DNA from: Gemmatimonadaceae bacterium
GTDB taxonomy: Bacteria > Gemmatimonadota > Gemmatimonadetes > Gemmatimonadales > Gemmatimonadaceae
Reading direction: 5' to 3'
DNA length: 64,000 bases
Assembly: GCA_016742275.1 (NCBI GenBank)
Contig: JACVCD010000006.1
Coordinates: 62,001 to 126,000 of the forward strand
The translations under genes were made by a program, and so were the position numbers. How positions within the stretch are numbered: position 1 is the first letter of the stretch; every line of letters starts with the position of its first letter. Of the stretch, positions 1 through 64,000 are shown in pieces. The notes under the pieces were generated by a model. That model worked only from the letters and a program-made list of their open reading frames with translations, was not told the DNA's origin and did no database searches.

Positions 1-261
1 TTGGACCAGGCGGACGCGGCTCCCGCTGCTCCATCGCCTGACCCATTGCTTGGGGACCACCTGCGACAGGCAATCGCCACACTGTCAAGCAAACTGCAGA
101 TCGTGCTGGTGATGTACGAGATCGAAGGACACAGCCACGCGGAGATCGCGTCGGTGCTTGGAATTCCGGAAGCCACGTCAAAAACACGACTTTCCCAGGC
201 ACGTGCCCAGCTTCGACAGCTCTTGGCGCCATATGCCAAGACGGAGAACAGCAATGGATAA
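1..261 (+). CDS. ECF-type RNA polymerase sigma factor, C-terminal part (5' end outside window)
   Basis: The reading frame is open through base 1, so this is the tail of a longer gene; the TTG at base 1 need not be the true start. The visible 86 residues are a sigma-70 region 4 helix-turn-helix that would contact the -35 element: LSSKLQIVLVMYEIEGHSHAEI followed by the recognition helix with IPEATSKTRLSQARAQLR. The pattern is that of extracytoplasmic-function sigma factors. Region 2 is not in the window. The stop codon overlaps the start of the next gene by 8 bp, so the two are translationally coupled. This is the usual arrangement of an ECF sigma factor with its regulator. Confidence 0.85.
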   Translation: MDQADAAPAAPSPDPLLGDHLRQAIATLSSKLQIVLVMYEIEGHSHAEIASVLGIPEATSKTRLSQARAQLRQLLAPYAKTENSNG

Positions 262-871
262 CGATCAGGACCGCAGCGACTTCTCCGCGCCACCAGACGC
301 GACCCTCGATGCCGCGCTCGCGCAATTGCGTGGCATGCGTCCCGATTCCCCCATGCGAAAGGATGAGGTCTGGCGCGCCATCCAAGCGAGTCAGCGCGCG
401 ACGTCCGAAACGTCCAGCACGCGTCGATGGATGGCCGCGGCGGCCATGGTCGTTATGGCGGGTGGCGCCGGTCTCGCGGTGGAGTGGACACGGCGCGTTG
501 AAGGCAGTGGTGGACAAGGCAGCGCTGTTGTCGATCCTGTATTGGTGAGCGCTGGTCCGATTCTGCGTGCACTGACTACGCCGCAGGTACCGACGCCTCC
601 TGTTGCCGAAGCTGCCGCGTCGCCTTCTGTAGCACTGGTGAAGGAAGACACGCTGCGTCGCCAGAGTGCGCTGCTGCTGGTGGCCACTCGCGTTGCCATG
701 GACGACACGTCTCTGACGTCACAGCAGGAGCGCCTTCTGCTTGACGTGGAGTATGTGCTGGCACAAGTGGTGGAAGCCGGATCGCATGATCAGGCGGAAG
801 GTGCGCTCATTCGCAACACGATCAACAGTCGGAACCTCCTGCGTCGCGTAGAACGCGGAGGTCTGCAATGA
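254..871 (+). CDS. Single-pass membrane protein, possible anti-sigma factor
   Basis: 205 residues. The ATG at 254 lies inside the end of the sigma-factor gene (8 bp overlap), which favours it over the longer in-frame start at 158. The N-terminal ~55 residues are polar and cytosolic. They are followed by a single hydrophobic segment (WMAAAAMVVMAGGAGLAV, about residues 58-75) and a proline- and alanine-rich outer part with a helical C-terminal third. This topology and coupling to an ECF sigma gene fit an anti-sigma factor, but I see no recognisable zinc-binding HxxxCxxC motif. The role is therefore inferred from position. The end overlaps the next gene by 4 bp (ATGA). Confidence 0.6.
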   Translation: MDNDQDRSDFSAPPDATLDAALAQLRGMRPDSPMRKDEVWRAIQASQRATSETSSTRRWMAAAAMVVMAGGAGLAVEWTRRVEGSGGQGSAVVDPVLVSAGPILRALTTPQVPTPPVAEAAASPSVALVKEDTLRRQSALLLVATRVAMDDTSLTSQQERLLLDVEYVLAQVVEAGSHDQAEGALIRNTINSRNLLRRVERGGLQ

Positions 872-1818
872 CATCCTCTTGGTGCTGCCACAGGCGGATA
901 GGTGCTGTGGGGGTCGCGGCATTCTTCGCCTTCGTGTTGATCTCTTGCCAGGATCATCCTGTTGCCGATTCGGCGCGGCGGGAAGCAGGCAGCGCAGTGA
1001 TGGCGAGTGACGTCACGCCAGGTGCAACTGACTCGGCGTCGCAGCTCTACTTGAACGCTCGGGTCGCGCTCGAACAAGACGATACCACGAGTGCGCTGCA
1101 ACAGCTCGATCGCGTTATTGTTGGCTGGTCACAGTCCAACCGCGGCGTGCAGGCCATGTACTGGAAGGCCTTTATCCTGTATCGACGTGGCGCGGCGAGT
1201 GACCTGAAAACGGCCTCGCGTCTTCTGGAGCTTGCCACTCAACTCGCACCGACAACGTTCGCGATCGGCGACGCCTCGACGTTGCTCTTGCGCATCAGGG
1301 TGCGCCTCGCGAATGCGGGGGATTCTGACGCCATTCGGGAGCTGGGATTCCCCGATCACGAGTCATGGACCGCGTGCCGTCTCGCGAACGACGCGAATCA
1401 ACTGGCGCGTGTGGTTTCGGCTGGCGATTCGCCGGAGCGACAGATGGTCTTGTTGCGTGACATCATGGACGACCCTTCGGTGTGTGCTGCTCCCACGCGA
1501 GAGCAGGCCCTGCTGATCTTGGCGCGCATTCCGAACGGCCTTGGCGTTTCTTCTCTGGTTAAGGCCATCGAGGAAGACGGTTCGCTTGCTGTGCGCCGAA
1601 CGGCGTTGCGTGTCCTGCCGCGGCCAGCACCCGACACAGCTCGCAACGTGTTGCGGCAGGTGCTGGTCAGCGCAACGGACGTGACATCACTCGAGGCGGC
1701 GGCGTCCGCATGGGCATCCCGGCTGGACTGGGGCATTGAGCCGCTCCACGCATACCTCAGACGCTCCGATCGCAATGCGACTGTGGTGGACTACGTCACC
1801 AGGCTGCTGACACGTTGA
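868..1818 (+). CDS. TPR/HEAT-like lipoprotein of unknown function
   Basis: 316 residues starting at an ATGA overlap with the upstream gene. The N-terminus has a short charged region, a hydrophobic stretch and a lipobox (FVLISC, Cys 27), so it is probably a lipoprotein. Residues about 55-160 read as paired helices of tetratricopeptide type (YLNARVALEQDDTTSALQQLDRVI). The C-terminal half has HEAT-like helices (REQALLILARIPNGLGVSSLVKAIEE). It is the third gene of the sigma-factor operon, so it may be an envelope sensor or assembly factor for that regulon; no specific activity can be read from the sequence. Confidence 0.6.
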   Translation: MTSSWCCHRRIGAVGVAAFFAFVLISCQDHPVADSARREAGSAVMASDVTPGATDSASQLYLNARVALEQDDTTSALQQLDRVIVGWSQSNRGVQAMYWKAFILYRRGAASDLKTASRLLELATQLAPTTFAIGDASTLLLRIRVRLANAGDSDAIRELGFPDHESWTACRLANDANQLARVVSAGDSPERQMVLLRDIMDDPSVCAAPTREQALLILARIPNGLGVSSLVKAIEEDGSLAVRRTALRVLPRPAPDTARNVLRQVLVSATDVTSLEAAASAWASRLDWGIEPLHAYLRRSDRNATVVDYVTRLLTR

Positions 1819-1901
1819 TCCTGAGTTGAATTCGAGCATTGCATCGGTGTGCGAGGCGTTCATGTCCCCAAATCAGTTCACCATTCTTCCAAGCTCCCAT
1901 A

Positions 1902-2705
1902 ATGACACAAGTTCCAGGTAGCGTGCTTCTGTTTGCGGATCAGCCGTCGATTATGCAATGGCTTGCCGGTGCCCTCGTCTCATACAACCCGGTGATTGTT
2001 ACGTCGTGGTATGCAGTCGAGGCTCACCTTGGCCGGACACAATGCGTCATTCTCGGCGACGATTCACCCAATCCCGGGACGGTATCTGCGCGGGCGCGTT
2101 CGCTGCGGCAGCGCTCATTTGGCACCAGTGTTGTTGCCGTGACAACTCGCACGCCGGAGCACATCCGGGCTTTTGAAAGCATTGGAGTGGCTGCTTTACT
2201 GTCGTTGGGGGACTCACCGGCGAAGCTGCGGGCGGCGGTTGGTGACGCTGTCCGACGGCATCCTCTGGAATCGCTCGCTGCACAAGTGTGTGCTGCCTCA
2301 GATCTCCCACTCTATTTGCGCAATACGCTCCTCCACCTATATCGCGCATCCAGAGCCCCTCGCACTGTCCAGGAGCTCTGCGATGCCGTTGGTTGCCATC
2401 GGTCGACGCTCTGGGCACAATGGCAATCGGTTCCCGGTGCTTCCTCGCTCCGATTGCAGGATCTGGTGGATTGGGCACTGCTGCTCCGTGCATGTCTTCA
2501 GTATACAGCGGACGGCAGGTGGAGCCTTGTTGCTACATATCTCTCTGTGCACGAACACACGATTGGCAGAATCGCTCGACGTCTCATGGGCTGCGGTCTG
2601 CGCGACTTGCGTCATCCGATGGCTGCGGCAGCAGTTCATGATGCATTGCGAACGGCGATGACATCAGTTCTGGAAAGCAAGTATCTGGTTGGCCAGCGAG
2701 CATGA
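1902..2705 (+). CDS. Transcriptional regulator with receiver-like N-terminus and AraC-type helix-turn-helix
   Basis: 267 residues from the ATG at 1902; an in-frame start at 1839 gives a 21-residue extension without clear character. Residues 1-115 have the alternating hydrophobic strands of a CheY-like receiver fold (GSVLLFADQPSIMQWL, QCVILGDD, SVVAVTT). A normal phosphorylation pocket (DD, D, K) is not evident, so it is probably a pseudo-receiver. The C-terminal ~110 residues contain two helix-turn-helix units (TVQELCDAVGCHRSTLWAQW and SVHEHTIGRIARRLMGCG), as in AraC-family DNA-binding domains. It stands alone between the lipoprotein operon and the cysteine-rich peptide genes, with about 210 bp before the latter, and may regulate them. 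Confidence 0.6.
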   Translation: MTQVPGSVLLFADQPSIMQWLAGALVSYNPVIVTSWYAVEAHLGRTQCVILGDDSPNPGTVSARARSLRQRSFGTSVVAVTTRTPEHIRAFESIGVAALLSLGDSPAKLRAAVGDAVRRHPLESLAAQVCAASDLPLYLRNTLLHLYRASRAPRTVQELCDAVGCHRSTLWAQWQSVPGASSLRLQDLVDWALLLRACLQYTADGRWSLVATYLSVHEHTIGRIARRLMGCGLRDLRHPMAAAAVHDALRTAMTSVLESKYLVGQRA

Positions 2706-2914
2706 CGGAGTGGGGCAAAGATGGAGTGCTGGGCATCAAGTAGTGCAGGATGTTCCAAAGAACTTCCATCGAAGTGCTGCTGCGCACGACATTCTGCTGT
2801 GGAGCATACTGCGACGGTCGGCCTATACTGGCGGCACTGAACGAGTGCTCGTTCGGCGCGGCAGTATCTGCAATTCGGCAGGACGTCGCGTAGTCCACGT
2901 TCTTGGAGAGACGT
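2706..2914 (+). promoter_or_regulatory. Intergenic region upstream of the peptide genes with a palindrome
   Basis: This stretch holds no convincing gene. A TATACT hexamer at 2824-2829 resembles a -10 element, although no good -35 partner lies 16-18 bp upstream. Just downstream is a 16-bp palindrome, GAACGAGTGCTCGTTC, at 2839-2854, which could be an operator. A purine-rich ribosome site (GGAGAG, 2905-2910) sits directly before the ATG of the first peptide gene. The promoter reading is tentative. Confidence 0.3.
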
Positions 2915-3124
2915 ATGATTCGACGTCGAATTCTCGTTGCGCCGATTTTCCTTTCCGCATTCGCGCTGTTCGCTGCGCCTGCAGTGCCAGATGCGCTCGG
3001 TGGGCCGCGCCTCCATGCCATGGCAGAGGACTGCTGGTTCAAGTGGCTCGCTGATGCTCAGGGCACGATCTACTGCAAGGAAGACGGCCGAAACTGCCAC
3101 GCAGCGTGCCCTGGCGTCGAATAG
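2915..3124 (+). CDS. Small exported cysteine-rich peptide, copy 1
   Basis: 69 residues. The ATG at 2915 is preceded by GGAGAG at 2905-2910, which selects it over the upstream TTG at 2903. The N-terminus MIRRRILVAPIFLSAFALFA is a clear signal or leader segment. A short linker (GGPRLHAM) follows, then a mature part with cysteines at 40, 54, 61 and 65 and the ending NCHAACPG. The neighbour at 3174 has the same length and the same pattern. The layout (leader, short conserved linker, four-Cys tail) recalls the small NVEALA-type exported peptides of Bacteroidetes, which also sit near beta-propeller proteins. That is an analogy only, because the NVEALA motif itself is absent. Function unknown. Confidence 0.65.
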   Translation: MIRRRILVAPIFLSAFALFAAPAVPDALGGPRLHAMAEDCWFKWLADAQGTIYCKEDGRNCHAACPGVE

Positions 3125-3173
3125 TCGTCCTCAAATTTCCAAGTTCTCCAACTCCTTTCCGAGAGTCCAAGAA

Positions 3174-3383
3174 ATGAAACGAGCATTGATCGGCATGCTG
3201 AATCTTTCGACGGTTGCGCTCCCGTTGGCATTCGCCTTTATGACCGTGGATCCGGTAGCGGGTCCTGGTTTGCGTGCGATGACGGACGGAGACTGCAAGC
3301 GGAAGGCAGTATTCGAAAACGGGACGATGCACTGTCACGAAGAAGGAACCAACTGCGTCATCACCTGCCCCGGTGGTACTTGA
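3174..3383 (+). CDS. Small exported cysteine-rich peptide, copy 2
   Basis: 69 residues from the ATG at 3174; the longer upstream frame (to 2937) overlaps copy 1 and is not credible. It is a paralogue of the previous gene: signal-like MKRALIGMLNLSTVALPLAF, then GPGLRAM matching GPRLHAM in copy 1. Cysteines fall at 41, 54, 61 and 65. Positions G50, T51, C54, E56, G58, N60, C61, C65, P66 and G67 are identical in both peptides, although most other residues differ. This is a gene duplication with strong constraint on the cysteine framework. A strong terminator follows directly, so the two peptide genes probably form one transcript separate from the propeller gene downstream, or read through into it partially. 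Confidence 0.65.
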   Translation: MKRALIGMLNLSTVALPLAFAFMTVDPVAGPGLRAMTDGDCKRKAVFENGTMHCHEEGTNCVITCPGGT

Positions 3384-3390
3384 GCTTCGT

Positions 3391-3434
3391 GGGGAGCTTC
3401 GTCACTGACGGAGCTCCCCATTTCTCTCCTTTAT
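3391..3434 (+). terminator. Rho-independent terminator after the peptide genes
   Basis: Inverted repeat GGGGAGCTTCG (from 3391) with CGGAGCTCCCC (to 3419), including one G-U pair and a short loop near 3402-3408, followed by the T-rich run ATTTCTCTCCTTTATT. Placement 8 bp after the stop of the second peptide fits termination or attenuation between the abundant peptide transcript and the propeller and thioredoxin genes. Confidence 0.7.
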
Positions 3435-3470
3435 TGACGAAGTTTCATTCTAGAGAGGACGATGACATCG

Positions 3471-4574
3471 ATGCGTGGTCTCCAGTGTGTTCGATCGATC
3501 GCCAATAGTATTGCGCTTTTCAGTCTAACAATTTCTCTGTGCGCCTGCGGTACGGTCCTCGCTGACGATAGCGCGAAGCCATTCCCTGTCGCTGTTACGG
3601 TCCCGGATTCCGCGGTCCGGGAGATGTTTCTCGAAGCGATAGACTCCGTAAGCCTTAGTGGTAGCGAGTCAGGTCAGGTTGGACGAATCACGCATTTTCT
3701 CCCAACATCCGAAGGCTACTTCGTGATCGACGGAAGCAATAAGGTCGTGCTTGCATTTGATGCGACTGGAGCGCTGACTGCACAAGTCGGACGCAACGGA
3801 ATGGAAATGGACCAATATGAAGATCCATACCGCGTTGCTGTTCGAGGTGATTCAATATTCGTTCTCGATCTTGCGCGTTTCAGTCACGTGCTTGTCTTTG
3901 ATCGAGGCGGCGCCTATGTCGGGGGAGTGAACTGGAAGAATGAGCGAATGCCAACGGATATGCAGCTGACGAATACCGGAATGGCTATTTCGACAACGGT
4001 TAAGCCTGAAAGAGGCAAGCCTTCTGATGTAATGCACATTGTCACTGAGGCCAAAAGCTTTACCGGGTGCCAGATTGATCCTCGTATCATTGAGAGCGAT
4101 AGGAAAGGTGGAATGCTGGGATCAATGGTTTTTGCTACCATAAGTAAGAATGCTGATCGCATCTTCTGTGCTTTGCCGACGACTCCAGTCGTACAAGTAG
4201 TCGATACGTCCGGCCGCCTCCTGCCGCCCGTGACTAGCGCTCCGCCATTCTATGTCGCGCCGCTCGATAAACCGCTGACGATGAACACGAAGCAGATGAT
4301 GGCGTTCAATGCGTCCTTTACCACTCATGTGGCTTTCACGCCGACGCCATCTGGCTTTGTTTCAACCTATAGTCAGTATGACACGGTGGGGCAGCGCACC
4401 AAGTACATGCTTTTTGCCTGCGACAGTGCGAATGCAATCCGGACGTGCGGCACATCGCAGGTGGACCGCCGCGTGCTTCATGTCGCATCACCGGACACCG
4501 TCTTTCTCGAAGAGCCAAGGGTTGATGGTCGTCTTGTCGTTGGCCGCTATCGTATCAAGGGGTTGGGACGATGA
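3471..4574 (+). CDS. Six-bladed beta-propeller lipoprotein
   Basis: 367 residues. Two ATGs compete (3462 and 3471); GAGAGGA at 3453-3459 is 2 bp from the first and 11 bp from the second, so 3471 is preferred. The signal segment ends in a lipobox (ISLCAC). The body is a chain of short beta motifs typical of the 6-bladed propeller proteins common in Bacteroidetes and Gemmatimonadota: HFLPTSEGYFVIDGSNKVVL, GRNGMEMDQYEDPYRVAV, DSIFVLDLARFSHVLVFD. It has five or more cysteines in the mature part. The stop overlaps the start of the CxxC lipoprotein (ATGA), so the two are co-translated. Likely acts at the outer membrane or periplasm as a binding or sensing partner; the ligand is unknown. Confidence 0.7.
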   Translation: MRGLQCVRSIANSIALFSLTISLCACGTVLADDSAKPFPVAVTVPDSAVREMFLEAIDSVSLSGSESGQVGRITHFLPTSEGYFVIDGSNKVVLAFDATGALTAQVGRNGMEMDQYEDPYRVAVRGDSIFVLDLARFSHVLVFDRGGAYVGGVNWKNERMPTDMQLTNTGMAISTTVKPERGKPSDVMHIVTEAKSFTGCQIDPRIIESDRKGGMLGSMVFATISKNADRIFCALPTTPVVQVVDTSGRLLPPVTSAPPFYVAPLDKPLTMNTKQMMAFNASFTTHVAFTPTPSGFVSTYSQYDTVGQRTKYMLFACDSANAIRTCGTSQVDRRVLHVASPDTVFLEEPRVDGRLVVGRYRIKGLGR

Positions 4575-5149
4575 TGTCTGTTCCGAAGGTCTACGCCAGA
4601 TTGATCGTCTTGGCGGCCGTGTGGAGCGTGGGGTGCACTTCATCAGAGGAAAGAGGCACGCGACCGCCCAATTGGCGCCCCGTGACCATGGCGCATGGGA
4701 TTGCGATTGACGCTCAGATTGAGGAGACGTCGTTGGACTGCGGCGATGAAGGGACTCGCCAGCTTGCACCGCGATCGGGAGTTCAGCTGATTACGTTTTC
4801 AACACCCTACGACTGTTCTGCTTGTACGCCGCATTTGGCCGCATTGGATTCGCTGAAAAAGCAGGGCATGCTTCCTGAAGGTGATGCCATGGTGCTTTGG
4901 GCTCCTGGAGAGAATCTTGATCATGAAGTCGGTATGGTGCGGGGGAAAACGCATCGAACAGTCTGCGTCGATCAAAAGGGCATGATGTGGGACAGACATG
5001 ATTTGCAGCATACTCCTGTAACTGTTCTCTTGGTCGATGGTCGCGTCGTTTACATGAACGACCGACTGCTCGATAGCGAGTCACAACGAGCGGCATTCTT
5101 GCAGGATCTGATGCAGTATTCGGGCACGGGACCACATCGATCAGACTAA
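4571..5149 (+). CDS. Thioredoxin-fold lipoprotein with CxxC motif
   Basis: 192 residues, start codon overlapping the previous stop. The leader ends in a lipobox (VWSVGC, Cys 22). The core has the thioredoxin-like order: a strand (VQLITFSTPYD), a CSAC active-site-type motif, a following helix (TPHLAALDSLKKQG), and later HTPVTVLLVDGRVVY, where the cis-Pro strand is expected. Such proteins exchange disulfides or act as TlpA-like reductants in the periplasm. Being coupled to a propeller protein and downstream of two four-Cys peptides suggests a role in forming or reducing the peptides' disulfides; this is inference. It is shorter than, and distinct from, DsbA. Confidence 0.6.
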   Translation: MMSVPKVYARLIVLAAVWSVGCTSSEERGTRPPNWRPVTMAHGIAIDAQIEETSLDCGDEGTRQLAPRSGVQLITFSTPYDCSACTPHLAALDSLKKQGMLPEGDAMVLWAPGENLDHEVGMVRGKTHRTVCVDQKGMMWDRHDLQHTPVTVLLVDGRVVYMNDRLLDSESQRAAFLQDLMQYSGTGPHRSD

Positions 5150-5242
5150 TCCTGCGCACAGATGGGCAGACCATTGCACAGGGCTACATCAGGCGGGCCA
5201 TCTGCAGTTGCCCACGGGGGGCAAGACGCCCTAACGTTCGGT

Positions 5243-5737
5243 ATGCCGATCGTATCGTTTGACGCGCTGCCTGATACAGCGCGCGTGTGGGTCTTCGGCG
5301 CGGCGTCTCCGGTCACGGGAGACGCCGCGTCACGTGTATTGCAGACCGTGGATGAGCATCTCGCCCAGTGGCGTGCGCATGGTGTGCCGCTCGTCTGCGC
5401 CCGCGACTGGCGCGAGGACCGTTTTCTGGCCATCGCCGTCGATGAAGCCGCCAGTGATGCGTCGGGGTGCTCCATCGATGCCCTCTTTCATGTGCTGCAG
5501 GACGTCGAATCCGAGCTCGAAGTGTCCTTGGTGCCGAGCGGGTTGGTGTATTGGCGCGATCCGGCGGGACAGGTGGTGAGCGCCGAACGTGCGGTCTTCC
5601 GCGCGGCGGCATCGGCAGGCAATGTAGGGCGCGACACGCCGGTGTTCGATACGCTCATCACCACCGTTGGTGATTGGCGCGGCAATTTCGAGCGGCCGGC
5701 TGGAGAGTCCTGGCATCGGCGGTGGGTTGGAGGTTGA
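5243..5737 (+). CDS. Conserved small protein often annotated as 'ABC transporter ATPase'
   Basis: 164 residues from the ATG at 5243. The in-frame ATG at 5162 adds 27 residues of low-complexity character and is less likely. The sequence FDALPDTARVWVFGAASPVTG, a central DASGCSIDALFHVLQDVESE and a C-terminal VFDTLITTVGDWRGNFERP match a short conserved protein family seen in Bacteroidetes and Gemmatimonadota. That family carries the label ABC transporter ATPase despite having no Walker A or signature motif. I see no nucleotide-binding motif, so that name is misleading. Cytosolic, no signal peptide, function unknown. Confidence 0.55.
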   Translation: MPIVSFDALPDTARVWVFGAASPVTGDAASRVLQTVDEHLAQWRAHGVPLVCARDWREDRFLAIAVDEAASDASGCSIDALFHVLQDVESELEVSLVPSGLVYWRDPAGQVVSAERAVFRAAASAGNVGRDTPVFDTLITTVGDWRGNFERPAGESWHRRWVGG

Positions 5738-5794
5738 TGCCACGCTGATGCCGCGTTGGTAAACGCAGGATTCACATTGGAGATGATCTTGAAG

Positions 5795-6922
5795 ATGGTC
5801 GTGTGGCGTGTGGTCCGGCGGTTGATGCCCGCTATTGGATTCCTTGCCTGTGGTCCCGCAGAAGAGGACGCCGGTGCGGCGGATGCCTCGGCACTGGAAG
5901 CCATTTCCGTATTTGTGCCCGAGGACAGCGTCTCGCTGACGCATGGTGGAGACGACCTGCTACGCGTCGTGGCATTGGCTGCGGACTCGTTCGCCGTTGC
6001 TGGCTACCCGGATGACCCGCTCTGCTTTGTTGCCCTGCGAACGCACGAATCGAAGTGTGTGCCTGTCAAAGGCGGAGGGCCGGCGGAAGTGTTGGGTATT
6101 GAGGAGTTCTCCGTCTGGCCGCCCGCATCCGTCGCAATATGGGACGGACAAACCGGAAAGCTTGGTGTGTGGAGTCGCTCAGGTCGACCGGATACCACCA
6201 TTCAGGTAATGCGTCCCTCGCTCAAACGGCAAATTCTGATCGGCGTTCTTCCTGATTCGACAGTCATTGTCGGCGAGTCTGCGGCATTCGATGACATGCC
6301 CATCGGTGTGCATCCGATTGTGCACAAGCTGTTTGCTGTTCGTGGTGGCACAACCCAGCCCGTCGCACTGTCCGATGGACGTGAGAGTTGGACCAGTGTA
6401 GTCGAAGGCAAAGGCTACCGATCTGGCCGCAACGTGCCGTCATTCGACGAGTCATTTGATGTGGTGACGCGCGGTGGCGTGCTGCGTGTCGATGCTCGGC
6501 GTTGTGTGCTCGAAGCTCCGCAGAGCGAAGCGCGTCCCATTCCCGCTGATGTGTGTGGGACAGGTGCGAATGGTTTTCGTGAGGCTGTCTTACGGAGTCT
6601 CGACTCCGCAGATGGGCCTGATGCGGACACTCATCGCGCAAAGGCTCGCGCTTCGGACATACCCGAGTCGTATCCGAGTATCGCAGCGGTGTTGGCCAGC
6701 TATCACACGGACGAAGTCGCGCTTCGGCGGGGCCGTACATCGAAGGACGTCGCGCCATTTTGGGCGGTGTTGCGCCGCGATGGTTCCGTGGTCGAGAGAC
6801 TCACTGTTCCCGGTGGTATCCGGCTTCTTGGGTTCAGTCGCACGCACTTTGTTGGTGCGCGCGCGCCCGTCGATTCAGAGGAGTCTGTGCAACTGCTCTT
6901 CATGCCACGCGCGTCGCGCTAG
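5795..6922 (+). CDS. Beta-propeller-like lipoprotein of unknown function
   Basis: 375 residues if the ATG at 5795 is used; it is placed about 11 bp after a GGAG-like sequence at 5779-5782. Alternative starts are the ATG at 5783 and the TTG at 5756. The leader ends with a lipobox (IGFLACG). The remainder is made of repeated beta hairpins with inserted aspartates (DSFAVAGYPDD, SVAIWDGQTGKLGVW, DSTVIVGESAAFD), as in 6-bladed propeller lipoproteins, though more divergent than the one at 3471. It stands alone, convergent with the hipBA operon. No ligand or enzymatic residues recognised. Confidence 0.5.
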   Translation: MVVWRVVRRLMPAIGFLACGPAEEDAGAADASALEAISVFVPEDSVSLTHGGDDLLRVVALAADSFAVAGYPDDPLCFVALRTHESKCVPVKGGGPAEVLGIEEFSVWPPASVAIWDGQTGKLGVWSRSGRPDTTIQVMRPSLKRQILIGVLPDSTVIVGESAAFDDMPIGVHPIVHKLFAVRGGTTQPVALSDGRESWTSVVEGKGYRSGRNVPSFDESFDVVTRGGVLRVDARRCVLEAPQSEARPIPADVCGTGANGFREAVLRSLDSADGPDADTHRAKARASDIPESYPSIAAVLASYHTDEVALRRGRTSKDVAPFWAVLRRDGSVVERLTVPGGIRLLGFSRTHFVGARAPVDSEESVQLLFMPRASR

Positions 6923-6938
6923 TTGAGTTCTCCTGTAA

Positions 6939-8282
6939 CTACTCAATACCAAGATGAAAGCGCTCGGCCTGATCTCGCATTCCATGGGTGATGCTCTCCC
7001 ATATGTGCGGAGGAAATGTTGCAGGGAGTAAGGGCTCGACCTGCGCAATGGCGCCAGGAACCCTGTCGACCAGATCGCGCATCTCCGTGAATGAGACGCC
7101 GCTCTGGTCTGCAAGACACTTCCAGTGTCGGGTGGCAATCTTCCGGAGCTTGTATCGCTTGATCTTGCAGCGGACGGACATGGCCAGCCTGGCCTCCTGA
7201 ATGGCGAGCTTGCTGGGGCCTACGCCGATGATGGGCCATGCCGAGAGTACATCGTACAGTGGCGTCAGCGTGTGGCCATCGCGCCGCAGAAACAGGGAGA
7301 AGTTCTTGGCGTGTCCGTCGATGGCGGCAAGCACCCAGAACGCAAGCTGGGCCAGCACAAACGTGCGTACATCGTTGTCCGGATCGACACTGGCGCGCAG
7401 TATCTGCATGATGCTGTCCATGCCCGGTCCACCCTTATCTTCGTACTTGTCATCGACGGAGACGCCCAGGGCCTGGCACATGTCTTCCTGGGGCAGTCTG
7501 ATGATGTGTGCGGAAGCATGCCATTGACGGTCAAACCGCTCGACCACCAATGCGTGCTCCGTGCTGACATCATCGCTGAATGTCGCCATCTCTGTCGTTG
7601 CGACGGGGAAGCCCATGGCGTCCAGCAACTGCAAGCACAGCCATTCATTGGCAATGGAGTGCTCGAGGTCGTATCGCATGTTGCCGACGAGGCCAAGCGG
7701 CAACTTGAGGATATGGGTTGATGGTGTGACACCCTTTGGCAGGAACCATCTACCGTCTTTTCGCAGCAGTGCCGTTTTTTCCTGTGCGCCAGCGACAGAG
7801 ATGCGAAAGGGCTCGTCAGCGGTGTCGCGCGCTCCCATGGAATCCGTACTCGTGACGCCGCGCAGAATCCGAGCGACCTCCGATGAGGTCAGTGGCTCAC
7901 CGTCCAGTGCAGTGCGGCTATCCGGGATCTCTCCTTCCGGAAGAATCTGAATTGCGCCCACGCAATCTCGTCCGATTCCAGCAAGCAGATCCCGCGTGGT
8001 GTTGGTGATTCTGAATCGACGGGCGACTCGCCGACGAATTACCGAACTATCGGGAAGCAGGTTGTCGAACCATGTCGTGACATGCTGACCACGATGGGCC
8101 ACGTTGCCTGGAAGAAATGGCAACGACATGGAGACTGGTCGTCCATGTATGGACTCAAGCCACGACGGAGCGTACTCCAACGTATCCGTCCCGGTACTGG
8201 TCTGTCCCCACGTGCCGACACGCTCATCGTTCATCCAAAGCCCGAGCGGACTGCGGCTCTTCGGGCTTCTGCGGATCACCAT
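6939..8282 (-). CDS. hipA: HipA-family serine/threonine kinase toxin
   Basis: 447 residues, close to E. coli HipA (440). Visible HipA features are the N-terminal HipA_N region (LGLWMNDERVGTWGQ, LSLPF-like MSLPFLPGN) and the substrate/ATP region FRISVAGAQEKTALLRKDGRW (SGAQ-like). The catalytic loop is IDGHAKNFSLFL, with Asp as base and Asn as metal ligand, followed by LTPLYDVLSAWP in place of the DFG-type motif. HipA kinases phosphorylate aminoacyl-tRNA synthetases such as GltX and halt growth unless bound by HipB. The start codon overlaps the end of hipB by 7 bp. All key catalytic motifs are present, so the toxin looks intact. Confidence 0.88.
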   Translation of the reverse strand: MVIRRSPKSRSPLGLWMNDERVGTWGQTSTGTDTLEYAPSWLESIHGRPVSMSLPFLPGNVAHRGQHVTTWFDNLLPDSSVIRRRVARRFRITNTTRDLLAGIGRDCVGAIQILPEGEIPDSRTALDGEPLTSSEVARILRGVTSTDSMGARDTADEPFRISVAGAQEKTALLRKDGRWFLPKGVTPSTHILKLPLGLVGNMRYDLEHSIANEWLCLQLLDAMGFPVATTEMATFSDDVSTEHALVVERFDRQWHASAHIIRLPQEDMCQALGVSVDDKYEDKGGPGMDSIMQILRASVDPDNDVRTFVLAQLAFWVLAAIDGHAKNFSLFLRRDGHTLTPLYDVLSAWPIIGVGPSKLAIQEARLAMSVRCKIKRYKLRKIATRHWKCLADQSGVSFTEMRDLVDRVPGAIAQVEPLLPATFPPHIWESITHGMRDQAERFHLGIE

Positions 8283-8593
8283 TCGCCGCCCAGTTCGCGT
8301 CTGGGCGTACGGTGGCGTGTCGCGACCGACGAAGACTGTGGACGCTGGGGGAGCGTCTGAGCTCCCACATCACTGTCGATGTTGATCTCCAGTTGTGCTC
8401 CAAGCAGTTGAAGCAGCTTCAACAGATTGTGCGTGCTGAGGCGCCCCACATCCTTTTCGATGGTTGCGACGCGCGCTGTTGAAACGCCCAGCATTCTGGC
8501 CACATCGGTCTGAGTCTTGCCCTGAGCTTTGCGCAGGGCGCGCACTTGCTCGGTAAGCTGCTGTGTCGTGGTAGCCGAGAATCTGTTTCTCAT
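8276..8593 (-). CDS. hipB: HipB-family antitoxin, XRE-type DNA-binding protein
   Basis: 105 residues from the ATG at 8593; a longer frame to 8632 would begin inside the operator palindromes and is unlikely. The N-terminal ~70 residues form a Cro/C1-type helix-turn-helix: LTEQVRALRKAQGKTQTDVARMLGVSTARVATIEKD. The tail is longer than in E. coli HipB and rich in Gln, Pro and Arg; it may block the kinase. It binds HipA and represses its own promoter. First gene of the hipBA operon. Confidence 0.85.
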   Translation of the reverse strand: MRNRFSATTTQQLTEQVRALRKAQGKTQTDVARMLGVSTARVATIEKDVGRLSTHNLLKLLQLLGAQLEINIDSDVGAQTLPQRPQSSSVATRHRTPRRELGGEW

Positions 8594-8712
8594 GCGATTC
8601 AACTTAAAGGTTGAATTGAATTTTGTAAACATATTTGTTTATTCAACCTATTAATTAATACGAACAATATCAATATATAAGTTGAATATCACTCTGTTAA
8701 CATATATGTTGA
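8594..8712 (-). promoter_or_regulatory. hipBA promoter/operator region with repeated TTCAAC/GTTGAA half-sites
   Basis: A strikingly AT-rich block within a GC-rich genome. It contains a perfect inverted repeat TTCAAC-TTAAAG-GTTGAA at 8598-8615, a second spaced pair TTCAAC (8642-8647) and GTTGAA (8681-8686), and the palindrome AACATATATGTT (8699-8710). HipB-type antitoxins bind palindromic operators in exactly this position, so these are probable autoregulatory sites covering the promoter. Which pairs are real dimer sites cannot be decided from sequence. Confidence 0.6.
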
Positions 8713-8735
8713 TTTTTGCCGCAACGTAGGGGAAA

Positions 8736-8785
8736 ACCTCTGCGTCTCCAAACTCTCTGTGGCGCTGCGTGCGCAGTTCAGCGGA
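8736..8785. repeat. Half copy of the CTCTGCGT intergenic hairpin element (copy E)
   Basis: CTCTGCGTCTC, then CTCTGTGGCGCTGCGTGCGCAGTTCAGCGGAC, matches the right arm of the full hairpin element at 39008-39118 (CTCTGCGACTC, then CGGCTCTGCGTGCGCAGTTCAACGAAC). The left arm is missing, replaced by the AT-rich hip operator. The end of the element supplies the TAG stop of the DapA-like gene, as in the copy at 39 kb. Confidence 0.6.
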
Positions 8786-9874
8786 CTATCGCAGCCACGA
8801 ATCCAGGTTCTCCGCCACAAAAGCATCATCCGCGAGCTCGGGATATCGGTCCGAAAGTCGCGCAATCGCCTCACCCTGCCCAGGCGACAATTGTTCGTGT
8901 GTATCGAACGTCCACGTACCCCGCACGAGACCCTGCAGGCGCAGCACCTCGAGAATGCCTGGTAGGCATCCCGTGTACCCGTGCGCCGCGTCAAAGATGA
9001 CGGCATTGGCCATGGTCAGCGCCGCGCCACGGGTGAGCCACGCGCGCGGCATTGTATTCGACCCCGAGGCGCGCCACGCCTTCACCTCGCGCAGCATCGC
9101 CACCGCGCGATGTGTCCACACCGCCCACTGTCCGAGTAGTCCACCAACGAAGTGCCGCGTGTAGGCGCGACCACCACTCGTGACGGGAATGTCGGTTACC
9201 AGATCGGGAACGATGGCGTCGTCGTTGCCGGTGTACAGCGCAATGTCATCGCGGCCCGCATCGGCCAATGCACGCACCACATCAAGCGTGGCATAGCGAT
9301 CAAATGGCGCCACCTTGATCGCTACGACCTGCGGGATCTCGGCGAATTCCCGCCAGAATGTGTACGACAGTCGTCGTCCGCCAACGGCCGGCTGCAGATA
9401 GAACCCGAAGAGTGGGATGGCCTCCGCCACGCGGCGACAATGCGCGAGGATCTCTGCGCCCGAGGCATCGCGCCACGCGCCCAGTGACAACAGGCCACAG
9501 TGATAGCCCAGTGCCAGCGCGACCTGTGCCTCCCGCAATGCCTGCGCGGTATCGCCAATCAAACCGGCAACACGTACAAACGGCCGTGGCGAATCGCTCA
9601 GTGCCATCGTGGCGGTTTCGGCCGCCAGTTCGAGCACCGCACGATAGAGGCCAATGGCCGGATCGTGGATCGGGAAGCCCGTCGTGTGTACACCAACGGC
9701 CATGCCACCCGCACCAGCCGCCACGTAGTAGCGCGTGAGTGCCCGCTGGTGTTGTTCATCCATCGTACGCGATGGTGTGAGAGCCAGTGGATGTGCCGGG
9801 ATAACCTGACCGATCTGCAAGTGCTCGCGGACGTTGAATACATCACTACGATACACGTCAGAACCGCCCATCAC
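8786..9874 (-). CDS. DapA-like (dihydrodipicolinate synthase family) class I aldolase
   Basis: 362 residues with TIM-barrel spacing. The N-terminus VIPAHPLALTPSRTMDEQHQRALTRYY and GAGGMAVGVHTT are typical of the DapA/N-acetylneuraminate lyase superfamily. The probable Schiff-base lysine is in VVAIKVAPFDRY. Family members condense or cleave pyruvate-type ketoacids; the substrate cannot be told here. It is the last gene of a reverse-strand run and overlaps the epimerase gene by 17 bp, so both probably act on the same sugar-acid-like compound. Not the biosynthetic dapA: the sequence is longer (about 290 expected) and it lies outside any lysine operon. Confidence 0.65.
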   Translation of the reverse strand: MMGGSDVYRSDVFNVREHLQIGQVIPAHPLALTPSRTMDEQHQRALTRYYVAAGAGGMAVGVHTTGFPIHDPAIGLYRAVLELAAETATMALSDSPRPFVRVAGLIGDTAQALREAQVALALGYHCGLLSLGAWRDASGAEILAHCRRVAEAIPLFGFYLQPAVGGRRLSYTFWREFAEIPQVVAIKVAPFDRYATLDVVRALADAGRDDIALYTGNDDAIVPDLVTDIPVTSGGRAYTRHFVGGLLGQWAVWTHRAVAMLREVKAWRASGSNTMPRAWLTRGAALTMANAVIFDAAHGYTGCLPGILEVLRLQGLVRGTWTFDTHEQLSPGQGEAIARLSDRYPELADDAFVAENLDSWLR

Positions 9875-10889
9875 GCACCTCGAACTTGGTGGGCTTGTCG
9901 AGCAGACGCCCGTTGCTGCGCACCCATGTCACGGCCCACTCGCACAACACTTCGAGCGGCAGTTCGATATACGGCATCACATCGTGAAGTCGCGCGACGT
10001 TGGCCAGCAGCGCCTGATCGCTCTCTCGGCCCGTAATGCGCGGCGAAACGCCCGCATACATCGCGCAACGTTCGGCGATCTCGCGAACACGCACCATGGT
10101 GCCGGTGACATTGATCGCCACGGCCGGTGTGCTTGCTGCCTGCAACGCCCGAAGCGCCAAACGATTGGCATCACCCTGCCAGATCACGTTCACCCAGCCC
10201 GTTGCGACATCAATCGGCTCACCGTTCAGCACCTTGCGTGCGATCTCGGTCACCACGCCATAGCGCAGATCGCAGGCATAGAACAAGCGATAGAGCAGGA
10301 GCGGCGAACCCGTACGGCGCGCGACACTTTCGAACACACGCTCGCGACCGATCGTGCTCGCGGCATACTCACCGTCTGGCACGAGCACATCGCCTTCCTG
10401 TGAGCCACCATGTACGACCGGCGTACGTCCGTACACATTGCCGGTTGAAAAACACACGATGCGCGAACCGGCGTAACGCTCAGCGGCGTGTACGCTGGCA
10501 ACGACATTGTGTGTCCACGTACCCACCGGATCGCCGGTGGTGCCGAACTTCTGGCCAGCCAACCACAGGACATTGGCCGCTTCGGGAAGTCGCTGCACAT
10601 CGCGGGCATCGGACAAGTCCGCGCGAATGATCTCTACGCCGGCTGCTTCCAGTTGCGAGGACACGGCGGCGTCGGTAAACCGCGAAACCGCCATCACTCG
10701 ACGCGCGGGATCGCTGATTGCCCGTCGCGCCATGCGGGCCAGCGTTGGCCCCATCTTGCCACCTGCGCCGAGGATGACGATGTCACCCTGCAGGGCATCG
10801 AGCGCGTCCATCGTCTCCTGATCAGGAAGCGACAGACGCTCATTCAGCGCGAGTTCCGATGCGGGGGCTGCGTCGTGTGCACTCGACAT
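9858..10889 (-). CDS. NAD(P)-dependent epimerase/dehydratase family protein
   Basis: 343 residues from the ATG at 10889, 4 bp after the PlsC stop; the longer frame to 10976 lies inside plsC and is discounted. The Rossmann motif is VILGAGGKMGPTLARMARRA (GxGGxxG), followed by VIRADLSD and NVLWLAG strands and the SSN-like CFSTGNVYG segment of extended SDRs. The usual YxxxK catalytic pair is not intact: the tyrosine lies in GEYAASTIGRERVFE with no lysine three residues on. The chemistry may therefore differ from classical epimerases. Co-translated with the DapA-like aldolase, which suggests a small sugar-acid pathway. Confidence 0.65.
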   Translation of the reverse strand: MSSAHDAAPASELALNERLSLPDQETMDALDALQGDIVILGAGGKMGPTLARMARRAISDPARRVMAVSRFTDAAVSSQLEAAGVEIIRADLSDARDVQRLPEAANVLWLAGQKFGTTGDPVGTWTHNVVASVHAAERYAGSRIVCFSTGNVYGRTPVVHGGSQEGDVLVPDGEYAASTIGRERVFESVARRTGSPLLLYRLFYACDLRYGVVTEIARKVLNGEPIDVATGWVNVIWQGDANRLALRALQAASTPAVAINVTGTMVRVREIAERCAMYAGVSPRITGRESDQALLANVARLHDVMPYIELPLEVLCEWAVTWVRSNGRLLDKPTKFEVRDGRF

Positions 10890-10893
10890 GCCA

Positions 10894-11673
10894 CTACACC
10901 GCCGCTGGCTCCGGAGACGAAACCGGCGGCATCGCAATACCCAACTCGGCCGCCAGCACGCGACGGCCGGCTTCAATGCGTTCGCGTGTCATGGCTTTGA
11001 GCTGCGCGATGTCACTGAGTGTCATGCCCTTCGTGTCGATGGGCTCGAGCACCTGCGCCAGCGCACGAGAACGCAGAAACTTGAACGTGCCCTTGGCCAT
11101 CGCATTGCGTGTGCCTGCGACCGCGATGGGAAGAATCGGTGCCTGCGCCTCGATGGCGAGACGGAACGCCCCATCCTTGAATGGCAGCATTTCGTGCGTG
11201 CGCGAACGCGTGCCTTCCGGGAAGATCATGACACTGACGCGTTTGGTGAGCCGGTCGCGGCACTGCGCGATGGCATTGAGCGTGCTGTCGCGATCACCGC
11301 GTACCAGCTTGATGTCGCCGGCCATCTGCATCATCCAGCCCATGCAGGGGATCTTGAACATGGTGTCTTTGCTCAGCCACTTCATTTCCCATGGGAAGCA
11401 GCTGATCAGAAACACATCGGCGTACGATTCGTGGTTCGCAACCACCACATACGGACGACGCGGATCAGCCAATCGTCCACGCGTGTGAAAATTCCACAGC
11501 CCGTTGATGCGTGTCGCAAATACGGCGACCAGTCGAAACGCGCGTCCCGCTGCGTAGCGTCCCTTGTCAAATGGTGCCGTGAACACATAGATGACTGCGA
11601 CAATGGGAGTGCCGATGATGACACTCAATACCGTCTCCACCCACGCCCACCAATTGAGCACCGTACCGATCAT
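10894..11673 (-). CDS. plsC: 1-acyl-sn-glycerol-3-phosphate acyltransferase
   Basis: 259 residues. It transfers an acyl group to lysophosphatidic acid to make phosphatidic acid at the cytoplasmic membrane. The sequence shows a hydrophobic N-terminal segment (residues 10-32), the acyltransferase motif NHESYAD (HX4D, H81 and D86), the FPEGTRS motif at 151-157 that binds glycerol phosphate, and PILPIAV near 180. Length is normal for the PlsC family. It heads the run plsC, epimerase, DapA-like aldolase; the other two genes have no evident lipid role. Confidence 0.85.
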   Translation of the reverse strand: MIGTVLNWWAWVETVLSVIIGTPIVAVIYVFTAPFDKGRYAAGRAFRLVAVFATRINGLWNFHTRGRLADPRRPYVVVANHESYADVFLISCFPWEMKWLSKDTMFKIPCMGWMMQMAGDIKLVRGDRDSTLNAIAQCRDRLTKRVSVMIFPEGTRSRTHEMLPFKDGAFRLAIEAQAPILPIAVAGTRNAMAKGTFKFLRSRALAQVLEPIDTKGMTLSDIAQLKAMTRERIEAGRRVLAAELGIAMPPVSSPEPAAV

Positions 11674-11782
11674 GAGTGCGTTGCTCGCGTGTGGTGGTGT
11701 GCGTTGTTCGTGAACGCCGGAATGGTCATCGACATGAAACGTCTGTGGAGGAGAAAGGTGACGCGTGCGTCGGGTGGGGAAT

Positions 11783-12220
11783 TCAGGACGCGTAGCGCTT
11801 GAGACGCTGAATCATGGCACTCAATCCCGATTCGCGTGCGCCGAGACCGATATCGGACATCAGCTGGCGCACGATGTCCGATGGCAGGCCGACGGTCACC
11901 GTACGCGGCTGATCGTTCACAGCGGCGAACACGATGGCCAGAATTGCCGCGACCGTAGGTGACTGCCGGGCGTTGACGTCGGCGTAAAAGTGAATCGTGC
12001 CGTCCTCCTTGAGGTCGGGAAAGATGTCCACCCGGGTTTGACACTCGGGCACCGTGAAACCCTCGCGATCGAGGGCAGCAAACCGCTCGGGCAGGGGTTC
12101 CAGCTTGCGGGACCAGCCAAGCAGCGCCTGCATCTTGTCCTCGCGCTCAAGCAGCCGGAACTGGCGCAGGGTCTTGGCGAGGACGGGCGGCAGTGCTTCG
12201 GCAGAGGAGTTCTCGGACAT
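11783..12220 (-). CDS. sufE: SufE-family sulfur acceptor protein
   Basis: 145 residues, the normal SufE length. SufE accepts persulfide sulfur from the cysteine desulfurase SufS for Fe-S cluster assembly. The sequence shows LPERFAALDREGFTVPECQTRVDIFPDLKEDGTIHFYADVNA, with the acceptor cysteine at residue 60 (family form GCQSxV), and a C-terminal region DIVRQLMSDIGLGARESGLSAMIQRLKRYA. The glycine before the cysteine is replaced by glutamate, a modest deviation. No sufS or sufBCD gene lies nearby. Confidence 0.8.
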   Translation of the reverse strand: MSENSSAEALPPVLAKTLRQFRLLEREDKMQALLGWSRKLEPLPERFAALDREGFTVPECQTRVDIFPDLKEDGTIHFYADVNARQSPTVAAILAIVFAAVNDQPRTVTVGLPSDIVRQLMSDIGLGARESGLSAMIQRLKRYAS

Positions 12221-12368
12221 CCCTCAAAGATAGCGTATTTGAGACAGTGCGTTTGACGATCAGGGGGCCGGGGGTGACGATTCAGTGAGCCCAGCGGGTT
12301 TTACCAATGGGCTCCCTCCGTGTACGGCGACAGCCGTCCGGTGCTCGACTTCCCGAACCGAACGGTCC

Positions 12369-13343
12369 GTGTCCATACCGCGCGTCCTGATTCTTTTGCT
12401 GGTAGCGCCAATGGTTGCCTGTAACCGTGCCGCACCATCAAACACGGCGGTCGGCACGCTCGAGATGGTGGAAGTGGATGTCGGGCCACTCCAGCCAGCG
12501 CGTGCACTGCGCGTCTATGTGCAGGAGGGCGATTCTGTGGCCATTGGCGATACGCTGGCGGTTTTCACCGCACCATCGCTCGCTTCGACGCAGGCACAGA
12601 TGGAGGCGCGGGCTGCGGCGGCTGCGCAGTCGGCGCAGGAACTCGCGCGCGGATCGCGACCGGCCGAAATCGCGCGCGCACGCGCCGATGCGAGCGCTGC
12701 AGAGGCAGAAGCCGATCGTACGGCCGCCGATGTGTCGCGTCTCGAACCGCTCGCCAGCAAGGGCGATGTGAGTCGCGCGCAGATGGATGCCGCGCGCACG
12801 GCGGCTCGTGTCGCAGCCGCGCGTCGTGACGCGGCACGTGATGCGTTGCGTCTGGTGGAAGAGGGTGCTCGTGGTGAGCGCCGCGCCGCCGCAGCGGCGG
12901 AAGCGCGCGGCGCGGAAGCCGCGGTCGACGCCATTCGTGCCACGGCCAATGATCTCGTGTTGCTGGCACCGGTGGAAGGTGTGATCACCAGCCGCAATGT
13001 CGAACCAGGTGAAGTACTGAACGCGGGACAGAGCGCCGTCACCGTTGGGCAACCGGCGCGTCCATGGGCGCGCATCTATGTGTCATCGACGGTGCTGCCA
13101 ACATTGCATTCAGGTGACACCGTGTATGCGCAGCTCGATGGTGACTCCACACGCTATGCCGGACGCATCGGCGCCATTGCCAGCCGCGCCGAGTTCACGC
13201 CGCGAGTAGCGCTCACGGAGCAGGAACGTGCGGATCTGTTGTTCGGTGTGCGTGTCGAGTTTGTCGATCCGAATCGTCGATTGCGCGCGGGACTTCCCAT
13301 CACGGTGTATCTGCCGCTCTCCGCGAACACGACCCGTCCGTGA
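12369..13343 (+). CDS. HlyD-family periplasmic adaptor lipoprotein of an ABC exporter
   Basis: 324 residues from the GTG at 12369, which begins a short signal segment with lipobox PMVACN. A start at 12285 would place 28 non-signal residues in front. The protein has the split lipoyl/barrel-sandwich halves (GPLQPARALRVYVQEGDSVAIGDTLAVF and LVLLAPVEGVITSRNVEPGEVLNAGQ), separated by a long alanine-rich coiled-coil hairpin (about residues 70-190), then a beta-barrel domain. This is the membrane-fusion partner linking an inner-membrane exporter to an outer-membrane channel. Its stop overlaps the ATPase start (GTGA). Confidence 0.82.
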   Translation: MSIPRVLILLLVAPMVACNRAAPSNTAVGTLEMVEVDVGPLQPARALRVYVQEGDSVAIGDTLAVFTAPSLASTQAQMEARAAAAAQSAQELARGSRPAEIARARADASAAEAEADRTAADVSRLEPLASKGDVSRAQMDAARTAARVAAARRDAARDALRLVEEGARGERRAAAAAEARGAEAAVDAIRATANDLVLLAPVEGVITSRNVEPGEVLNAGQSAVTVGQPARPWARIYVSSTVLPTLHSGDTVYAQLDGDSTRYAGRIGAIASRAEFTPRVALTEQERADLLFGVRVEFVDPNRRLRAGLPITVYLPLSANTTRP

Positions 13344-14122
13344 CTTTCCCGAACACGGGGGCCGAAACTGCGCAGGTGCGCGACTGGGTCGTTCGCACAG
13401 AAGCGCTGCGCAAACAGTTTGGCGCACTGACCGCCGTGCATGGTCTCGATCTCACCATCGCTCGTGGCGAAGTGTTTGGCCTGCTTGGCCCCAATGGATC
13501 GGGAAAGACCACCACCATTCGCATGCTGTGCGGCCTGGTGCTGCCAACGAGCGGCACGGCCACCGTGGCGGGTTTTGACATCACGCATGACGCCGAGAAA
13601 GTGCGACGGCGCATCGGCTACATGTCGCAGCGTTACGGATTGTACGACGAACTCACCGTGCAAGAGAATCTGCGATTCTATGCATCGGTTTATGGGTTGG
13701 TTGGACGCGCGCGCGAAGAACGATTGCGCGAGCACGTTGAGCGTCTCGGACTCAACGCACGTCTCACGCAGCGCGCGGGTACGTTGAGTGGTGGATGGAA
13801 GCAGCGGCTCGGTCTCGCCTGCGCAACGGCGCACCATCCCGATCTGGTCTTTCTCGACGAGCCAACGGCCGGTGTAGATCCGGCTGCGCGGCGCACGTTC
13901 TGGGAAACGATCTACGATCTGGCGAAGGGCGGCACCACGGTGCTCGTGACCACGCACTATATGGACGAAGCCGAGCGCTGTCAGCGATTGGCGTTTTTGT
14001 CGCGTGGGCATCTGATTGGCGTGGGAACGCCAGCCGAGATCGTGCAGCAGTTCGGCGCGACCAGTGTCGAGGACGTGTTCGTGATGTTGCAGAAGCGCGA
14101 CGAGCAGTCGGTGGCGTCATGA
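13340..14122 (+). CDS. ABC exporter ATP-binding protein
   Basis: 260 residues, GTG start overlapping the adaptor's stop. Complete nucleotide-binding domain: Walker A GPNGSGKTT (51-58), Q-loop in YMSQRYG, signature LSGGWKQR (149-156), Walker B LVFLDE (169-174), D-loop GVD and H-loop THYMDEAE. It closely resembles the YbhF/CcmA-type drug-export ATPases that pair with ABC-2 permeases and HlyD adaptors. No second fused ATPase half is present, unlike E. coli YbhF. Its stop overlaps the permease start (ATGA). Confidence 0.88.
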   Translation: MTFPNTGAETAQVRDWVVRTEALRKQFGALTAVHGLDLTIARGEVFGLLGPNGSGKTTTIRMLCGLVLPTSGTATVAGFDITHDAEKVRRRIGYMSQRYGLYDELTVQENLRFYASVYGLVGRAREERLREHVERLGLNARLTQRAGTLSGGWKQRLGLACATAHHPDLVFLDEPTAGVDPAARRTFWETIYDLAKGGTTVLVTTHYMDEAERCQRLAFLSRGHLIGVGTPAEIVQQFGATSVEDVFVMLQKRDEQSVAS

Positions 14123-15261
14123 GCGCAAGACGCACGTGGTTGGATCGTCTGCGTCTGTGGACGGTGTGGCCGATGCTGTGGAAGGAGTTTCTGCAGCTTC
14201 GGCGCGATCGCCTCACCTTCGCACTCATGACCGGCTTGCCGGCCGTGCAGTTGCTGCTGTTCGGCTACGCCATTCAAACCGATGTGCGCAAGCTGCCCAC
14301 GGTGGTGGTTGATGCATCGCGCACGGGCGAAAGTCGTGCGCTCGTTCAGGTGCTCCAGAATACCGACAATTTTCGCATCATCGCGGATGTCGGCAGTCGC
14401 GACAATGCGCGCCGATGGATTGAACGTGGCGCCGCACGCGTGGCGCTCATCATTCCGCCCGACTATCAGCGCGAGATTCGTCGCGGTGGAACCGGCGTGG
14501 CACAGCTCATCATCGACGCCGCCGATCCGCAGTCGAGCGGGGCCGCCATTTCCGGCGCACAGCTCGCGGCGCAGGCACGTAGCGCACAATTGCTGGCGCA
14601 GCGCTATCAGTTGCGTGCGCCGGTCGAAGTACGTGTGCGGCCATGGTACAACCCCGCGCAGAAGAGCGCGACCTTCATCGTGCCGGGCATCGTGGGGGTT
14701 CTGCTTACTATCACCATGACGCTCATCACCAGCACCGCCATCGTGCGCGAACGTGAGCGGGGCACACTCGAGCAACTCATCGTCACACCCATCGGCAAGA
14801 CCAGTCTCATGCTGGGCAAGCTCATCCCGTTTGTGCTGGTGGGATATGTGCAGATGACAGTGATTCTGCTGCTCGGTGTGCTGTTCTTCGATGTACCGGT
14901 GCGTGGCAATCTGCTGCTGCTTTATGCCATGGCACTGGTGTTCATCCTGGCCTCACTCGGCGTGGGACTGCTCATCAGCACCGTCGCGCGCAGTCAGGCG
15001 CAGGCCATGCAACTCAGCTTCTTCTTCATGCTGCCCAATATCCTGCTCTCGGGCTACATCTTCCCGCGCGCGGCGATGCCAGAACCGGCGCAATGGATTG
15101 GATTGGCATTGCCACTCACGTATTTCCTCGACGTGCTGCGTGGTGTGTTGCTCAAGGGCGTTGGGGTCAGTGATCTGGCGCGGCAACTGGCCGCGCTGGC
15201 GGGGTTGGCGGTGGTGTTGATTGCGGTGAGTGTGAGAAGGTTTTCAAAGACGCTTGATTGA
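14119..15261 (+). CDS. ABC-2 type exporter permease
   Basis: 380 residues from the ATG at 14119 (4 bp overlap with the ATPase gene); the much longer frame to 13795 lies within that gene. One N-terminal membrane helix (LTFALMTGLPAVQLLLFGYAI), a large periplasmic domain (about residues 45-185), then five hydrophobic segments. The conserved ABC-2 stretch REREGTLEQL-like ERERGTLEQLIVTPIGK follows the second helix. This is the YbhR/YbhS type with a large outer domain. Only one permease gene is present, so the exporter is probably a homodimer. The repeat array starts at its stop codon. Confidence 0.85.
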   Translation: MSARRTWLDRLRLWTVWPMLWKEFLQLRRDRLTFALMTGLPAVQLLLFGYAIQTDVRKLPTVVVDASRTGESRALVQVLQNTDNFRIIADVGSRDNARRWIERGAARVALIIPPDYQREIRRGGTGVAQLIIDAADPQSSGAAISGAQLAAQARSAQLLAQRYQLRAPVEVRVRPWYNPAQKSATFIVPGIVGVLLTITMTLITSTAIVRERERGTLEQLIVTPIGKTSLMLGKLIPFVLVGYVQMTVILLLGVLFFDVPVRGNLLLLYAMALVFILASLGVGLLISTVARSQAQAMQLSFFFMLPNILLSGYIFPRAAMPEPAQWIGLALPLTYFLDVLRGVLLKGVGVSDLARQLAALAGLAVVLIAVSVRRFSKTLD

Positions 15262-15730
15262 ACTGCAACCGCAGTTGCGGGAGTTGCTACCGCAGTTGTG
15301 GACTGCAACTGCAGTCTTTGGGAAAAGCCACTGCGGTTTGGGGACGGCCACTGCGGTCAGGGCTACTGCACCTGCGGTTTTGGGGAACCACTGCGGTTGA
15401 GGACTGCCACTGCGGTTTGGGACTGCAACTGCCGTTTGGGGGACCGCAGTTGAGGCTTAACGCGGTCCGGGCTTACCGCTGTCGACCCCAACCGCAGTAG
15501 ACCTCAACCGCCGTTGCCCTGACCGCTGCTGCCTCCCCAAACCGCAGTGGCAGCCCCCAACCGCAGTGGCAGCCCCCAACCGCAGTTGCTGTCAACAACC
15601 GCCCCTTCAGTAGCCCCAACTGCCGTTGCAGTCCCTCAACTGCAGTGGATTTTCCCAAAGACCGCAGTGGCGGTCCCAAACCGCAGTGGCTGTTCCCCAG
15701 ACCGCAGTGGCCCCCCGGAACCGCTTCACT
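15261..15730. repeat. Array of ~20-bp imperfect repeats that inverts at its centre
   Basis: About 470 bp between the permease stop and the msrP promoter made almost wholly of variants of one unit. In the left half (to about 15440) it reads CCACTGCGGTTTGGGGA: cores begin near 15329, 15349, 15370, 15389, 15408 and 15427. In the right half (from about 15490) the same unit is in reverse complement, CCCCAAACCGCAGTGG, with cores near 15539, 15559, 15579, 15618, 15638, 15659, 15679, 15699 and 15719. Spacing is 19-21 bp throughout, close to two turns of the helix. The switch of orientation lies near 15440-15490. The first ~60 bp mix both orientations (e.g. AACTGCAACCGCAGTTGCGG). The two halves could pair into a very long imperfect hairpin. 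The open frames across it encode only low-complexity translations and are not genes. It is not a CRISPR array, as there are no unique spacers. Confidence 0.85.
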
Positions 15731-15773
15731 CGAAATGCACTAGTATTGAAATATCCCCCCGCCCCAAACGACC

Positions 15774-16697
<924 letters not shown>

Positions 16698-16729
16698 GCG
16701 GCAGCACACCAATCCACAGCCCAACGAAC

Positions 16730-17389
16730 ATGTCGCGCATGCTCTCCAGCGCCGAACCCATTATCCGGCGCTGGATTCGTCCGGTTTTGTGGGCCGTGGT
16801 CGTCCTGCCGGTGCCCTGGCTGGCAGCACAATTACTGCTCGGCAATTTGGGGGCTGACCCCATTGATCGGCTCGAGCGCGAAAGCGGCCAGTGGGCGCTG
16901 CGCATTCTGATCGCGTCATTGGCCGTTACCCCGCTTATGCGGCTGACCGGATGGGGGTGGCTGGTCTCGCAGCGGCGATTCCTGGGACTCGCTGCCTTCT
17001 TCTGGATTGTCGGCCACCTGACGGTCTACACCGTCCTGGACTGGTTTTTCGACTGGGCCGAGATCTACAAGGACATCACCAAGCACCTCTATATCACGCT
17101 GGGCATGGGAGCCTTTGTCCTCCTGATCCCGCTGGCTTTGACGTCCACCAAGGCCAGCATCCGGCGCTTGGGTGGGACGAAATGGAACCGACTTCACTCA
17201 TTGGTCTACATTTCGGTCATATTGGCCTGTTTTCATTTTGTTTGGGCAGTAAAGAAGGACATCAGTCAGCCGATCCTATATGGAGTGATCGTAGCCGTAT
17301 TGCTCGGATTCCGTGTGGTTTGGCGGATGAGTCGGCGATCGAACTCCCGTGTTCTGTCCCCGATGGAGGGTACGAAGCCGGTCACGTGA
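16730..17389 (+). CDS. msrQ: Haem-binding membrane subunit of the MsrPQ system
   Basis: 219 residues with about six membrane helices of the ferric-reductase-like type. MsrQ passes electrons from the quinone pool or a flavin to MsrP. Visible family features are GQWALRILIASLAVTPLMRL, RRFLGLAAFFWIVGHLTVY (haem-ligand His in the helix), KHLYITLGMGAF and KWNRLHSLVYISVILACFHFVWAVK, with the conserved histidines. Directly downstream of msrP in the usual order. The downstream GGDEF-EAL gene has a possible start inside the end of msrQ. Confidence 0.9.
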   Translation: MSRMLSSAEPIIRRWIRPVLWAVVVLPVPWLAAQLLLGNLGADPIDRLERESGQWALRILIASLAVTPLMRLTGWGWLVSQRRFLGLAAFFWIVGHLTVYTVLDWFFDWAEIYKDITKHLYITLGMGAFVLLIPLALTSTKASIRRLGGTKWNRLHSLVYISVILACFHFVWAVKKDISQPILYGVIVAVLLGFRVVWRMSRRSNSRVLSPMEGTKPVT

Positions 17390-17450
17390 GAACGTGATTG
17401 TGGCGACGTCCCAAATGGGGCGTGGTCGTAAGTCCTTCCTCTTGGTGTCC

Positions 17451-20294
17451 ATGATGTCTGCCGACGGCGCTGAACGGCGTCGAACTGACCGTCACCGCTC
17501 GATTGCGGAGCGCAGCCAACCCTTTGGGGTGCCTGCGCTGCCAACGCTTGTTTTCGGTCCGCTTCGCGATCGCATCATCATGGGTGTGGTGCTGCTGTAC
17601 ATGGTCGGCATCGTGGTGTTGGCCATTACACAGGGATCGACCATCGAACACGCGGTCACTTGGCGCCTGGGTCTGCTGGTACCATTGGCCTGCGTGGCGA
17701 TGTTTCTCGCCGTGAAAGCGAGCCGCGAGATCTCGCTCGACCTCGGCACACGACGTTTTTGGCGTTACAGCGGACTCGCTGTGATTCTGCTGCCGGTACA
17801 GCTGATACTGGGCACCATGGCGCTGCGTTTGCACGGGACCGTGGGCACGGTGAGCAGTGTGCTGCTGGCGATGCTCGTCCCGGCTGTGTTCTTCGTGGCA
17901 CTGATTCAGTTGCCCAGTGCACCGCGGAGTACCGTAGACCGTGCCAAGCTGTGGCTTGATGTGGCCACTGTGCTGGTTGGTGGCGCGCTGGTCGCGTGGT
18001 ACGACTACACGACATCGAACTTCGCCCGCAACCCGGTGCAGCGGTTGCTGGCGATGCGTCTCTATGTGCAGGCGGTACTCGATATCGTACTGCTGCTGGT
18101 GGCGTCCAACTTGTGGCGACGGACGGCGCTGCGTCATCGCGCGTCAATGCTCGCGGTTTTCGGTTCGGCACTCCTGATATGGTTCGTCGGTCATACGGCA
18201 GCCGTCGTGCAACTGCACCGTGGAGTGAATGTCCCAGGGCTCATTTTCCTGGTTGCTCCATTTGTGTTGGTCGGTATTGCGGCATCAGCATGGTTGAGCT
18301 GCGCGACGGTGTTGCACCGTGAAGTACGTGCGCAGCGCGAAAAAACCAGTCGTTCGGCGTCGGTCATTCCATATGTGGCCGTGCTGCCGGGCTTCGCACT
18401 GCTCGTGCGCGTGGCCTTTGAGCAGAACACGCAGCCTCTCGCCGGTCTGGTCACAGGCGCGGTGATTCTCACGGTGCTGGCATTTGCGCGGCAGTTTGCT
18501 GCCACGCGTGAAGCCGTGCATCTGTTGGCTGAGTCAGCGGCGCGTGACAATGAAGCCCGCTTCCGTGCCCTCGTGCAGCACTCGAGCGACGTGATCATGA
18601 TCGTCGATCCCGATGGCACGATTCGCTACGCCAGTCCATCCATGACATCGGTGTTTGGGCACGAAGCCAGTCGATTGACGGGTGGCTCGCTCATTTCGCT
18701 GATCCACGAAGATGATGTGTCATCGGCCACGCACTTCCTCGAAGAGCTGGCTCGGGCAACCACGCGTACCGGAGCCATGGGTGCATCGCCCGGTGTGCTC
18801 AAGTGCGAATGGCGTTTGGCGCACGCCAACGGCGCCTGGATGACGGTGGACAATGTGGGCACCAACCTGCTGCGTGAGCCGGTGATTGGTGGCCTCGTGC
18901 TCAACACGCGTGACGTGACCGAGCAGAGTGTCATCAAGCAGCAGTACATGCATCAGGCGTTCCACGATCCGCTCACCGATCTCGCCAATCGTTCGCTCTT
19001 CCTGTATCAGGTCGGGCATGCGTTGGCGCGTGGTTCGCGTCAGAGCCATCCGGTCACGGTGCTCTTCCTCGATCTCGACAACTTCAAGACGGTCAACGAC
19101 TCACTGGGCCATGCGGCGGGTGATCGTCTGCTCGTGGAAGCGGCACGTCGTCTGGCGTCGTGTGTGCGTGAAGCCGATCTGATTGCGCGTCTGGGCGGTG
19201 ACGAATTCGCGGTGCTCGTCGAAGACGCGGAAACGGTGGAAGAAGTGCTCGTCGTGGCGCGCCGTATTGGTGAAGCGCTGACGCGTCCCTTCCTGCTCGG
19301 TGGCAAGGAAGTGTTCGTGAACTCGAGCATCGGTATTGCCCGTTCGACGCGCGGCGAAAGCTCCGATGATCTGGTGCGGAACGCTGACGTGGCCATGTAC
19401 GTGGCCAAGACCCGCGGTAAGGGGCAGCACGTACTGTTCGAGCCCGAAATGCATCGGGCGGCGCTGGAACGTCTGGTGGTGGAAGCCGATCTCCGCCGCG
19501 CCATCGACCGCGAAGAGTTCTTCCTCGCCTACCAGCCCATCGTACAACTTGCGTCGGGCGACGTGATCGGCGCCGAGGCGCTGGTGCGCTGGATGTGCCG
19601 CGAGCGTGGAACGGTGCCGCCGGGTGTGTTTATCCCGATTGCCGAGGAAACGGGCCTGATCGTACCGATTGGCCGTTGGGTGCTGCGCCGCGCGTGCCGT
19701 GAGGCGCAGCGGTGGACGAAGGAGCGCGGTCACCCGATTCGCATCACGGTTAATCTGTCGGGCCGTCAGCTGCAGGATGCCGGCGTGGTGGCCGATGTCC
19801 GTCAGGCCCTCGACGAATCGGGGCTCGACCCGTCGCAGCTGGTGCTCGAGATCACCGAAAGTATGCTGATGCAGAACACCGAGGTCTCGATGGAGCGGCT
19901 CACGGCGCTGCAGGCGCTTGGCGTGTCGCTGGCCATCGACGACTTCGGCACCGGTTATTCTTCCTTGAGCTACCTGCAACGCTATCCGATCGACATTCTG
20001 AAGATCGACAAGGCGTTCGTGGATGTCATCGACAAGGGAGGCGAAGGGCCGGTGCTGGCGCAGGCGATTGTGGCGCTCGGGGAAACGCTGCGGATGAACA
20101 CCGTGGCCGAAGGTATCGAGACAGAGGCCCAGCGTGGCCAACTGCTCGAACTCGGCTGCGAGCTCGGACAGGGGTATCTGTTCGCGCCACCGCTCGATGC
20201 GGAGGACTATTGGCAGCTCCTCCTCGCCCGTGGCGCACGCACGCCGATCGTTAGTGCACGGCGTCGTCCTATGCGTGAGCAGCAAGCGGCCTAA
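17451..20294 (+). CDS. Membrane-anchored PAS-GGDEF-EAL protein (c-di-GMP turnover)
   Basis: 947 residues from the ATG pair at 17451/17454; starts at 17415 and 17349 are possible but the last overlaps msrQ. Residues ~35-350 contain about nine hydrophobic segments, a MHYT/MASE-like sensor region. A PAS domain follows (~370-495: RFRALVQHSSDVIMIVDPDGTIRYASPS), then a GGDEF domain (HDPLTDLANR, intact RLGGDEF near residue 580) and an EAL domain (GAEALVRW near 706, ITESMLM, DDFGTGYSSL, TVAEGIET). Both catalytic signatures are complete, so it could make and/or hydrolyse c-di-GMP. The signal sensed by the membrane part is unknown. Confidence 0.88.
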   Translation: MMSADGAERRRTDRHRSIAERSQPFGVPALPTLVFGPLRDRIIMGVVLLYMVGIVVLAITQGSTIEHAVTWRLGLLVPLACVAMFLAVKASREISLDLGTRRFWRYSGLAVILLPVQLILGTMALRLHGTVGTVSSVLLAMLVPAVFFVALIQLPSAPRSTVDRAKLWLDVATVLVGGALVAWYDYTTSNFARNPVQRLLAMRLYVQAVLDIVLLLVASNLWRRTALRHRASMLAVFGSALLIWFVGHTAAVVQLHRGVNVPGLIFLVAPFVLVGIAASAWLSCATVLHREVRAQREKTSRSASVIPYVAVLPGFALLVRVAFEQNTQPLAGLVTGAVILTVLAFARQFAATREAVHLLAESAARDNEARFRALVQHSSDVIMIVDPDGTIRYASPSMTSVFGHEASRLTGGSLISLIHEDDVSSATHFLEELARATTRTGAMGASPGVLKCEWRLAHANGAWMTVDNVGTNLLREPVIGGLVLNTRDVTEQSVIKQQYMHQAFHDPLTDLANRSLFLYQVGHALARGSRQSHPVTVLFLDLDNFKTVNDSLGHAAGDRLLVEAARRLASCVREADLIARLGGDEFAVLVEDAETVEEVLVVARRIGEALTRPFLLGGKEVFVNSSIGIARSTRGESSDDLVRNADVAMYVAKTRGKGQHVLFEPEMHRAALERLVVEADLRRAIDREEFFLAYQPIVQLASGDVIGAEALVRWMCRERGTVPPGVFIPIAEETGLIVPIGRWVLRRACREAQRWTKERGHPIRITVNLSGRQLQDAGVVADVRQALDESGLDPSQLVLEITESMLMQNTEVSMERLTALQALGVSLAIDDFGTGYSSLSYLQRYPIDILKIDKAFVDVIDKGGEGPVLAQAIVALGETLRMNTVAEGIETEAQRGQLLELGCELGQGYLFAPPLDAEDYWQLLLARGARTPIVSARRRPMREQQAA

Positions 20295-21486
20295 CGTTCG
20301 TTCCGAGGCACCGCGCGCCGATACACGGCGCGAGGTTTTTGCCGTCGCGGCGCCAGGAGCGGCGCCGCTGGTTGCCGCCGAGTGCATGGCCCTGGGCTAT
20401 ACACCACTCGAAGTCAGTGATGCCGGTGTCACCCTGTCGCTGACACTGGCCGAGCTCTTCGCGCTCAATTGCCACAGCCGCTTGGCATCGCGAGTGGTGG
20501 TGCGCCTGGCCACCTTTGCTGCGCGCGATTTTGCGACACTCGAGAAGCAGTCCGCTCGTGTGACATGGTCGTCGGTGCTTACGCCGGGCATGCGTGTGCG
20601 GCTTCGCGTGACCTGCCGCAAGTCGCGTCTCTATCACTCGGATGCGGTGGCCGAACGCGTGGCGCGTGGCATCACCAATGCGTTGCCGGGGCTTGTCGTC
20701 GAAGGGCGTGCGCGTGACGACGAAGATGAAACCTCCGACGATGCCGCGGCTGTTACATCGCAACTGATTTTGGTGCGCATCGATCGTGATCAGTGCACGA
20801 TCAGCGCCGATAGCTCCGGCGCATTGCTGCATAGACGGGGATGGCGTCAGGCGGTGGCCAAGGCTCCGCTTCGCGAAACACTGGCCGCGCTCATATTGGC
20901 CGGTATGCAGTGGAAAGGCACTGAACCCCTGGTCGATCCGTTCTGTGGCTCAGGTACGATCGGGATTGAAGCGGCGCTGTTCGCGCGGCGCATTGCGCCG
21001 GGATTGCATCGCTCGTTTGCCATGGAACAGTGGCCGCATGCAGCGACTGCCGAGTACGCGCGCGCGCGTGACGTGGCCAGAAGCATGGTCTTGCCATCCG
21101 TGGCTGCGCCCATCGTGCTACGCGATCGCGACGGTGGAGCCATCACCGCTGCGCGCGCCAACGCCGAACGAGCGGGTGTTGCGACCGATGTGCAGATCGA
21201 ACAGGGCGCGCTGTCGGATACGGACTTGGCATCGATCGGCCCGCGCGGTGTGCTGCTCACCAACCCGCCCTATGGATTGCGTGTCAGCGATGGCGCTGAT
21301 TTGCGTGGATTGTTTGCTCGACTGGGCGACGTGGTGCGCGGTGGCGGCCGTCAGTGGCAGCTTGGATTGTTCATGCCAAACGATCGTGCCCTGCTTGGTC
21401 AACTGCGATTGCGCACCACGTCGGTACTGCGAACGAGCAATGGCGGGTTGCCGGTGGAATTGTTTGCCACGCAGCGACCCGCGTAA
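20275..21486 (+). CDS. THUMP-domain class I RNA methyltransferase (RlmL/Trm14-like)
   Basis: 403 residues from the GTG at 20275, inside the last 20 bp of the upstream gene; the start is uncertain because no clear ribosome site is seen. The N-terminus (VFAVAAPGAAPLVAAECMALGY, LNCHSRLASRVVVRLATFAARDF) matches the ferredoxin-like plus THUMP region of 23S rRNA m2G methyltransferases. The C-terminal half has LLHRRGWRQAVAKAPLRETLAALIL, the SAM motif LVDPFCGSGTIGIEAALFAR and the catalytic NPPYG. It modifies guanine N2 in rRNA or tRNA. The exact target cannot be inferred. It ends 8 bp before the convergent DUF6526 gene. Confidence 0.82.
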   Translation: MSSKRPNVRSEAPRADTRREVFAVAAPGAAPLVAAECMALGYTPLEVSDAGVTLSLTLAELFALNCHSRLASRVVVRLATFAARDFATLEKQSARVTWSSVLTPGMRVRLRVTCRKSRLYHSDAVAERVARGITNALPGLVVEGRARDDEDETSDDAAAVTSQLILVRIDRDQCTISADSSGALLHRRGWRQAVAKAPLRETLAALILAGMQWKGTEPLVDPFCGSGTIGIEAALFARRIAPGLHRSFAMEQWPHAATAEYARARDVARSMVLPSVAAPIVLRDRDGGAITAARANAERAGVATDVQIEQGALSDTDLASIGPRGVLLTNPPYGLRVSDGADLRGLFARLGDVVRGGGRQWQLGLFMPNDRALLGQLRLRTTSVLRTSNGGLPVELFATQRPA

Positions 21487-21494
21487 GGATCAGG

Positions 21495-21935
21495 TCACAC
21501 GCGGAAGTGGTCAGCCCGCCAATTGCGGATGCTGGACTTGATCTCCTTCGGCGTGATTGACGGATTGCTCACGACACGTTCCACGAGTGCGCCGAGTTCC
21601 TCGTCGCTGGCAAATCGCAGGGCGATGTAGTGACGCGGGCGTAGTGCGGCTTCTGCGCGCGCGACCAGCTCCGGCGACAGCAGACGGCGAAAGCGCTGCT
21701 GCTCTTCGAGGCGAATGAGACGATCCTGCACCCGGAGCGGCGACAGGCGTGCAACGGCCACGACACCAACCAGTGCGAGTGCTCCGACCAGGAAGTAGGC
21801 AGTCTCCGTGCCGGGTGCTTTCACGAATCGCACAATCGTCCAGATCAAAAAGATGACCGTGATCGGACTCGTGAAGAAATGATAGTACGGCGTGAGCTGC
21901 GTGTGATTGGCGAACGACTGAGGGGTCTTGGACAT
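21495..21935 (-). CDS. DUF6526 family membrane protein
   Basis: 146 residues with two hydrophobic segments (about 22-40 and 46-62). They are followed by a charged helical cytosolic part (LSPLRVQDRLIRLEEQQRFRRLLSPE, ITPKEIKSSIRNWRADHFRV). The start SFANHTQLTPYYHFFTSPI is characteristic of the short conserved DUF6526 family. Function unknown. The gene follows the NadR-like kinase by 7 bp and is probably in one transcript with it. Confidence 0.65.
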   Translation of the reverse strand: MSKTPQSFANHTQLTPYYHFFTSPITVIFLIWTIVRFVKAPGTETAYFLVGALALVGVVAVARLSPLRVQDRLIRLEEQQRFRRLLSPELVARAEAALRPRHYIALRFASDEELGALVERVVSNPSITPKEIKSSIRNWRADHFRV

Positions 21936-21942
21936 GTAGTGC

Positions 21943-22497
21943 TCAGTTGCGAATGGAGAGAAGATGATCGATTTCCGCTATCGCGCGTGTGCGTCGCTCA
22001 CTCCAGGATCCGTGAATGCGGGAAATTGGAGCGCCGAGACGCACAAGTGTCTCTTCAAATAGCTGCTGCAGCTCGGTCCGTTTTTCACCGCGATCGCGAA
22101 CACCGTCGGGGACCCACGGGACGTCGATATCGAGTAGGAGATAGCGATCGGGAATGCGGGAAATGGCCAGCGCTTCGACTTCTTCCGGGCATCCGCCAAA
22201 GTAGTGGTGCGCATAGACCACCGTGCTGATCGGATCCGTGTCGTGCATCAGCAGGGTATGTCTCAGGGCCCGCGCCCTTTCGAGGTGCGCCTCTTCGAGC
22301 GCGACCTGGCTGCGGGCAATCGTGATGAGATCGTCGTAGACGATCGGGCGCCCAATACTCTGGGCAAACTCACGCACGAATTCGGGCACCGCCAACACCC
22401 CGTAGTGCGCCGCCAGGTCAGCCGCCAGCGTGGTCTTGCCCACGCTCTCGGAGCCGGTCAGCACAATGCGCAGGGGTTGGCGATCGTTGGTCGTCAC
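21943..22497 (-). CDS. NadR/Ttd14-like P-loop kinase (probable nicotinamide riboside kinase)
   Basis: 184 residues from the GTG at 22497; ATGs at 22551 and 22566 would add 18-23 residues without conservation. The P-loop is IVLTGSESVGKTTLAADLAAHYG, followed by PEFVREFAQ, HDTDPISTVVYAHHYFG and YLLLDIDVPWVPDGVRDRGEKR. This set matches the ribosylnicotinamide-kinase domain at the C-terminus of NadR. The nucleotidyltransferase domain of NadR is absent. It may phosphorylate nicotinamide riboside, which would sit well with a PnuC-type transporter at 36 kb, although that transporter is argued below to carry thiamine. Divergent from the TonB receptor gene. Confidence 0.65.
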   Translation of the reverse strand: MTTNDRQPLRIVLTGSESVGKTTLAADLAAHYGVLAVPEFVREFAQSIGRPIVYDDLITIARSQVALEEAHLERARALRHTLLMHDTDPISTVVYAHHYFGGCPEEVEALAISRIPDRYLLLDIDVPWVPDGVRDRGEKRTELQQLFEETLVRLGAPISRIHGSWSERRTRAIAEIDHLLSIRN

Positions 22498-22558
22498 ACG
22501 ATCAAGACTACTGCGCCCACACGCCGGGTAAACCCTTGGGGCCGTTTCCATAGTCAGA

Positions 22559-25500
22559 ATGGGCATGTATTCCCCTATTGCCTTGTACTTCGGTGCTTGT
22601 GTCTTGTTCGTCCCGCTGGGGCGAACCCTTGCCGCCCAACCGCCCGAGAGGCAAACAGGTGCGCCACTCGGCGTTGCCCGCGACACCGTCACGGTTCAGG
22701 GAACCGTGCGAGGCGCGAATGGTGTGGTGGTCGCAAGGGCGGCGGTACTGCTGACACGCCCAAGTGATATGCGAACACAGACGCGGATGTCCGACAGTCT
22801 TGGGCGATTCGTATTTCGCGAAGAACGCGGGACCGGTGAATTTCTGCTCGCCGTACGAGCCGCGTCATTCAGGCCCATCGGTCGACGCATTGTGGTCGAG
22901 CCAGGGCAGCGTCTTCTCGATCAGCCTGTTGTGCTCACTTTGCTTCACGACGCCACGGCATTGGACGTGGTGCGAGTAACAGCGAAGCGCGAGGTACCTC
23001 CACCGTCGACGTATGCTACGCTCGGTGTGCGACCTGGCTCCCTGGAAGGGTTGTCTGACGGCGCACGTGCGGGCCAGTCGATCGTTGCCGTAGGACCTGC
23101 AGACCTGACGCGCACGTCTCTGCTCGGCACTCCCGATGCCGAAGGGTTATCGGTGGCCGGCCTGAGCGGGCGTGAATCGCAAACAGACCTCAACGGGCTG
23201 CTGTTTCGTGGAGGCGTGGTGCCTGCCAGCCTGCCAAAGCGTGTCCAGGTATCGGCCGGGACCTATGACATTGCAAGCGCGGGCTACAGTGGAGGGGCAA
23301 TCTCACTCGATGTCCCACCTGCCGGCGAATTTCGCACGGTCAGCGCCGATGTCATCACCTCAACTGGTGGCTCTGCTGCCCGAGGTACCGCCGCCGCGCA
23401 GAGTCGGCCCTTTGTCGCAGTGGATTGGGGTGGTGACTGGCGGACGCGATCGGGAGCAGGCGGCGCAACGTTTGGCATGCGAGTGAGTCGGAGGGACTAC
23501 GAAACTGCGACCCTCCAAACGACGGGTGATTCGGCACTGCGCGATCTCGGCGTAGATCCTCAGGTCGCTCGATCGGCTAGCGCATTTATGCAGCGAACTC
23601 TCCTTGCAAACCGGCATGCTGCCATGCCAGTCCAAGCGGGACATTCTGCTACGGCCCTCATCAGAATCGACCCGAAGATTCAAACCGATGCCGTCAATGC
23701 GTTCACGCTTGGTGCGACGTATGCGACTCAGCCTCGCGGTGGCTGGGCTCCTCTGTCCGTTCTACCAGGGACATGGCGTGATAGTCATTCTGAGTTCCTG
23801 GCTCAGTGGCAACGCAGCGCGGCAACGCCAGCAGGGGCACGTTGGGAGACGCGCGCCGGGCTCACGGCCTCGAACGCGACATCAACCCCAACAACTTCTG
23901 GGCTTGCTGATGTTCGGGTGACCACAGTTGCCACACCTGGGGCATCCAGTTTCGGCGCTCCAATTCGTCTTGGCGGAAATGCCGGCTCATCCGAGCGGCA
24001 ACGAATGCTTGGCGAATTGCAGATGCAACGAACGGCTTTTGTCGGTGCGAAGGGGAGTCATGCGGTCAAACTCATTGCGGCTGGACGTATCGATCACCTG
24101 AAGACAACGCAGCCGGAGTACCTGACGACATCGCGATTCGAATCTCTCGAGGCTCTGGAATCACTCGCGCCGCAAGGTCTCGAGGTAACGAGACAGCCAC
24201 CAACACTTGGGGCAACGGTCGTCCGCGCGTCCACAGGAATCGGTGACGACTGGCGGATCGGAGTCGGCAAGCGGCTTCAGTACGGACTGCGCGGAGATGT
24301 CACCTGGTTGGATGATGCTCATGAACGCGGACGCAATTCATCGTTCATCGCGACCCTCTCGCCCCGAGTCGGTTTCTCGTGGACGCTTCGGCCGCCAAAC
24401 ATGGGAGAGGGATTCTCTACATCCACGTTGTTCAGTCGGCATTTATTGGCTGCGGGCGTGCTGCGTGTTGGTGCCGGAGTGTTTCATCGGGATCTGACGC
24501 CCGACGAACTGCTTGGTTCTGCCCGATACGACCGCAGTGCAGTGCAGCGCTGTCTGGACCCCGGACCGATTGAGGCGCAAGAGCTGCTGTTGCCTGCTGC
24601 AGTGGATGCGGTGTGCTCTGACACACCGCAGGCTGTATCGGAGCTCTCTACCTCTCAAATCAACCAGCACTATGCACCTCCACGCAGCGTGCGTGCAACA
24701 GCGAGCTACACAGGGAATTGGCATAACATCGACATACAATCCAGCGCAGTCTGGAACCATACGGCACAGCAATCGCAAACTGTTGACCGAACGGTTCGGT
24801 CGATGCCTCTGAGCACACTCGCTTCGGAGGGGCAGCGGCCATTCTATGTGCCGATGACGGCCATCAATCCTGAGACTGGCGTCATCGATCGTAGCATGAC
24901 GAGCAGTCTTACTGGTGTTCGGCAGTATGAGATTGAAAGTTCGTTGGCGACCAGGACGCTGCAGGGCATGGTGCAAGTCTCGCCGCGATGGAACGATGGA
25001 GGTCGCGCGCTTCGTCTTGGATATGTGTGGACACGATCCCTGACTTTGGGATCGAGTTGGAATACTCCCGCTTTCGGCCCTGTCGGATTGCGCAACTGGC
25101 TTCCGAATGGACGGACTCCAACGCATACGGTGCAGTTGGAGTCCGGCAAAGCATTTCGCATGCTGAATCTCACCGGATGGGTGCGTGCGCAGTCTGGGCA
25201 ACCCTATGCACCAACTGTTCAGGGTGATGTAAATGGCGATGGGGTCGCCGGGAACGACGCGGCCTGGATTCCTGCCAACGCCGCCTCGTCATCTGATCTG
25301 GCACAAGCCCTCAGCGCATTCGCGGAGAATGCGAGTCCACGCGCGAAACGATGCCTCGAATTGGCGAAGGCAAGTGTGGGGAGCAGCTTGCCATGCAGAA
25401 CCCCCTGGACCTTTCAGTCGGCGCTGTCCGCCTTCGTGGACCTGCGGGATTTCGGCTGGCGCACGGACGCGGCGGTGACTCTGCAACTTGAAAATGTCGC

Positions 25501-26149
25501 GGCGCTGGCCGGTGCAATGGCGGGGATACCGTTGGATCGCGGATGGGGACAGCCGAACGCAGTAAATCGGACACTGCTCCGGCCGACTGGATTTGACAGC
25601 ACGGCCGGTCGATTTGCCTACGCAATAAATCAGGCATTCGCACGACGGCTTGGAGCGGCGTCGGACGGTTACCGCATTACGCTTTCTGCCCGCATAGCAC
25701 TTTCCCCTCCGATACAACGTCAGCAGGTGAGCCGATGGCTCGCTGCCAGAGGGGTTGGGTCGCGACTTCCAGCAGACACCATTGCGCAGCGCTTCGCGCG
25801 CAATGTGCCGGTGCTCTACGATGCCATTCTCGAGCTGACCGACGAGTTGGGGCTGCGGTCGGATCAGATGAGTGCACTCGCAGCGCGCCGGGTCGGTTTC
25901 GATCAACGTTTGCAGCGGCGCTGGGATGAAATGGCGCAGGCTCTCACAGCACTCCCGCGCAATTTCGATGTCGACACCGCTACATCAATTGTGCAGCGGG
26001 CCACCGACGATGCCTGGGAAATCAATCGTCTCGAAGCGCATGCCATACGCGATCTATTCACTCCAATCCAACACGCGTTGCTACCGGGTCCTGTTCGCCT
26101 GCTGATGCAGGCACAGACACCAATCAAGCAGCGGATTGTATTTCACTAG
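22559..26149 (+). CDS. Large TonB-dependent receptor-like protein with carboxypeptidase-regulatory domain and C-terminal helical extension
   Basis: 1196 residues. Signal peptide (about 1-26, ending LAAQ), then a carboxypeptidase regulatory-like beta-sandwich (VTVQGTVRGANGVVVARAAVLL, residues ~43-120). A divergent plug follows (GLSGRESQTDLNGLLFRGGVVPASLPKRVQV) and a long outer-membrane barrel to about residue 1050, with a calcium-like loop DVNGDGVAGNDAAW. After the barrel comes an unusual helical tail (1077-1196: ARNVPVLYDAILELTDELGL and onward). The same architecture recurs in the gene at 42523. Such SusC/OmpA-like receptors import large ligands or export products; the substrate is unknown. 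No SusD partner is adjacent. Confidence 0.7.
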   Translation: MGMYSPIALYFGACVLFVPLGRTLAAQPPERQTGAPLGVARDTVTVQGTVRGANGVVVARAAVLLTRPSDMRTQTRMSDSLGRFVFREERGTGEFLLAVRAASFRPIGRRIVVEPGQRLLDQPVVLTLLHDATALDVVRVTAKREVPPPSTYATLGVRPGSLEGLSDGARAGQSIVAVGPADLTRTSLLGTPDAEGLSVAGLSGRESQTDLNGLLFRGGVVPASLPKRVQVSAGTYDIASAGYSGGAISLDVPPAGEFRTVSADVITSTGGSAARGTAAAQSRPFVAVDWGGDWRTRSGAGGATFGMRVSRRDYETATLQTTGDSALRDLGVDPQVARSASAFMQRTLLANRHAAMPVQAGHSATALIRIDPKIQTDAVNAFTLGATYATQPRGGWAPLSVLPGTWRDSHSEFLAQWQRSAATPAGARWETRAGLTASNATSTPTTSGLADVRVTTVATPGASSFGAPIRLGGNAGSSERQRMLGELQMQRTAFVGAKGSHAVKLIAAGRIDHLKTTQPEYLTTSRFESLEALESLAPQGLEVTRQPPTLGATVVRASTGIGDDWRIGVGKRLQYGLRGDVTWLDDAHERGRNSSFIATLSPRVGFSWTLRPPNMGEGFSTSTLFSRHLLAAGVLRVGAGVFHRDLTPDELLGSARYDRSAVQRCLDPGPIEAQELLLPAAVDAVCSDTPQAVSELSTSQINQHYAPPRSVRATASYTGNWHNIDIQSSAVWNHTAQQSQTVDRTVRSMPLSTLASEGQRPFYVPMTAINPETGVIDRSMTSSLTGVRQYEIESSLATRTLQGMVQVSPRWNDGGRALRLGYVWTRSLTLGSSWNTPAFGPVGLRNWLPNGRTPTHTVQLESGKAFRMLNLTGWVRAQSGQPYAPTVQGDVNGDGVAGNDAAWIPANAASSSDLAQALSAFAENASPRAKRCLELAKASVGSSLPCRTPWTFQSALSAFVDLRDFGWRTDAAVTLQLENVAALAGAMAGIPLDRGWGQPNAVNRTLLRPTGFDSTAGRFAYAINQAFARRLGAASDGYRITLSARIALSPPIQRQQVSRWLAARGVGSRLPADTIAQRFARNVPVLYDAILELTDELGLRSDQMSALAARRVGFDQRLQRRWDEMAQALTALPRNFDVDTATSIVQRATDDAWEINRLEAHAIRDLFTPIQHALLPGPVRLLMQAQTPIKQRIVFH

Positions 26150-26161
26150 TGCCCGGGAGTC

Positions 26162-26542
26162 ATGATGCTGTTTCTCGCCCTGTCCGCTGCTCTGCTTGTC
26201 CCGACTGATATTGAGCGGGACAGCGTGGTCGTGCGGCTATCGCTCACAAGTTCGCCGGATCGTCCACCGCTCGAATGGATCATGACGGACTCGTCAAACG
26301 TACCCATCGAGATGGGGAAGACCCCGTGGGAGACTACGCGCGATGTACGCGCGCAGCTCTTTACCGTGTGCGGCACACGGCCAGGAGAACAACTGTCCAT
26401 GCATATTCAGATTTCACGCACAATGTCATTGAGCGGACGCGCCGAGTGCATCCGATTTGGTCATGAGAACGGGAAGGTGGTGCTGCGGGGCGTGGGTCGA
26501 GGTGAGACGGTAGGCTACGCGCAGGTCTCACCGGGAGGGTGA
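26162..26542 (+). CDS. Small exported protein of unknown function
   Basis: 126 residues, 12 bp after the receptor gene and probably co-transcribed with it. The N-terminus MMLFLALSAALLVPTDI is a short signal-like stretch. The rest alternates beta strands (DSVVVRLSLTSSPDRPPLEWIM, LSMHIQISRTMSLSGRAECIRF) with two cysteines (in TVCGT and AECIRF) that could form one disulfide. No family recognised. A role as an accessory of the receptor is only suggested by position. Its end overlaps the convergent substrate-binding-protein gene by 15 bp. Confidence 0.5.
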   Translation: MMLFLALSAALLVPTDIERDSVVVRLSLTSSPDRPPLEWIMTDSSNVPIEMGKTPWETTRDVRAQLFTVCGTRPGEQLSMHIQISRTMSLSGRAECIRFGHENGKVVLRGVGRGETVGYAQVSPGG

Positions 26543-28156
26543 GACCTTCCAATGCGCCACATTCCCCAGCCACGCATCGGGCCGCACGCCAGTCGGCTCG
26601 ATGTCGCTGCGCACGGCGGCGATGTTGCGCGGCTCGTACAACCAAAGCGCGGGAGCATCCTCCACGATCAGGCGATGCGCGCGGCGCATGAGGGCCTGAC
26701 GCGTGGCACCGTTGAACTGTGTGGCCGCGCTGTCCACCAGGGCATCGAAGGCGCGATTGCTGTAGCCACCGAAGTTGGCACCCATTTGATCCTTCGATGG
26801 CGTGCCCCACGCCTGACGAATGCCCACCGGGCTCGGGTCATCGCGCCATGCATTGAGCACAGCGTCGAAATCGCCCTTCTGGAGACGCTGCGCAAAAACC
26901 GGCGGCTCCACGCCATCTACGTCCACGCCAACACCGATGCGGGCGTACTGCTCCTGCAGCAGCACGGCCAGGCGGCGGCGTGTGCCACTGGTGGTCGGGA
27001 ACAGGATGGAGAAGCGCAGCGGCTGTCCATTGCGACGACGCACCGAGTCACCCGGCGCGAGACGCCAGCCGAGTGAATCCAGTACCTGACTGGCGCGTGT
27101 CGTGTCGTAGCCAATGGCGCCAACCGTGGTGTCGGCTACCGATGACGTGCGAGTGAATGGACCAAGAGCCACACGCCCGAGCGAGTCGAGTGCGTTGGCC
27201 ACGATGGCATCGCGATTCACAGCAGATGAGAGTGCAGCGCGCAACGCCCGATCGGCAAAAGACACACGTCCACGGCGCGATGCACCAAGATTGAACGCCA
27301 TGTAGCCGTAGTCGAGCGCGCCGTACTCCACGAGTCGCACCGATGGCGTGCGTGCGGCTTCAGCCGCCGCCTCGCCACGCAGCACTTCAATCACCGCCGC
27401 CTGACCGGCAAACACGGCCTTCGCCGCCGTCGCAGCATCGGGCAGAATGGTCCACACCACGCGACCAAACGTCGGCGTGCCCTGATAGTGTGTGCTGTCG
27501 GCCGTGAGCACCAACTGCCGCTTGCGCTCCCACGAAGCAAACCGATACGGACCGCTGCCTACCGGATTCGACGCGGCCGGCGCGCTGCGCAGCGAGTCAC
27601 GTGGCACATCACGCAATACATGCGCGGGCATGATCGCGAGATTGTACGCAACCTGGAAGAACTGCTCCGGATGACGCGCATGCCACCACACCACCGCCGT
27701 GCGGGCATCTGGCGTGGTAACGGAGTCGATACCAGAAAATCCGGAAGCATGAATCGAACCGACCTTGGGGTCGGTGTAGAGTTCGTACGAAAGCCGCACA
27801 TCGGCCGAGGTCACCGGCTGACCATCATGCCAACGCGCCTTGTCGTTGAGCGTAAAGGCAATCGAGAGCGAATCGGTCGCCCAGGTCCATCCACTCGCGA
27901 GACGCGGCACGAAGCCCGCGTCTCCGTCGGTACGCAGCGTGGCGTCCTTTGGGTCGGCGAGATGCTCGAACAGCACGTCCATGACCTGCTTGCCGGCCGT
28001 GGTGGCCACCAACGGTGGCAGCAACGCATCCGCGTCGGCAGCAGTGGCAATCACCAGCATCTGCGTGGCGGCGCTATCGGTCGTGTTGCTCGCATCAGGG
28101 GAGCAAGCGACAAGGGTCATCAGCGCAGTGCAGCGCAGGAAGAAACGGCGTGTCAT
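26528..28156 (-). CDS. Peptide/nickel-type ABC transporter substrate-binding lipoprotein (SBP family 5)
   Basis: 542 residues from the ATG at 28156, where RRFFLRCTALMTLVACS gives a signal with lipobox. The in-frame start at 28255 would add a non-signal leader. The fold markers of cluster C binding proteins are present: FVPRLASGWTWATDSLSIAFTLNDKARWHDGQPVTSADVRLSYE, NPVGSGPYRFASWERKRQLVLTAD and LRAALSSAVNRDAIV. It captures oligopeptides or similar ligands for the permeases encoded divergently at 28319-30107. The whole solute-binding region is intact. Confidence 0.82.
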   Translation of the reverse strand: MTRRFFLRCTALMTLVACSPDASNTTDSAATQMLVIATAADADALLPPLVATTAGKQVMDVLFEHLADPKDATLRTDGDAGFVPRLASGWTWATDSLSIAFTLNDKARWHDGQPVTSADVRLSYELYTDPKVGSIHASGFSGIDSVTTPDARTAVVWWHARHPEQFFQVAYNLAIMPAHVLRDVPRDSLRSAPAASNPVGSGPYRFASWERKRQLVLTADSTHYQGTPTFGRVVWTILPDAATAAKAVFAGQAAVIEVLRGEAAAEAARTPSVRLVEYGALDYGYMAFNLGASRRGRVSFADRALRAALSSAVNRDAIVANALDSLGRVALGPFTRTSSVADTTVGAIGYDTTRASQVLDSLGWRLAPGDSVRRRNGQPLRFSILFPTTSGTRRRLAVLLQEQYARIGVGVDVDGVEPPVFAQRLQKGDFDAVLNAWRDDPSPVGIRQAWGTPSKDQMGANFGGYSNRAFDALVDSAATQFNGATRQALMRRAHRLIVEDAPALWLYEPRNIAAVRSDIEPTGVRPDAWLGNVAHWKVSPSR

Positions 28157-28318
28157 GTTTCCGAGGGAGAGCGGGGCATGGGCACCGGGCGGGACATCTG
28201 TTGCCAACATGATGGGATGGCAATCCACGGAGACGAGACTGCTTGAGCAAGGCAAAGGTTACGGACCACGACGTGGGGAATAGGGGTTCAGCACGGTGAG
28301 ACGGGCAGGCGAGCGGCG

Positions 28319-29305
28319 GTGATGAACATGGGTCGAGTCGTACTGTCGGCGGTTTCGCGCATTGCGGCCGTCACGGTTGCCGCTGTAGTGCTCAGCTTCA
28401 CACTCGTCTTGTTTGCTCCAGGCGAGGCGTTGTCTGTGGCAGCCGAAGGGCGGTCTGTTTCGGCGGGGGTGCGAGACACCTTGCGTGCACGGGCTGGGCT
28501 TGATCGTTCCGCCATGGACCGAGTGCGGGCGCACATGGGCCAACTCGCTCATGGTGATCTCGGTGTATCGACCGTGGATGCGAGGCCGGTGCGCGATATT
28601 CTTCGTGAATCGGCGCCGCGCACCGCATTGCTTACGGGATCGGCGCTGGTTCTGGCCATCCTGTTAGGTGTTACCGTCGGTACCGCGCGCGCCTGGCGCC
28701 CGAATTCGCAGCTGTGGCATGTCGCCAATGGCGCGCTCACTGCGCTCTACGCGCTACCGGAGCTCGTGCTGGGCGTGGCGCTGTTGGCACTCTTCTCGCG
28801 CGCGCTCGGCTGGCTGCCACCAGGTGGCATGACCGATCCGCTCATCGAGCTCACCGGAGGCCGGTGGGCACGTTTACTCGACTTGGCACGTCATCTCGCC
28901 CTGCCAGCCATGACGCTCGCATTGGCCTGGTGTGCCGCAATTGTACGACAGCAACGCGAAGCCACACGTGAGGCCACACGCTCTGCGCATGTGCGCACCG
29001 CTCGCGCAAAGGGCATGACGGAGTCTCATGTGCTGCGCCACGATGTGTTGCGACTCACCGCACCGGCGCTCTGGATCGTGGTTGGTGGCATGTTGCCGGT
29101 GCTGATGGCCGGTGCCGTGCTGGTGGAAACACTGTACGGGTGGCCCGGGCTCGGCCAGATCATGGTGCAGGCCGTCACCGCACGTGATGCGCCGGTGGTG
29201 GCCGGTGCTACGCTACTGGTGTCATTCGCGACGGTGACCGCATCGGTGCTGGTGGAAACGGCGGTGCGGCTTACCGACCCGCGTGTTGGAGCGGGACATG
29301 CCTGA
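28319..29305 (+). CDS. ABC transporter permease, DppB/OppB type
   Basis: 328 residues with about six membrane helices. The periplasmic N-terminal region includes RARAGLDRSAMDRVRAHMGQLAHGDLGVS, as in DppB. The EAA loop is present as VRTARAKGMTESHVLRHDVLR, and the GGMLPVLMAGAVLVETLYGWPGLGQIMVQAV stretch is diagnostic of the family. The start may be the ATG at 28319 or the one two codons on. It forms the translocation pore with the DppC-type permease, whose gene overlaps its end by 8 bp. Transcribed divergently from the binding-protein gene. Confidence 0.85.
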   Translation: MMNMGRVVLSAVSRIAAVTVAAVVLSFTLVLFAPGEALSVAAEGRSVSAGVRDTLRARAGLDRSAMDRVRAHMGQLAHGDLGVSTVDARPVRDILRESAPRTALLTGSALVLAILLGVTVGTARAWRPNSQLWHVANGALTALYALPELVLGVALLALFSRALGWLPPGGMTDPLIELTGGRWARLLDLARHLALPAMTLALAWCAAIVRQQREATREATRSAHVRTARAKGMTESHVLRHDVLRLTAPALWIVVGGMLPVLMAGAVLVETLYGWPGLGQIMVQAVTARDAPVVAGATLLVSFATVTASVLVETAVRLTDPRVGAGHA

Positions 29306-30107
29306 TCGTGTTCGCCGCAAGCCTGTGGGCGCTGCGCTCCTGCTGGCGGTCTTTGTCGTGGTGGCCATCTCAGGGCCATGGTGGATACCACACGACCCCG
29401 TGCGGCAGTTCGATCTCGTGGCGCTGCGCAATGCCACACCATCGGCGACACATTGGTTTGGCACCGACGCCTATGCGCGCGATGTGTTCAGTCGCGCGGT
29501 CATTGGTGCGCGAACCTCGTTCGAAGTGGCGGTGACTGGCACTCTCGTTGCGCTTGCCGTGGCCGTGCTGATTGGTATGAGCAGCGCATGGTTGCCAGCG
29601 CGACTTGGTCAGACCCTGATGGCCGGTGTGGATGTGCTGCGGGCCTTGCCGCGAAAGCTCGTTCTGCTGCTGTTGTTGCTGCTCGTTCCCATGCCGAGTG
29701 CGCTGGCCCTTGGACTGCTGCTGGGAGTGAGCAGTTGGATGGGACTCGCATTCCTGGTTTACGAGCATACGCGCAGTCTGCGGACGCGGCCATTCGTGGA
29801 ATCCGCGCAAGCCATGGGAACGCCCACCTGGCGTCTTGCGTGGGTGCATGTGCTGCCGCATGTGCGCGGCGCGTTGGCTGCCGCCAGCGCCATCCTGCTG
29901 GCCGATTTGCTTGCGCTCGAAGCCGCCGTCTCGTTCCTCGGCATCGGCATTCGCGCACCGCGGCCAAGCTGGGGCAGCATGGTGCTCGACAGTCTGCCCT
30001 ATCTCGAGAGTGCGTGGTGGGTTGCAGCGGTGCCGTGTGTGCTGCTGGCCGCAACAGTGGTAGCAACCGGGATCGTGGCCGACGCACTCGCAGAGCGACA
30101 GCGGTGA
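29298..30107 (+). CDS. ABC transporter permease, DppC/OppC type
   Basis: 269 residues from the ATG at 29298, which has GGAGCGGG (29288-29294) just upstream; it overlaps the DppB-type gene by 8 bp. Family markers are HWFGTDAYARDVFSRAVIGARTSFEVA after the first helix, the EAA loop FVESAQAMGTPTWRLAWVHVLP and the late EAAVSFLGIGIRAPRPSWGSM. It is second permease of the peptide-type importer. No dppD/dppF-type ATPase gene follows; the next gene is convergent and unrelated, so ATP-binding subunits must be encoded elsewhere. Confidence 0.85.
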   Translation: MPDRVRRKPVGAALLLAVFVVVAISGPWWIPHDPVRQFDLVALRNATPSATHWFGTDAYARDVFSRAVIGARTSFEVAVTGTLVALAVAVLIGMSSAWLPARLGQTLMAGVDVLRALPRKLVLLLLLLLVPMPSALALGLLLGVSSWMGLAFLVYEHTRSLRTRPFVESAQAMGTPTWRLAWVHVLPHVRGALAAASAILLADLLALEAAVSFLGIGIRAPRPSWGSMVLDSLPYLESAWWVAAVPCVLLAATVVATGIVADALAERQR

Positions 30108-30116
30108 AGCTGGCCG

Positions 30117-33100
30117 CTAAGCGGCTCTGAGACGCACCGAATCGAGTTGTCGCAGCAACGGATCGTAACCAAGGATCCTGATCTGCGAGCATAGGCGTTC
30201 GTGCAGTTGTTGTGCTTCGCCGTGCCGTGCGGCGGCATAGATATCGCCGCAGGCAATGGCCATCCACGCTGCCGCGTAGCTGTCGATCGCAGCCAACTGC
30301 TCGAGGCGCGTCATAAGACGCATCGCGGTCTGCTCCCGCACACCGTCGATCCACTCCAGGCGGAATGCGAGTGCGTCGAGCAGTTCGCTCCCCTGGAAGA
30401 ATTCCGTGGCGCGATTGGTCGCGACATGTCGTGCGCGCTCCAAATGCGCACGCGCATCCTGATGGCGACCGCGTGTCAGTTCAATCAGGCCCAGCGCCGC
30501 CAGAGCGCCCGCTTGAATGTCCCACAATTCGAGCGGCTGGGTGCCTTGCACGACCGTGTCGTACAACTCGCGCGCGCCATCGAGATCGGTGCGTTCACGC
30601 GCCAGGTGCGCGAGGTTGTACAGCGCCGTCAGCCGAAGCGGTTCGTGACCCAGCGCGACGTACTGCGCATAGGCCGCTTCCAGTTGCGGCTGCGCGTCGT
30701 CGAAGCGACCACGCTTGGACCATAGCACACCCAAATTCATGGCCGCCAGAGCTGCCAGATCGGGTAGTGTCAGTTCGCTCGCCAAGGTGATGGCCGCGAG
30801 ATACGCACCTTCCGCCGACAGATAGTTGCCGGCGCGATCGAAGGCCACACCAATGTTGATGCGGCAACGCAATTCACCGCGGCGATCCTGACGCACCGTG
30901 AAGCGCTCGAGCGCATGACGATAGTGCACCACGGCATCGGCCGGGTGTGTATGCACCACGCAAGAGCCGAGTCGCACGAGCGCATCCGCCTGGAATGCGT
31001 CGTCGTCCAGTGCATTGGCCAGTGTCACGCCTTCCTGAGCTGCCGCTACGGCTTCGGACGCTTCGCCCAATCGGGAAAGCACCTGGGAACGCAGCATGAG
31101 CAGAGGGATCAGATCGCGCGTGTCGCCCTGTGCACGTGCTTCGGCGCACTGCGCATCACACGCCGACAGGATCTGCCGCGGTGGAGCACCATGTGCGAGA
31201 TCGATACGCAACTGTAAGCGCTGCGCGTCACGCCAGAGACCTGCCTGTCGTGTACCCTCGGCGAGAGCGCCCAGCAACAATTGGCATCGCTGACGTGCCG
31301 CGTCAAATCGTCCTGCCAATTCATCCAGCATCGCGCAGCGCCACTCCACATCGGCCGAGTGGCGTGGCGATTTGGCATGACGCGCAGCCAGCGCAAGACA
31401 GGCGCGGGCGGTAGCGTCGGCATATACGGCGCGCGCGCGATCCGCAGCGTGCAGCGCATACTGCACGGCTTCCTCGTGGCGACCTGCTTCACCGAAGTGG
31501 CGAGCCACATCGGCAGGATCGCTGACTTCACGGGCAGCCAACACCTGTCCGACACGTTCGTGAATGCGTCGGGTGCGTAGATGGTTGCCACCATTTACCA
31601 GCACATCAACCAACAGTGCATGCGTAAACACGAACCCGGCGCTGTTGCCCTCGGCGCGCACCGCGAGCACTTGCTGATTCAGTGCTTCATCGAGTGCATC
31701 GAGTACCGTGCCTTCGTCGTGCGAACTGGCGGCCAGCAGTGTGTCGGCATCGAAATGCAGGCCCAGTACAGCCGCCGTGGTCAGCACCTCGCGGGTGCGA
31801 TTGTCGAGACGAGCAATGCGACGCGCAAGCAGATCGCGTACGGCGGTCGGGACGCGCACCACACGCGAGCGATCGAGGCGCCACTGACCATCCTGCCACA
31901 CCACGACATGCTCGTCCAGCAGTGCACGCACGCCCTGCACGGCGAACAGCGGATTGCCTTCTGATGTCTGTACGACATGACTGACCAGCGCATCTTCGGC
32001 GGCATCCTGCCCGAACACGGTACGCACCCAATGGGCCACGTCCTCACGCGGCAAGCGCCCCAGCGCGATTTCCGTGAATCCAGCGCTGCGGGAGAGTCGG
32101 GCCAGGCGTTCGGCGGCTTCTGTGCGTACGTCTTCACGGCGCACGGTAAGACCGATCAGCAGTCGGGCTTCGGTGAGCGAACCGGCCAGCAGTTCGAGCA
32201 CATCCCATGATTCCGCATCAGCCCACTGCATGTCATCCAGCAGAACGACGACCAGGCGATCACGAGTCGCAAGCGTGATGTACTCACGAATTTCCTGCAG
32301 GAGCGCGTAGCGCGACGCGCGCGCGTCACCACCAGCATCCGTTGCCGACACGCCAGGTGCGCCAAGTGCCGGCACCAGACGAGGCAACTCATGCCATGTG
32401 CGACGAGGCACGTGACCGAGTTCGTGCAAGGCGTTGAGTACGTCGCTCCACGGTCCGAATGGCGGACGCACATCCGCTTCGAGATTGCGCCCTGTGAGCA
32501 ACGCACCACTCTGCAGGCCGATGTCCGGTCCCAGCTGGCGGAGCAGCGTACTCTTGCCGATGCCCGCCTCGCCGATGACGGAGACAACCTGAAGCGAGCC
32601 GCTGGCCGCCTGGGCCAATGACTTGCGCAGACGCTGCCGTTCACTCGAGCGGCCAACGAAGGCATCGAGATGCAGCGAGGGATCTTCGCCAGAGCGCACT
32701 CCACTGGCGACTTCGACGCGATCCCGACCACGACGCTTGCTCGCGTAGAGCGCGCCGTCAGCTGCCGCAAAGAGCACGTCCAGTGTTTCGCCATGCTGCG
32801 GTGCCGTAGCCACGCCAATGGACAGCGTCACGCGAAGCGGCGCCCCTTCTCCATCGCGTCGCGGACATGCGGCCTGTGCGACCTGTTCACGAATGCGCGC
32901 GGCAATGGCTGCGGCGCGATCCAGCGTGGTCGCAGGCAACAGAATGACGAACTCGTCACCCGCATAGCGGGCGCAGTAGTCGTCGGGGCGCACGTTGGCG
33001 CGCAGTACATTCGACACGCAGCGCAGCACGTCGTCGCCCTGCAGGTGACCATAGCTGTCGTTGACCACCTTGAAGTGGTCCACATCGATCACCAGCAGCG

Positions 33101-35045
33101 ACACCGGACGCCCCGTCGTACGACGAGCCGCCAGAATGCGTTCGGCCGTTTCACGGAACGCACGACGCTGCGGCAGGTGCGTGAGGTCATCGAGATCACG
33201 CGGCACCGCAGATGTATCGGCGCTTGCCGATTCCGCTGCCGGCAACTCCACACGACCTTCGGTAATCGGTCGGGTCGCCCACGCCGGACCAACCGCATCG
33301 AATGCCGCGAAAACACGGGGATCGAACATCGTCCCCACGTCCTTGCGCATCAAATCAACGGCCTGCTCGTGCGATAGTGCGCGCTTGTAGCTGCGCACGG
33401 ATGTCAATGCGTCGTACACGTCGGCCACGCAGAGAATGCGCGCGACGAGCGGAATCTCTTCACCGACGAGTTGGTCAGGATAGCCCTTGCCGTCCCACCG
33501 TTCATGGTGCGAGCGCACCATGGGCAGCACATCCCATGGGAACTCAATGCCCGCCAGCATCTCCACGCCAGCGGTAGTGTGGCTGCGCATGAGCGCCCAC
33601 TCTTCCTCGTCGAGGCGGCCCGGCTTGTTGAGCACCTCTTCGGGAATGACGATCTTGCCTACGTCATGCAGCAGCGCGCCGATACGGAACCAGAACAGTT
33701 CCTGTGTCGGCATGCCGAGTTGCGCGGCAATGGAGCAGGCCAGATCGGCTACACGAACGCAGTGACCCTGCGTATAGCGATCCTTGGCTTCAATGGATTC
33801 ACCCCAGCGCCGCGCCACCTGCAGGAACTCGGTCTCGAGACGACCGGTACGCTGATCGATGTCCGCGAGATCGCGACGTGCACGCAACTGTGAAAACAGA
33901 CGGTGCGCACGATTGAGATGACGAAGCACCTGCGAGTTGCGGCCCTGGCGCCGCGCCAGTTCACCGGCCTCGCGTGCCACTTCCGCCTGCAGCAATACAT
34001 CGGAGCGCGTGATCGCGGCTTCTTCCGCTCGCAAAAATTGCGCTTCGGCTTCGACCAGATCACCGGTGTCGCGGGCAATGACACCCAGCAGCTTGCTGGC
34101 CTGGCCAACGGCGAGTGCATCACCCGTGCGGGCGGCCAGATCCAATGCATGTCGCACACACTGCTGTGCCTGCGCATACTCGCGCCGCGCTACCCAGAGC
34201 TCGGCGAGATTCACATCGAGCAGCATGCGCATCACCGTGTCGCCGAGTCCGTCGGCGAGTGTGATGGCTTCCGTGAAGGCACGCTCGGCGTCCAGCCACG
34301 ACTCCTGATGTGTATGCAGGAGACCGAGGTTGTTGAGAGCGACTGCGACATCCTTCATAAGGCCCAGCGCGCGGTATTCGCGCAGGCCTACCTCATAATG
34401 ACGCTGCGCTTCTGCGAGATCACCGCGCACATTGGCGATAACCCCGAGATTCTGCGCTGTCATGGCGGCGAGCTTGGTGTCACCGGCCTTGAGCGCGCGT
34501 GTACGCGCCGTCAGGTAGAGGCGCTCCGCTTCATCGAGCGCGCCCATCTGCCAGTGCACCACCGCCTGCACATTGATGGCGCTGCCGGCTGCGGCTTCAT
34601 CTCCCCACGCTTCGGCGAGGGCGACGGCGACATGCAGCCAGTCGAGCGCTTCGTGCAGGTCGGCTTCACCAACACTGGCGCGGGCGATCCAGCGGCAGAT
34701 GGTGGAGCCCTGCCTCGCATCGTCGGCGGTGCGCATCGCCATGAGTGCGCGCAAATACAGCGCGCGCGCTTCCGTGCGCTGTCCCCGCTGCTCCGCCGTC
34801 TGCGCCGCCGTCAGCGCCGACGTGAAGTCGGGGCGCACCGGCGTCGGCGCAGATTCAGGATCATCGGTTACCAGCGAGAGCAGTCGGACTGCGCTGCTCA
34901 CCCTGCTTCGGGCGATGGAAGACGACAAGACATGTCCCCAAGACGCCCACTCCTGGCTACCGGTCACGGTTTGCAGGACACGGGACAGACGTGCAAACGG
35001 GGAGGTCGCATGACGCGAGCCTCCCCGTTTGCCGGCCTTTGACAT
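30117..35045 (-). CDS. Giant TPR / HD-GYP / GGDEF / AAA-ATPase / TPR signalling protein
   Basis: 1642 residues. In order: N-terminal tetratricopeptide repeats (~75-430), then an HD-GYP phosphodiesterase domain (GHCVRVADLACSIAAQLG, LLHDVGKIVIP near 459, HHERWDGKGYPD near 520). A GGDEF domain follows (DDLTHLPQRRAFRE, signature YAGDEFVILLP near 697). Next is an AAA/MalT-type ATPase (VGRSSERQRL, Walker A GEAGIGKST near 830, Walker B VVVLLDDMQWAD near 935), and a long C-terminal TPR superhelix (~1240-1642). The GGDEF signature reads AGDEF, a variant found in some active enzymes. It probably couples c-di-GMP synthesis or hydrolysis to an ATP-driven, protein-binding switch in the cytosol. No membrane segment or DNA-binding domain is visible. 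A GTACC-CTT-GGTAC repeat at 35071-35083 lies in its promoter region. Confidence 0.85.
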   Translation of the reverse strand: MSKAGKRGGSRHATSPFARLSRVLQTVTGSQEWASWGHVLSSSIARSRVSSAVRLLSLVTDDPESAPTPVRPDFTSALTAAQTAEQRGQRTEARALYLRALMAMRTADDARQGSTICRWIARASVGEADLHEALDWLHVAVALAEAWGDEAAAGSAINVQAVVHWQMGALDEAERLYLTARTRALKAGDTKLAAMTAQNLGVIANVRGDLAEAQRHYEVGLREYRALGLMKDVAVALNNLGLLHTHQESWLDAERAFTEAITLADGLGDTVMRMLLDVNLAELWVARREYAQAQQCVRHALDLAARTGDALAVGQASKLLGVIARDTGDLVEAEAQFLRAEEAAITRSDVLLQAEVAREAGELARRQGRNSQVLRHLNRAHRLFSQLRARRDLADIDQRTGRLETEFLQVARRWGESIEAKDRYTQGHCVRVADLACSIAAQLGMPTQELFWFRIGALLHDVGKIVIPEEVLNKPGRLDEEEWALMRSHTTAGVEMLAGIEFPWDVLPMVRSHHERWDGKGYPDQLVGEEIPLVARILCVADVYDALTSVRSYKRALSHEQAVDLMRKDVGTMFDPRVFAAFDAVGPAWATRPITEGRVELPAAESASADTSAVPRDLDDLTHLPQRRAFRETAERILAARRTTGRPVSLLVIDVDHFKVVNDSYGHLQGDDVLRCVSNVLRANVRPDDYCARYAGDEFVILLPATTLDRAAAIAARIREQVAQAACPRRDGEGAPLRVTLSIGVATAPQHGETLDVLFAAADGALYASKRRGRDRVEVASGVRSGEDPSLHLDAFVGRSSERQRLRKSLAQAASGSLQVVSVIGEAGIGKSTLLRQLGPDIGLQSGALLTGRNLEADVRPPFGPWSDVLNALHELGHVPRRTWHELPRLVPALGAPGVSATDAGGDARASRYALLQEIREYITLATRDRLVVVLLDDMQWADAESWDVLELLAGSLTEARLLIGLTVRREDVRTEAAERLARLSRSAGFTEIALGRLPREDVAHWVRTVFGQDAAEDALVSHVVQTSEGNPLFAVQGVRALLDEHVVVWQDGQWRLDRSRVVRVPTAVRDLLARRIARLDNRTREVLTTAAVLGLHFDADTLLAASSHDEGTVLDALDEALNQQVLAVRAEGNSAGFVFTHALLVDVLVNGGNHLRTRRIHERVGQVLAAREVSDPADVARHFGEAGRHEEAVQYALHAADRARAVYADATARACLALAARHAKSPRHSADVEWRCAMLDELAGRFDAARQRCQLLLGALAEGTRQAGLWRDAQRLQLRIDLAHGAPPRQILSACDAQCAEARAQGDTRDLIPLLMLRSQVLSRLGEASEAVAAAQEGVTLANALDDDAFQADALVRLGSCVVHTHPADAVVHYRHALERFTVRQDRRGELRCRINIGVAFDRAGNYLSAEGAYLAAITLASELTLPDLAALAAMNLGVLWSKRGRFDDAQPQLEAAYAQYVALGHEPLRLTALYNLAHLARERTDLDGARELYDTVVQGTQPLELWDIQAGALAALGLIELTRGRHQDARAHLERARHVATNRATEFFQGSELLDALAFRLEWIDGVREQTAMRLMTRLEQLAAIDSYAAAWMAIACGDIYAAARHGEAQQLHERLCSQIRILGYDPLLRQLDSVRLRAA

Positions 35046-35157
35046 CGAAGTGTCAGTCAGCCGTTACTATGTACCCTTGGTACCCAATTGGCCACCGATT
35101 ATCACTGATGTTCATGGGTGCCCTCCGTCCGCCTCGTCGCGTGCGTAGGTCCATGGG

Positions 35158-35790
35158 TCAGTCCATCGAAACCATGTAACCCGAGAAGTGCTCGACGGTG
35201 AAGCGGATGGTCTGACCATTCGGCGACACCGTGGCGGGGCGGAACTCGGTCACCAGCGCACGGCCCAGGAGCTGATTCAGCAGGCCGGCGTTCGGGAAGT
35301 AGGCGCCGCGCACGTTTGCGCCAGCCGTGAAGTTGGTGCCGTTCGTGGACTGCTCGATGATGAGCGGCTTGTCGAACGTCGTGCCATGCGGCTCGAAATC
35401 ATACGCGACGATGAGGCCCGGGATGCGCTTGATCGCGAACGTCGTGTTGCCGCGCACCGCACCCTTGGGCACGGTCAGCGTGATTTCGTTGCCCAGCGAC
35501 AGCGTGCCGCCCTGCGAGCCGATACGTGCGGTCACTTCGGCGGCGGGCTGCGGGGTGAGGCGAAGCAGGCCGGTCACCGAGGACAGCGTCTGCACAGTGT
35601 TGCCGACCGTCGAACCGACGGTGCCGAGCAAACCGCCGAGCAGGCTCTGCGACGGAGCAGAGGCTTCAACCGGCGCGGGGGCGACGGTGCTTTCCGGCGC
35701 GCAGGCCGTGAGCGTGGTCGAAACCAGTGCGGCTCCAATGAGAGCAGCGGGACGCAAACGACGAGCGGCGCTACGGATGATTGCGAGCAT
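35158..35790 (-). CDS. Lipoprotein with ZU5-like beta domain
   Basis: 210 residues from the ATG at 35790; the frame extends to 35892 but the added leader has no signal character. The lipobox is STTLTAC. After a low-complexity Ala/Pro/Ser linker and a glycine- and serine-rich stretch (LLGGLLGTVGSTVGNTVQTLSS) comes a beta domain. Its opening IGSQGGTLSLGNEITLTVPKGAVRGNTTFAI resembles ZU5 domains, which mediate protein contacts. It ends FTVEHFSGYMVSMD, also typical of such domains in Gemmatimonadota surface proteins. Stand-alone gene, role unknown. Confidence 0.6.
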   Translation of the reverse strand: MLAIIRSAARRLRPAALIGAALVSTTLTACAPESTVAPAPVEASAPSQSLLGGLLGTVGSTVGNTVQTLSSVTGLLRLTPQPAAEVTARIGSQGGTLSLGNEITLTVPKGAVRGNTTFAIKRIPGLIVAYDFEPHGTTFDKPLIIEQSTNGTNFTAGANVRGAYFPNAGLLNQLLGRALVTEFRPATVSPNGQTIRFTVEHFSGYMVSMD

Positions 35791-36075
35791 GGTTCTGGCA
35801 TGAAGGTGACGTGGCGCCGCCCTCCTTGGCGACAGCTCACGAAAGACCGTTTCCGATCTCACGCCAAGTGTATGGTGCATCACCAAAATCACCTGTCACG
35901 CTGTGTGCAGCACTTCTGACTTCGTGTTACAAGTTGCCACTGCTGTGCGAAAAACTCTTGCATGCATCACGATGCGGGCAGTCGCACTCACGCACGCGGC
36001 ACGATAGTGCGCATGCGCAGTTTTCACACGCGCGTGTGTTCTGGAAAAAACCGCAGTTGTGCAGGTGCTTTTGCG

Positions 36076-36720
36076 CTATTTCGCGCTGTTCGAAGCGCGC
36101 ATGGAGCGCGTCCAGGCGATGTGGCCACGCACGGCGAGCGCAAAAAAGAGGAAGTACAGCACGGCCGTGAGTCGGAGATCGCGAATGAGGAACAACACGA
36201 CATAACTCAGGTCAATGACAATCCATACGAGCCAACATTCGCGCAGCTTGCGTGTCATCATCCACTGCGCAACAAGACTCGACGACACGAGTGCCGCATC
36301 AAACCACGGCAATACGGCAGTCGGTATCTGAATGGTGATCGTTGCTAAAACGATCCATGTCAACATGGTGACACCAATGAGTCGCGGCCATAACGCACGC
36401 GGCACAGGTGTCACAGGCAGTGGAGCACGTTCTGCTGCACCGCTTGGTTGGCCACGCCACCAATGCCACCATCCATAGATCGACAATCCGAAGTACACGA
36501 TCTGCAGACCGGTATCGGAGTAGAGACCCGCGCTGGCAAACACGAACGCGTACACCGCAGCGTTGATGATGCCGATGGGCCAGCTCCATAAACTCTGCCG
36601 GGTGACCAGCCAGACATTGAGCACGCCCGTGACAAACCCCAGCATCTCGAAGCACGAGGTGCCATGCGCCTCAAGCCAGGCGCATACCGGTTCGAAGGCG
36701 GCGATGGAGACACTGGTCAT
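36076..36720 (-). CDS. PnuC-family vitamin transporter, possibly for thiamine (PnuT-like)
   Basis: 214 residues from the ATG at 36720 (a TTG nine bases upstream is less likely). Seven or so membrane helices and PnuC-family motifs: FVTGVLNVWLVTRQSLWSWPIGIINAAVYAFVFA, YSDTGLQIVYFGLSIYGWWHWWRG and the late WLVWIVIDLSYVVLFLIRDLRLTAVLYFLFFALAV. PnuC proteins carry nicotinamide riboside by facilitated diffusion; related members carry thiamine (PnuT) or riboflavin. The gene is divergent from a TPP-riboswitch-controlled receptor with only about 30 bp between its start and the riboswitch, which favours thiamine. The substrate call is inference from context. Confidence 0.75.
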   Translation of the reverse strand: MTSVSIAAFEPVCAWLEAHGTSCFEMLGFVTGVLNVWLVTRQSLWSWPIGIINAAVYAFVFASAGLYSDTGLQIVYFGLSIYGWWHWWRGQPSGAAERAPLPVTPVPRALWPRLIGVTMLTWIVLATITIQIPTAVLPWFDAALVSSSLVAQWMMTRKLRECWLVWIVIDLSYVVLFLIRDLRLTAVLYFLFFALAVRGHIAWTRSMRASNSAK

Positions 36721-36751
36721 GGGGGCCAAAGCTAATTAGCGTACGCGCACA

Positions 36752-36836
36752 TGACCGGGGTGCCTGGGCCGCTGGTGCGCACAGGCTGAGAGAGTCCCGC
36801 AGAACCTGATCCGGTTCGTACCGGCGTAGGGAGTCC
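36752..36836 (+). ncRNA. TPP (THI-box) riboswitch
   Basis: The conserved THI-element blocks are all present in order: CCGGGGTGCC at 36755-36764, GGCTGAGAGAGTCCC at 36784-36798 (the pyrimidine-sensing arm), AACCTGATCCGGTTCGTACCGG at about 36803-36824 (the pyrophosphate-sensing arm) and GCGTAGGGA to 36832. The conserved AGGGAG at 36828-36833 is also the ribosome site of the receptor ATG at 36840 (6-bp spacing), and no terminator hairpin separates them. Control is therefore probably translational: thiamine pyrophosphate binding hides the ribosome site. Confidence 0.95.
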
Positions 36837-36839
36837 AAC

Positions 36840-38999
36840 ATGACACGTGGTTCCGCCACGCGCGCAGCGCGCGTGCGGCGACCGTCGTGCCACCGCAGTT
36901 CGCGGATGGCGCGTACCGTCGCCCTTTCCCTCATGGCGTCCGTTGCTGGCATTGCCGCCAGCACTCCTTTCTCGCTCCTCGGCGCCCAGGAGCGACCGCC
37001 TGTGCGCCCGGATAGCGCCAAATCCGACTCCGCGCAGGCCGCGGCCCGTCGTATTGAAGGCGTGACCGTCCAGGCCATCCGCGCGGGCAGCGACGCGCCC
37101 ATCGCGCAGAAGACCATCGAGCGTGCCGTCATCACGCAGCGCAACTACGGGCAGGACGTGCCCCAGTTGCTGATGAACGCGGCTCCGTCGTTGATCTCAC
37201 ATACGGAAACCGGCACGCAGTGGGGATACAGCTATCTCCGGCTCCGTGGTCTCGACCAGACGCGCATCAACATCACGATCGACGGTGTGCCACTCAATGA
37301 CATGGAGGACCAGGTCCTCTATTTCGCGAACTTCGCCGATCTGTTGTCCAACGTGCAGAGTGTGCAGGTCCAGCGCGGTGTCGGTACGAGCACGGCCGGT
37401 ACGGCGTCGTATGCGGGCTCGATCAACTTCGAGACGGTGCCAGTGGCTCGTCGCGGGACATCCGGCGACGCTCAGGTACAGGTCGGTTCGTTCGGCGCGC
37501 AGCGGGCCACCGTGGGCTTCAATAGTGGTCTCACGGCGGGTGGGTTTGCGGCCTACGGGCGCGTGAGTGCGCTGCGCACCAATGGCTATCGCCACCATAG
37601 TGGTGTGTCGGGTCGTACCGGATTCCTCGGCGCCGGGTGGTTTGGTGCCAAGGACGTCGTGAAACTCACGGCTCTGGTTGGCCAGTTGGCCGACACACTG
37701 TCGTATACCGGTGCCACGCTCGCCGAACTCGCCGAAGACCGTCGCTACAACCCGCTCAATCCGGGTGAACGCGACAAGTTTGGTCAGCAGATGGTGTCGC
37801 TGGCGTGGTCGCGCGCACTGTCCAATGGTGGCACGGTGAACACGACCGTCTACCGCAATTCGGCCAGTGGCAACTACGACTACTTCGATCTGCCGGACAA
37901 GTACCGCTACAATCTCGCGCACACATGGTACGGCGCGACCAGTGTGTACAACGTGGAGCGTGGCAATGTGCGCCTCAACACGGGCGTCAACGCCAACACG
38001 TATCAGCGTGCACACCGTGCGTACTTCCAGCCCGAAACGGAGCTCTACGACAACACCGGCCACAAGCAGGATGCCAGTGGTTTCGTGAAGCTGTCGTACA
38101 CCACCGGTCGCGCGACCTGGTTTGGTGATGTGCAGGGACGCTGGGCGCGCTTCCGCTATGCGCCATCGGAGAACGCCGGTATCGACGAACGCTCTATCGA
38201 TTGGACGTTCGTGAATCCCAAGGCTGGTGTGACGTATCAGCTGGCGTCAGGCATTTCCGCATTCGCGAGCTATGGCATCACGAGTCGCGAGCCGGCACGC
38301 AGTGATCTCTTCGGTGGTGAAGACGATCTCAATGCCGACAATGTCGGCGACTTCGGCGATTTCACACGCGTCAAGCCGGAGCGATTGCACGACACGGAGC
38401 TTGGACTCAACTACTCGCGTCCCACGCTCGATGTGTCGGCAAATCTCTACAGTATGGATTTCCGCAACGATATCGCTCGTATTGGTGCCCCCACAGCGTC
38501 AGGCTCCATTCTGCGCCGCAATGTGGGAAGCAGCTATCGTCGCGGTCTCGAGCTCGACGTCGCCTATCGCGGTATTCAGCGCGTGGTGCTGGCCGGCAAC
38601 GCCACGTGGAGCACCAATCGCATCAAGCAGTTCACCGACTCATCGCGCGGCACACCGGTTCTTCTTCGCAATGTGGAGCCCGTGCTGACCCCGCGCTTCA
38701 TCAGTTCACACCGCGTGGAAGTCACGCCGCGTACGGGCCTGATGTTTGGTGTTGAGGGTCGCTATCAGAGCCGGGCGTTTCTCGACAACACCAGCAGCCC
38801 TGATCGTGTGCTCCCCGACTACTACGTGATTGATGCCACGGCCAACCTGACGCTCGGCCGCACCACACTGACCCTCCGCGGTCAGAACCTCGGCGATACG
38901 CAGAAGTTTGGTTCGGGTGCGGTGTCGAGTTCAGGGCGCGTGCGGTACTTCGTATTGCCGGCACGGGCGGTGTTTGCGACGCTCGGGTATTCGTTCTAG
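36840..38999 (+). CDS. TonB-dependent outer-membrane receptor under TPP riboswitch control (probable thiamine receptor)
   Basis: 719 residues: signal peptide ending near LLGAQE (~residue 45), and a plug domain. Plug features are ITQRNYGQDVPQLLMNAAP, YLRLRGLDQTRINITIDGVPLNDMEDQ and VQSVQVQRGVGTSTAGTASYAGSINFET. A 22-strand-type barrel ends in an aromatic C-terminal strand (RAVFATLGYSF), the usual assembly signal. The receptor would take up thiamine or its phosphates across the outer membrane with TonB-ExbBD energy. Ligand assignment rests on the riboswitch just upstream and the neighbouring PnuC-family transporter. Ends at hairpin element A. Confidence 0.85.
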   Translation: MTRGSATRAARVRRPSCHRSSRMARTVALSLMASVAGIAASTPFSLLGAQERPPVRPDSAKSDSAQAAARRIEGVTVQAIRAGSDAPIAQKTIERAVITQRNYGQDVPQLLMNAAPSLISHTETGTQWGYSYLRLRGLDQTRINITIDGVPLNDMEDQVLYFANFADLLSNVQSVQVQRGVGTSTAGTASYAGSINFETVPVARRGTSGDAQVQVGSFGAQRATVGFNSGLTAGGFAAYGRVSALRTNGYRHHSGVSGRTGFLGAGWFGAKDVVKLTALVGQLADTLSYTGATLAELAEDRRYNPLNPGERDKFGQQMVSLAWSRALSNGGTVNTTVYRNSASGNYDYFDLPDKYRYNLAHTWYGATSVYNVERGNVRLNTGVNANTYQRAHRAYFQPETELYDNTGHKQDASGFVKLSYTTGRATWFGDVQGRWARFRYAPSENAGIDERSIDWTFVNPKAGVTYQLASGISAFASYGITSREPARSDLFGGEDDLNADNVGDFGDFTRVKPERLHDTELGLNYSRPTLDVSANLYSMDFRNDIARIGAPTASGSILRRNVGSSYRRGLELDVAYRGIQRVVLAGNATWSTNRIKQFTDSSRGTPVLLRNVEPVLTPRFISSHRVEVTPRTGLMFGVEGRYQSRAFLDNTSSPDRVLPDYYVIDATANLTLGRTTLTLRGQNLGDTQKFGSGAVSSSGRVRYFVLPARAVFATLGYSF

Positions 39000-39007
39000 G
39001 CGAGTCC

Positions 39008-39118
39008 GTTAACTGCGCACGCAGAGCCACAAAGAAAAAAGAGAGTCGCAGAGAAATGCATCAAGCGTCTCTGCGACTCTTTCTTTTCTCCGCGGCTCTG
39101 CGTGCGCAGTTCAACGAA
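39008..39118. repeat. Intergenic hairpin element, copy A (likely bidirectional terminator)
   Basis: Two arms of nearly 50 bp, AACTGCGCACGCAGAGCC...AGAGTCGCAGAGA (39011-39054) and TCTCTGCGACTCT...GGCTCTGCGTGCGCAGTT (39067-39111), flank a 12-base loop. Each arm carries an A/T tract (AAAGAAAAAA and TTCTTTTCT). It fills the entire gap between two convergent genes, and its right end runs into the TAG stop of the reverse gene. It shares sequence with elements at 8736, 53299, 54774 and 59462. Confidence 0.8.
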
Positions 39119-41182
39119 CTACCGGCGCACAATAGAAAGAGCCCTCTCCCCCCTCACCAACTCTCCGCGCCCCACTCTCGCTTCGACCACCACCCGGTAC
39201 TCCCCGGGCTCGAGGTCTCCCAAATCGAGAGCCACACTTCGCGGCATGATCGCAGGCCCGGTACCCTCCGTGCCTCGCGTATCGGGGTCGCGCCACGCAA
39301 TGCCAACTGCTCGCACCGGCACATCACGAAGGCGCGTCACTTCGCCAATGCGTTGGAGCAGTCCTGTGCGTGTTGTGCGTTCCACTGCTACACGAAATGC
39401 CACCGAGTCGCCGGGGGTGATGCCGTACGTCTCCCAGAAAATGCCGAGTCGATCGCCCTGCCGGAGCGTCGTGGTGGTCAGCATGTGAGGAAACATGGCG
39501 GGCGCATCGACGGGAATGCCGCCACGCACCGCGTCGTAGAACACCGGTGCTGATACCGCGATGGTGTTGGCGGTCAGTGTCGCCAGCGTACCTGGTGGTG
39601 CAATGCCGAATCGCGAACGGGCCGCCAGTGTGCGGAGTCGCGGATGAATGGCCTCAATGCTTACCAATGCTTCCGTGGCGGGCACCATCGCGGACGTGAA
39701 CAGCGCACCGCTTGGGCTCACACGGCCTTCGCCAACCTGCACGATGGTATCCGGCGATGGTGAACGCATGACGACTGCGGTTGCACTGTCCCGTCGCAAA
39801 TGCTGCATGACGGAGTCGCTTGGTACAAAGAGCGAATGGGTAATGGCGAGCTGTATTCCAGATTGCCGTCGCAACATCGCAAGTTGACCCAGTGGCATTT
39901 CGACGATGCGACCATCGAACGCCATGTGTTCATACGGCCACCAGATCTTTCCACCATCGATCGCATCACGCATGCCTTCACGCTGATGCAGTTGCCAGCT
40001 GCTGTCGCCTGAAGTGAATGGACTGAATGCCGCGGAAAGCGATGGTGTGAATGACTGTCGTCCCGATGTGTATTCCGCCGTGGCATACGGTCCCGCATGC
40101 AGGTCGCCGACATGACTGTCATGCAGTCGGTCTTCTTTCTCGCCAATCCATATTGCCGCAGACGGTGGTCCGTATCGGACAATGAGTTCTTCCACCGCAT
40201 CGCCGCCATATGCCTTCCGCGAGTCATGGCGTTCGTCGCGATCCTGCGCCGAGTGTAAGCCAAACCATACTCGCCGTGCAAAGTGCGTTGCGCGGCGCTC
40301 GTTTCCCTTGACAGAGAAGAGCGGATCGCTGAGCCACCAGAAATTCTTCGCAAGTTTTACGCGCTCGCCACAGGCCGAAAGCAGGTAAGCCTCTCTCGGG
40401 CTGTTCCAATATGAGTTTGGCAGCAGTGTTCGCAGGTCAAGCCAGCTGCAGCGGTCCAGCTCCTCCATGGCATTGGTTGCGTCGACAAACAGCGAGTCGG
40501 CGCGCGGCAATTGCCCCCGCTGGTACGCCACAAAACCGCGCAATGACAGGCACTTGTCCGTCTGTCCGCAGGCGTCGAGTGCACGTTCGGCGCGATCAAA
40601 TCGATGTGCGTCCACCAGGAAACGCACGCGCTGCATCCGGATCCAGTCATCGCCAGGAAGCAGGTCCTGAAACCCATCCAGCGTTCGGATGAGATCTTCA
40701 CGCATCTGTCGGATGTGGAGGGAATCCGATGTGCGGATTGCATAGTCGGGATACCAGGCTTCATCGCCGTCTCTTGCCGACGGGCCGAGTTGCCAGCTCG
40801 GACAGAGCGCGTACTGCGAGTGGCTGCTGACAATGGGCGGAAACGTGGTGTCGGTTCCCATGCCTGATAGCGCCATGGGATATCCACCTGTACTATGGAA
40901 CACGTAGTCGCAATGTCCGGAGCCAATGCGTCGACCACGTACTTCCCGATTGCGCTCTTCGGCGACTACGTTGGCATCGCTCCGAAGCCATGCCGCCTGC
41001 CAACGCGCCATGAATAGAGCAATACGCTGCGCAGCGGCCTGCACGATGGCGATGGAGTCCGGTTCAACGGACACCTGCCGCGCATCCAGCGCGCGTCCTC
41101 CCGTGGTCTGCGCCGCGAGAGGGATGGGGGCGACCGACAGGGCCGCGATGCACATGCCAAGGACACAACGCGAAACAATCAT
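39119..41182 (-). CDS. Secreted GWxTD-like domain protein
   Basis: 687 residues with a signal peptide (MIVSRCVLGMCIAALSVAPIPLAAQ). Residues ~160-260 are helical with paired cysteines (RALDACGQTDKCLSLRG). The segment FWWLSDPLFSVKGNERRATHFARRVWF, then EELIVRYGPPSAAIW, resembles the GWxTD domain seen in Gemmatimonadota and Acidobacteriota exported proteins (FW...RDP...NE...E.., then IRYGPPD). The C-terminal third is a beta-rich immunoglobulin-like region ending LEPGEYRVVVEARVGRGELVRGERAL. No enzymatic motif is seen; probably a periplasmic or surface protein of unknown role. Confidence 0.55.
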   Translation of the reverse strand: MIVSRCVLGMCIAALSVAPIPLAAQTTGGRALDARQVSVEPDSIAIVQAAAQRIALFMARWQAAWLRSDANVVAEERNREVRGRRIGSGHCDYVFHSTGGYPMALSGMGTDTTFPPIVSSHSQYALCPSWQLGPSARDGDEAWYPDYAIRTSDSLHIRQMREDLIRTLDGFQDLLPGDDWIRMQRVRFLVDAHRFDRAERALDACGQTDKCLSLRGFVAYQRGQLPRADSLFVDATNAMEELDRCSWLDLRTLLPNSYWNSPREAYLLSACGERVKLAKNFWWLSDPLFSVKGNERRATHFARRVWFGLHSAQDRDERHDSRKAYGGDAVEELIVRYGPPSAAIWIGEKEDRLHDSHVGDLHAGPYATAEYTSGRQSFTPSLSAAFSPFTSGDSSWQLHQREGMRDAIDGGKIWWPYEHMAFDGRIVEMPLGQLAMLRRQSGIQLAITHSLFVPSDSVMQHLRRDSATAVVMRSPSPDTIVQVGEGRVSPSGALFTSAMVPATEALVSIEAIHPRLRTLAARSRFGIAPPGTLATLTANTIAVSAPVFYDAVRGGIPVDAPAMFPHMLTTTTLRQGDRLGIFWETYGITPGDSVAFRVAVERTTRTGLLQRIGEVTRLRDVPVRAVGIAWRDPDTRGTEGTGPAIMPRSVALDLGDLEPGEYRVVVEARVGRGELVRGERALSIVRR

Positions 41183-41248
41183 CCTGACATGTACTCCGCG
41201 GCCGTGACAGGTTCCCCAGTTAAGTGGAGCTCGGGCGCGTCGGGGCCC

Positions 41249-42514
41249 TCATCGTGCCACCCATGCGCGTTCGAGGGTGGATTTGCCAAAGCTGCGCACA
41301 TGATTGAGGTACAGCATGCCGTCCGGGCCAAATCCGATCAAGGTCCGGCCTTTGGGGAGTTGAACGCGCTCCTCAAGTCGACCTTCTCCGTTGACGATGT
41401 CGTAGAGGAGTCCCTCCTTGGCGTCTTTGGATGTCGCCGGAAGAATCCAGATGCGACCTGCCGGATCAACTCGGACCTGTCCCTGTCGTACCGCCGGATA
41501 GAAGTCCGGAAGGTCGTCCGGATCGACGGGGTCCAGGCGATACACGGGTATCATCGGTTGTCCGGGCGCTGGTGGCGGCGGGGCCGGCATGCGAGCCAGG
41601 CGCTGGGCTTCCTGCTTCTTGAGCGAATCGATGATGGCGACCTTCTCTTCGTGGGTGATGCGTTTCCAATCGAAGGGCAGGCGTGGCGCAGACGAGATCT
41701 TGCCGTCCGGTGTCATGAAATCCACGTGATAGTCATGACCGCGAACGATGGCGATACGGCCGTCAGGCAATTGGGTCCACTCGTCGGTCTGCGGCAATGG
41801 ATTTATCAGAGGCATCGCCATGGCCATGTTCTGCGTGCTGACGAGCACCGTTTTCTGCACAGCGATCTTCATCATGCCGATCGTGTCGACGGTTCGGCGG
41901 TCGAAGTCCATGCGCATGATCGGTGCCGAGTCCGGTTGAGACTGCACTTGGCGCCGTTCGGAACTCGTGGTGCTGAGTGAGGGAGACATGAGTGGGCTGC
42001 GCCGCACCGATCGATACAACAGTCGCCCCTGCGGATCGAACGACGCCGCTCCCACGGCGCTACCCATGTAAAACAGATCGCTCGCTCGCACCGGTGCCAT
42101 CACCCGGGCAAATTCGCCGTGTTCGTCTATCACGAGAAAGGCCGACGACTCGAGGTCCATGAACAATGTGGAGTCGCCGCGATAGGGAATAAGCGAGCCA
42201 CCCGTGACACGGAGCCCGTACGGATTGGGTGAATTGCTCGACGTATCGGATATAACACGTGCCTTGGCCAACGCCGAGTCGAACACCACCAGCTGACGTT
42301 TGCGTGTGTCGTTGACGATCACGCCCCCACGCGGCAGGTGGCGGACGGAGGAGACGTCCATGAGAATGGTGCTGTCGCTCGTCACTACGCGCCCGAGACT
42401 GCGCACGGGTACGGTGATGCGCGCCGGCGTCCGCGCGGTATCGGCACCGTCCTGTGCGACGAGCTGCAGGGGAACGATCGCAAGAATCAGGGCCGCTCGA
42501 AGAATCGAATGCAT
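41249..42514 (-). CDS. Secreted beta-propeller protein of unknown function
   Basis: 421 residues with signal peptide MHSILRAALILAIVPLQLVAQ. The body has regularly spaced hydrophobic beta motifs with intervening DG/NG turns (VRHLPRGGVIVNDTRKRQLVVFD, LPDGRIAIVRGHDYHVDFMTPDG, VRVDPAGRIWILP, GFGPDGMLYLNHV), as in six-bladed propellers. An insertion with a proline-rich loop (MPAPPPPAPGQP) lies near residue 315. It is 8 bp downstream of the large receptor gene in the same orientation, so the two are probably co-expressed. It could be a surface-exposed partner of that receptor. Confidence 0.55.
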   Translation of the reverse strand: MHSILRAALILAIVPLQLVAQDGADTARTPARITVPVRSLGRVVTSDSTILMDVSSVRHLPRGGVIVNDTRKRQLVVFDSALAKARVISDTSSNSPNPYGLRVTGGSLIPYRGDSTLFMDLESSAFLVIDEHGEFARVMAPVRASDLFYMGSAVGAASFDPQGRLLYRSVRRSPLMSPSLSTTSSERRQVQSQPDSAPIMRMDFDRRTVDTIGMMKIAVQKTVLVSTQNMAMAMPLINPLPQTDEWTQLPDGRIAIVRGHDYHVDFMTPDGKISSAPRLPFDWKRITHEEKVAIIDSLKKQEAQRLARMPAPPPPAPGQPMIPVYRLDPVDPDDLPDFYPAVRQGQVRVDPAGRIWILPATSKDAKEGLLYDIVNGEGRLEERVQLPKGRTLIGFGPDGMLYLNHVRSFGKSTLERAWVAR

Positions 42515-42522
42515 GCGCAGCC

Positions 42523-45500
42523 TCAGAAAAAGAAGAAGAATTCGCCGCCGGTCTGACCGGAGCGCATCAGTTCGAGATACCGCGGTTCGAGCATTTGCAG
42601 AATGTTGTTGTCGAGGACGCGGATTTGACCTTTGGTGAGCATCTTGCGCACATGCGGCACAGCTTCAATGAGATAGCTGATGGCTGTCTCGCGCGCGGCG
42701 ACCATGCGACGTTGCGCGTCACGCTTGTCATAGTCCTTCGGCAACGCGGCGAGGTGTTTGGCCGCCGGTGTCCAAACGGAATCGACGATGCGGGTGTAGC
42801 GTCGGCTCATGGTCGCGAGGCTGTCGGCCTGGGTGCGCGAGAGGTGAATGCGTTCGCCCACTTGCAGCAGGCGCGACATGACGTTGGGGAAGATTTGCGC
42901 GCTCATTTGCCGCATAAGAGGTTCCGTCATCTTGGTGCCGGCGCGTGTACGGCCACGGGCCAACTGCTGGTCGAGATTCTGCCAGTCCCGTGTGGGCGCC
43001 AGATTCACACTCACCTGCATGGTGAGAATGGCCGGCGTACGTGACGTGACTTGCTGCACACGTGTCGCACCGAACCGCTGATTCACATCGTACCGGAAGC
43101 GCCCGGTATTGGGGTCGAATCCCCGCACATACAGCAGCGACTGATCGATCGACGGCGCCTGACCCCAACCCTTGAGGTCACGATCACCATGCAGCAGCAA
43201 ATCCGCAGCGGCCAGAGGATTGCTGAGCGTGAAGGTGAGTGATGTGCGCTGCGGCAATCGCACCTTGCTGGGGTTGGGCACGATACGCAGCGATGTGCCA
43301 CCCGACGTCCACGGGCCTTCGCAGGAGTTGCGATCGGCCAGGCGACCAAGCTGCGCACGCAGGCAATCACGCACGAACGGCGAACCGTGGTCGAGCAGCT
43401 CTTGCATGGCCGTACTCATGGCCGTCGTAGTGCCTGCAGAACCTGGCGCAAACACAAATGCACGATCATTTGCTCGGCCATCCCCATTCACATCGCCGGC
43501 AATCATAGGCGTGAAGCGCTGTCCCGACTGCAGACGTCCGTTCCAGCTGAACGTGACGGCATTGCGCAGCGTGTAGGTCAAGGTGTAGCCGATGTCGTGA
43601 CGCGGCTGACTGGCGGTATTCCACGCGATCGCAAAAGGATCACCTGCCGTATTGCTGAAGCCGCGGTACTCCTGCGTGAGATACAGGTAGTTGTAGGTGA
43701 GTGACCAGCGGAATGCGCGCGAAGCGAACGTAAATGGCGACAAGGTAAGAGTGAGCTGCCCGCTGCGTGACGTGAGATCACTGCGCTGTTCCTGCACACT
43801 GGTGAACGCCGTGCTGTTGCGGGCTGCGCGCGACGCGATGAGACCGCTCGCCGTGTCGATGCTCGAGGGTTGCACGAAGATCGGGCGCCCTTCCTCATTG
43901 GCAAGCGTGAACTGCGTACCGGTGCGGAAATTGCGATCCACGAAGTCGGGCTGCGCAAAATTGAGCGCGCCCTGAATGTTCGCCGAAAAGTTGAATCGAT
44001 TATTGAGGATCAATCCCGACCACTGCAGGTTGCTGCGCAGGCTGCGCTCCTGCGTGAATCCGTTCGCGAACAGTGTGACTGACGGGGTGCTGTTGGAGAA
44101 CAGCGAACTGCCCGTGCCGTCTGCACAGGTACTTGGCACTGCCCCATTGCCAAGCAGGATGTCCCAGTCGGCAACGGGAGTGGCCGCGCCGGTGCATGTC
44201 AGTTGCTGCTGCGCGCCCGGGAGACCCGTGTTGGCAATGGCATTGCTTACGAGATCAGGACCACGCACGTTCTGAAACAGACCGATGCCGCCACGAATGG
44301 TCGCGCGCGGTCCGTTGGCAAAGCCTTCGCCAAATGGAATCTGTGCCGACTGCCCATACAGCCACGAGAAACCCACACGCGGACTCGCGTAGATCCGATT
44401 GGGCACGTGGGTATTGTCGAGCGACAGCAAGGAATCGAGTGCGCCATTGGCGTTCGGGCGATCGAGGAAGCGATTGCCATCCAGGCGTATGCCGTACTGC
44501 ACCTGCACATTGGCGGTCGGGCGCCACGCATCGCCCAGTGCGATCGATCCTATCAGTGCGCGACCGTTCTGCTGCACGGCATTGAGCGAGCGATTGTATG
44601 ACGACGGCCGTCCGGCTTCCAGGTCGGCCAGTGACTGATAGGTGTAGCGACCGCGCAGATTGAACGCCCGATCGGAGGCCGCGTCATCGAGACGGCCTTC
44701 GGAAATCAGCTTGAAACGATGTTTGTTGTTGAGCGACACCCAGGACAGCATGTTGCGCGCACCGAACGACAGGCTGGTGTTCGTTCCCGCGTTGAGGCCA
44801 CCGCCAAAAGTCAGCGAACGTGTGGCCGTGCTGCCGTCTGCCAGGGTCGACGTGACCAGCACCGTTCCACCCGCGGCATCGAGATATGGTGCATTCCGCG
44901 TATTGGTGTACGAGGTGCTCAGCATCGATTCGGTGAGCACGCCACTGCCGAAATAGTTGGTGTGCCGGAGTTGTGCGCCGGCACTGATGTTGCGCGATTC
45001 GGAGAGTGCGGTGGGAGCCTGTGTGGCTGCCTGAAACTGCGGACCCGCGTTGGTGAAGTTGCCATTCACTGACAGCGTGAACGCATGGCCGCTGGTGGGA
45101 CTCTTGGGCGCCCAGTCGAACGCACCCAGCAGTGACGCATTCGTGCGCGGCGACGTGCGACCGATGCCGCCAGCCGAGAGTGGGATACCCTGCGTGCCAA
45201 GGATCTGCCGCAAGCGATTGGCCGAGTCGGCGGCGATACCGGCACTCTGAAAAATCGTTGGTGCACTCGACAGCAGTGTCGGCAAGCGTTGATCACGCTG
45301 ATCGAACTGAAATGAGACGTTGTAGAAATCCTTGTCCATCACGAAGGGGCCCGACGCCCGACCGCCAAGTGAGATGGAGCGGTATGCCGTGGCCATGCCC
45401 ACCAGATCATTGAACTGCGCCTGCGGCGTGTTGAACACTCCGCTCACCGTGCGGCTGTAGTAGTTGTTGCCCGACTGCGTGTTGATGGCCACCTGCGCGC

Positions 45501-46215
45501 CACTGAAGCCGCCGTTGGCCACATCGTATCCGGCACGCAACTGCGATGACACTGCGGCATCGCGCGGAATGCTGGAGAGACCCGCTTGCTGTCCGTTGAG
45601 CGATGAATTGTTCTGCGACCCATCGAGCCCGAACATCGAAAAGCGGTCGGGATTGCCATCCACGCCGGGAATGAGTTGCACGCCAGGTGTTGCAGCCGCC
45701 ATGGCAGCGAGATTGCCGGCGGCATCCGGGGCGACCATTCCCGTACCAAGGAATCGATCACCGCCCGACGGATCGGTGGTGAAAGTGTTTGCAGTTCTCG
45801 ACGGAGCCTCACGCGCCGCATTGGCGGTCGTGGTCACCGTTTGCAGCATCTGCGCCGACGACAACTTCATGTCGGCGACCAGCACCTCTTCGTCAGCATT
45901 GCGCCGTACCTGAATGCGCTGCGCGGTGTAGCCGACCGCAGCAAACGACAGCCAGTAGTCACCTTCGCCGTTGGGATACGTGAGCGTATAGCGCCCATCG
46001 CGGTTGGTGCGCGTTTCCTTGGTAATGCCCCCGAAGTACGACACGCCGGTCACATGTGCGCCGGCAATCGGCTGCCCGTCGGATCCCGTTACTCGACCAC
46101 GGATTACGTCGGCCGACTGTTGTGCCCTGATACCCGACATGGGCAGCAACCACAGGAGCACCGCCGCATACACGCGCAGAGCGGTGGCAACACTTCGACA
46201 CGAATAGGGATACAT
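42523..46215 (-). CDS. Large TonB-dependent receptor-like protein with carboxypeptidase-regulatory domain, helical tail and poly-Phe end
   Basis: 1230 residues from the ATG at 46215; a 40-residue longer frame (46335) has no signal character before it. Signal peptide ends IRAQQ, then a carboxypeptidase regulatory-like domain (VIRGRVTGSDGQPIAGAHVTGVSY), a plug (GSQNNSSLNGQQAGLSSIPRDAAVSSQLRAGYDVANGGFSGAQV) and a long barrel with DVNGDGRANDRAF. From about residue 1085 a helical region follows (LMRQMSAQIFPNVMSRLLQVGERIHL and onward), including KMLTKGQIRVLDN, which resembles the LTxxQ motif of Spy/CpxP proteins. The chain ends GGEFFFFF. The same layout is seen in the receptor at 22559. Ligand unknown. 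Confidence 0.72.
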   Translation of the reverse strand: MYPYSCRSVATALRVYAAVLLWLLPMSGIRAQQSADVIRGRVTGSDGQPIAGAHVTGVSYFGGITKETRTNRDGRYTLTYPNGEGDYWLSFAAVGYTAQRIQVRRNADEEVLVADMKLSSAQMLQTVTTTANAAREAPSRTANTFTTDPSGGDRFLGTGMVAPDAAGNLAAMAAATPGVQLIPGVDGNPDRFSMFGLDGSQNNSSLNGQQAGLSSIPRDAAVSSQLRAGYDVANGGFSGAQVAINTQSGNNYYSRTVSGVFNTPQAQFNDLVGMATAYRSISLGGRASGPFVMDKDFYNVSFQFDQRDQRLPTLLSSAPTIFQSAGIAADSANRLRQILGTQGIPLSAGGIGRTSPRTNASLLGAFDWAPKSPTSGHAFTLSVNGNFTNAGPQFQAATQAPTALSESRNISAGAQLRHTNYFGSGVLTESMLSTSYTNTRNAPYLDAAGGTVLVTSTLADGSTATRSLTFGGGLNAGTNTSLSFGARNMLSWVSLNNKHRFKLISEGRLDDAASDRAFNLRGRYTYQSLADLEAGRPSSYNRSLNAVQQNGRALIGSIALGDAWRPTANVQVQYGIRLDGNRFLDRPNANGALDSLLSLDNTHVPNRIYASPRVGFSWLYGQSAQIPFGEGFANGPRATIRGGIGLFQNVRGPDLVSNAIANTGLPGAQQQLTCTGAATPVADWDILLGNGAVPSTCADGTGSSLFSNSTPSVTLFANGFTQERSLRSNLQWSGLILNNRFNFSANIQGALNFAQPDFVDRNFRTGTQFTLANEEGRPIFVQPSSIDTASGLIASRAARNSTAFTSVQEQRSDLTSRSGQLTLTLSPFTFASRAFRWSLTYNYLYLTQEYRGFSNTAGDPFAIAWNTASQPRHDIGYTLTYTLRNAVTFSWNGRLQSGQRFTPMIAGDVNGDGRANDRAFVFAPGSAGTTTAMSTAMQELLDHGSPFVRDCLRAQLGRLADRNSCEGPWTSGGTSLRIVPNPSKVRLPQRTSLTFTLSNPLAAADLLLHGDRDLKGWGQAPSIDQSLLYVRGFDPNTGRFRYDVNQRFGATRVQQVTSRTPAILTMQVSVNLAPTRDWQNLDQQLARGRTRAGTKMTEPLMRQMSAQIFPNVMSRLLQVGERIHLSRTQADSLATMSRRYTRIVDSVWTPAAKHLAALPKDYDKRDAQRRMVAARETAISYLIEAVPHVRKMLTKGQIRVLDNNILQMLEPRYLELMRSGQTGGEFFFFF

Positions 46216-46392
46216 GGACTGGGCAAGAGAGACTTCAGTACCATTCGTCACCGCATTTCGGTGACGAGCGCCACGATCTTGATGGTGAGTGTCAGATCGC
46301 GCAAGCACGCGTGGGACGGGCCACGCACACTTCATCTGAATGTCATTTGACCGTCATTTCCCTTTCATTGGTTGTATCTGCACTCTTCTTCT

Positions 46393-47700
46393 ATGCACGC
46401 ACCGCTCGATCCGTCCAATTTCCCGGCTTCGTCGCAGGACCTGCTCTACTCCGACTATCGGAAAACGGAGGAGCTGCAGACGCTCCGGCAGGTTGCCAGG
46501 GCATTGGCGGCCGAGACCAATGCGGCCAAGGTGCTGAGCACGCTATGCGATCTCAGTATGATTCAAGGGCGCTCTAGTGGCGCTGCTGTGGCGCAAATAC
46601 ATGCCGATACTGGCTCGTATGTAGCGGCATCTGGTCGGGCGCTGGCGCTCATGGGTATGAGTTTTCCTCTTGCAGGAACGTTTACCGGGCGAGTTGCCGC
46701 AGAACATCGCACTCTGGCACTCGAGTCGCCGGCGTCATCCACCCCGTTCTTCGCGGCACTCCTGCCGTCACTCGGTGTCGGCCCCATCATGCTCATCCCA
46801 TTGCTGGCCAATCACCAGCTGTTCGGGGTGCTGTCCGTGGTGCGCGATATCGGGCACACGATTTTTGATGCTGGGGACGAAGAACGCCTGGGGGTTCTTG
46901 CTGACCTCGCGGCGCTGGCGCTGTGGAAAGCGCGACTGCTCGAGGAAGCGCAATCGGCCGACGCGGCCAAGACCAGCCTGCTCGCCACGTTGTCACACGA
47001 ATTGCGCACCCCGCTGGCCGCACTCGAGGGCTATGGCGAACTGCTGGAGGATCAGGTCCTCGGACCGCTCAGTGAGGAGCAGCAGGATGTGGTGATGCGT
47101 CTTCGCACCGTGGGACGGCACCTGGGCTCGCTCATCGAGGACATCCTCACCTATGCCTCACTCGAGGCGGATCGACTGAGTCTGCGTCAGGGCCCGGTGC
47201 GCGTGCCCGAGCTATTGGATTCTCTGCATCCCTTTCTCGAACCGTTGGCGAGAGAGAAGGGGCTCGAGATCGAATTCGAAGTGGAGCCGGCGCTCCCGGT
47301 GTTGCGCACCGATGAAGCGCGGCTTCGGCAGATCCTGCTCAACCTCTGTCAGAACGCGCTCAAGTTCACCGAGACGGGGCGCATTCTGATTCGGGCTAGC
47401 CGAGGATCTGCTGTGGCCACCACGGCCAGTCCAACACCGGCTGCTGCATCCACCCTGCGTTTGGCCGTCAAAGACACAGGCATCGGCATCGCCGCTGGTG
47501 ACCTCTCCAGACTCTTTCGTCCGTTCTCGCAGCTGGCCGATGTGAATTCCCGTCGTCACAGCGGCACAGGGCTTGGTCTCTATATCTCGCGGCGCCTCGC
47601 CACCATGCTCGGCGGACGTATCGAGGTGGTTTCACGGCCCGGAGAGGGGTCGGTTTTCACGTTGGTATTGCCACTAACGACGGGTCAGACCGGAAATTGA
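46393..47700 (+). CDS. GAF-domain sensor histidine kinase
   Basis: 435 residues from the ATG at 46393. No membrane segment, so it is soluble. Residues ~20-190 form a GAF domain (ALAAETNAAKVLSTLCDLSMI, VGPIMLIPLLANHQLFGVLSVVRD). Then the HisKA helix with the phospho-acceptor His in LLATLSHELRTPLAALEGYGELL, and a HATPase domain with N-box LCQNALKFTETG, G1 DTGIGIAAGDLSRLF and G2 GTGLGLYISRRLA. All kinase boxes are intact. No response-regulator gene is adjacent, so the partner is elsewhere; sucA follows 71 bp later. Confidence 0.85.
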   Translation: MHAPLDPSNFPASSQDLLYSDYRKTEELQTLRQVARALAAETNAAKVLSTLCDLSMIQGRSSGAAVAQIHADTGSYVAASGRALALMGMSFPLAGTFTGRVAAEHRTLALESPASSTPFFAALLPSLGVGPIMLIPLLANHQLFGVLSVVRDIGHTIFDAGDEERLGVLADLAALALWKARLLEEAQSADAAKTSLLATLSHELRTPLAALEGYGELLEDQVLGPLSEEQQDVVMRLRTVGRHLGSLIEDILTYASLEADRLSLRQGPVRVPELLDSLHPFLEPLAREKGLEIEFEVEPALPVLRTDEARLRQILLNLCQNALKFTETGRILIRASRGSAVATTASPTPAAASTLRLAVKDTGIGIAAGDLSRLFRPFSQLADVNSRRHSGTGLGLYISRRLATMLGGRIEVVSRPGEGSVFTLVLPLTTGQTGN

Positions 47701-47771
47701 GCGGGTAACCGCCATGACAGTTTTTGCCAGCGAAGGGGGACCGATTTCCGACGGTTACCCCACTACATTTC

Positions 47772-50561
47772 ATGGTTATGCCAGCCATCACCAGCGTGTT
47801 CAACGACGGCATTTTTGCCGAGCAGTTCGAGCGGTATCGCCGCGACCCTGCCAGCGTCGACGAGACGTGGCGTCAGTATTTCCGCATCGCCGAGTCGCTG
47901 TTCGGCACAGCTGCTTCGACGGCGGCCCCAGTGGCCGCGACCGGATCGGTCACCATGGATGTCGCGCTGCTGGCCAAAGTGGCCGCAGCGGCATCATTGC
48001 AGCAGGCCATTCGCATGTTTGGCCACTATGCGGTGCAGCTCGATCCTCTTGGCACGCCACCGGCTGGCGCCGATGAACTGACGCCCGAATTTCACGGGCT
48101 CACCGAAGCAGATCTCGAGCAGATCCCTGGTGCTGCTCTCGGCGACGATCGCTTCGCCACCGCGAAGGATGTCATCGGACGCAAGCGCGCGGTCTATCAG
48201 AATCGCATCGGTTACGAGGTGTGGCACCTCGAAGTGAACGAGGAGCGCAACTGGTTCCGTCGTGCATTCCGCGATGGTGTGCTCACGCGTCCGCTGTCTG
48301 CTGATGAGAAGAAGCAGGTGCTGCGTCGTCTCAATGAAGTTGATGGTCTCGAGCGTTTCCTCGGTCGCGCGTATCAGGGCTACAAGCGCTTCTCCGTCGA
48401 GGGCACGGATTCACTCGTGCCCATGCTCGACGCGATGATCGACGCGCTTGGCCGCGAAGGCGCGAGCGAAGTGGTGATCGGTATGGCGCACCGCGGACGC
48501 TTGAATGTCCTGACCAACGTCATGGGCAAGCCGTTCGAAGCGCTGTTCGCCGAGTTTGAAGGACATCACGATGCCGCTGACGAGAACGCGACCGGTGACG
48601 TGAAGTACCACATGGGCTTCAATGGTGCGCGCACCGTCGATGGCCGCGAAGTGAAGCTGCGTCTGGTGCCGAATCCGTCGCACCTTGAAGTGGTGAACCC
48701 GGTAGTGGAAGGCGTGGTGCGCGCACTGCAGCGCGATGCGTTCCAGGCGGGTCTCCGTGATGAACATCGTGTGGTGCCGGTAGCCATCCATGGCGACGCG
48801 GCATTCCCCGGCGAAGGCATCGTGACCGAGACGCTGAACATCTCGCATCTCAATGCGTATCGCACTGGCGGCACGATTCACATCATCGTGAACAATCAGG
48901 TGGGCTTCACCACCGATCCGTCGGACGCACGCTCGACGTACTACGCGTCGGATGCGGCGAAGGGCTTTGAAATTCCGATCTTCCACGTGAATGCCGATGA
49001 CGCCGAGGCCTGCATCCAGGCCATGCGACTCGCGTGCGCGTATCGCACGGCGTTCAAGAAGGACGTGCTGATCGATCTCGTGGGCTATCGCCGTCATGGT
49101 CACAACGAAGGCGACGAACCGTTGTATACGCAGCCCACGCGCACGGTGGCCATTCGCAAGCACCCCACGGTGCCGCAGGTGTGGGCCAAGCGTCTCGAAG
49201 CAGAAGGTGTGCTCACGGCCGACGAGGCAGCGAATGTCGAACGTGATGTCGCGCAGCGATATGCGGACATTCACTCGCGCTTCAAGCAGTCGCTGCTTGG
49301 CAGTGAGAAGCATGCGCCGTGGCCTGCTGAGACGGCGGCTGCACCGCGTCCTGTGGCAACCGCGTTGCCGGCAGATCGCCTCGTGGCGGTGAACGAATCG
49401 CTGCTGCAGTGGCCGACCGAGTTCACGCCGAACCCGCGTCTCGCCAAGCAGCTTGAGCGTCGCCGTGAAGCCATGGGCGAACAGGGTGGTATCGAGTGGG
49501 GTCACGCCGAAGCGTTGGCGTTTGGTACGCTGTTACAGGATGGCATGTCGGTACGTATCACCGGTCAGGATGCGGAGCGCGGCACTTTCTCGCATCGTCA
49601 CTCGGTGCTCAATGATGCCAACAACGCGCGCAAGTACGCGCCGCTCGCGCATCTGCCCGGCGCCAAGGGTGCATTCGAGGTCTACAACTCGGCGCTCAGC
49701 GAAACGGCCATTCTTGCCTTCGAGTATGGCTACAGTGTCGTGGCCGCGGACACGCTCACGGTGTGGGAGGCGCAGTTCGGTGACTTTGTGAACGTGGCGC
49801 AGCCCATCATCGACCAGTTCATCGTGGCCGACCGCGCCAAGTGGGGACAGGACAGCGGTCTCGTGATGTTGCTGCCGCACGGTTACGAAGGGCAGGGCCC
49901 GGAGCATTCGAGCGCACGTCTCGAGCGTTTCCTGCAGATGTGCGCCGAAGGCAACATGACGGTGGCCTACTGCAGCACGCCGGCGCAGTACTTCCATCTC
50001 CTGCGTCGTCAGGCGCTGCGCAAGTCGCGTCGTCCGCTCATCTGCATGCAGCCCAAGTCAATGCTGCGTTTGCCGCAGGCGGCGTCGCACCTGAACGATC
50101 TGGTGCAGGGTGGCTTCCAGTCGGTCATCGACGATCCCATCGCGTCGCAGCGTCGTGAAGAAGTGCGTCGCATCGTGTTCTGCACGGGCAAGCTGTACTA
50201 CGATCTCGCACTCGCGCCGACGCGTAATCCGTCGGTCGCGCTGGTGCGTGTTGAAGAGCTCTATCCGTGGCCGCACGAGGAGATTCAGCGCGTCATGGAC
50301 CTGTACCCGGCCATCGAGCAGGTGGTGTGGGCGCAGGAAGAGCCGAAGAATCAGGGCGCGTGGACATTCGTGCAGCCGCGTTTGCGTGTCTCAGCCGGCG
50401 CCGCAGTTGGTGTGCGTTACGTCGGACGTCCGGAACGTGCGAGCCCGGCCGAGGGTTTTGCCGATGCGCACCAGGCCGAACAGGCACGCATCATCGCGAT
50501 GGTGATGGATACCGGCGAGGTGGCAGAGTCGCGCGCGCCGATGGCGGGGGCGCACCAGTAA
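47772..50561 (+). CDS. sucA: 2-oxoglutarate dehydrogenase E1 component
   Basis: 929 residues from the ATG at 47772 (another ATG two codons on); the frame extends to 47724 without a better start. It decarboxylates 2-oxoglutarate with thiamine pyrophosphate and reductively succinylates the E2 lipoyl group in the TCA cycle. Family blocks are seen throughout: FERYRRDPASVDETWRQYF, EVVIGMAHRGRLNVL, NPSHLEVVNPVVEG, HGDAAFPGEGIVTE (TPP/Mg region), NNQVGFTTDP and a C-terminal EELYPWP. Length matches E. coli SucA (933). No sucB or lpd follows; the next gene starts on the A of the stop codon. Confidence 0.92.
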   Translation: MVMPAITSVFNDGIFAEQFERYRRDPASVDETWRQYFRIAESLFGTAASTAAPVAATGSVTMDVALLAKVAAAASLQQAIRMFGHYAVQLDPLGTPPAGADELTPEFHGLTEADLEQIPGAALGDDRFATAKDVIGRKRAVYQNRIGYEVWHLEVNEERNWFRRAFRDGVLTRPLSADEKKQVLRRLNEVDGLERFLGRAYQGYKRFSVEGTDSLVPMLDAMIDALGREGASEVVIGMAHRGRLNVLTNVMGKPFEALFAEFEGHHDAADENATGDVKYHMGFNGARTVDGREVKLRLVPNPSHLEVVNPVVEGVVRALQRDAFQAGLRDEHRVVPVAIHGDAAFPGEGIVTETLNISHLNAYRTGGTIHIIVNNQVGFTTDPSDARSTYYASDAAKGFEIPIFHVNADDAEACIQAMRLACAYRTAFKKDVLIDLVGYRRHGHNEGDEPLYTQPTRTVAIRKHPTVPQVWAKRLEAEGVLTADEAANVERDVAQRYADIHSRFKQSLLGSEKHAPWPAETAAAPRPVATALPADRLVAVNESLLQWPTEFTPNPRLAKQLERRREAMGEQGGIEWGHAEALAFGTLLQDGMSVRITGQDAERGTFSHRHSVLNDANNARKYAPLAHLPGAKGAFEVYNSALSETAILAFEYGYSVVAADTLTVWEAQFGDFVNVAQPIIDQFIVADRAKWGQDSGLVMLLPHGYEGQGPEHSSARLERFLQMCAEGNMTVAYCSTPAQYFHLLRRQALRKSRRPLICMQPKSMLRLPQAASHLNDLVQGGFQSVIDDPIASQRREEVRRIVFCTGKLYYDLALAPTRNPSVALVRVEELYPWPHEEIQRVMDLYPAIEQVVWAQEEPKNQGAWTFVQPRLRVSAGAAVGVRYVGRPERASPAEGFADAHQAEQARIIAMVMDTGEVAESRAPMAGAHQ

Positions 50562-53266
50562 TGCGCGCGGCGACCACGGGGGATTTCGTGGCGCGCCGCA
50601 TACGGCAGGTGATGATGAACGCCGCGGCGGTTGCTGCGGCGTTTGTCATTCCGGCCTATGCCGCGCGCGCGCAGGTGGTGCCGGAACGAGGGGCGGCGGC
50701 CCTGGGCTCGACGCTCGCCGGCATTGGTACGACGGGTCGTGTGCTGACAGTGGCTGCCCATCCCGACGACGAAGACACGCCCATCATTGCCTGGCTCGCG
50801 AAGGGGCGACATGTCGAGACGGCGTATCTCTCGCTCACGCGCGGTGACGGTGGCCAAAATCTCATCGGCAACGAGTTGGGTGAAGCACTCGGTGCCATTC
50901 GCACGCAGGAATTGTTGTCGGCGCGCCGCGTGGATGGTGGTACGCAGTACTTCACGCGCGCCTACGATTTCGGTTTCAGCAAGAACGCCGAAGAGACGTA
51001 TCAGCACTGGCCCAAGGATTCCATTCTCGGCGATGTCGTGCGCGTGGTTCGCGCGTTCCGTCCGCACGTGATGATTGCGTTTTTCAGTGGTACGCCACTT
51101 GATGGTCATGGTCATCATCAGGTGTCTGGTCTGCTGGCGCGTGAAGCGTATGATCTTGCCGCCGACACGGTGCGTTTCCCGGTGCAGCAGTTCGGATTGC
51201 CGTGGACACCGTCCAAATTCTATCGCAGTGCGCGTCAGATACCGGATAGTGCGACGCTCCGTGTGAACACCGGCGAGTATGATCCGCTGATCGGGCGCAG
51301 CTTCTATGAGGTTTCCGCAGAGAGCCGTTCGCAGCACAAGAGCCAGGGCTTTGGTATGCTGCAACGGAAGGGTGTGATGTACGGCTATCTCTCGCGTGAG
51401 ACCGCACGCGTTGGGCCGAGCAACGCACGTAGTGAGCAGTCGATCTTTGATGGTGTGGATACGACGTGGGCGCCGCTGCGGGCGATGATTCCCGCGAGTG
51501 CGCAGCCACAGCTCGATTCGGCGCTTGGGGCCATCGCGTCTATCCGCGCGCAGTATCGCGCACAAGACCCGTCGCCGATTGTGCAGCCGCTGGTGAGCGC
51601 GCTGCGTCAGTTGCGTGGCGTAAGTAAGGCCAGCGGCAATGGCATCGCCTTGCTGATCACCAACAGTTCCGGTCAGTCAACCGGTTTTGCGCGTCGCGAC
51701 CCCAAGGCCACGCCCACCGTATTGTGGGATGCCTTGGCCACCACGATCGCTCGCACAGAGCAGGCGTTGGTGCAAGCGGCTGGAATTGCTGTGGAAGCAA
51801 CAGCGCCGCAGGCTACGCTGCCAACGCGTGATCCGGTCAAGGTGGATGTGAATGATTCGTTGCCCGTCACGGTCACAGTGTTCAATCGTGGACGCATGCC
51901 AGTGAAGGTGACATCCACTGGTGTGGCGGGTATCGGCTTGCGTCCCAACGAACGGGGAACGGCGGACGTGGCACCGGATAGCGCCGTATCCCTTGCCCGT
52001 TGGGCAGTGGCGTTTCATTCCAACTCGCCTTGGTGGCGCGCGTCTGGCAGAAAGGGGCTGGACTGGTTTCACACGCCCATCGATTCGCGCAATGAGGTGG
52101 AGCAGCAGGATCAGTTGTCGACGTTGGTGCGAACCTGGATCGAAATTGGTGGTGAGCATGTAACCATCACGACACCGGTCGTGTATCGCTACGCGGATCC
52201 GGTAAAGGGCGATCAGCAGGTGCCCGTGTCGGCGGTGCCTGGCATTACGGTGAATCTCGCCAGCGCCATGGAGTACATGCGCGCCGGTGTGCCGATCGAG
52301 CGCAATGTGCCGGTGCGCATTCAGTCATCGTATCCGCACGAGGCAAAGGTGCAGGTACGTCTGGAACTTCCCGAAGGACTCAAGGCTGACTCGGTGGAGC
52401 GCGAACGCGTACTGCCTGCCAACGGAGCCGACATCGTGTGGTTTCGCGTGCGAGGCACCGTAAAAGAAGGCCGTCAGCAGCTGGTGGCCCTGGCGTTGCA
52501 CGATGGCTCGATGAGCACAAACGCCGTCTACAACATTCAATACGATCACATCACGCCCATGCGTCTGTACGGCGCATCCGGCATGTACATCGCGGCCGTG
52601 AACGTGCGCATCCCGCCTCGCGCACGTGTGGGCTACATCAAGGGTGTGGGTGATGCGGGTCTCGAGGCGCTTGAACAGCTGGACATTGCGGTAGAGGCGA
52701 TCGAGCCTGCCGCGCTCGCGAGCACGAATCTCTCGCGTTTTACGAGCATCGTGGTTGGCCCACGTGCATACGAAGCGCATGCCGCGCTGGTGAAGCAGAA
52801 TGCGCGTCTACTCGACTACGCGAAACAGGGCGGTACGCTGGTGGTGCAATACGGTGCGCAGAACATGAATGCGTTGCCGGGGCTCACTCCATATCCGCTG
52901 CAGTGGGCACCGCGTGCTGCGCGTGTCACCATGGAGCAGGCGCCAGTGACCGTATTGCAGCCCACGCATCCGTTGCTCACGACCCCCAATCGCATTGGGG
53001 CGTCTGACTGGGCTGACTGGGTGCAGGAGCGTGCGACGTACATGCCGAGCACCATTGATCGGCGATATACATCGCTGTTGCGCATGAACGATCCGGACGA
53101 ACCGGCCAACGATGGCGGACTCCTCGTCACGTCGCTCGGCAAGGGCCGCTACGTGTACGTGACGCTGGCGCTGTTCCGGCAATTGCCGGCTGGTGTGCCG
53201 GGTGCCGCGCGTATTCTCGCCAACCTCGTGAATGGTGTGCCGCCGGCGGTGGCGCCAAAGATGTAG
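50561..53266 (+). CDS. Secreted PIG-L family deacetylase with large C-terminal region
   Basis: 901 residues, ATG overlapping the sucA stop by one base. N-terminal signal segment (AAAVAAAFVIPAYAARAQ), then a LmbE/PIG-L N-acetylglucosamine deacetylase domain with the zinc motif AAHPDDED (about residues 65-72), SLTRGDGGQN and a later HGHHQVSG histidine cluster. The remaining ~600 residues are beta-rich (NEW3-like repeats, LPVTVTVFNRGRMPVKV) and end in a glutamine-amidotransferase-like region (GGTLVVQYGAQNM). It probably removes acetyl groups from an extracellular or periplasmic sugar conjugate. Coupling to sucA looks accidental in function. Confidence 0.8.
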   Translation: MRAATTGDFVARRIRQVMMNAAAVAAAFVIPAYAARAQVVPERGAAALGSTLAGIGTTGRVLTVAAHPDDEDTPIIAWLAKGRHVETAYLSLTRGDGGQNLIGNELGEALGAIRTQELLSARRVDGGTQYFTRAYDFGFSKNAEETYQHWPKDSILGDVVRVVRAFRPHVMIAFFSGTPLDGHGHHQVSGLLAREAYDLAADTVRFPVQQFGLPWTPSKFYRSARQIPDSATLRVNTGEYDPLIGRSFYEVSAESRSQHKSQGFGMLQRKGVMYGYLSRETARVGPSNARSEQSIFDGVDTTWAPLRAMIPASAQPQLDSALGAIASIRAQYRAQDPSPIVQPLVSALRQLRGVSKASGNGIALLITNSSGQSTGFARRDPKATPTVLWDALATTIARTEQALVQAAGIAVEATAPQATLPTRDPVKVDVNDSLPVTVTVFNRGRMPVKVTSTGVAGIGLRPNERGTADVAPDSAVSLARWAVAFHSNSPWWRASGRKGLDWFHTPIDSRNEVEQQDQLSTLVRTWIEIGGEHVTITTPVVYRYADPVKGDQQVPVSAVPGITVNLASAMEYMRAGVPIERNVPVRIQSSYPHEAKVQVRLELPEGLKADSVERERVLPANGADIVWFRVRGTVKEGRQQLVALALHDGSMSTNAVYNIQYDHITPMRLYGASGMYIAAVNVRIPPRARVGYIKGVGDAGLEALEQLDIAVEAIEPAALASTNLSRFTSIVVGPRAYEAHAALVKQNARLLDYAKQGGTLVVQYGAQNMNALPGLTPYPLQWAPRAARVTMEQAPVTVLQPTHPLLTTPNRIGASDWADWVQERATYMPSTIDRRYTSLLRMNDPDEPANDGGLLVTSLGKGRYVYVTLALFRQLPAGVPGAARILANLVNGVPPAVAPKM

Positions 53267-53298
53267 TTGCTCGGGGGTTCGCGGGTTTGGCCGGGGTC

Positions 53299-53407
53299 GT
53301 TCAACAGCGCACGCAGAGCCGCAAAGGAAACAGAGAGGCGCAGAGGGGAATAAATCCTCCTCTGCGCCTCTCTGTTTTCCCTGTGGCTCTGCGTGCGCCG
53401 TTAAAAC
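53299..53407. repeat. Intergenic hairpin element, copy B
   Basis: Arms TTCAACAGCGCACGCAGAGCC...CAGAGAGGCGCAGAGG (to ~53346) and CCTCTGCGCCTCTCTG...GGCTCTGCGTGCGCCGTTAAAA (from ~53357) are near-perfect complements around a short AATAAAT-type loop. Same family as copies at 8736, 39008, 54774 and 59462. Lies 33 bp after the PIG-L gene and could terminate it. Confidence 0.8.
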
Positions 53408-53604
53408 CATCTGTCCAGTGCGACCCGGTCAGTGTTTCCCTGTACGGATCCCAATAAACGGCAACATTGCTCCGCGATGCCTTCCAGTTCCGCCCAAGTG
53501 CGATCATAGGCGTCTAGTGAATCAGCAAAGAGAGATTCTTGCACGGTCGAGATCGAATCGCACGAGTGACGACGAGCTGGGACGAGTGGCGTGACGTGGA
53601 GCAC
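53401..53604 (-). pseudogene. Possible C-terminal gene fragment in the rearranged patch
   Basis: This reverse-strand frame covers the 187 bp between hairpin B and the zinc-protease remnant. Its last ~45 codons read like a genuine helical protein end (SLDAYDRTWAELEGIAEQCC, then LLGSVQGNTDRVALDRWF), while the first ~20 codons do not. The stop lies in the last bases of hairpin B. Probably a remnant of a gene truncated by rearrangement; a chance frame cannot be excluded. Confidence 0.3.
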
Positions 53605-54230
53605 GGTTTGCTGGTATTGCTACAGCTGCAGACCCGATTGATGCGGTACTGATCGCGTTCTTGGCCACGCATGAGTACGGGCACGCGTTTCACTGGGTGG
53701 CAATGGAAGCACCGGTTGGTTACAGCTGTCCCGCAAACCATGGCACTACCACGCCATCGAACGCATCCTGTGCTTTCGTTGAGGGCTTCGCCAACTTCTT
53801 CTCTGTTTGGTTGAGCGACAGACTTGATGATGTCTATAACGCCAACATAGCTGAGGTAAACAATGCTCGGACTGTCGGAAATGGTCTGATCATTGAAGGA
53901 GCGGTTGCCGGATTTTTGGTCGATCTCGTTGACAATGCAAGCACCTACGATGACATCCCCGGGGATGACGATACTGTGAGCATCTCTGGTGCAACGCTGC
54001 TCAGCATCCTGAGAAGTTGTCGCTTTAGCTCGCCAAACCTAGACGAAGTGTCTCGATCGGACGAATTGGTGTACTGCTTCGAAGGGACATTGGGTTCTGC
54101 CAGTTCGGCGCCCGTCGCGTACCAGTCTAGTTTTGCCAGCTATTTGTCTCTCACCTACGATTACTCGGTGACGCTGCCAAGTCTCACGGATGTCCGTGCG
54201 CTCTGGCGGAAGAATCTCTACGACCTCTAG
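53595..54230 (+). pseudogene. 5'-truncated zinc metalloprotease remnant
   Basis: The frame opens after a TGA at 53592 and already encodes FAGIATAADPIDAVLIAFLATHEYGHAFHW before any ATG; the first usable start is the TTG at 53661. It carries a HEYGH zinc motif and a downstream CAFVEGFANFFSVW, whose Glu is the expected third zinc ligand of gluzincin-type proteases. The conserved reading thus extends upstream of every plausible start. The N-terminal part is missing, and the region before it holds hairpin B and an unrelated reverse-strand fragment. A short active product from the TTG is possible but would lack its signal peptide and N-domain. Codon use is less GC-rich than its neighbours. Confidence 0.55.
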
Positions 54231-54244
54231 AAGGAGAGTGCGTT

Positions 54245-54673
54245 GTGCGCTACCTCATCCTCGCGCTGTTCGCAATGGCGGGCCTGGCCTGCTCCGACAA
54301 GCAAGATCCGGTCGGCGGCGAAGGATTTATATGGCCTCCAATGGCTAGGGTTGAAGGCCGCGTTTTCTCACCGTCTGGTACCGGAATTGGAAACGCCACA
54401 ATGACTTTGACTGCACTGCGCGCACGACCGATACTCGACATACAATTTGCAATAGCAGCTGACATTGACGGGAATTTCAAGTTCTATGTTCACGCACTCG
54501 AGGATTCCTCCGTGCCCATCATAGACACCGTAAGTGTGCAGCTTGCAACGCAGCGTCCTGGTATCAATCCGGCTACGCAGATCGATACGGTGTTGGTGCG
54601 ATTCAGCCCGAGGATCACTGGTACGCCTTCGCCAGTGGTGACGAGGTTCGATGTGAGGTGGCGCGGGCAGTAA
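54245..54673 (+). CDS. Small lipoprotein with carboxypeptidase regulatory-like domain
   Basis: 142 residues from the GTG at 54245, preceded by AAGGAGAG (54231-54238). Signal with lipobox MAGLAC (Cys 16). The mature part starts with a proline-rich linker, then a single beta-sandwich of carboxypeptidase-regulatory type (RVEGRVFSPSGTGIGNATMTLTALRA, DIDGNFKFYVHALE). Such domains bind or scaffold at the cell surface. It sits 14 bp after the protease remnant and is probably the surviving partner of that gene. Confidence 0.6.
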   Translation: MRYLILALFAMAGLACSDKQDPVGGEGFIWPPMARVEGRVFSPSGTGIGNATMTLTALRARPILDIQFAIAADIDGNFKFYVHALEDSSVPIIDTVSVQLATQRPGINPATQIDTVLVRFSPRITGTPSPVVTRFDVRWRGQ

Positions 54674-54773
54674 GCAGCGTCTCCTGGGGCAACGCGGCGA
54701 GTTCAGGCGCTGCGTTGCCCCTATGTTCTGGCCGTCTCGAGCCTGGACGTTTGATAGTCCCTGGTCTCTCGAT

Positions 54774-54864
54774 CACGCGGGGAAAAGGAGGGCGCAGAGT
54801 CGCAGGGGATGATGTTTCTCTCTGCGACTCTGCGCCCTCTCCTTCTCTGCGTGAGCGGTTAAAC
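54774..54864. repeat. Intergenic hairpin element, copy C
   Basis: Arms CACGCGGGGAAAAGGAGGGCGCAGAGTCGCAGGG (from 54774) and CTCTGCGACTCTGCGCCCTCTCCTTCTCTGCGTG (to ~54853), ending GCGGTTAAACC. The outermost left segment of the element is missing. It separates the convergent lipoprotein and symporter genes, ending 5 bp before the reverse gene's TAA. Confidence 0.75.
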
Positions 54865-54869
54865 CAATC

Positions 54870-56543
54870 TTACGACGCCCGGGTTTCAGCCACCTCGCGC
54901 CCCTCTCCCTCACTCAACACCAACCCCACCACAAACACCACCACCGCCCCAATTACGTTGTGCCAGAGGAAGCTCACCTCCGGCGCTCCAAATGAGACGG
55001 CTGCCACAGCGCCCATGCCGGCCAACATGCCCACGAAGGCTCCAAGCGCCCGAGCACGCTTCACCATGGCCAGCAGGAACACACCGAGAATCGACCCATA
55101 GAAGAACGAACCAAACCGGTTCACGACTTCAATGAGTGAGCCCAGTGTGGCCGCGTACGTCGCCACCACCATCGCAAACACACCCCAGAGTGCCGTGGCC
55201 AGCTTGCCAGCCGTCAGCAGGTGCGCGTCATCCGCATTGGGTTTGTACCACCGCTGATAGAAGTCCACGACGCTCGCGGTGGCCAACGAATTCAGCTCGG
55301 CGGCAATGCTCGACATCGCGGCGGCCAGCACGGCGGCGAGGAACACACCGGCGAATCCGAGTGGCAGGTGATCAAGTACCAACCGCGGAATGATGTAGTT
55401 CACATCACGCGAATTCTCGCCCGTGGCTGCAGCGGCGGCGGCCAGCGCGTCTTTGCGCACGGCGTTCACCTGCCCATCAAACTCGTTGAACGCAGCCAGT
55501 GGGGCCGATCCTTCCACCGTTGACGCATCGCGCGCCGCCTGCTGACGCCCGGCCAATGCCGCTGCGTAGCGCGATTCGAGTGCCGCATATGCCGCCGGTT
55601 CACGCGTGCGCAGCGCTTCGTCGTGGCGCGGATTGTACAGCATGGGGGCTGGCGCGAAGGTGTAGAACAGGAACACCAGCACACCAATGAGGAGGATGAG
55701 CGCCTGCAGGGGGATCTTCCAATACGCACTCATGAGCAGCGACTCGCGCGCCTCGTTCACCGAACGTGCGGCGAGATACCGCTGCACCTGACTCTGGTCG
55801 GTCCCGAAGTACGACAGCATGAGAAACGTGCCGCCGAGAATGCCGGACCAGAATGTGTAAGTCTCCGTCAGTGAGAAGGAGAAGTCGAACACCCGGAGAC
55901 GCCCCGTGCTCCCGGCCACACGCAATGCATCGTCCAGCGGAACCGGAAGGCGCATGACCAGCACGACCACAATTGCAAACAACGCGAACACAATGATGAC
56001 CATCTGCTTCACATCGGCCCACGCCACCGCTTCCACACCGCCAAGCACCGTATAAAGAATCGTCGGCACACCCATCAGGATCACGCACCACGTCAGATCC
56101 CAGCCGAAAATCGCCGACAACACCACACTCGGCGCCGCGATGATGGTGCCGGCTGACATACCGCGGGAGAGCAGAAACAGCAGGCTGGTGAGTGAGCGCG
56201 TTTTTGCGTCGAAGCGTCGTTCGAGGTATTCGTACGCGGTGTAGACCTTGGCGCCATGCAGGAACGGCACCAGTGTCACTCCGAGAATGACCATCGCAAT
56301 GGGCAGACCGAAGTAGAACTGGATGAACCGCATGCCGTCGGTGGCACCCTGACCAGTCGTACCGATGAGCGTGATAGCCGACAGCTGCGTGGCCATGACG
56401 CTGAGACCCACGGCCCACCAGGGCAGACTGCGTCCGGCGAGGAAATACCCTTCGATATTCTTGGAGCCGCGGGTTCGCCGCAGGCCATCCAACACCACCA
56501 CGGCCAGGTAGACGGCCACGATCACCCAATTGATCCAATGCAT
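54870..56543 (-). CDS. Sodium:solute symporter (SSS family)
   Basis: 557 residues with about 13-14 hydrophobic helices. Family markers are GYFLAGRSLPWWAVGLSVMATQLSAITLIGTTGQ at the N-terminus, LLSRGMSAGTIIAAPSVVLSAIFGWDL, the GGTFLMLSYFGTDQSQVQRYL stretch typical of SSS transporters, and FAGVFLAAVLAAAMSSIAAELNSLAT forming the late sodium site. A soluble insertion of about 90 residues follows helix 8 (YAALESRYAAALAGRQQAARD). It imports an organic solute with Na+; the substrate is not evident. Preceded 10 bp upstream by the tiny membrane protein at 56554. Confidence 0.88.
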   Translation of the reverse strand: MHWINWVIVAVYLAVVVLDGLRRTRGSKNIEGYFLAGRSLPWWAVGLSVMATQLSAITLIGTTGQGATDGMRFIQFYFGLPIAMVILGVTLVPFLHGAKVYTAYEYLERRFDAKTRSLTSLLFLLSRGMSAGTIIAAPSVVLSAIFGWDLTWCVILMGVPTILYTVLGGVEAVAWADVKQMVIIVFALFAIVVVLVMRLPVPLDDALRVAGSTGRLRVFDFSFSLTETYTFWSGILGGTFLMLSYFGTDQSQVQRYLAARSVNEARESLLMSAYWKIPLQALILLIGVLVFLFYTFAPAPMLYNPRHDEALRTREPAAYAALESRYAAALAGRQQAARDASTVEGSAPLAAFNEFDGQVNAVRKDALAAAAAATGENSRDVNYIIPRLVLDHLPLGFAGVFLAAVLAAAMSSIAAELNSLATASVVDFYQRWYKPNADDAHLLTAGKLATALWGVFAMVVATYAATLGSLIEVVNRFGSFFYGSILGVFLLAMVKRARALGAFVGMLAGMGAVAAVSFGAPEVSFLWHNVIGAVVVFVVGLVLSEGEGREVAETRAS

Positions 56544-56553
56544 GGGATACCGA

Positions 56554-56649
56554 TCAGGTGGTGTAGTGTGACTGGAGCAGCCACAGCAGGAGCAGCGTCA
56601 CCAGCTGAACGGCCAGAACGCGCATCAGGGTCGTTTGAAAGCGTGACAT
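56554..56649 (-). CDS. 31-residue single-pass membrane protein, probable symporter accessory peptide
   Basis: A short frame below usual gene-caller limits. It starts at the ATG at 56649 and reads MSRFQTTLMRVLAVQLVTLL, then LLWLLQSHYTT. There is a charged N-terminus, one clear membrane helix (about residues 9-26) and a short polar tail. It ends 10 bp before the symporter start, the spacing of an operon partner. Small membrane peptides are known next to SSS symporters in other bacteria, which supports this as a real gene. No clear ribosome site precedes it, so it may be leaderless. Confidence 0.55.
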   Translation of the reverse strand: MSRFQTTLMRVLAVQLVTLLLLWLLQSHYTT

Positions 56650-56844
56650 GTCAATAAGTTACTGTGTGTTATGCAGAGACGGGCTGGTTTATGGTGTACG
56701 ATGAGCGGTGCATTCGGGCTTCCGCGAAGGCGGTTGCTCGGGAAATTCGACAGCTGAGGTCGGTGACGCTACATTGGCGCGCGCCCGCCCACTCCTTCCT
56801 GGTCGCGGCATCTCCGGACCGGTGACGCGGTAAATCGAGAGACG

Positions 56845-58827
56845 ATGACTCCACAATCCATGGCGTGGCTCGACGCAGTGCCGATGGCGGCCCTGCTGTG
56901 TGGTCGCAACGGCCAGGCGCGAGCAATCAACGCGGCTGGGCGGAGTCTTTTCCTGTACGACGCTAAAGCGCCCCTGAACACCCAGCATTGGCGGGTCCTG
57001 TTGCATCCCTTTGGGGACGCGGTGCAGGAGGCGTGTACCAAAGCGGCGGCCGGTATCGCAGTCCCTGACGACATTGTGGTGTCATCTGGCAATGAACGCA
57101 TCGTGTCATGTCGGGTGGTGTCCTTCGATGACGTGGTGCTGGTGACTGCGACTGATGTCACGGTCACACAGGCCTTCGTGGCCCGGATGGCGCAGATGCA
57201 CGGGGAATTCGAGGCGCTTTTCGATGCCGTTCCCTCGGCAACATACCTCGTGGCGCTTGATGGTCAGGTGACACGGTGCAATGCGGCCGCGCAGCGGGAT
57301 CTGGATTCCGTGCTGCCCGCCGATCGTCCGTCTTCGATCACGCTTCGGCTGCTTTGGGAGCACGATGCGCCGTACGATCCCGTGTTGCATCGTCCGGTGG
57401 AGCTGATCGAGTCGCCGGCCATGCGGGCACTGGGTGGTGTACTGGTGGAGGGGCAGCGTCTCGAAATACGTCGACCGGATGGACGCCGCACGATCGAAGC
57501 CCACGCCACTCCCATCCGTGATGCGCAGGGTCGTGTGACTGGTGCGGTGCTGGTCCACTGTGACATGACCAAGGAAGGGCGTCTCGAGCAGATGGCCGAG
57601 GCGCACGCTGGGGAGAATGCGGCGTTGCATGCGCGAATGGCCAGCACGCGTGACTCCATCGAACAGTTGGTGGAAGAACGATCGCGTGCCCTGTTGGCGT
57701 CGCAGGAAGAGCAGGTGCGTGAGCGGCGTCTGTCTGCCGTGGGGCAACTGGCGGCCGGAGTCATGCATGATGTGAACAACGCGCTCAACCCCATCATGGC
57801 GGCCGCCTATCTGTTGCGGCATCACGCCGAGTCGCCGGACGCGGTGCGCGACTACGCAGACCGTATTCGCAAGGCGGCCGAGATCGGCGCCGCGACCGCG
57901 TCACGTGTAGGACGTTTCATTCGCCAGGAGCCGGTGCATGCCGGTGGTGACGAGGTCATCGATCTGTCGGCATTGGCCGATGAGGTGGTCGATCTCACCG
58001 AACCCATGCGTCTGCAGCGTTCGAGCGAGACGCATGAGGTGCGCGTGGAGCGTCAGTTTGCCGATGGCGTGCGCATGCGTGGTCTGCCGGGGGAAATCCG
58101 CGAGGCGCTGCTCAACCTCGTGCAGAACGCGATCGATGCCATGCCGGATGGCGGAACGCTGACTTTGCGCACGGGCTTTGATGGCGGCGACGTCTGCATC
58201 GCGGTACGTGACACCGGCGTGGGCATGAGTGCCGATGTGCGCGAGCGGGCCTTCGATCCATTCTTCAGTACGAAGGGATCGAAAGGCACGGGGCTGGGTC
58301 TCGCTGAAGTGTATGGCATTGCCCGTCGACATCGGGGTACGGCGGCTATCTCGTCGGTTCCCGGTCGTGGCACGGAAGTCCTCCTGCGCTTTCCGCGAGG
58401 CGAGGACGAGACCCGTGTCGTGGCCGCGCCGGTGGAGGTCGTGGTGACACCTCGCCGTATTCTGGTGGTCGAGGACCATGACGACGGGAGGGAGTTCCTG
58501 CGGCGCATTCTCGAGGGAGACGGGCACACAGTCGCCGTGGCGGCGAGTGTGGCGGAAGGGCGTGATCAACTGGAGAATGCGACTGAACCGTTCGATTTGT
58601 TGTTGACCGACGTCGGCCTGCCTGATGGCAGTGGCTGGGCGCTGGTCAAGGAAGCACGGCACTTATTTCCCGGTCTCAGGGTCGGGGTCATTACTGGGTG
58701 GGAGCCTCAAGTGGGGACCACCGAGGCACAGGATGCAGAATTCGTCCTGCGCAAACCGTTGCGAGCAGCGGAACTGAAAGCGCACATTGCGGGGAGCCCG
58801 CGCCCCGTTACAACCACCGAGACATAA
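56845..58827 (+). CDS. Hybrid histidine kinase (PAS - HisKA - HATPase - receiver)
   Basis: 660 residues, no membrane helix. Two PAS-like domains (about 1-105 and 110-240; FEALFDAVPSATYLVALDGQVTRCN), a short coiled coil, and a HisKA of the NtrB-like type with acceptor His 308 in AAGVMHDVNNALNPIMAAAYLLR. HATPase boxes are LVQNAIDAMPDGG, DTGVGMSADVRERAFDPFFSTKG and GTGLGLAEVYG. A C-terminal receiver (RRILVVEDHDDGREFLRRIL, phospho-Asp near 588 in LLLTDVGLPDGSG, Lys in VLRKPLR) completes a phosphorelay. The ANTAR regulator gene follows after 3 bp, making it the obvious output. Confidence 0.9.
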   Translation: MTPQSMAWLDAVPMAALLCGRNGQARAINAAGRSLFLYDAKAPLNTQHWRVLLHPFGDAVQEACTKAAAGIAVPDDIVVSSGNERIVSCRVVSFDDVVLVTATDVTVTQAFVARMAQMHGEFEALFDAVPSATYLVALDGQVTRCNAAAQRDLDSVLPADRPSSITLRLLWEHDAPYDPVLHRPVELIESPAMRALGGVLVEGQRLEIRRPDGRRTIEAHATPIRDAQGRVTGAVLVHCDMTKEGRLEQMAEAHAGENAALHARMASTRDSIEQLVEERSRALLASQEEQVRERRLSAVGQLAAGVMHDVNNALNPIMAAAYLLRHHAESPDAVRDYADRIRKAAEIGAATASRVGRFIRQEPVHAGGDEVIDLSALADEVVDLTEPMRLQRSSETHEVRVERQFADGVRMRGLPGEIREALLNLVQNAIDAMPDGGTLTLRTGFDGGDVCIAVRDTGVGMSADVRERAFDPFFSTKGSKGTGLGLAEVYGIARRHRGTAAISSVPGRGTEVLLRFPRGEDETRVVAAPVEVVVTPRRILVVEDHDDGREFLRRILEGDGHTVAVAASVAEGRDQLENATEPFDLLLTDVGLPDGSGWALVKEARHLFPGLRVGVITGWEPQVGTTEAQDAEFVLRKPLRAAELKAHIAGSPRPVTTTET

Positions 58828-58830
58828 CTC

Positions 58831-59433
58831 ATGTCGGATTTGCCCACGACCATCCGTGTGTTGGTTGCTGAAGACAATGCACTGGAACGCTCCACGCTCG
58901 TCGATTTGCTGGGGGTTCTCGGGCACATGGTCGTTGCCGAGGTGGACAGCGGAACCGCTGCCATCGAAAAGGCACAGCAGTTCACGCCGGATGCGGTGCT
59001 GCTCGACATGCATATGCCGGGAGCCAGTGGTGTGCAGGCGGCGGAAGAGATTGCGAGTGCGTTGCCTGGCACGGCGGTGGTGCTCATCACCGGCGATCTG
59101 TCGCTGACGTTGTCCACGGCTGATGTATTGCGCAGCACGGCCGTGGCGTTGTTGCCCAAGCCCACGCCACCGACCACGCTCGATGCTACGCTGCGCATGG
59201 CGGTCACGCGCGCGCGCGAACTCATCGAAGCCAAGCGGGAGGCCGCCGAGGCCAAGCAGCAGCTCGAGGCGCGAAAGCTGATCGAGCGCGCAAAGGGCAT
59301 TCTGATGCGTCGCACCGGAAGCAGCGAGCAGGAGGCCTATCGCATCATGCAGCGCAGTAGCCAGGATCGGAGTGTGCGCATGGTGGATATTGCGAAGGCG
59401 GTGATCGATAGCGAGCCGGGGATGAAAGTGTAG
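58831..59433 (+). CDS. Response regulator with ANTAR RNA-binding domain
   Basis: 200 residues. Receiver domain with DN acidic pair (AEDNALERS), phospho-Asp 59 in VLLDMHMPGASG, Thr in LITGD and Lys in LLPKPT. A coiled linker (ELIEAKREAAEAKQQLEARK) is followed by an ANTAR domain (LIERAKGILMRRTGSSEQEAYRIMQRSSQDRSVRMVDIAKAVI), which binds paired RNA hairpins and prevents transcription termination when the regulator is phosphorylated and dimeric. Co-transcribed with the hybrid kinase; probable target transcripts are not visible within the window. Confidence 0.9.
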   Translation: MSDLPTTIRVLVAEDNALERSTLVDLLGVLGHMVVAEVDSGTAAIEKAQQFTPDAVLLDMHMPGASGVQAAEEIASALPGTAVVLITGDLSLTLSTADVLRSTAVALLPKPTPPTTLDATLRMAVTRARELIEAKREAAEAKQQLEARKLIERAKGILMRRTGSSEQEAYRIMQRSSQDRSVRMVDIAKAVIDSEPGMKV

Positions 59434-59461
59434 GCCCAGGCTTCGGTTCGAGCCCTGACAC

Positions 59462-59622
59462 CGTAAACTGCCCACGCAGAGAACGACTAGAGTAACGCAG
59501 AGCCGCAGAGAAAAACAAAAGGAGCGACTGATGTCCGATAACAGGGACTTCAGTCGCTCTTTCTTGCGTGCCTACTCTGCGTCCTCAGTGCCTCTATTTC
59601 TCTGCGTGATCAGTTGAACCAA
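59462..59622. repeat. Intergenic hairpin element, copy D (nested form)
   Basis: The longest copy. Outer arms AAACTGCCCACGCAGAG...ACGCAGAGCCGCAGAGAAAAA (59465-59515) and CTCTGCGTCCTC...TTCTCTGCGTGATCAGTT (59575-59616). Inside is a separate perfect stem, AGCGACTGA with TCAGTCGCT (59523-59531 and 59551-59559), absent from the other copies. It fills the gap after the ANTAR gene and before the convergent M20 peptidase. Confidence 0.75.
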
Positions 59623-59641
59623 GCTTGCCGAAACACCTGTC

Positions 59642-61090
59642 TCAACTGACCGGCCCCGCCCCCGGCCCCGCCACCTGCTTCACCAACTCGTACAGAAACG
59701 CGAGCCCATCATAGAATGACTTGACCCGCAGCTTCTCGTTGCGGCCATGTGCGTTTGTCTCGCCGGGCGCCGAGAAAATGCCGCTCACGCCGAACGTCGG
59801 GATGCCTGCGTTCCGCAGACGATAGCCGTCAGTGGCGCCGGTGCTCATCGTCGGGATCACTGGAATGTCTCCGAACATGCGACGCGTGAGTTGCTCCGTG
59901 GCTCGCAACAACTGCGGATGCACGGGCCCTGGCGCTCCGTCCGTGCGATCTGCACGCGCACCAGTAATAACCACCGCCGTGTCATTCACGACACGCTCAA
60001 GCACGGCCTTGACCTGCGACGCCTTGCTTGTGGGCGCGATACGGCAATTCACATTGGCCGTGGCCGTCTGCGGTAACGCGTTCGGTGCGTGTCCGCCGCC
60101 GAGCATCGTGGCCACGCAGGTTGTGCGCAGCATGCTCGCATAGCGCGGGTCGGTGGAGAGCACACGCGCGGCTGCCGTATCACGTGGGTTGGCCACGATG
60201 GCGCGCATTGCTGCCGCCAACGATGGCATCTCCACCTTGGCCGTCTGTTCGAAGAAGGGGCGCGTGATGTCGTTGAGTTCCACCGGGAACGTGAACTGCT
60301 GCACCTTGCTCAGCGCGCTCGCCAATGAATAGATGGCGTTGTCCTTTCGTGGCACACTCGAATGTCCACCCGTATTGCGCACGGTGAAGGTGAAATCCTC
60401 ATACACCTTCTCGGCCGCCTGAATGGAATGAAAGAGCGGCTTGTCATCGAGCAGCGTACCGCCGCCACCCTCGTTGATGGCGTACTCCGCGTCGATGAGC
60501 GCGCGCTTGTTGGCAATCAGCCAGCTTACGCCGTTCTGGCTGCCACCTTCTTCGTCGGCCGTGAGCGCGAGAATGAGATCACGCTCAGGTACCCAGCCTT
60601 CCTTCTTGTAGCGCAGCAGATTGGCCACGAACATGGCCGACATTGACTTGTCATCCGACACGCCGCGGCCGAAGAACCAGCCATCCTCTTCGACCAACTG
60701 AAACGGATCACGCGGCCAGTCGGCGCGCAGTGCCTGTACGACATCGAGGTGGGCGAGTAGCAGGATCGGCTTGCCATTGCCCTTACCGCGGTAGCGCACC
60801 ACGAGATTCTGCTTGGTTGGCGCGTTGGCTGGCCCGGCCAGCTGCACATCGGCCTCCGGGAAACCGGCCGCACGGAAGCGGGCGGCCATAGCCTGCGCGG
60901 CTTTGGTGACCGAGCCAATGGAGTCGTCGACGGTATTGATCTCGACCAACTCCTTATAGATCGCGCGCGCGGCCACCTGATCCGATGTGAGAGACGTCGG
61001 TGCACCGGGAGCTTTGGCGCCGGGCAGCTGAGCGTCGACACGCGTCGCCACACACAGCGTCAACGCGAACAAGGAATAGCGGAACGACAT
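59642..61090 (-). CDS. Secreted M20/M25/M40 family zinc peptidase
   Basis: 482 residues from the ATG at 61090 (the frame to 61138 adds a poor leader). Signal peptide SLFALTLCVATRVDAQ. Zinc-site motifs of the M20 family are present: LLLAHLDVVQALRADWPRDPF (HxD), GRGVSDDKSMSAMFVANLL (bridging Asp), ALTADEEGGSQNGVSWLI (the EE pair) and a late His in NAHGRNEKLR. A dimerisation domain lies between (FTVRNTGGHSSVPRKDNAIYSLASAL). These enzymes cleave dipeptides or acyl-amino acids in the periplasm. It lies downstream of the TonB receptor, across a hairpin at 61135-61170. Confidence 0.87.
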   Translation of the reverse strand: MSFRYSLFALTLCVATRVDAQLPGAKAPGAPTSLTSDQVAARAIYKELVEINTVDDSIGSVTKAAQAMAARFRAAGFPEADVQLAGPANAPTKQNLVVRYRGKGNGKPILLLAHLDVVQALRADWPRDPFQLVEEDGWFFGRGVSDDKSMSAMFVANLLRYKKEGWVPERDLILALTADEEGGSQNGVSWLIANKRALIDAEYAINEGGGGTLLDDKPLFHSIQAAEKVYEDFTFTVRNTGGHSSVPRKDNAIYSLASALSKVQQFTFPVELNDITRPFFEQTAKVEMPSLAAAMRAIVANPRDTAAARVLSTDPRYASMLRTTCVATMLGGGHAPNALPQTATANVNCRIAPTSKASQVKAVLERVVNDTAVVITGARADRTDGAPGPVHPQLLRATEQLTRRMFGDIPVIPTMSTGATDGYRLRNAGIPTFGVSGIFSAPGETNAHGRNEKLRVKSFYDGLAFLYELVKQVAGPGAGPVS

Positions 61091-61134
61091 GACGGAACCC
61101 GGGAGAAAGGACCAATGCACCCGCGACCAATACA

Positions 61135-61170
61135 GCAACGACTCGAACCGTCGCCGGCCCGAGTCGTTGC
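61135..61170 (-). terminator. Perfect 11-bp stem-loop between the TonB receptor and M20 genes
   Basis: GCAACGACTCG (61135-61145) and CGAGTCGTTGC (61160-61170) form a perfect stem with a 14-base loop, 31 bp after the receptor's stop on the reverse strand. No U-run follows, so it may be an RNA processing or partial termination site rather than a full intrinsic terminator. Confidence 0.45.
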
Positions 61171-61201
61171 GAATATCACCCGTTCATGCGCACGGCGCGA
61201 G

Positions 61202-63346
61202 TCACTCCGGCGCCGTCATCCCCCACCAATTGCCGAGACTCACGCCGATGCGCAGCTGACGTGGCTCAACAGGATGAAAATGCACATCCTCGATGCCACC
61301 CTGCGGTTCGCCGCGAAGGCGGGAAGCATAGTAGTATTGCACATCACGCCCGCGGCCGCCCAGCAGGTTGAGCACACTGGCCGTGATGCGGGCATGGCGT
61401 ACGGGCACGCCAATACTGGCGTTGAGCAACGTGGTCGCGACGCCGCGCACGCTGTTGTCTTCAACAAGCGGGTGTGCACCGAAGTGGCGAAGGCGTAGCA
61501 CCGCCGTTGGTCCGTTCACGGCTGGTGTCCACTGCACACCGGCGGCAATCACCGATTCCAGTGCGCCAGGAACCGATTGTTCACCGCTCGGCTCGTCGAG
61601 ATAGCGCGCACGGGTGAACGACACATCACCGTCGAGCGCCAGCGAACGCAGCGAACGCAGCGGACGCCAGAAGTTGGCCATCGTGACGCCAGTGCGACTG
61701 CTGCGGCCTTGCGGTTCGGTGGTGCCGACATCGCCCACGAACAGCAGTTCGCTGTCGAGTCGCAGGGTCCATAGCGAGATCGTGGTGCGCAGATCCCGCG
61801 CGCCTGACAGTCGCGCACCGATTTCTCCGCCGCGTGAGCGCACCAGCGGATGCACTGCGTCGACCGAGTCTCCACTTACTGGGTCGATGCGAATGGTGGT
61901 GCCACGTGCGTCATTGCTGTGGAAGCCGAGTCCACCGCCAGCGTAGAGCTCGACCTGCCGCGCTGGACGGAACGCAACGGACACCTTGGGACTCGCCAGC
62001 GTAGCCGTGCGCACGCCGCCATTCTCCGGATGATCGCTCGCGACGTCGAAACGATAGCCGTCGCCGCGGACTCCGAGAGTGGTGCGCCACTTCGATGTCC
62101 ACTGCGTTTCGAGTGCGGTCCACAGACCGACACTGCCTTGCTTCACGAGATCTGCGCGCACCATCTCGCGATATTCGCGCGACTGCGTGCGTGCCAACGA
62201 CACATCCGCGTCATCCCACCGGCTCTGCAGGCCGTACCGCAGCTGATGCGTGATCGATTCCTGCGTCAGCAATCGCTGTTGTTCAACGTTCAGTCCAAAG
62301 ATCGCGCGACCGTCCTGCTGGCGGATCTGATCGCCTGATTCGGAATTGTCGAGGAAGTAGGTGAAGTTGGAGAACAGTTCGAAGTCGTATCGTACGGCAA
62401 ACGCTTCAATCTGTGTGCGCGTGGTGCCACGTACACGCGTGGCATCGAGTGAGAGGCTGGCGCGCGTGGTTAAGCCGCCGAGTGAGGGATCAACCTGACC
62501 AAAGCGAGCCAGGCTGCCCTCGGAGACGAGTCGCTCCGGAATCTGGTCGGATGCGCTCCACGTGTTGTGATAAGCCAGGCCAAGAACAGAAACGGACTGC
62601 TGATTGCCCTGCCAACTGTAGCGCGCCATGCCACTGCGCTTCGCCAGTTCCTGCGGCACTTGCCAGGGCCCGTCGTATCCCTTGGCTTCACCGCCCAACA
62701 GCAGGGTGTGTGCGCCACGCGTTGTACTTCCTGCCGCTACGGCGCGGCGAAAGCCCCACGCTCCACCTTCGATCTGGGCAATGGGGCGTGGCAATGCACG
62801 CACCAACTGCAACGTCGCGCCACCCGCACTGCCAAAGTCACCCAACTCGGCGTAGTACGGCCCGAGTGAGTAGTTCACATGATCGACCAACTCCGGAATG
62901 AGCAGGTTGAGATCGGTGTATCCCTGGCCGTGTGCGTGCGTCGGCAGGTTGAGCGGCATGGACTCGATTCGCGTCTGAAAATCGGTGCCGTGATCGAGAT
63001 TGAAGCCGCGCACGAACATCTGATTGGCTTTGCCGTCGCCACTGTGTTGCGTGAGGATCATGCCAGGGATGACCTCGAGCAGCTCACCTTCACGCAGCAA
63101 CGGGCGCTGTCGCATGTCGGCGCGGCCGACGCGACCCTGTGCGGCGCTGCTGGCTATACCGATCAAGTCATCACGACGACCGGTCACACGGACGGCGCGC
63201 AGTTGTGTGAGTGAGTCTCGCGATGTCGTGCGCTTGGCAGAATCAGCAGAAGTCTGTGTGGTCTGTTGCGCGGACAGTGAGTCCGGCAGGGTACTGGCCG
63301 CTGCGAGCAGGGTCGAGGCGAATGTGCGTCGCAGAAGGGATGTCAT
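61202..63346 (-). CDS. TonB-dependent outer-membrane receptor linked to hypE
   Basis: 714 residues from the ATG at 63346, which overlaps the hypE stop as TGATG; a TTG six bases upstream is less likely. Signal peptide ends SLSAQQ. Plug: QLRAVRVTGRRDDLIGIASSAAQGRVG, then LREGELLEVIPGMILTQHSGDGKANQMFVRGFNLDHGTDFQTRI and HAHGQGYTDLNLLIPEL, rich in histidines. The barrel continues to the end. Its coupling to a hydrogenase-maturation gene suggests uptake of a nickel chelate or another hydrogenase-related nutrient; this is inference from position. Related receptors also transport other metals or organics. Confidence 0.78.
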   Translation of the reverse strand: MTSLLRRTFASTLLAAASTLPDSLSAQQTTQTSADSAKRTTSRDSLTQLRAVRVTGRRDDLIGIASSAAQGRVGRADMRQRPLLREGELLEVIPGMILTQHSGDGKANQMFVRGFNLDHGTDFQTRIESMPLNLPTHAHGQGYTDLNLLIPELVDHVNYSLGPYYAELGDFGSAGGATLQLVRALPRPIAQIEGGAWGFRRAVAAGSTTRGAHTLLLGGEAKGYDGPWQVPQELAKRSGMARYSWQGNQQSVSVLGLAYHNTWSASDQIPERLVSEGSLARFGQVDPSLGGLTTRASLSLDATRVRGTTRTQIEAFAVRYDFELFSNFTYFLDNSESGDQIRQQDGRAIFGLNVEQQRLLTQESITHQLRYGLQSRWDDADVSLARTQSREYREMVRADLVKQGSVGLWTALETQWTSKWRTTLGVRGDGYRFDVASDHPENGGVRTATLASPKVSVAFRPARQVELYAGGGLGFHSNDARGTTIRIDPVSGDSVDAVHPLVRSRGGEIGARLSGARDLRTTISLWTLRLDSELLFVGDVGTTEPQGRSSRTGVTMANFWRPLRSLRSLALDGDVSFTRARYLDEPSGEQSVPGALESVIAAGVQWTPAVNGPTAVLRLRHFGAHPLVEDNSVRGVATTLLNASIGVPVRHARITASVLNLLGGRGRDVQYYYASRLRGEPQGGIEDVHFHPVEPRQLRIGVSLGNWWGMTAPE

Positions 63347-64000
63347 CAACAAATGCGTGGGAGTTGTTCGCCAATGGGCATGGTGATCACACGCCGCGCA
63401 CCGAGCCCGGTGCGCGCCACGAGCATGCCCGGATGGTCGGCCACCACGTGGCCGATGATGGCCGCATGTGTGCCGAGCGGGTGTGATCGCATGGCCGTAA
63501 GTGCGCGTTCGGCGCGCTCAGGCGGCACGATGGCCAGCAGCTTGCCTTCGTTGGCCACGAAGAAGGGGTCGAGGCCAAGCACTTCACAGGCGGCGCGCAC
63601 AGTGGTGCGAACCGGCACCGACTGTTCGTTGATGGCAATGCCCACACCGGCGTCGCTCGCGATTTCATTGAGTGAAGCCGCCACCCCGCCGCGGGTCGGG
63701 TCGCGCAGTACGTGGATGTCGGGTACTGCGGCGAGCAGATCGACTACGAGTGTGTGCAGCGCCGCCGAATCACTCTCGATGGTGGAACCGAATTCCAGTC
63801 CTTCGCGGCGACTCATGATGGCCATGCCGTGATCACCGATGTATCCGCTCAGGAGTACCGCGTCGCCAACCTGGGCGCGCTCGGGGCCGATATGTACGTC
63901 GTCAGCCAGTGCACCAATGCCGGTGGTGTTGATGTACACACCATCGCCATGTCCGCGCTCCACCACCTTGGTGTCGCCGCATACGATGCGCACACCGGCT
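63346..64000 (-). CDS. hypE: [NiFe]-hydrogenase maturation protein HypE, C-terminal part (5' end outside window)
   Basis: 217 residues visible; the frame is open to the right edge (GVRIVCGDTKVVERGHGDGVYINTTGIG), so the N-terminus is missing. HypE dehydrates the thiocarbamoyl group on its own C-terminal cysteine to thiocyanate, the CN ligand donor for the hydrogenase iron. The C-terminus reads PRIC, keeping the essential cysteine. Other markers are VLLSGYIGDHGMAIMSRREGLEF, LRDPTRGGVAASLNEIA and FVANEGKLLAIV. The stop overlaps the TonB receptor's start, so both are translated together. Other hyp genes are expected beyond the edge. Confidence 0.92.
   Translation of the reverse strand, partial: AGVRIVCGDTKVVERGHGDGVYINTTGIGALADDVHIGPERAQVGDAVLLSGYIGDHGMAIMSRREGLEFGSTIESDSAALHTLVVDLLAAVPDIHVLRDPTRGGVAASLNEIASDAGVGIAINEQSVPVRTTVRAACEVLGLDPFFVANEGKLLAIVPPERAERALTAMRSHPLGTHAAIIGHVVADHPGMLVARTGLGARRVITMPIGEQLPRIC

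What the first reader, a model, noticed from the sequence alone, without database searches (positions are those of the whole stretch)
2706..5149. Twin four-cysteine exported peptides beside a propeller and a CxxC lipoprotein
Two tandem 69-residue proteins share an identical cysteine and glycine framework (positions 50, 51, 54, 56, 58, 60, 61, 65-67) but differ elsewhere, as expected of exported peptides under structural constraint. They precede a strong terminator, a six-bladed propeller lipoprotein and a thioredoxin-fold lipoprotein that is translationally coupled to it. A stand-alone AraC-like regulator lies upstream. The set suggests a secreted peptide system (signal, toxin or surface peptide) with dedicated disulfide chemistry and a surface receptor. 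The resemblance to Bacteroidetes NVEALA peptides is by layout only.
Basis: partly seen in the sequence, partly recalled or inferred. Interest (0 to 1): 0.78.

Follow-up and report, generated by a model that had tools for sequence, protein, structure and literature searches.

The report
Exported cysteine-peptide, propeller, thioredoxin gene set
A soil-type bacterium carries two small exported peptides with a shared four-cysteine pattern next to genes for a propeller-shaped surface protein and a membrane-anchored thiol-redox protein; the same three-gene set recurs in distant relatives, so it looks like a real, undescribed peptide system whose role is still unknown.

Summary
Two tandem, homologous 69-residue exported peptides (41% identical, one cysteine/glycine framework) lie before a strong hairpin, a six-bladed-propeller lipoprotein and an overlapping TlpA-like thioredoxin lipoprotein. 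Direct peptide searches of related genomes found nothing, but the thioredoxin gene as anchor found five more genomes, four in the same family and one in another. All five have propeller plus thioredoxin, and each has one or two exported Cys peptides beside them; one copy is broken by a stop codon. Propellers of the same subfamily without the thioredoxin have no such peptide (0 of 6 independent loci). A sixth genome pairs the same peptide core with a DsbA-type protein instead. Thus the peptide travels with a thiol oxidoreductase. The distant relative keeps only the middle cysteine pair, which suggests nested C1-C4 and C2-C3 disulfides; a low-confidence model gives a beta-hairpin. Most likely: Sec-exported, disulfide-bonded mini-peptides folded or reset by the lipoprotein thioredoxin and bound by the propeller. 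A toxin or signal role is plausible, not shown. The upstream regulator is not conserved. No Pfam, NCBIfam, PADLOC or NVEALA match.

The parts
2915..3124 (+). exported Cys peptide 1 (69 aa; Cys 40, 54, 61, 65)
   Evidence: homologous to peptide 2
3174..3383 (+). exported Cys peptide 2 (69 aa; Cys 41, 54, 61, 65); mature part modelled as a beta-hairpin with an NG turn
   Evidence: model mean pLDDT 69
3389..3421 (+). 15-bp hairpin, terminator-like or mRNA-stabilising, between peptides and propeller
   Evidence: -27.9 kcal/mol, z -5.8; strong hairpins after the peptide gene also in G132, G012 and G296. Not listed by the simple terminator scan
3462..4574 (+). six-bladed beta-propeller (DUF5128-like) lipoprotein with four conserved Cys (203, 236, 320, 329)
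   Evidence: PF17170 E 2.9e-6; G296 orthologue 4.2e-11; alignments
4571..5149 (+). TlpA-like thioredoxin lipoprotein, motif DCSACxxH, cis-Pro-like TP, two further conserved Cys (57, 132; Cys 57 shifts in two relatives)
   Evidence: family alignments; PDB thioredoxin matches; Redoxin PF08534 4.4e-6 for G296 orthologue; profile matches a classical TlpA-type protein in G382, 1.6e-8

Best explanation
A compact envelope peptide system. Shown: small peptides with a fixed cysteine core sit in a conserved neighbourhood with a propeller lipoprotein and a thioredoxin-fold lipoprotein. Inferred: the precursors are exported by Sec and cut by a signal peptidase (sites such as A-QP-C are clear in relatives, less so here), giving about 30-residue peptides. 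They fold as a beta-hairpin with a conserved Gly turn and two nested disulfides (C1-C4, C2-C3). The membrane-anchored TlpA-like protein makes, isomerises or reduces these disulfides. The propeller lipoprotein binds the peptide at the cell surface or in the periplasm. The hairpin after the peptide genes lets peptide mRNA exceed the downstream genes. The peptide most likely acts on or between cells (competition or signalling); that last step is the least supported.
For: Triad of peptide, propeller and TRX in the window and five further genomes. Peptide and TRX co-occur: 6 of 6 loci with TRX (one peptide copy broken), 0 of 6 independent loci with the same propeller subfamily but no TRX (Fisher 0.001, not corrected for kinship). 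In G178/G179 the propeller pair of G182 is kept while peptide and TRX are both missing. In G162 a peptide with the same core (hhalign E 1.2e-4) is followed at once by a DsbA-type Thioredoxin_4 protein (3.3e-16), with a propeller-like gene divergent. Framework conserved while the rest diverges (21-43% identity). G296 peptides keep only C2 and C3. Beta-hairpin model. ATGA overlap of propeller and TRX in the window, G132 and G012. Strong hairpin after the peptide in four genomes.
Against: No direct evidence of secretion, disulfides, binding or activity. Few genomes (six, plus one variant) and short peptides, so homology rests partly on position. Signal-peptide calls are by eye and by a crude rule; peptides 1 and 2 lack a clean cleavage site. 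TRX model is poor (pLDDT 38). G100 lacks the N-terminal half of the propeller and G132 has a stop at the C2 codon, so the set is dispensable there. No hairpin in G182 or G100. No dedicated exporter or peptidase is conserved.
Confidence: 0.5

Rival explanations
1. The peptides are periplasmic metal-, heme- or electron-carrier mini-proteins. The TlpA-like protein keeps their cysteines reduced for loading, as TlpA/Sco-type proteins do for copper centres, and the propeller is a scaffold.
For: TlpA-like fold of the partner; CxxC near the C terminus in G100, G182, G012 and G132; the propeller also has four conserved Cys.
Against: Spacing of the last two Cys is x3 in the window and x2 elsewhere, and G296 peptides have two Cys only; no conserved His/Met ligand set; no metal-system genes seen in the neighbourhood; the DsbA-type partner in G162 is typically oxidising (general knowledge).
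Confidence: 0.15
2. The peptides are specifically an antimicrobial or pheromone pair and the propeller is the immunity protein or receptor.
For: Fast divergence with fixed framework, tandem copies in the window and G296, patchy spread, mobile-element genes beside the G100 and G182 loci, MacB-type permease directly after TRX in G100 and G132, decayed copies.
Against: No match to bacteriocin or toxin models; propellers of this family are abundant without peptides; MacB-type permeases are common in this phylum (general knowledge).
Confidence: 0.25
3. The neighbourhood is incidental: a TRX-propeller operon for general envelope redox repair, with unrelated small ORFs beside it.
For: Peptide sequences are short and poorly conserved; direct searches failed.
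Against: Pattern hits are almost absent elsewhere (0.067 per 10 kb in shuffles) but present in every TRX locus with an intact peptide gene; same core next to a different oxidoreductase in G162.
Confidence: 0.1

Closest known systems
Glycocins such as sublancin and glycocin F (Gram-positive)
   Same: small exported Cys peptide, two nested disulfides, dedicated thioredoxin-like oxidoreductases in the cluster (BdbAB, GccCD; PMC12457901)
   Different: no glycosyltransferase and no protease-transporter here; Sec-type leader; propeller lipoprotein instead
Etrx1/Etrx2, StoA, ResA, TlpA thioredoxin-fold lipoproteins
   Same: membrane-anchored thioredoxin fold, CxxC and cis-Pro (PDB 2yp6, 3ewl, 4hqz, 3erw; PMC3914529)
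   Different: invariant DCxxCxxH with His where ResA/StoA have Glu, extra conserved Cys, always beside the peptide and propeller
Bacteroidota NVEALA peptides beside six-bladed propellers (layout from my own knowledge)
   Same: exported small Cys peptide before a DUF5128-type propeller
   Different: no NVEALA match; thioredoxin partner is a regular part here
DUF5128/PF17170 six-bladed beta-propellers
   Same: fold of the middle gene
   Different: distinct Cys-rich subfamily tied to peptide and TRX

Membership tests
NVEALA (PF14055) | match to the Pfam model | tested here: not met
   no hit for six peptides at E up to 5
NVEALA (PF14055) | NVEALA sequence motif | tested here: not met
   absent from all peptide sequences; window has LHAMAED / LRAMTDG at that place
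Glycocin-type RiPP | glycosyltransferase and peptidase-transporter in the cluster | tested here: not met
   not among the neighbouring genes read
Glycocin-type RiPP | two nested disulfides | not testable with these tools
   inferred only from joint absence of C1 and C4 in G296
Thioredoxin-fold (TlpA/redoxin) lipoproteins | profile match to the superfamily | tested here: met
   Redoxin 4.4e-6 over cut-off for G296; PDB 2yp6 6.6e-5
Thioredoxin-fold (TlpA/redoxin) lipoproteins | CxxC, cis-Pro and lipobox | tested here: met
   invariant C82, C85, T148, P149 and C22
DUF5128 propeller (PF17170) | score over the curated cut-off | tested here: met
   27.2 bits against 22.9
Selenoprotein (G132 peptide only) | tRNA-Sec in the genome | tested here: not met
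   best hit is tRNA-Ser by ARAGORN; no stable hairpin after the TGA

The most novel reading that the evidence does not exclude
A previously undescribed class of Gram-negative peptide system in which a Sec-exported, nested-disulfide beta-hairpin peptide is matured by its own lipoprotein thioredoxin (or, by replacement, a DsbA) and recognised by a propeller lipoprotein receptor, for competition or signalling in Gemmatimonadota.
Probability: 0.3. Interest if true: 0.75.

Novelty: new variant of a known kind. Interest (0 to 1): 0.55.

Why it matters
Secreted disulfide peptides with their own oxidoreductase are mostly described from Gram-positive bacteria, and little is known of peptides made by Gemmatimonadota. 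A conserved peptide with a propeller partner would give a tractable test of whether six-bladed propeller lipoproteins are peptide receptors, and explain why small Cys peptides keep turning up beside them.

Tried and rejected
Direct searches with the peptides in 61 and 179 relatives gave chance hits only. A six-frame look at the best ones showed random ORFs. Selenocysteine in the G132 peptide (TGA at the C2 codon) was tested and dropped. Pizza6 matches of the TRX profile are repeat artefacts. Other propellers of the own genome lack such a peptide. The one genome-contig scan found only two loci already known here. The G382 TRX match is an ordinary TlpA-type protein without the triad. A TRX gene tree was unresolved, so transfer could not be proved. 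The TRX-like reading of a protein in a second own-genome locus was not supported. For one alignment I wrote Cys at the broken G132 codon; it was redone with X, although the Pfam and NCBIfam scans used the first version. Literature: NVEALA gave no paper; no paper on this set was found.

Full report
What is there. The window lies in a Gemmatimonadota-like genome (G000:C15:62001-126000; relatives found in named records are Gemmatimonadaceae MAGs). Two ORFs of 69 codons (2915-3124, 3174-3383) encode paralogous peptides with a basic start and a hydrophobic stretch, then a short Cys-rich tail. Codon differences fall mainly on third positions. A 15-bp hairpin follows. Then come a DUF5128-type propeller with a lipobox (3462-4574) and, overlapping by ATGA, a lipoprotein with DCSACxxH and a TP motif (4571-5149).

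Search by neighbourhood. Peptide searches gave only noise. The last gene as query found G132, G100, G012 and G182 among 179 family members, and a profile found G296 in another family. Reading these loci showed a propeller next to TRX in all, and exported Cys peptides: one before the propeller in G100, G012 and G182; one in G132 that is broken by TGA at the codon of the second Cys; two in tandem after TRX in G296. G100 has only the second half of the propeller. The pair is therefore a lineage feature and the triad the conserved unit.

Controls. A fixed pattern (signal-like start, C-x(3-6)-[G/S]-x(1-2)-C near the end) found all intact peptides and one unrelated ORF in 208 kb of fetched loci, against 0.067 per 10 kb in shuffles; the pattern was written after seeing the peptides, so recovery is partly by design, but absence elsewhere is informative. 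The closest propellers without TRX (G436, G451, G178, G317, G179, G300 with near-identical G383) have no such peptide. G178/G179 share the G182 pair of propellers (36-40% identity) but lack both peptide and TRX. A degenerate relic there cannot be excluded.

A second kind of partner. G162 has an exported 77-aa peptide with the core GTAVCNPGGGSCF, the next gene being a Thioredoxin_4/DsbA-type protein and a propeller-like gene on the other strand. The core match is short, so this is suggestive.

The oxidoreductase. The family is thioredoxin-fold: Redoxin over cut-off for the G296 member, PDB thioredoxin lipoproteins and a classical TlpA-type protein. D81, C82, C85, H88, C132, D134, T148 and P149 are invariant. 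His sits three residues after the second Cys, where ResA/StoA have a Glu that tunes the site (PMC3914529). The structure model is too weak to use.

The peptide. Common features: a first Cys, a hairpin turn (NG, QG, GG, GN), C2, Gly, C3, C4. The model of mature peptide 2 is a beta-hairpin with the turn at NG, pLDDT about 80 in the middle and 69 overall, from three sequences. G296 peptides lack C1 and C4 together, the basis for the nested pairing proposed; this is an inference from one genome.

Expression. Hairpins right after the peptide genes: window z -6, G132 z -2.6, G012 z -2.8, G296 z -6.3; none in G182 and G100. In G296 it ends the operon, so it may be a plain terminator.

Mechanism and limits. 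See the best explanation. Export, disulfides, enzyme-substrate relation and receptor role are all inferred. Searches scored only the best few candidates per genome in the widest scans, so more loci may exist. The AraC-like gene and the sigma-factor/anti-sigma genes upstream of the window set are not seen in the other loci.

Noticed in passing
L163 5914-8150 (G162): Exported Cys peptide with the same core, DsbA-type gene directly after it, propeller-like gene divergent.
   Followed up: partly
L164 4732-6856 (G000:C32): Second own-genome locus: exported 126-aa Cys-rich protein, exported 192-aa protein of unclear fold, DUF5128-like propeller.
   Followed up: partly
L073, minus strand, peptide before the propeller (G132): Peptide gene with an in-frame TGA exactly at the second conserved Cys codon; genome lacks tRNA-Sec, so a broken gene or an assembly error.
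   Followed up: yes
L074 129-6181 and 8042-10456 (G100): TniB/TniQ transposition genes and an Xre-like antitoxin gene upstream of the peptide; MacB-type permease overlapping the TRX stop.
   Followed up: partly
window 6939-8632, minus strand: Looks like a HipA-like kinase with a HipB-like HTH gene (toxin-antitoxin type); judged from sequence only.
   Followed up: no
window 5792-6922: A further exported lipoprotein without a Pfam match; no profile similarity to the propeller.
   Followed up: partly
window 1-1818: ECF-type sigma factor end (PF08281), a membrane anti-sigma-like protein and a HEAT/TPR-like lipoprotein upstream of the set.
   Followed up: no
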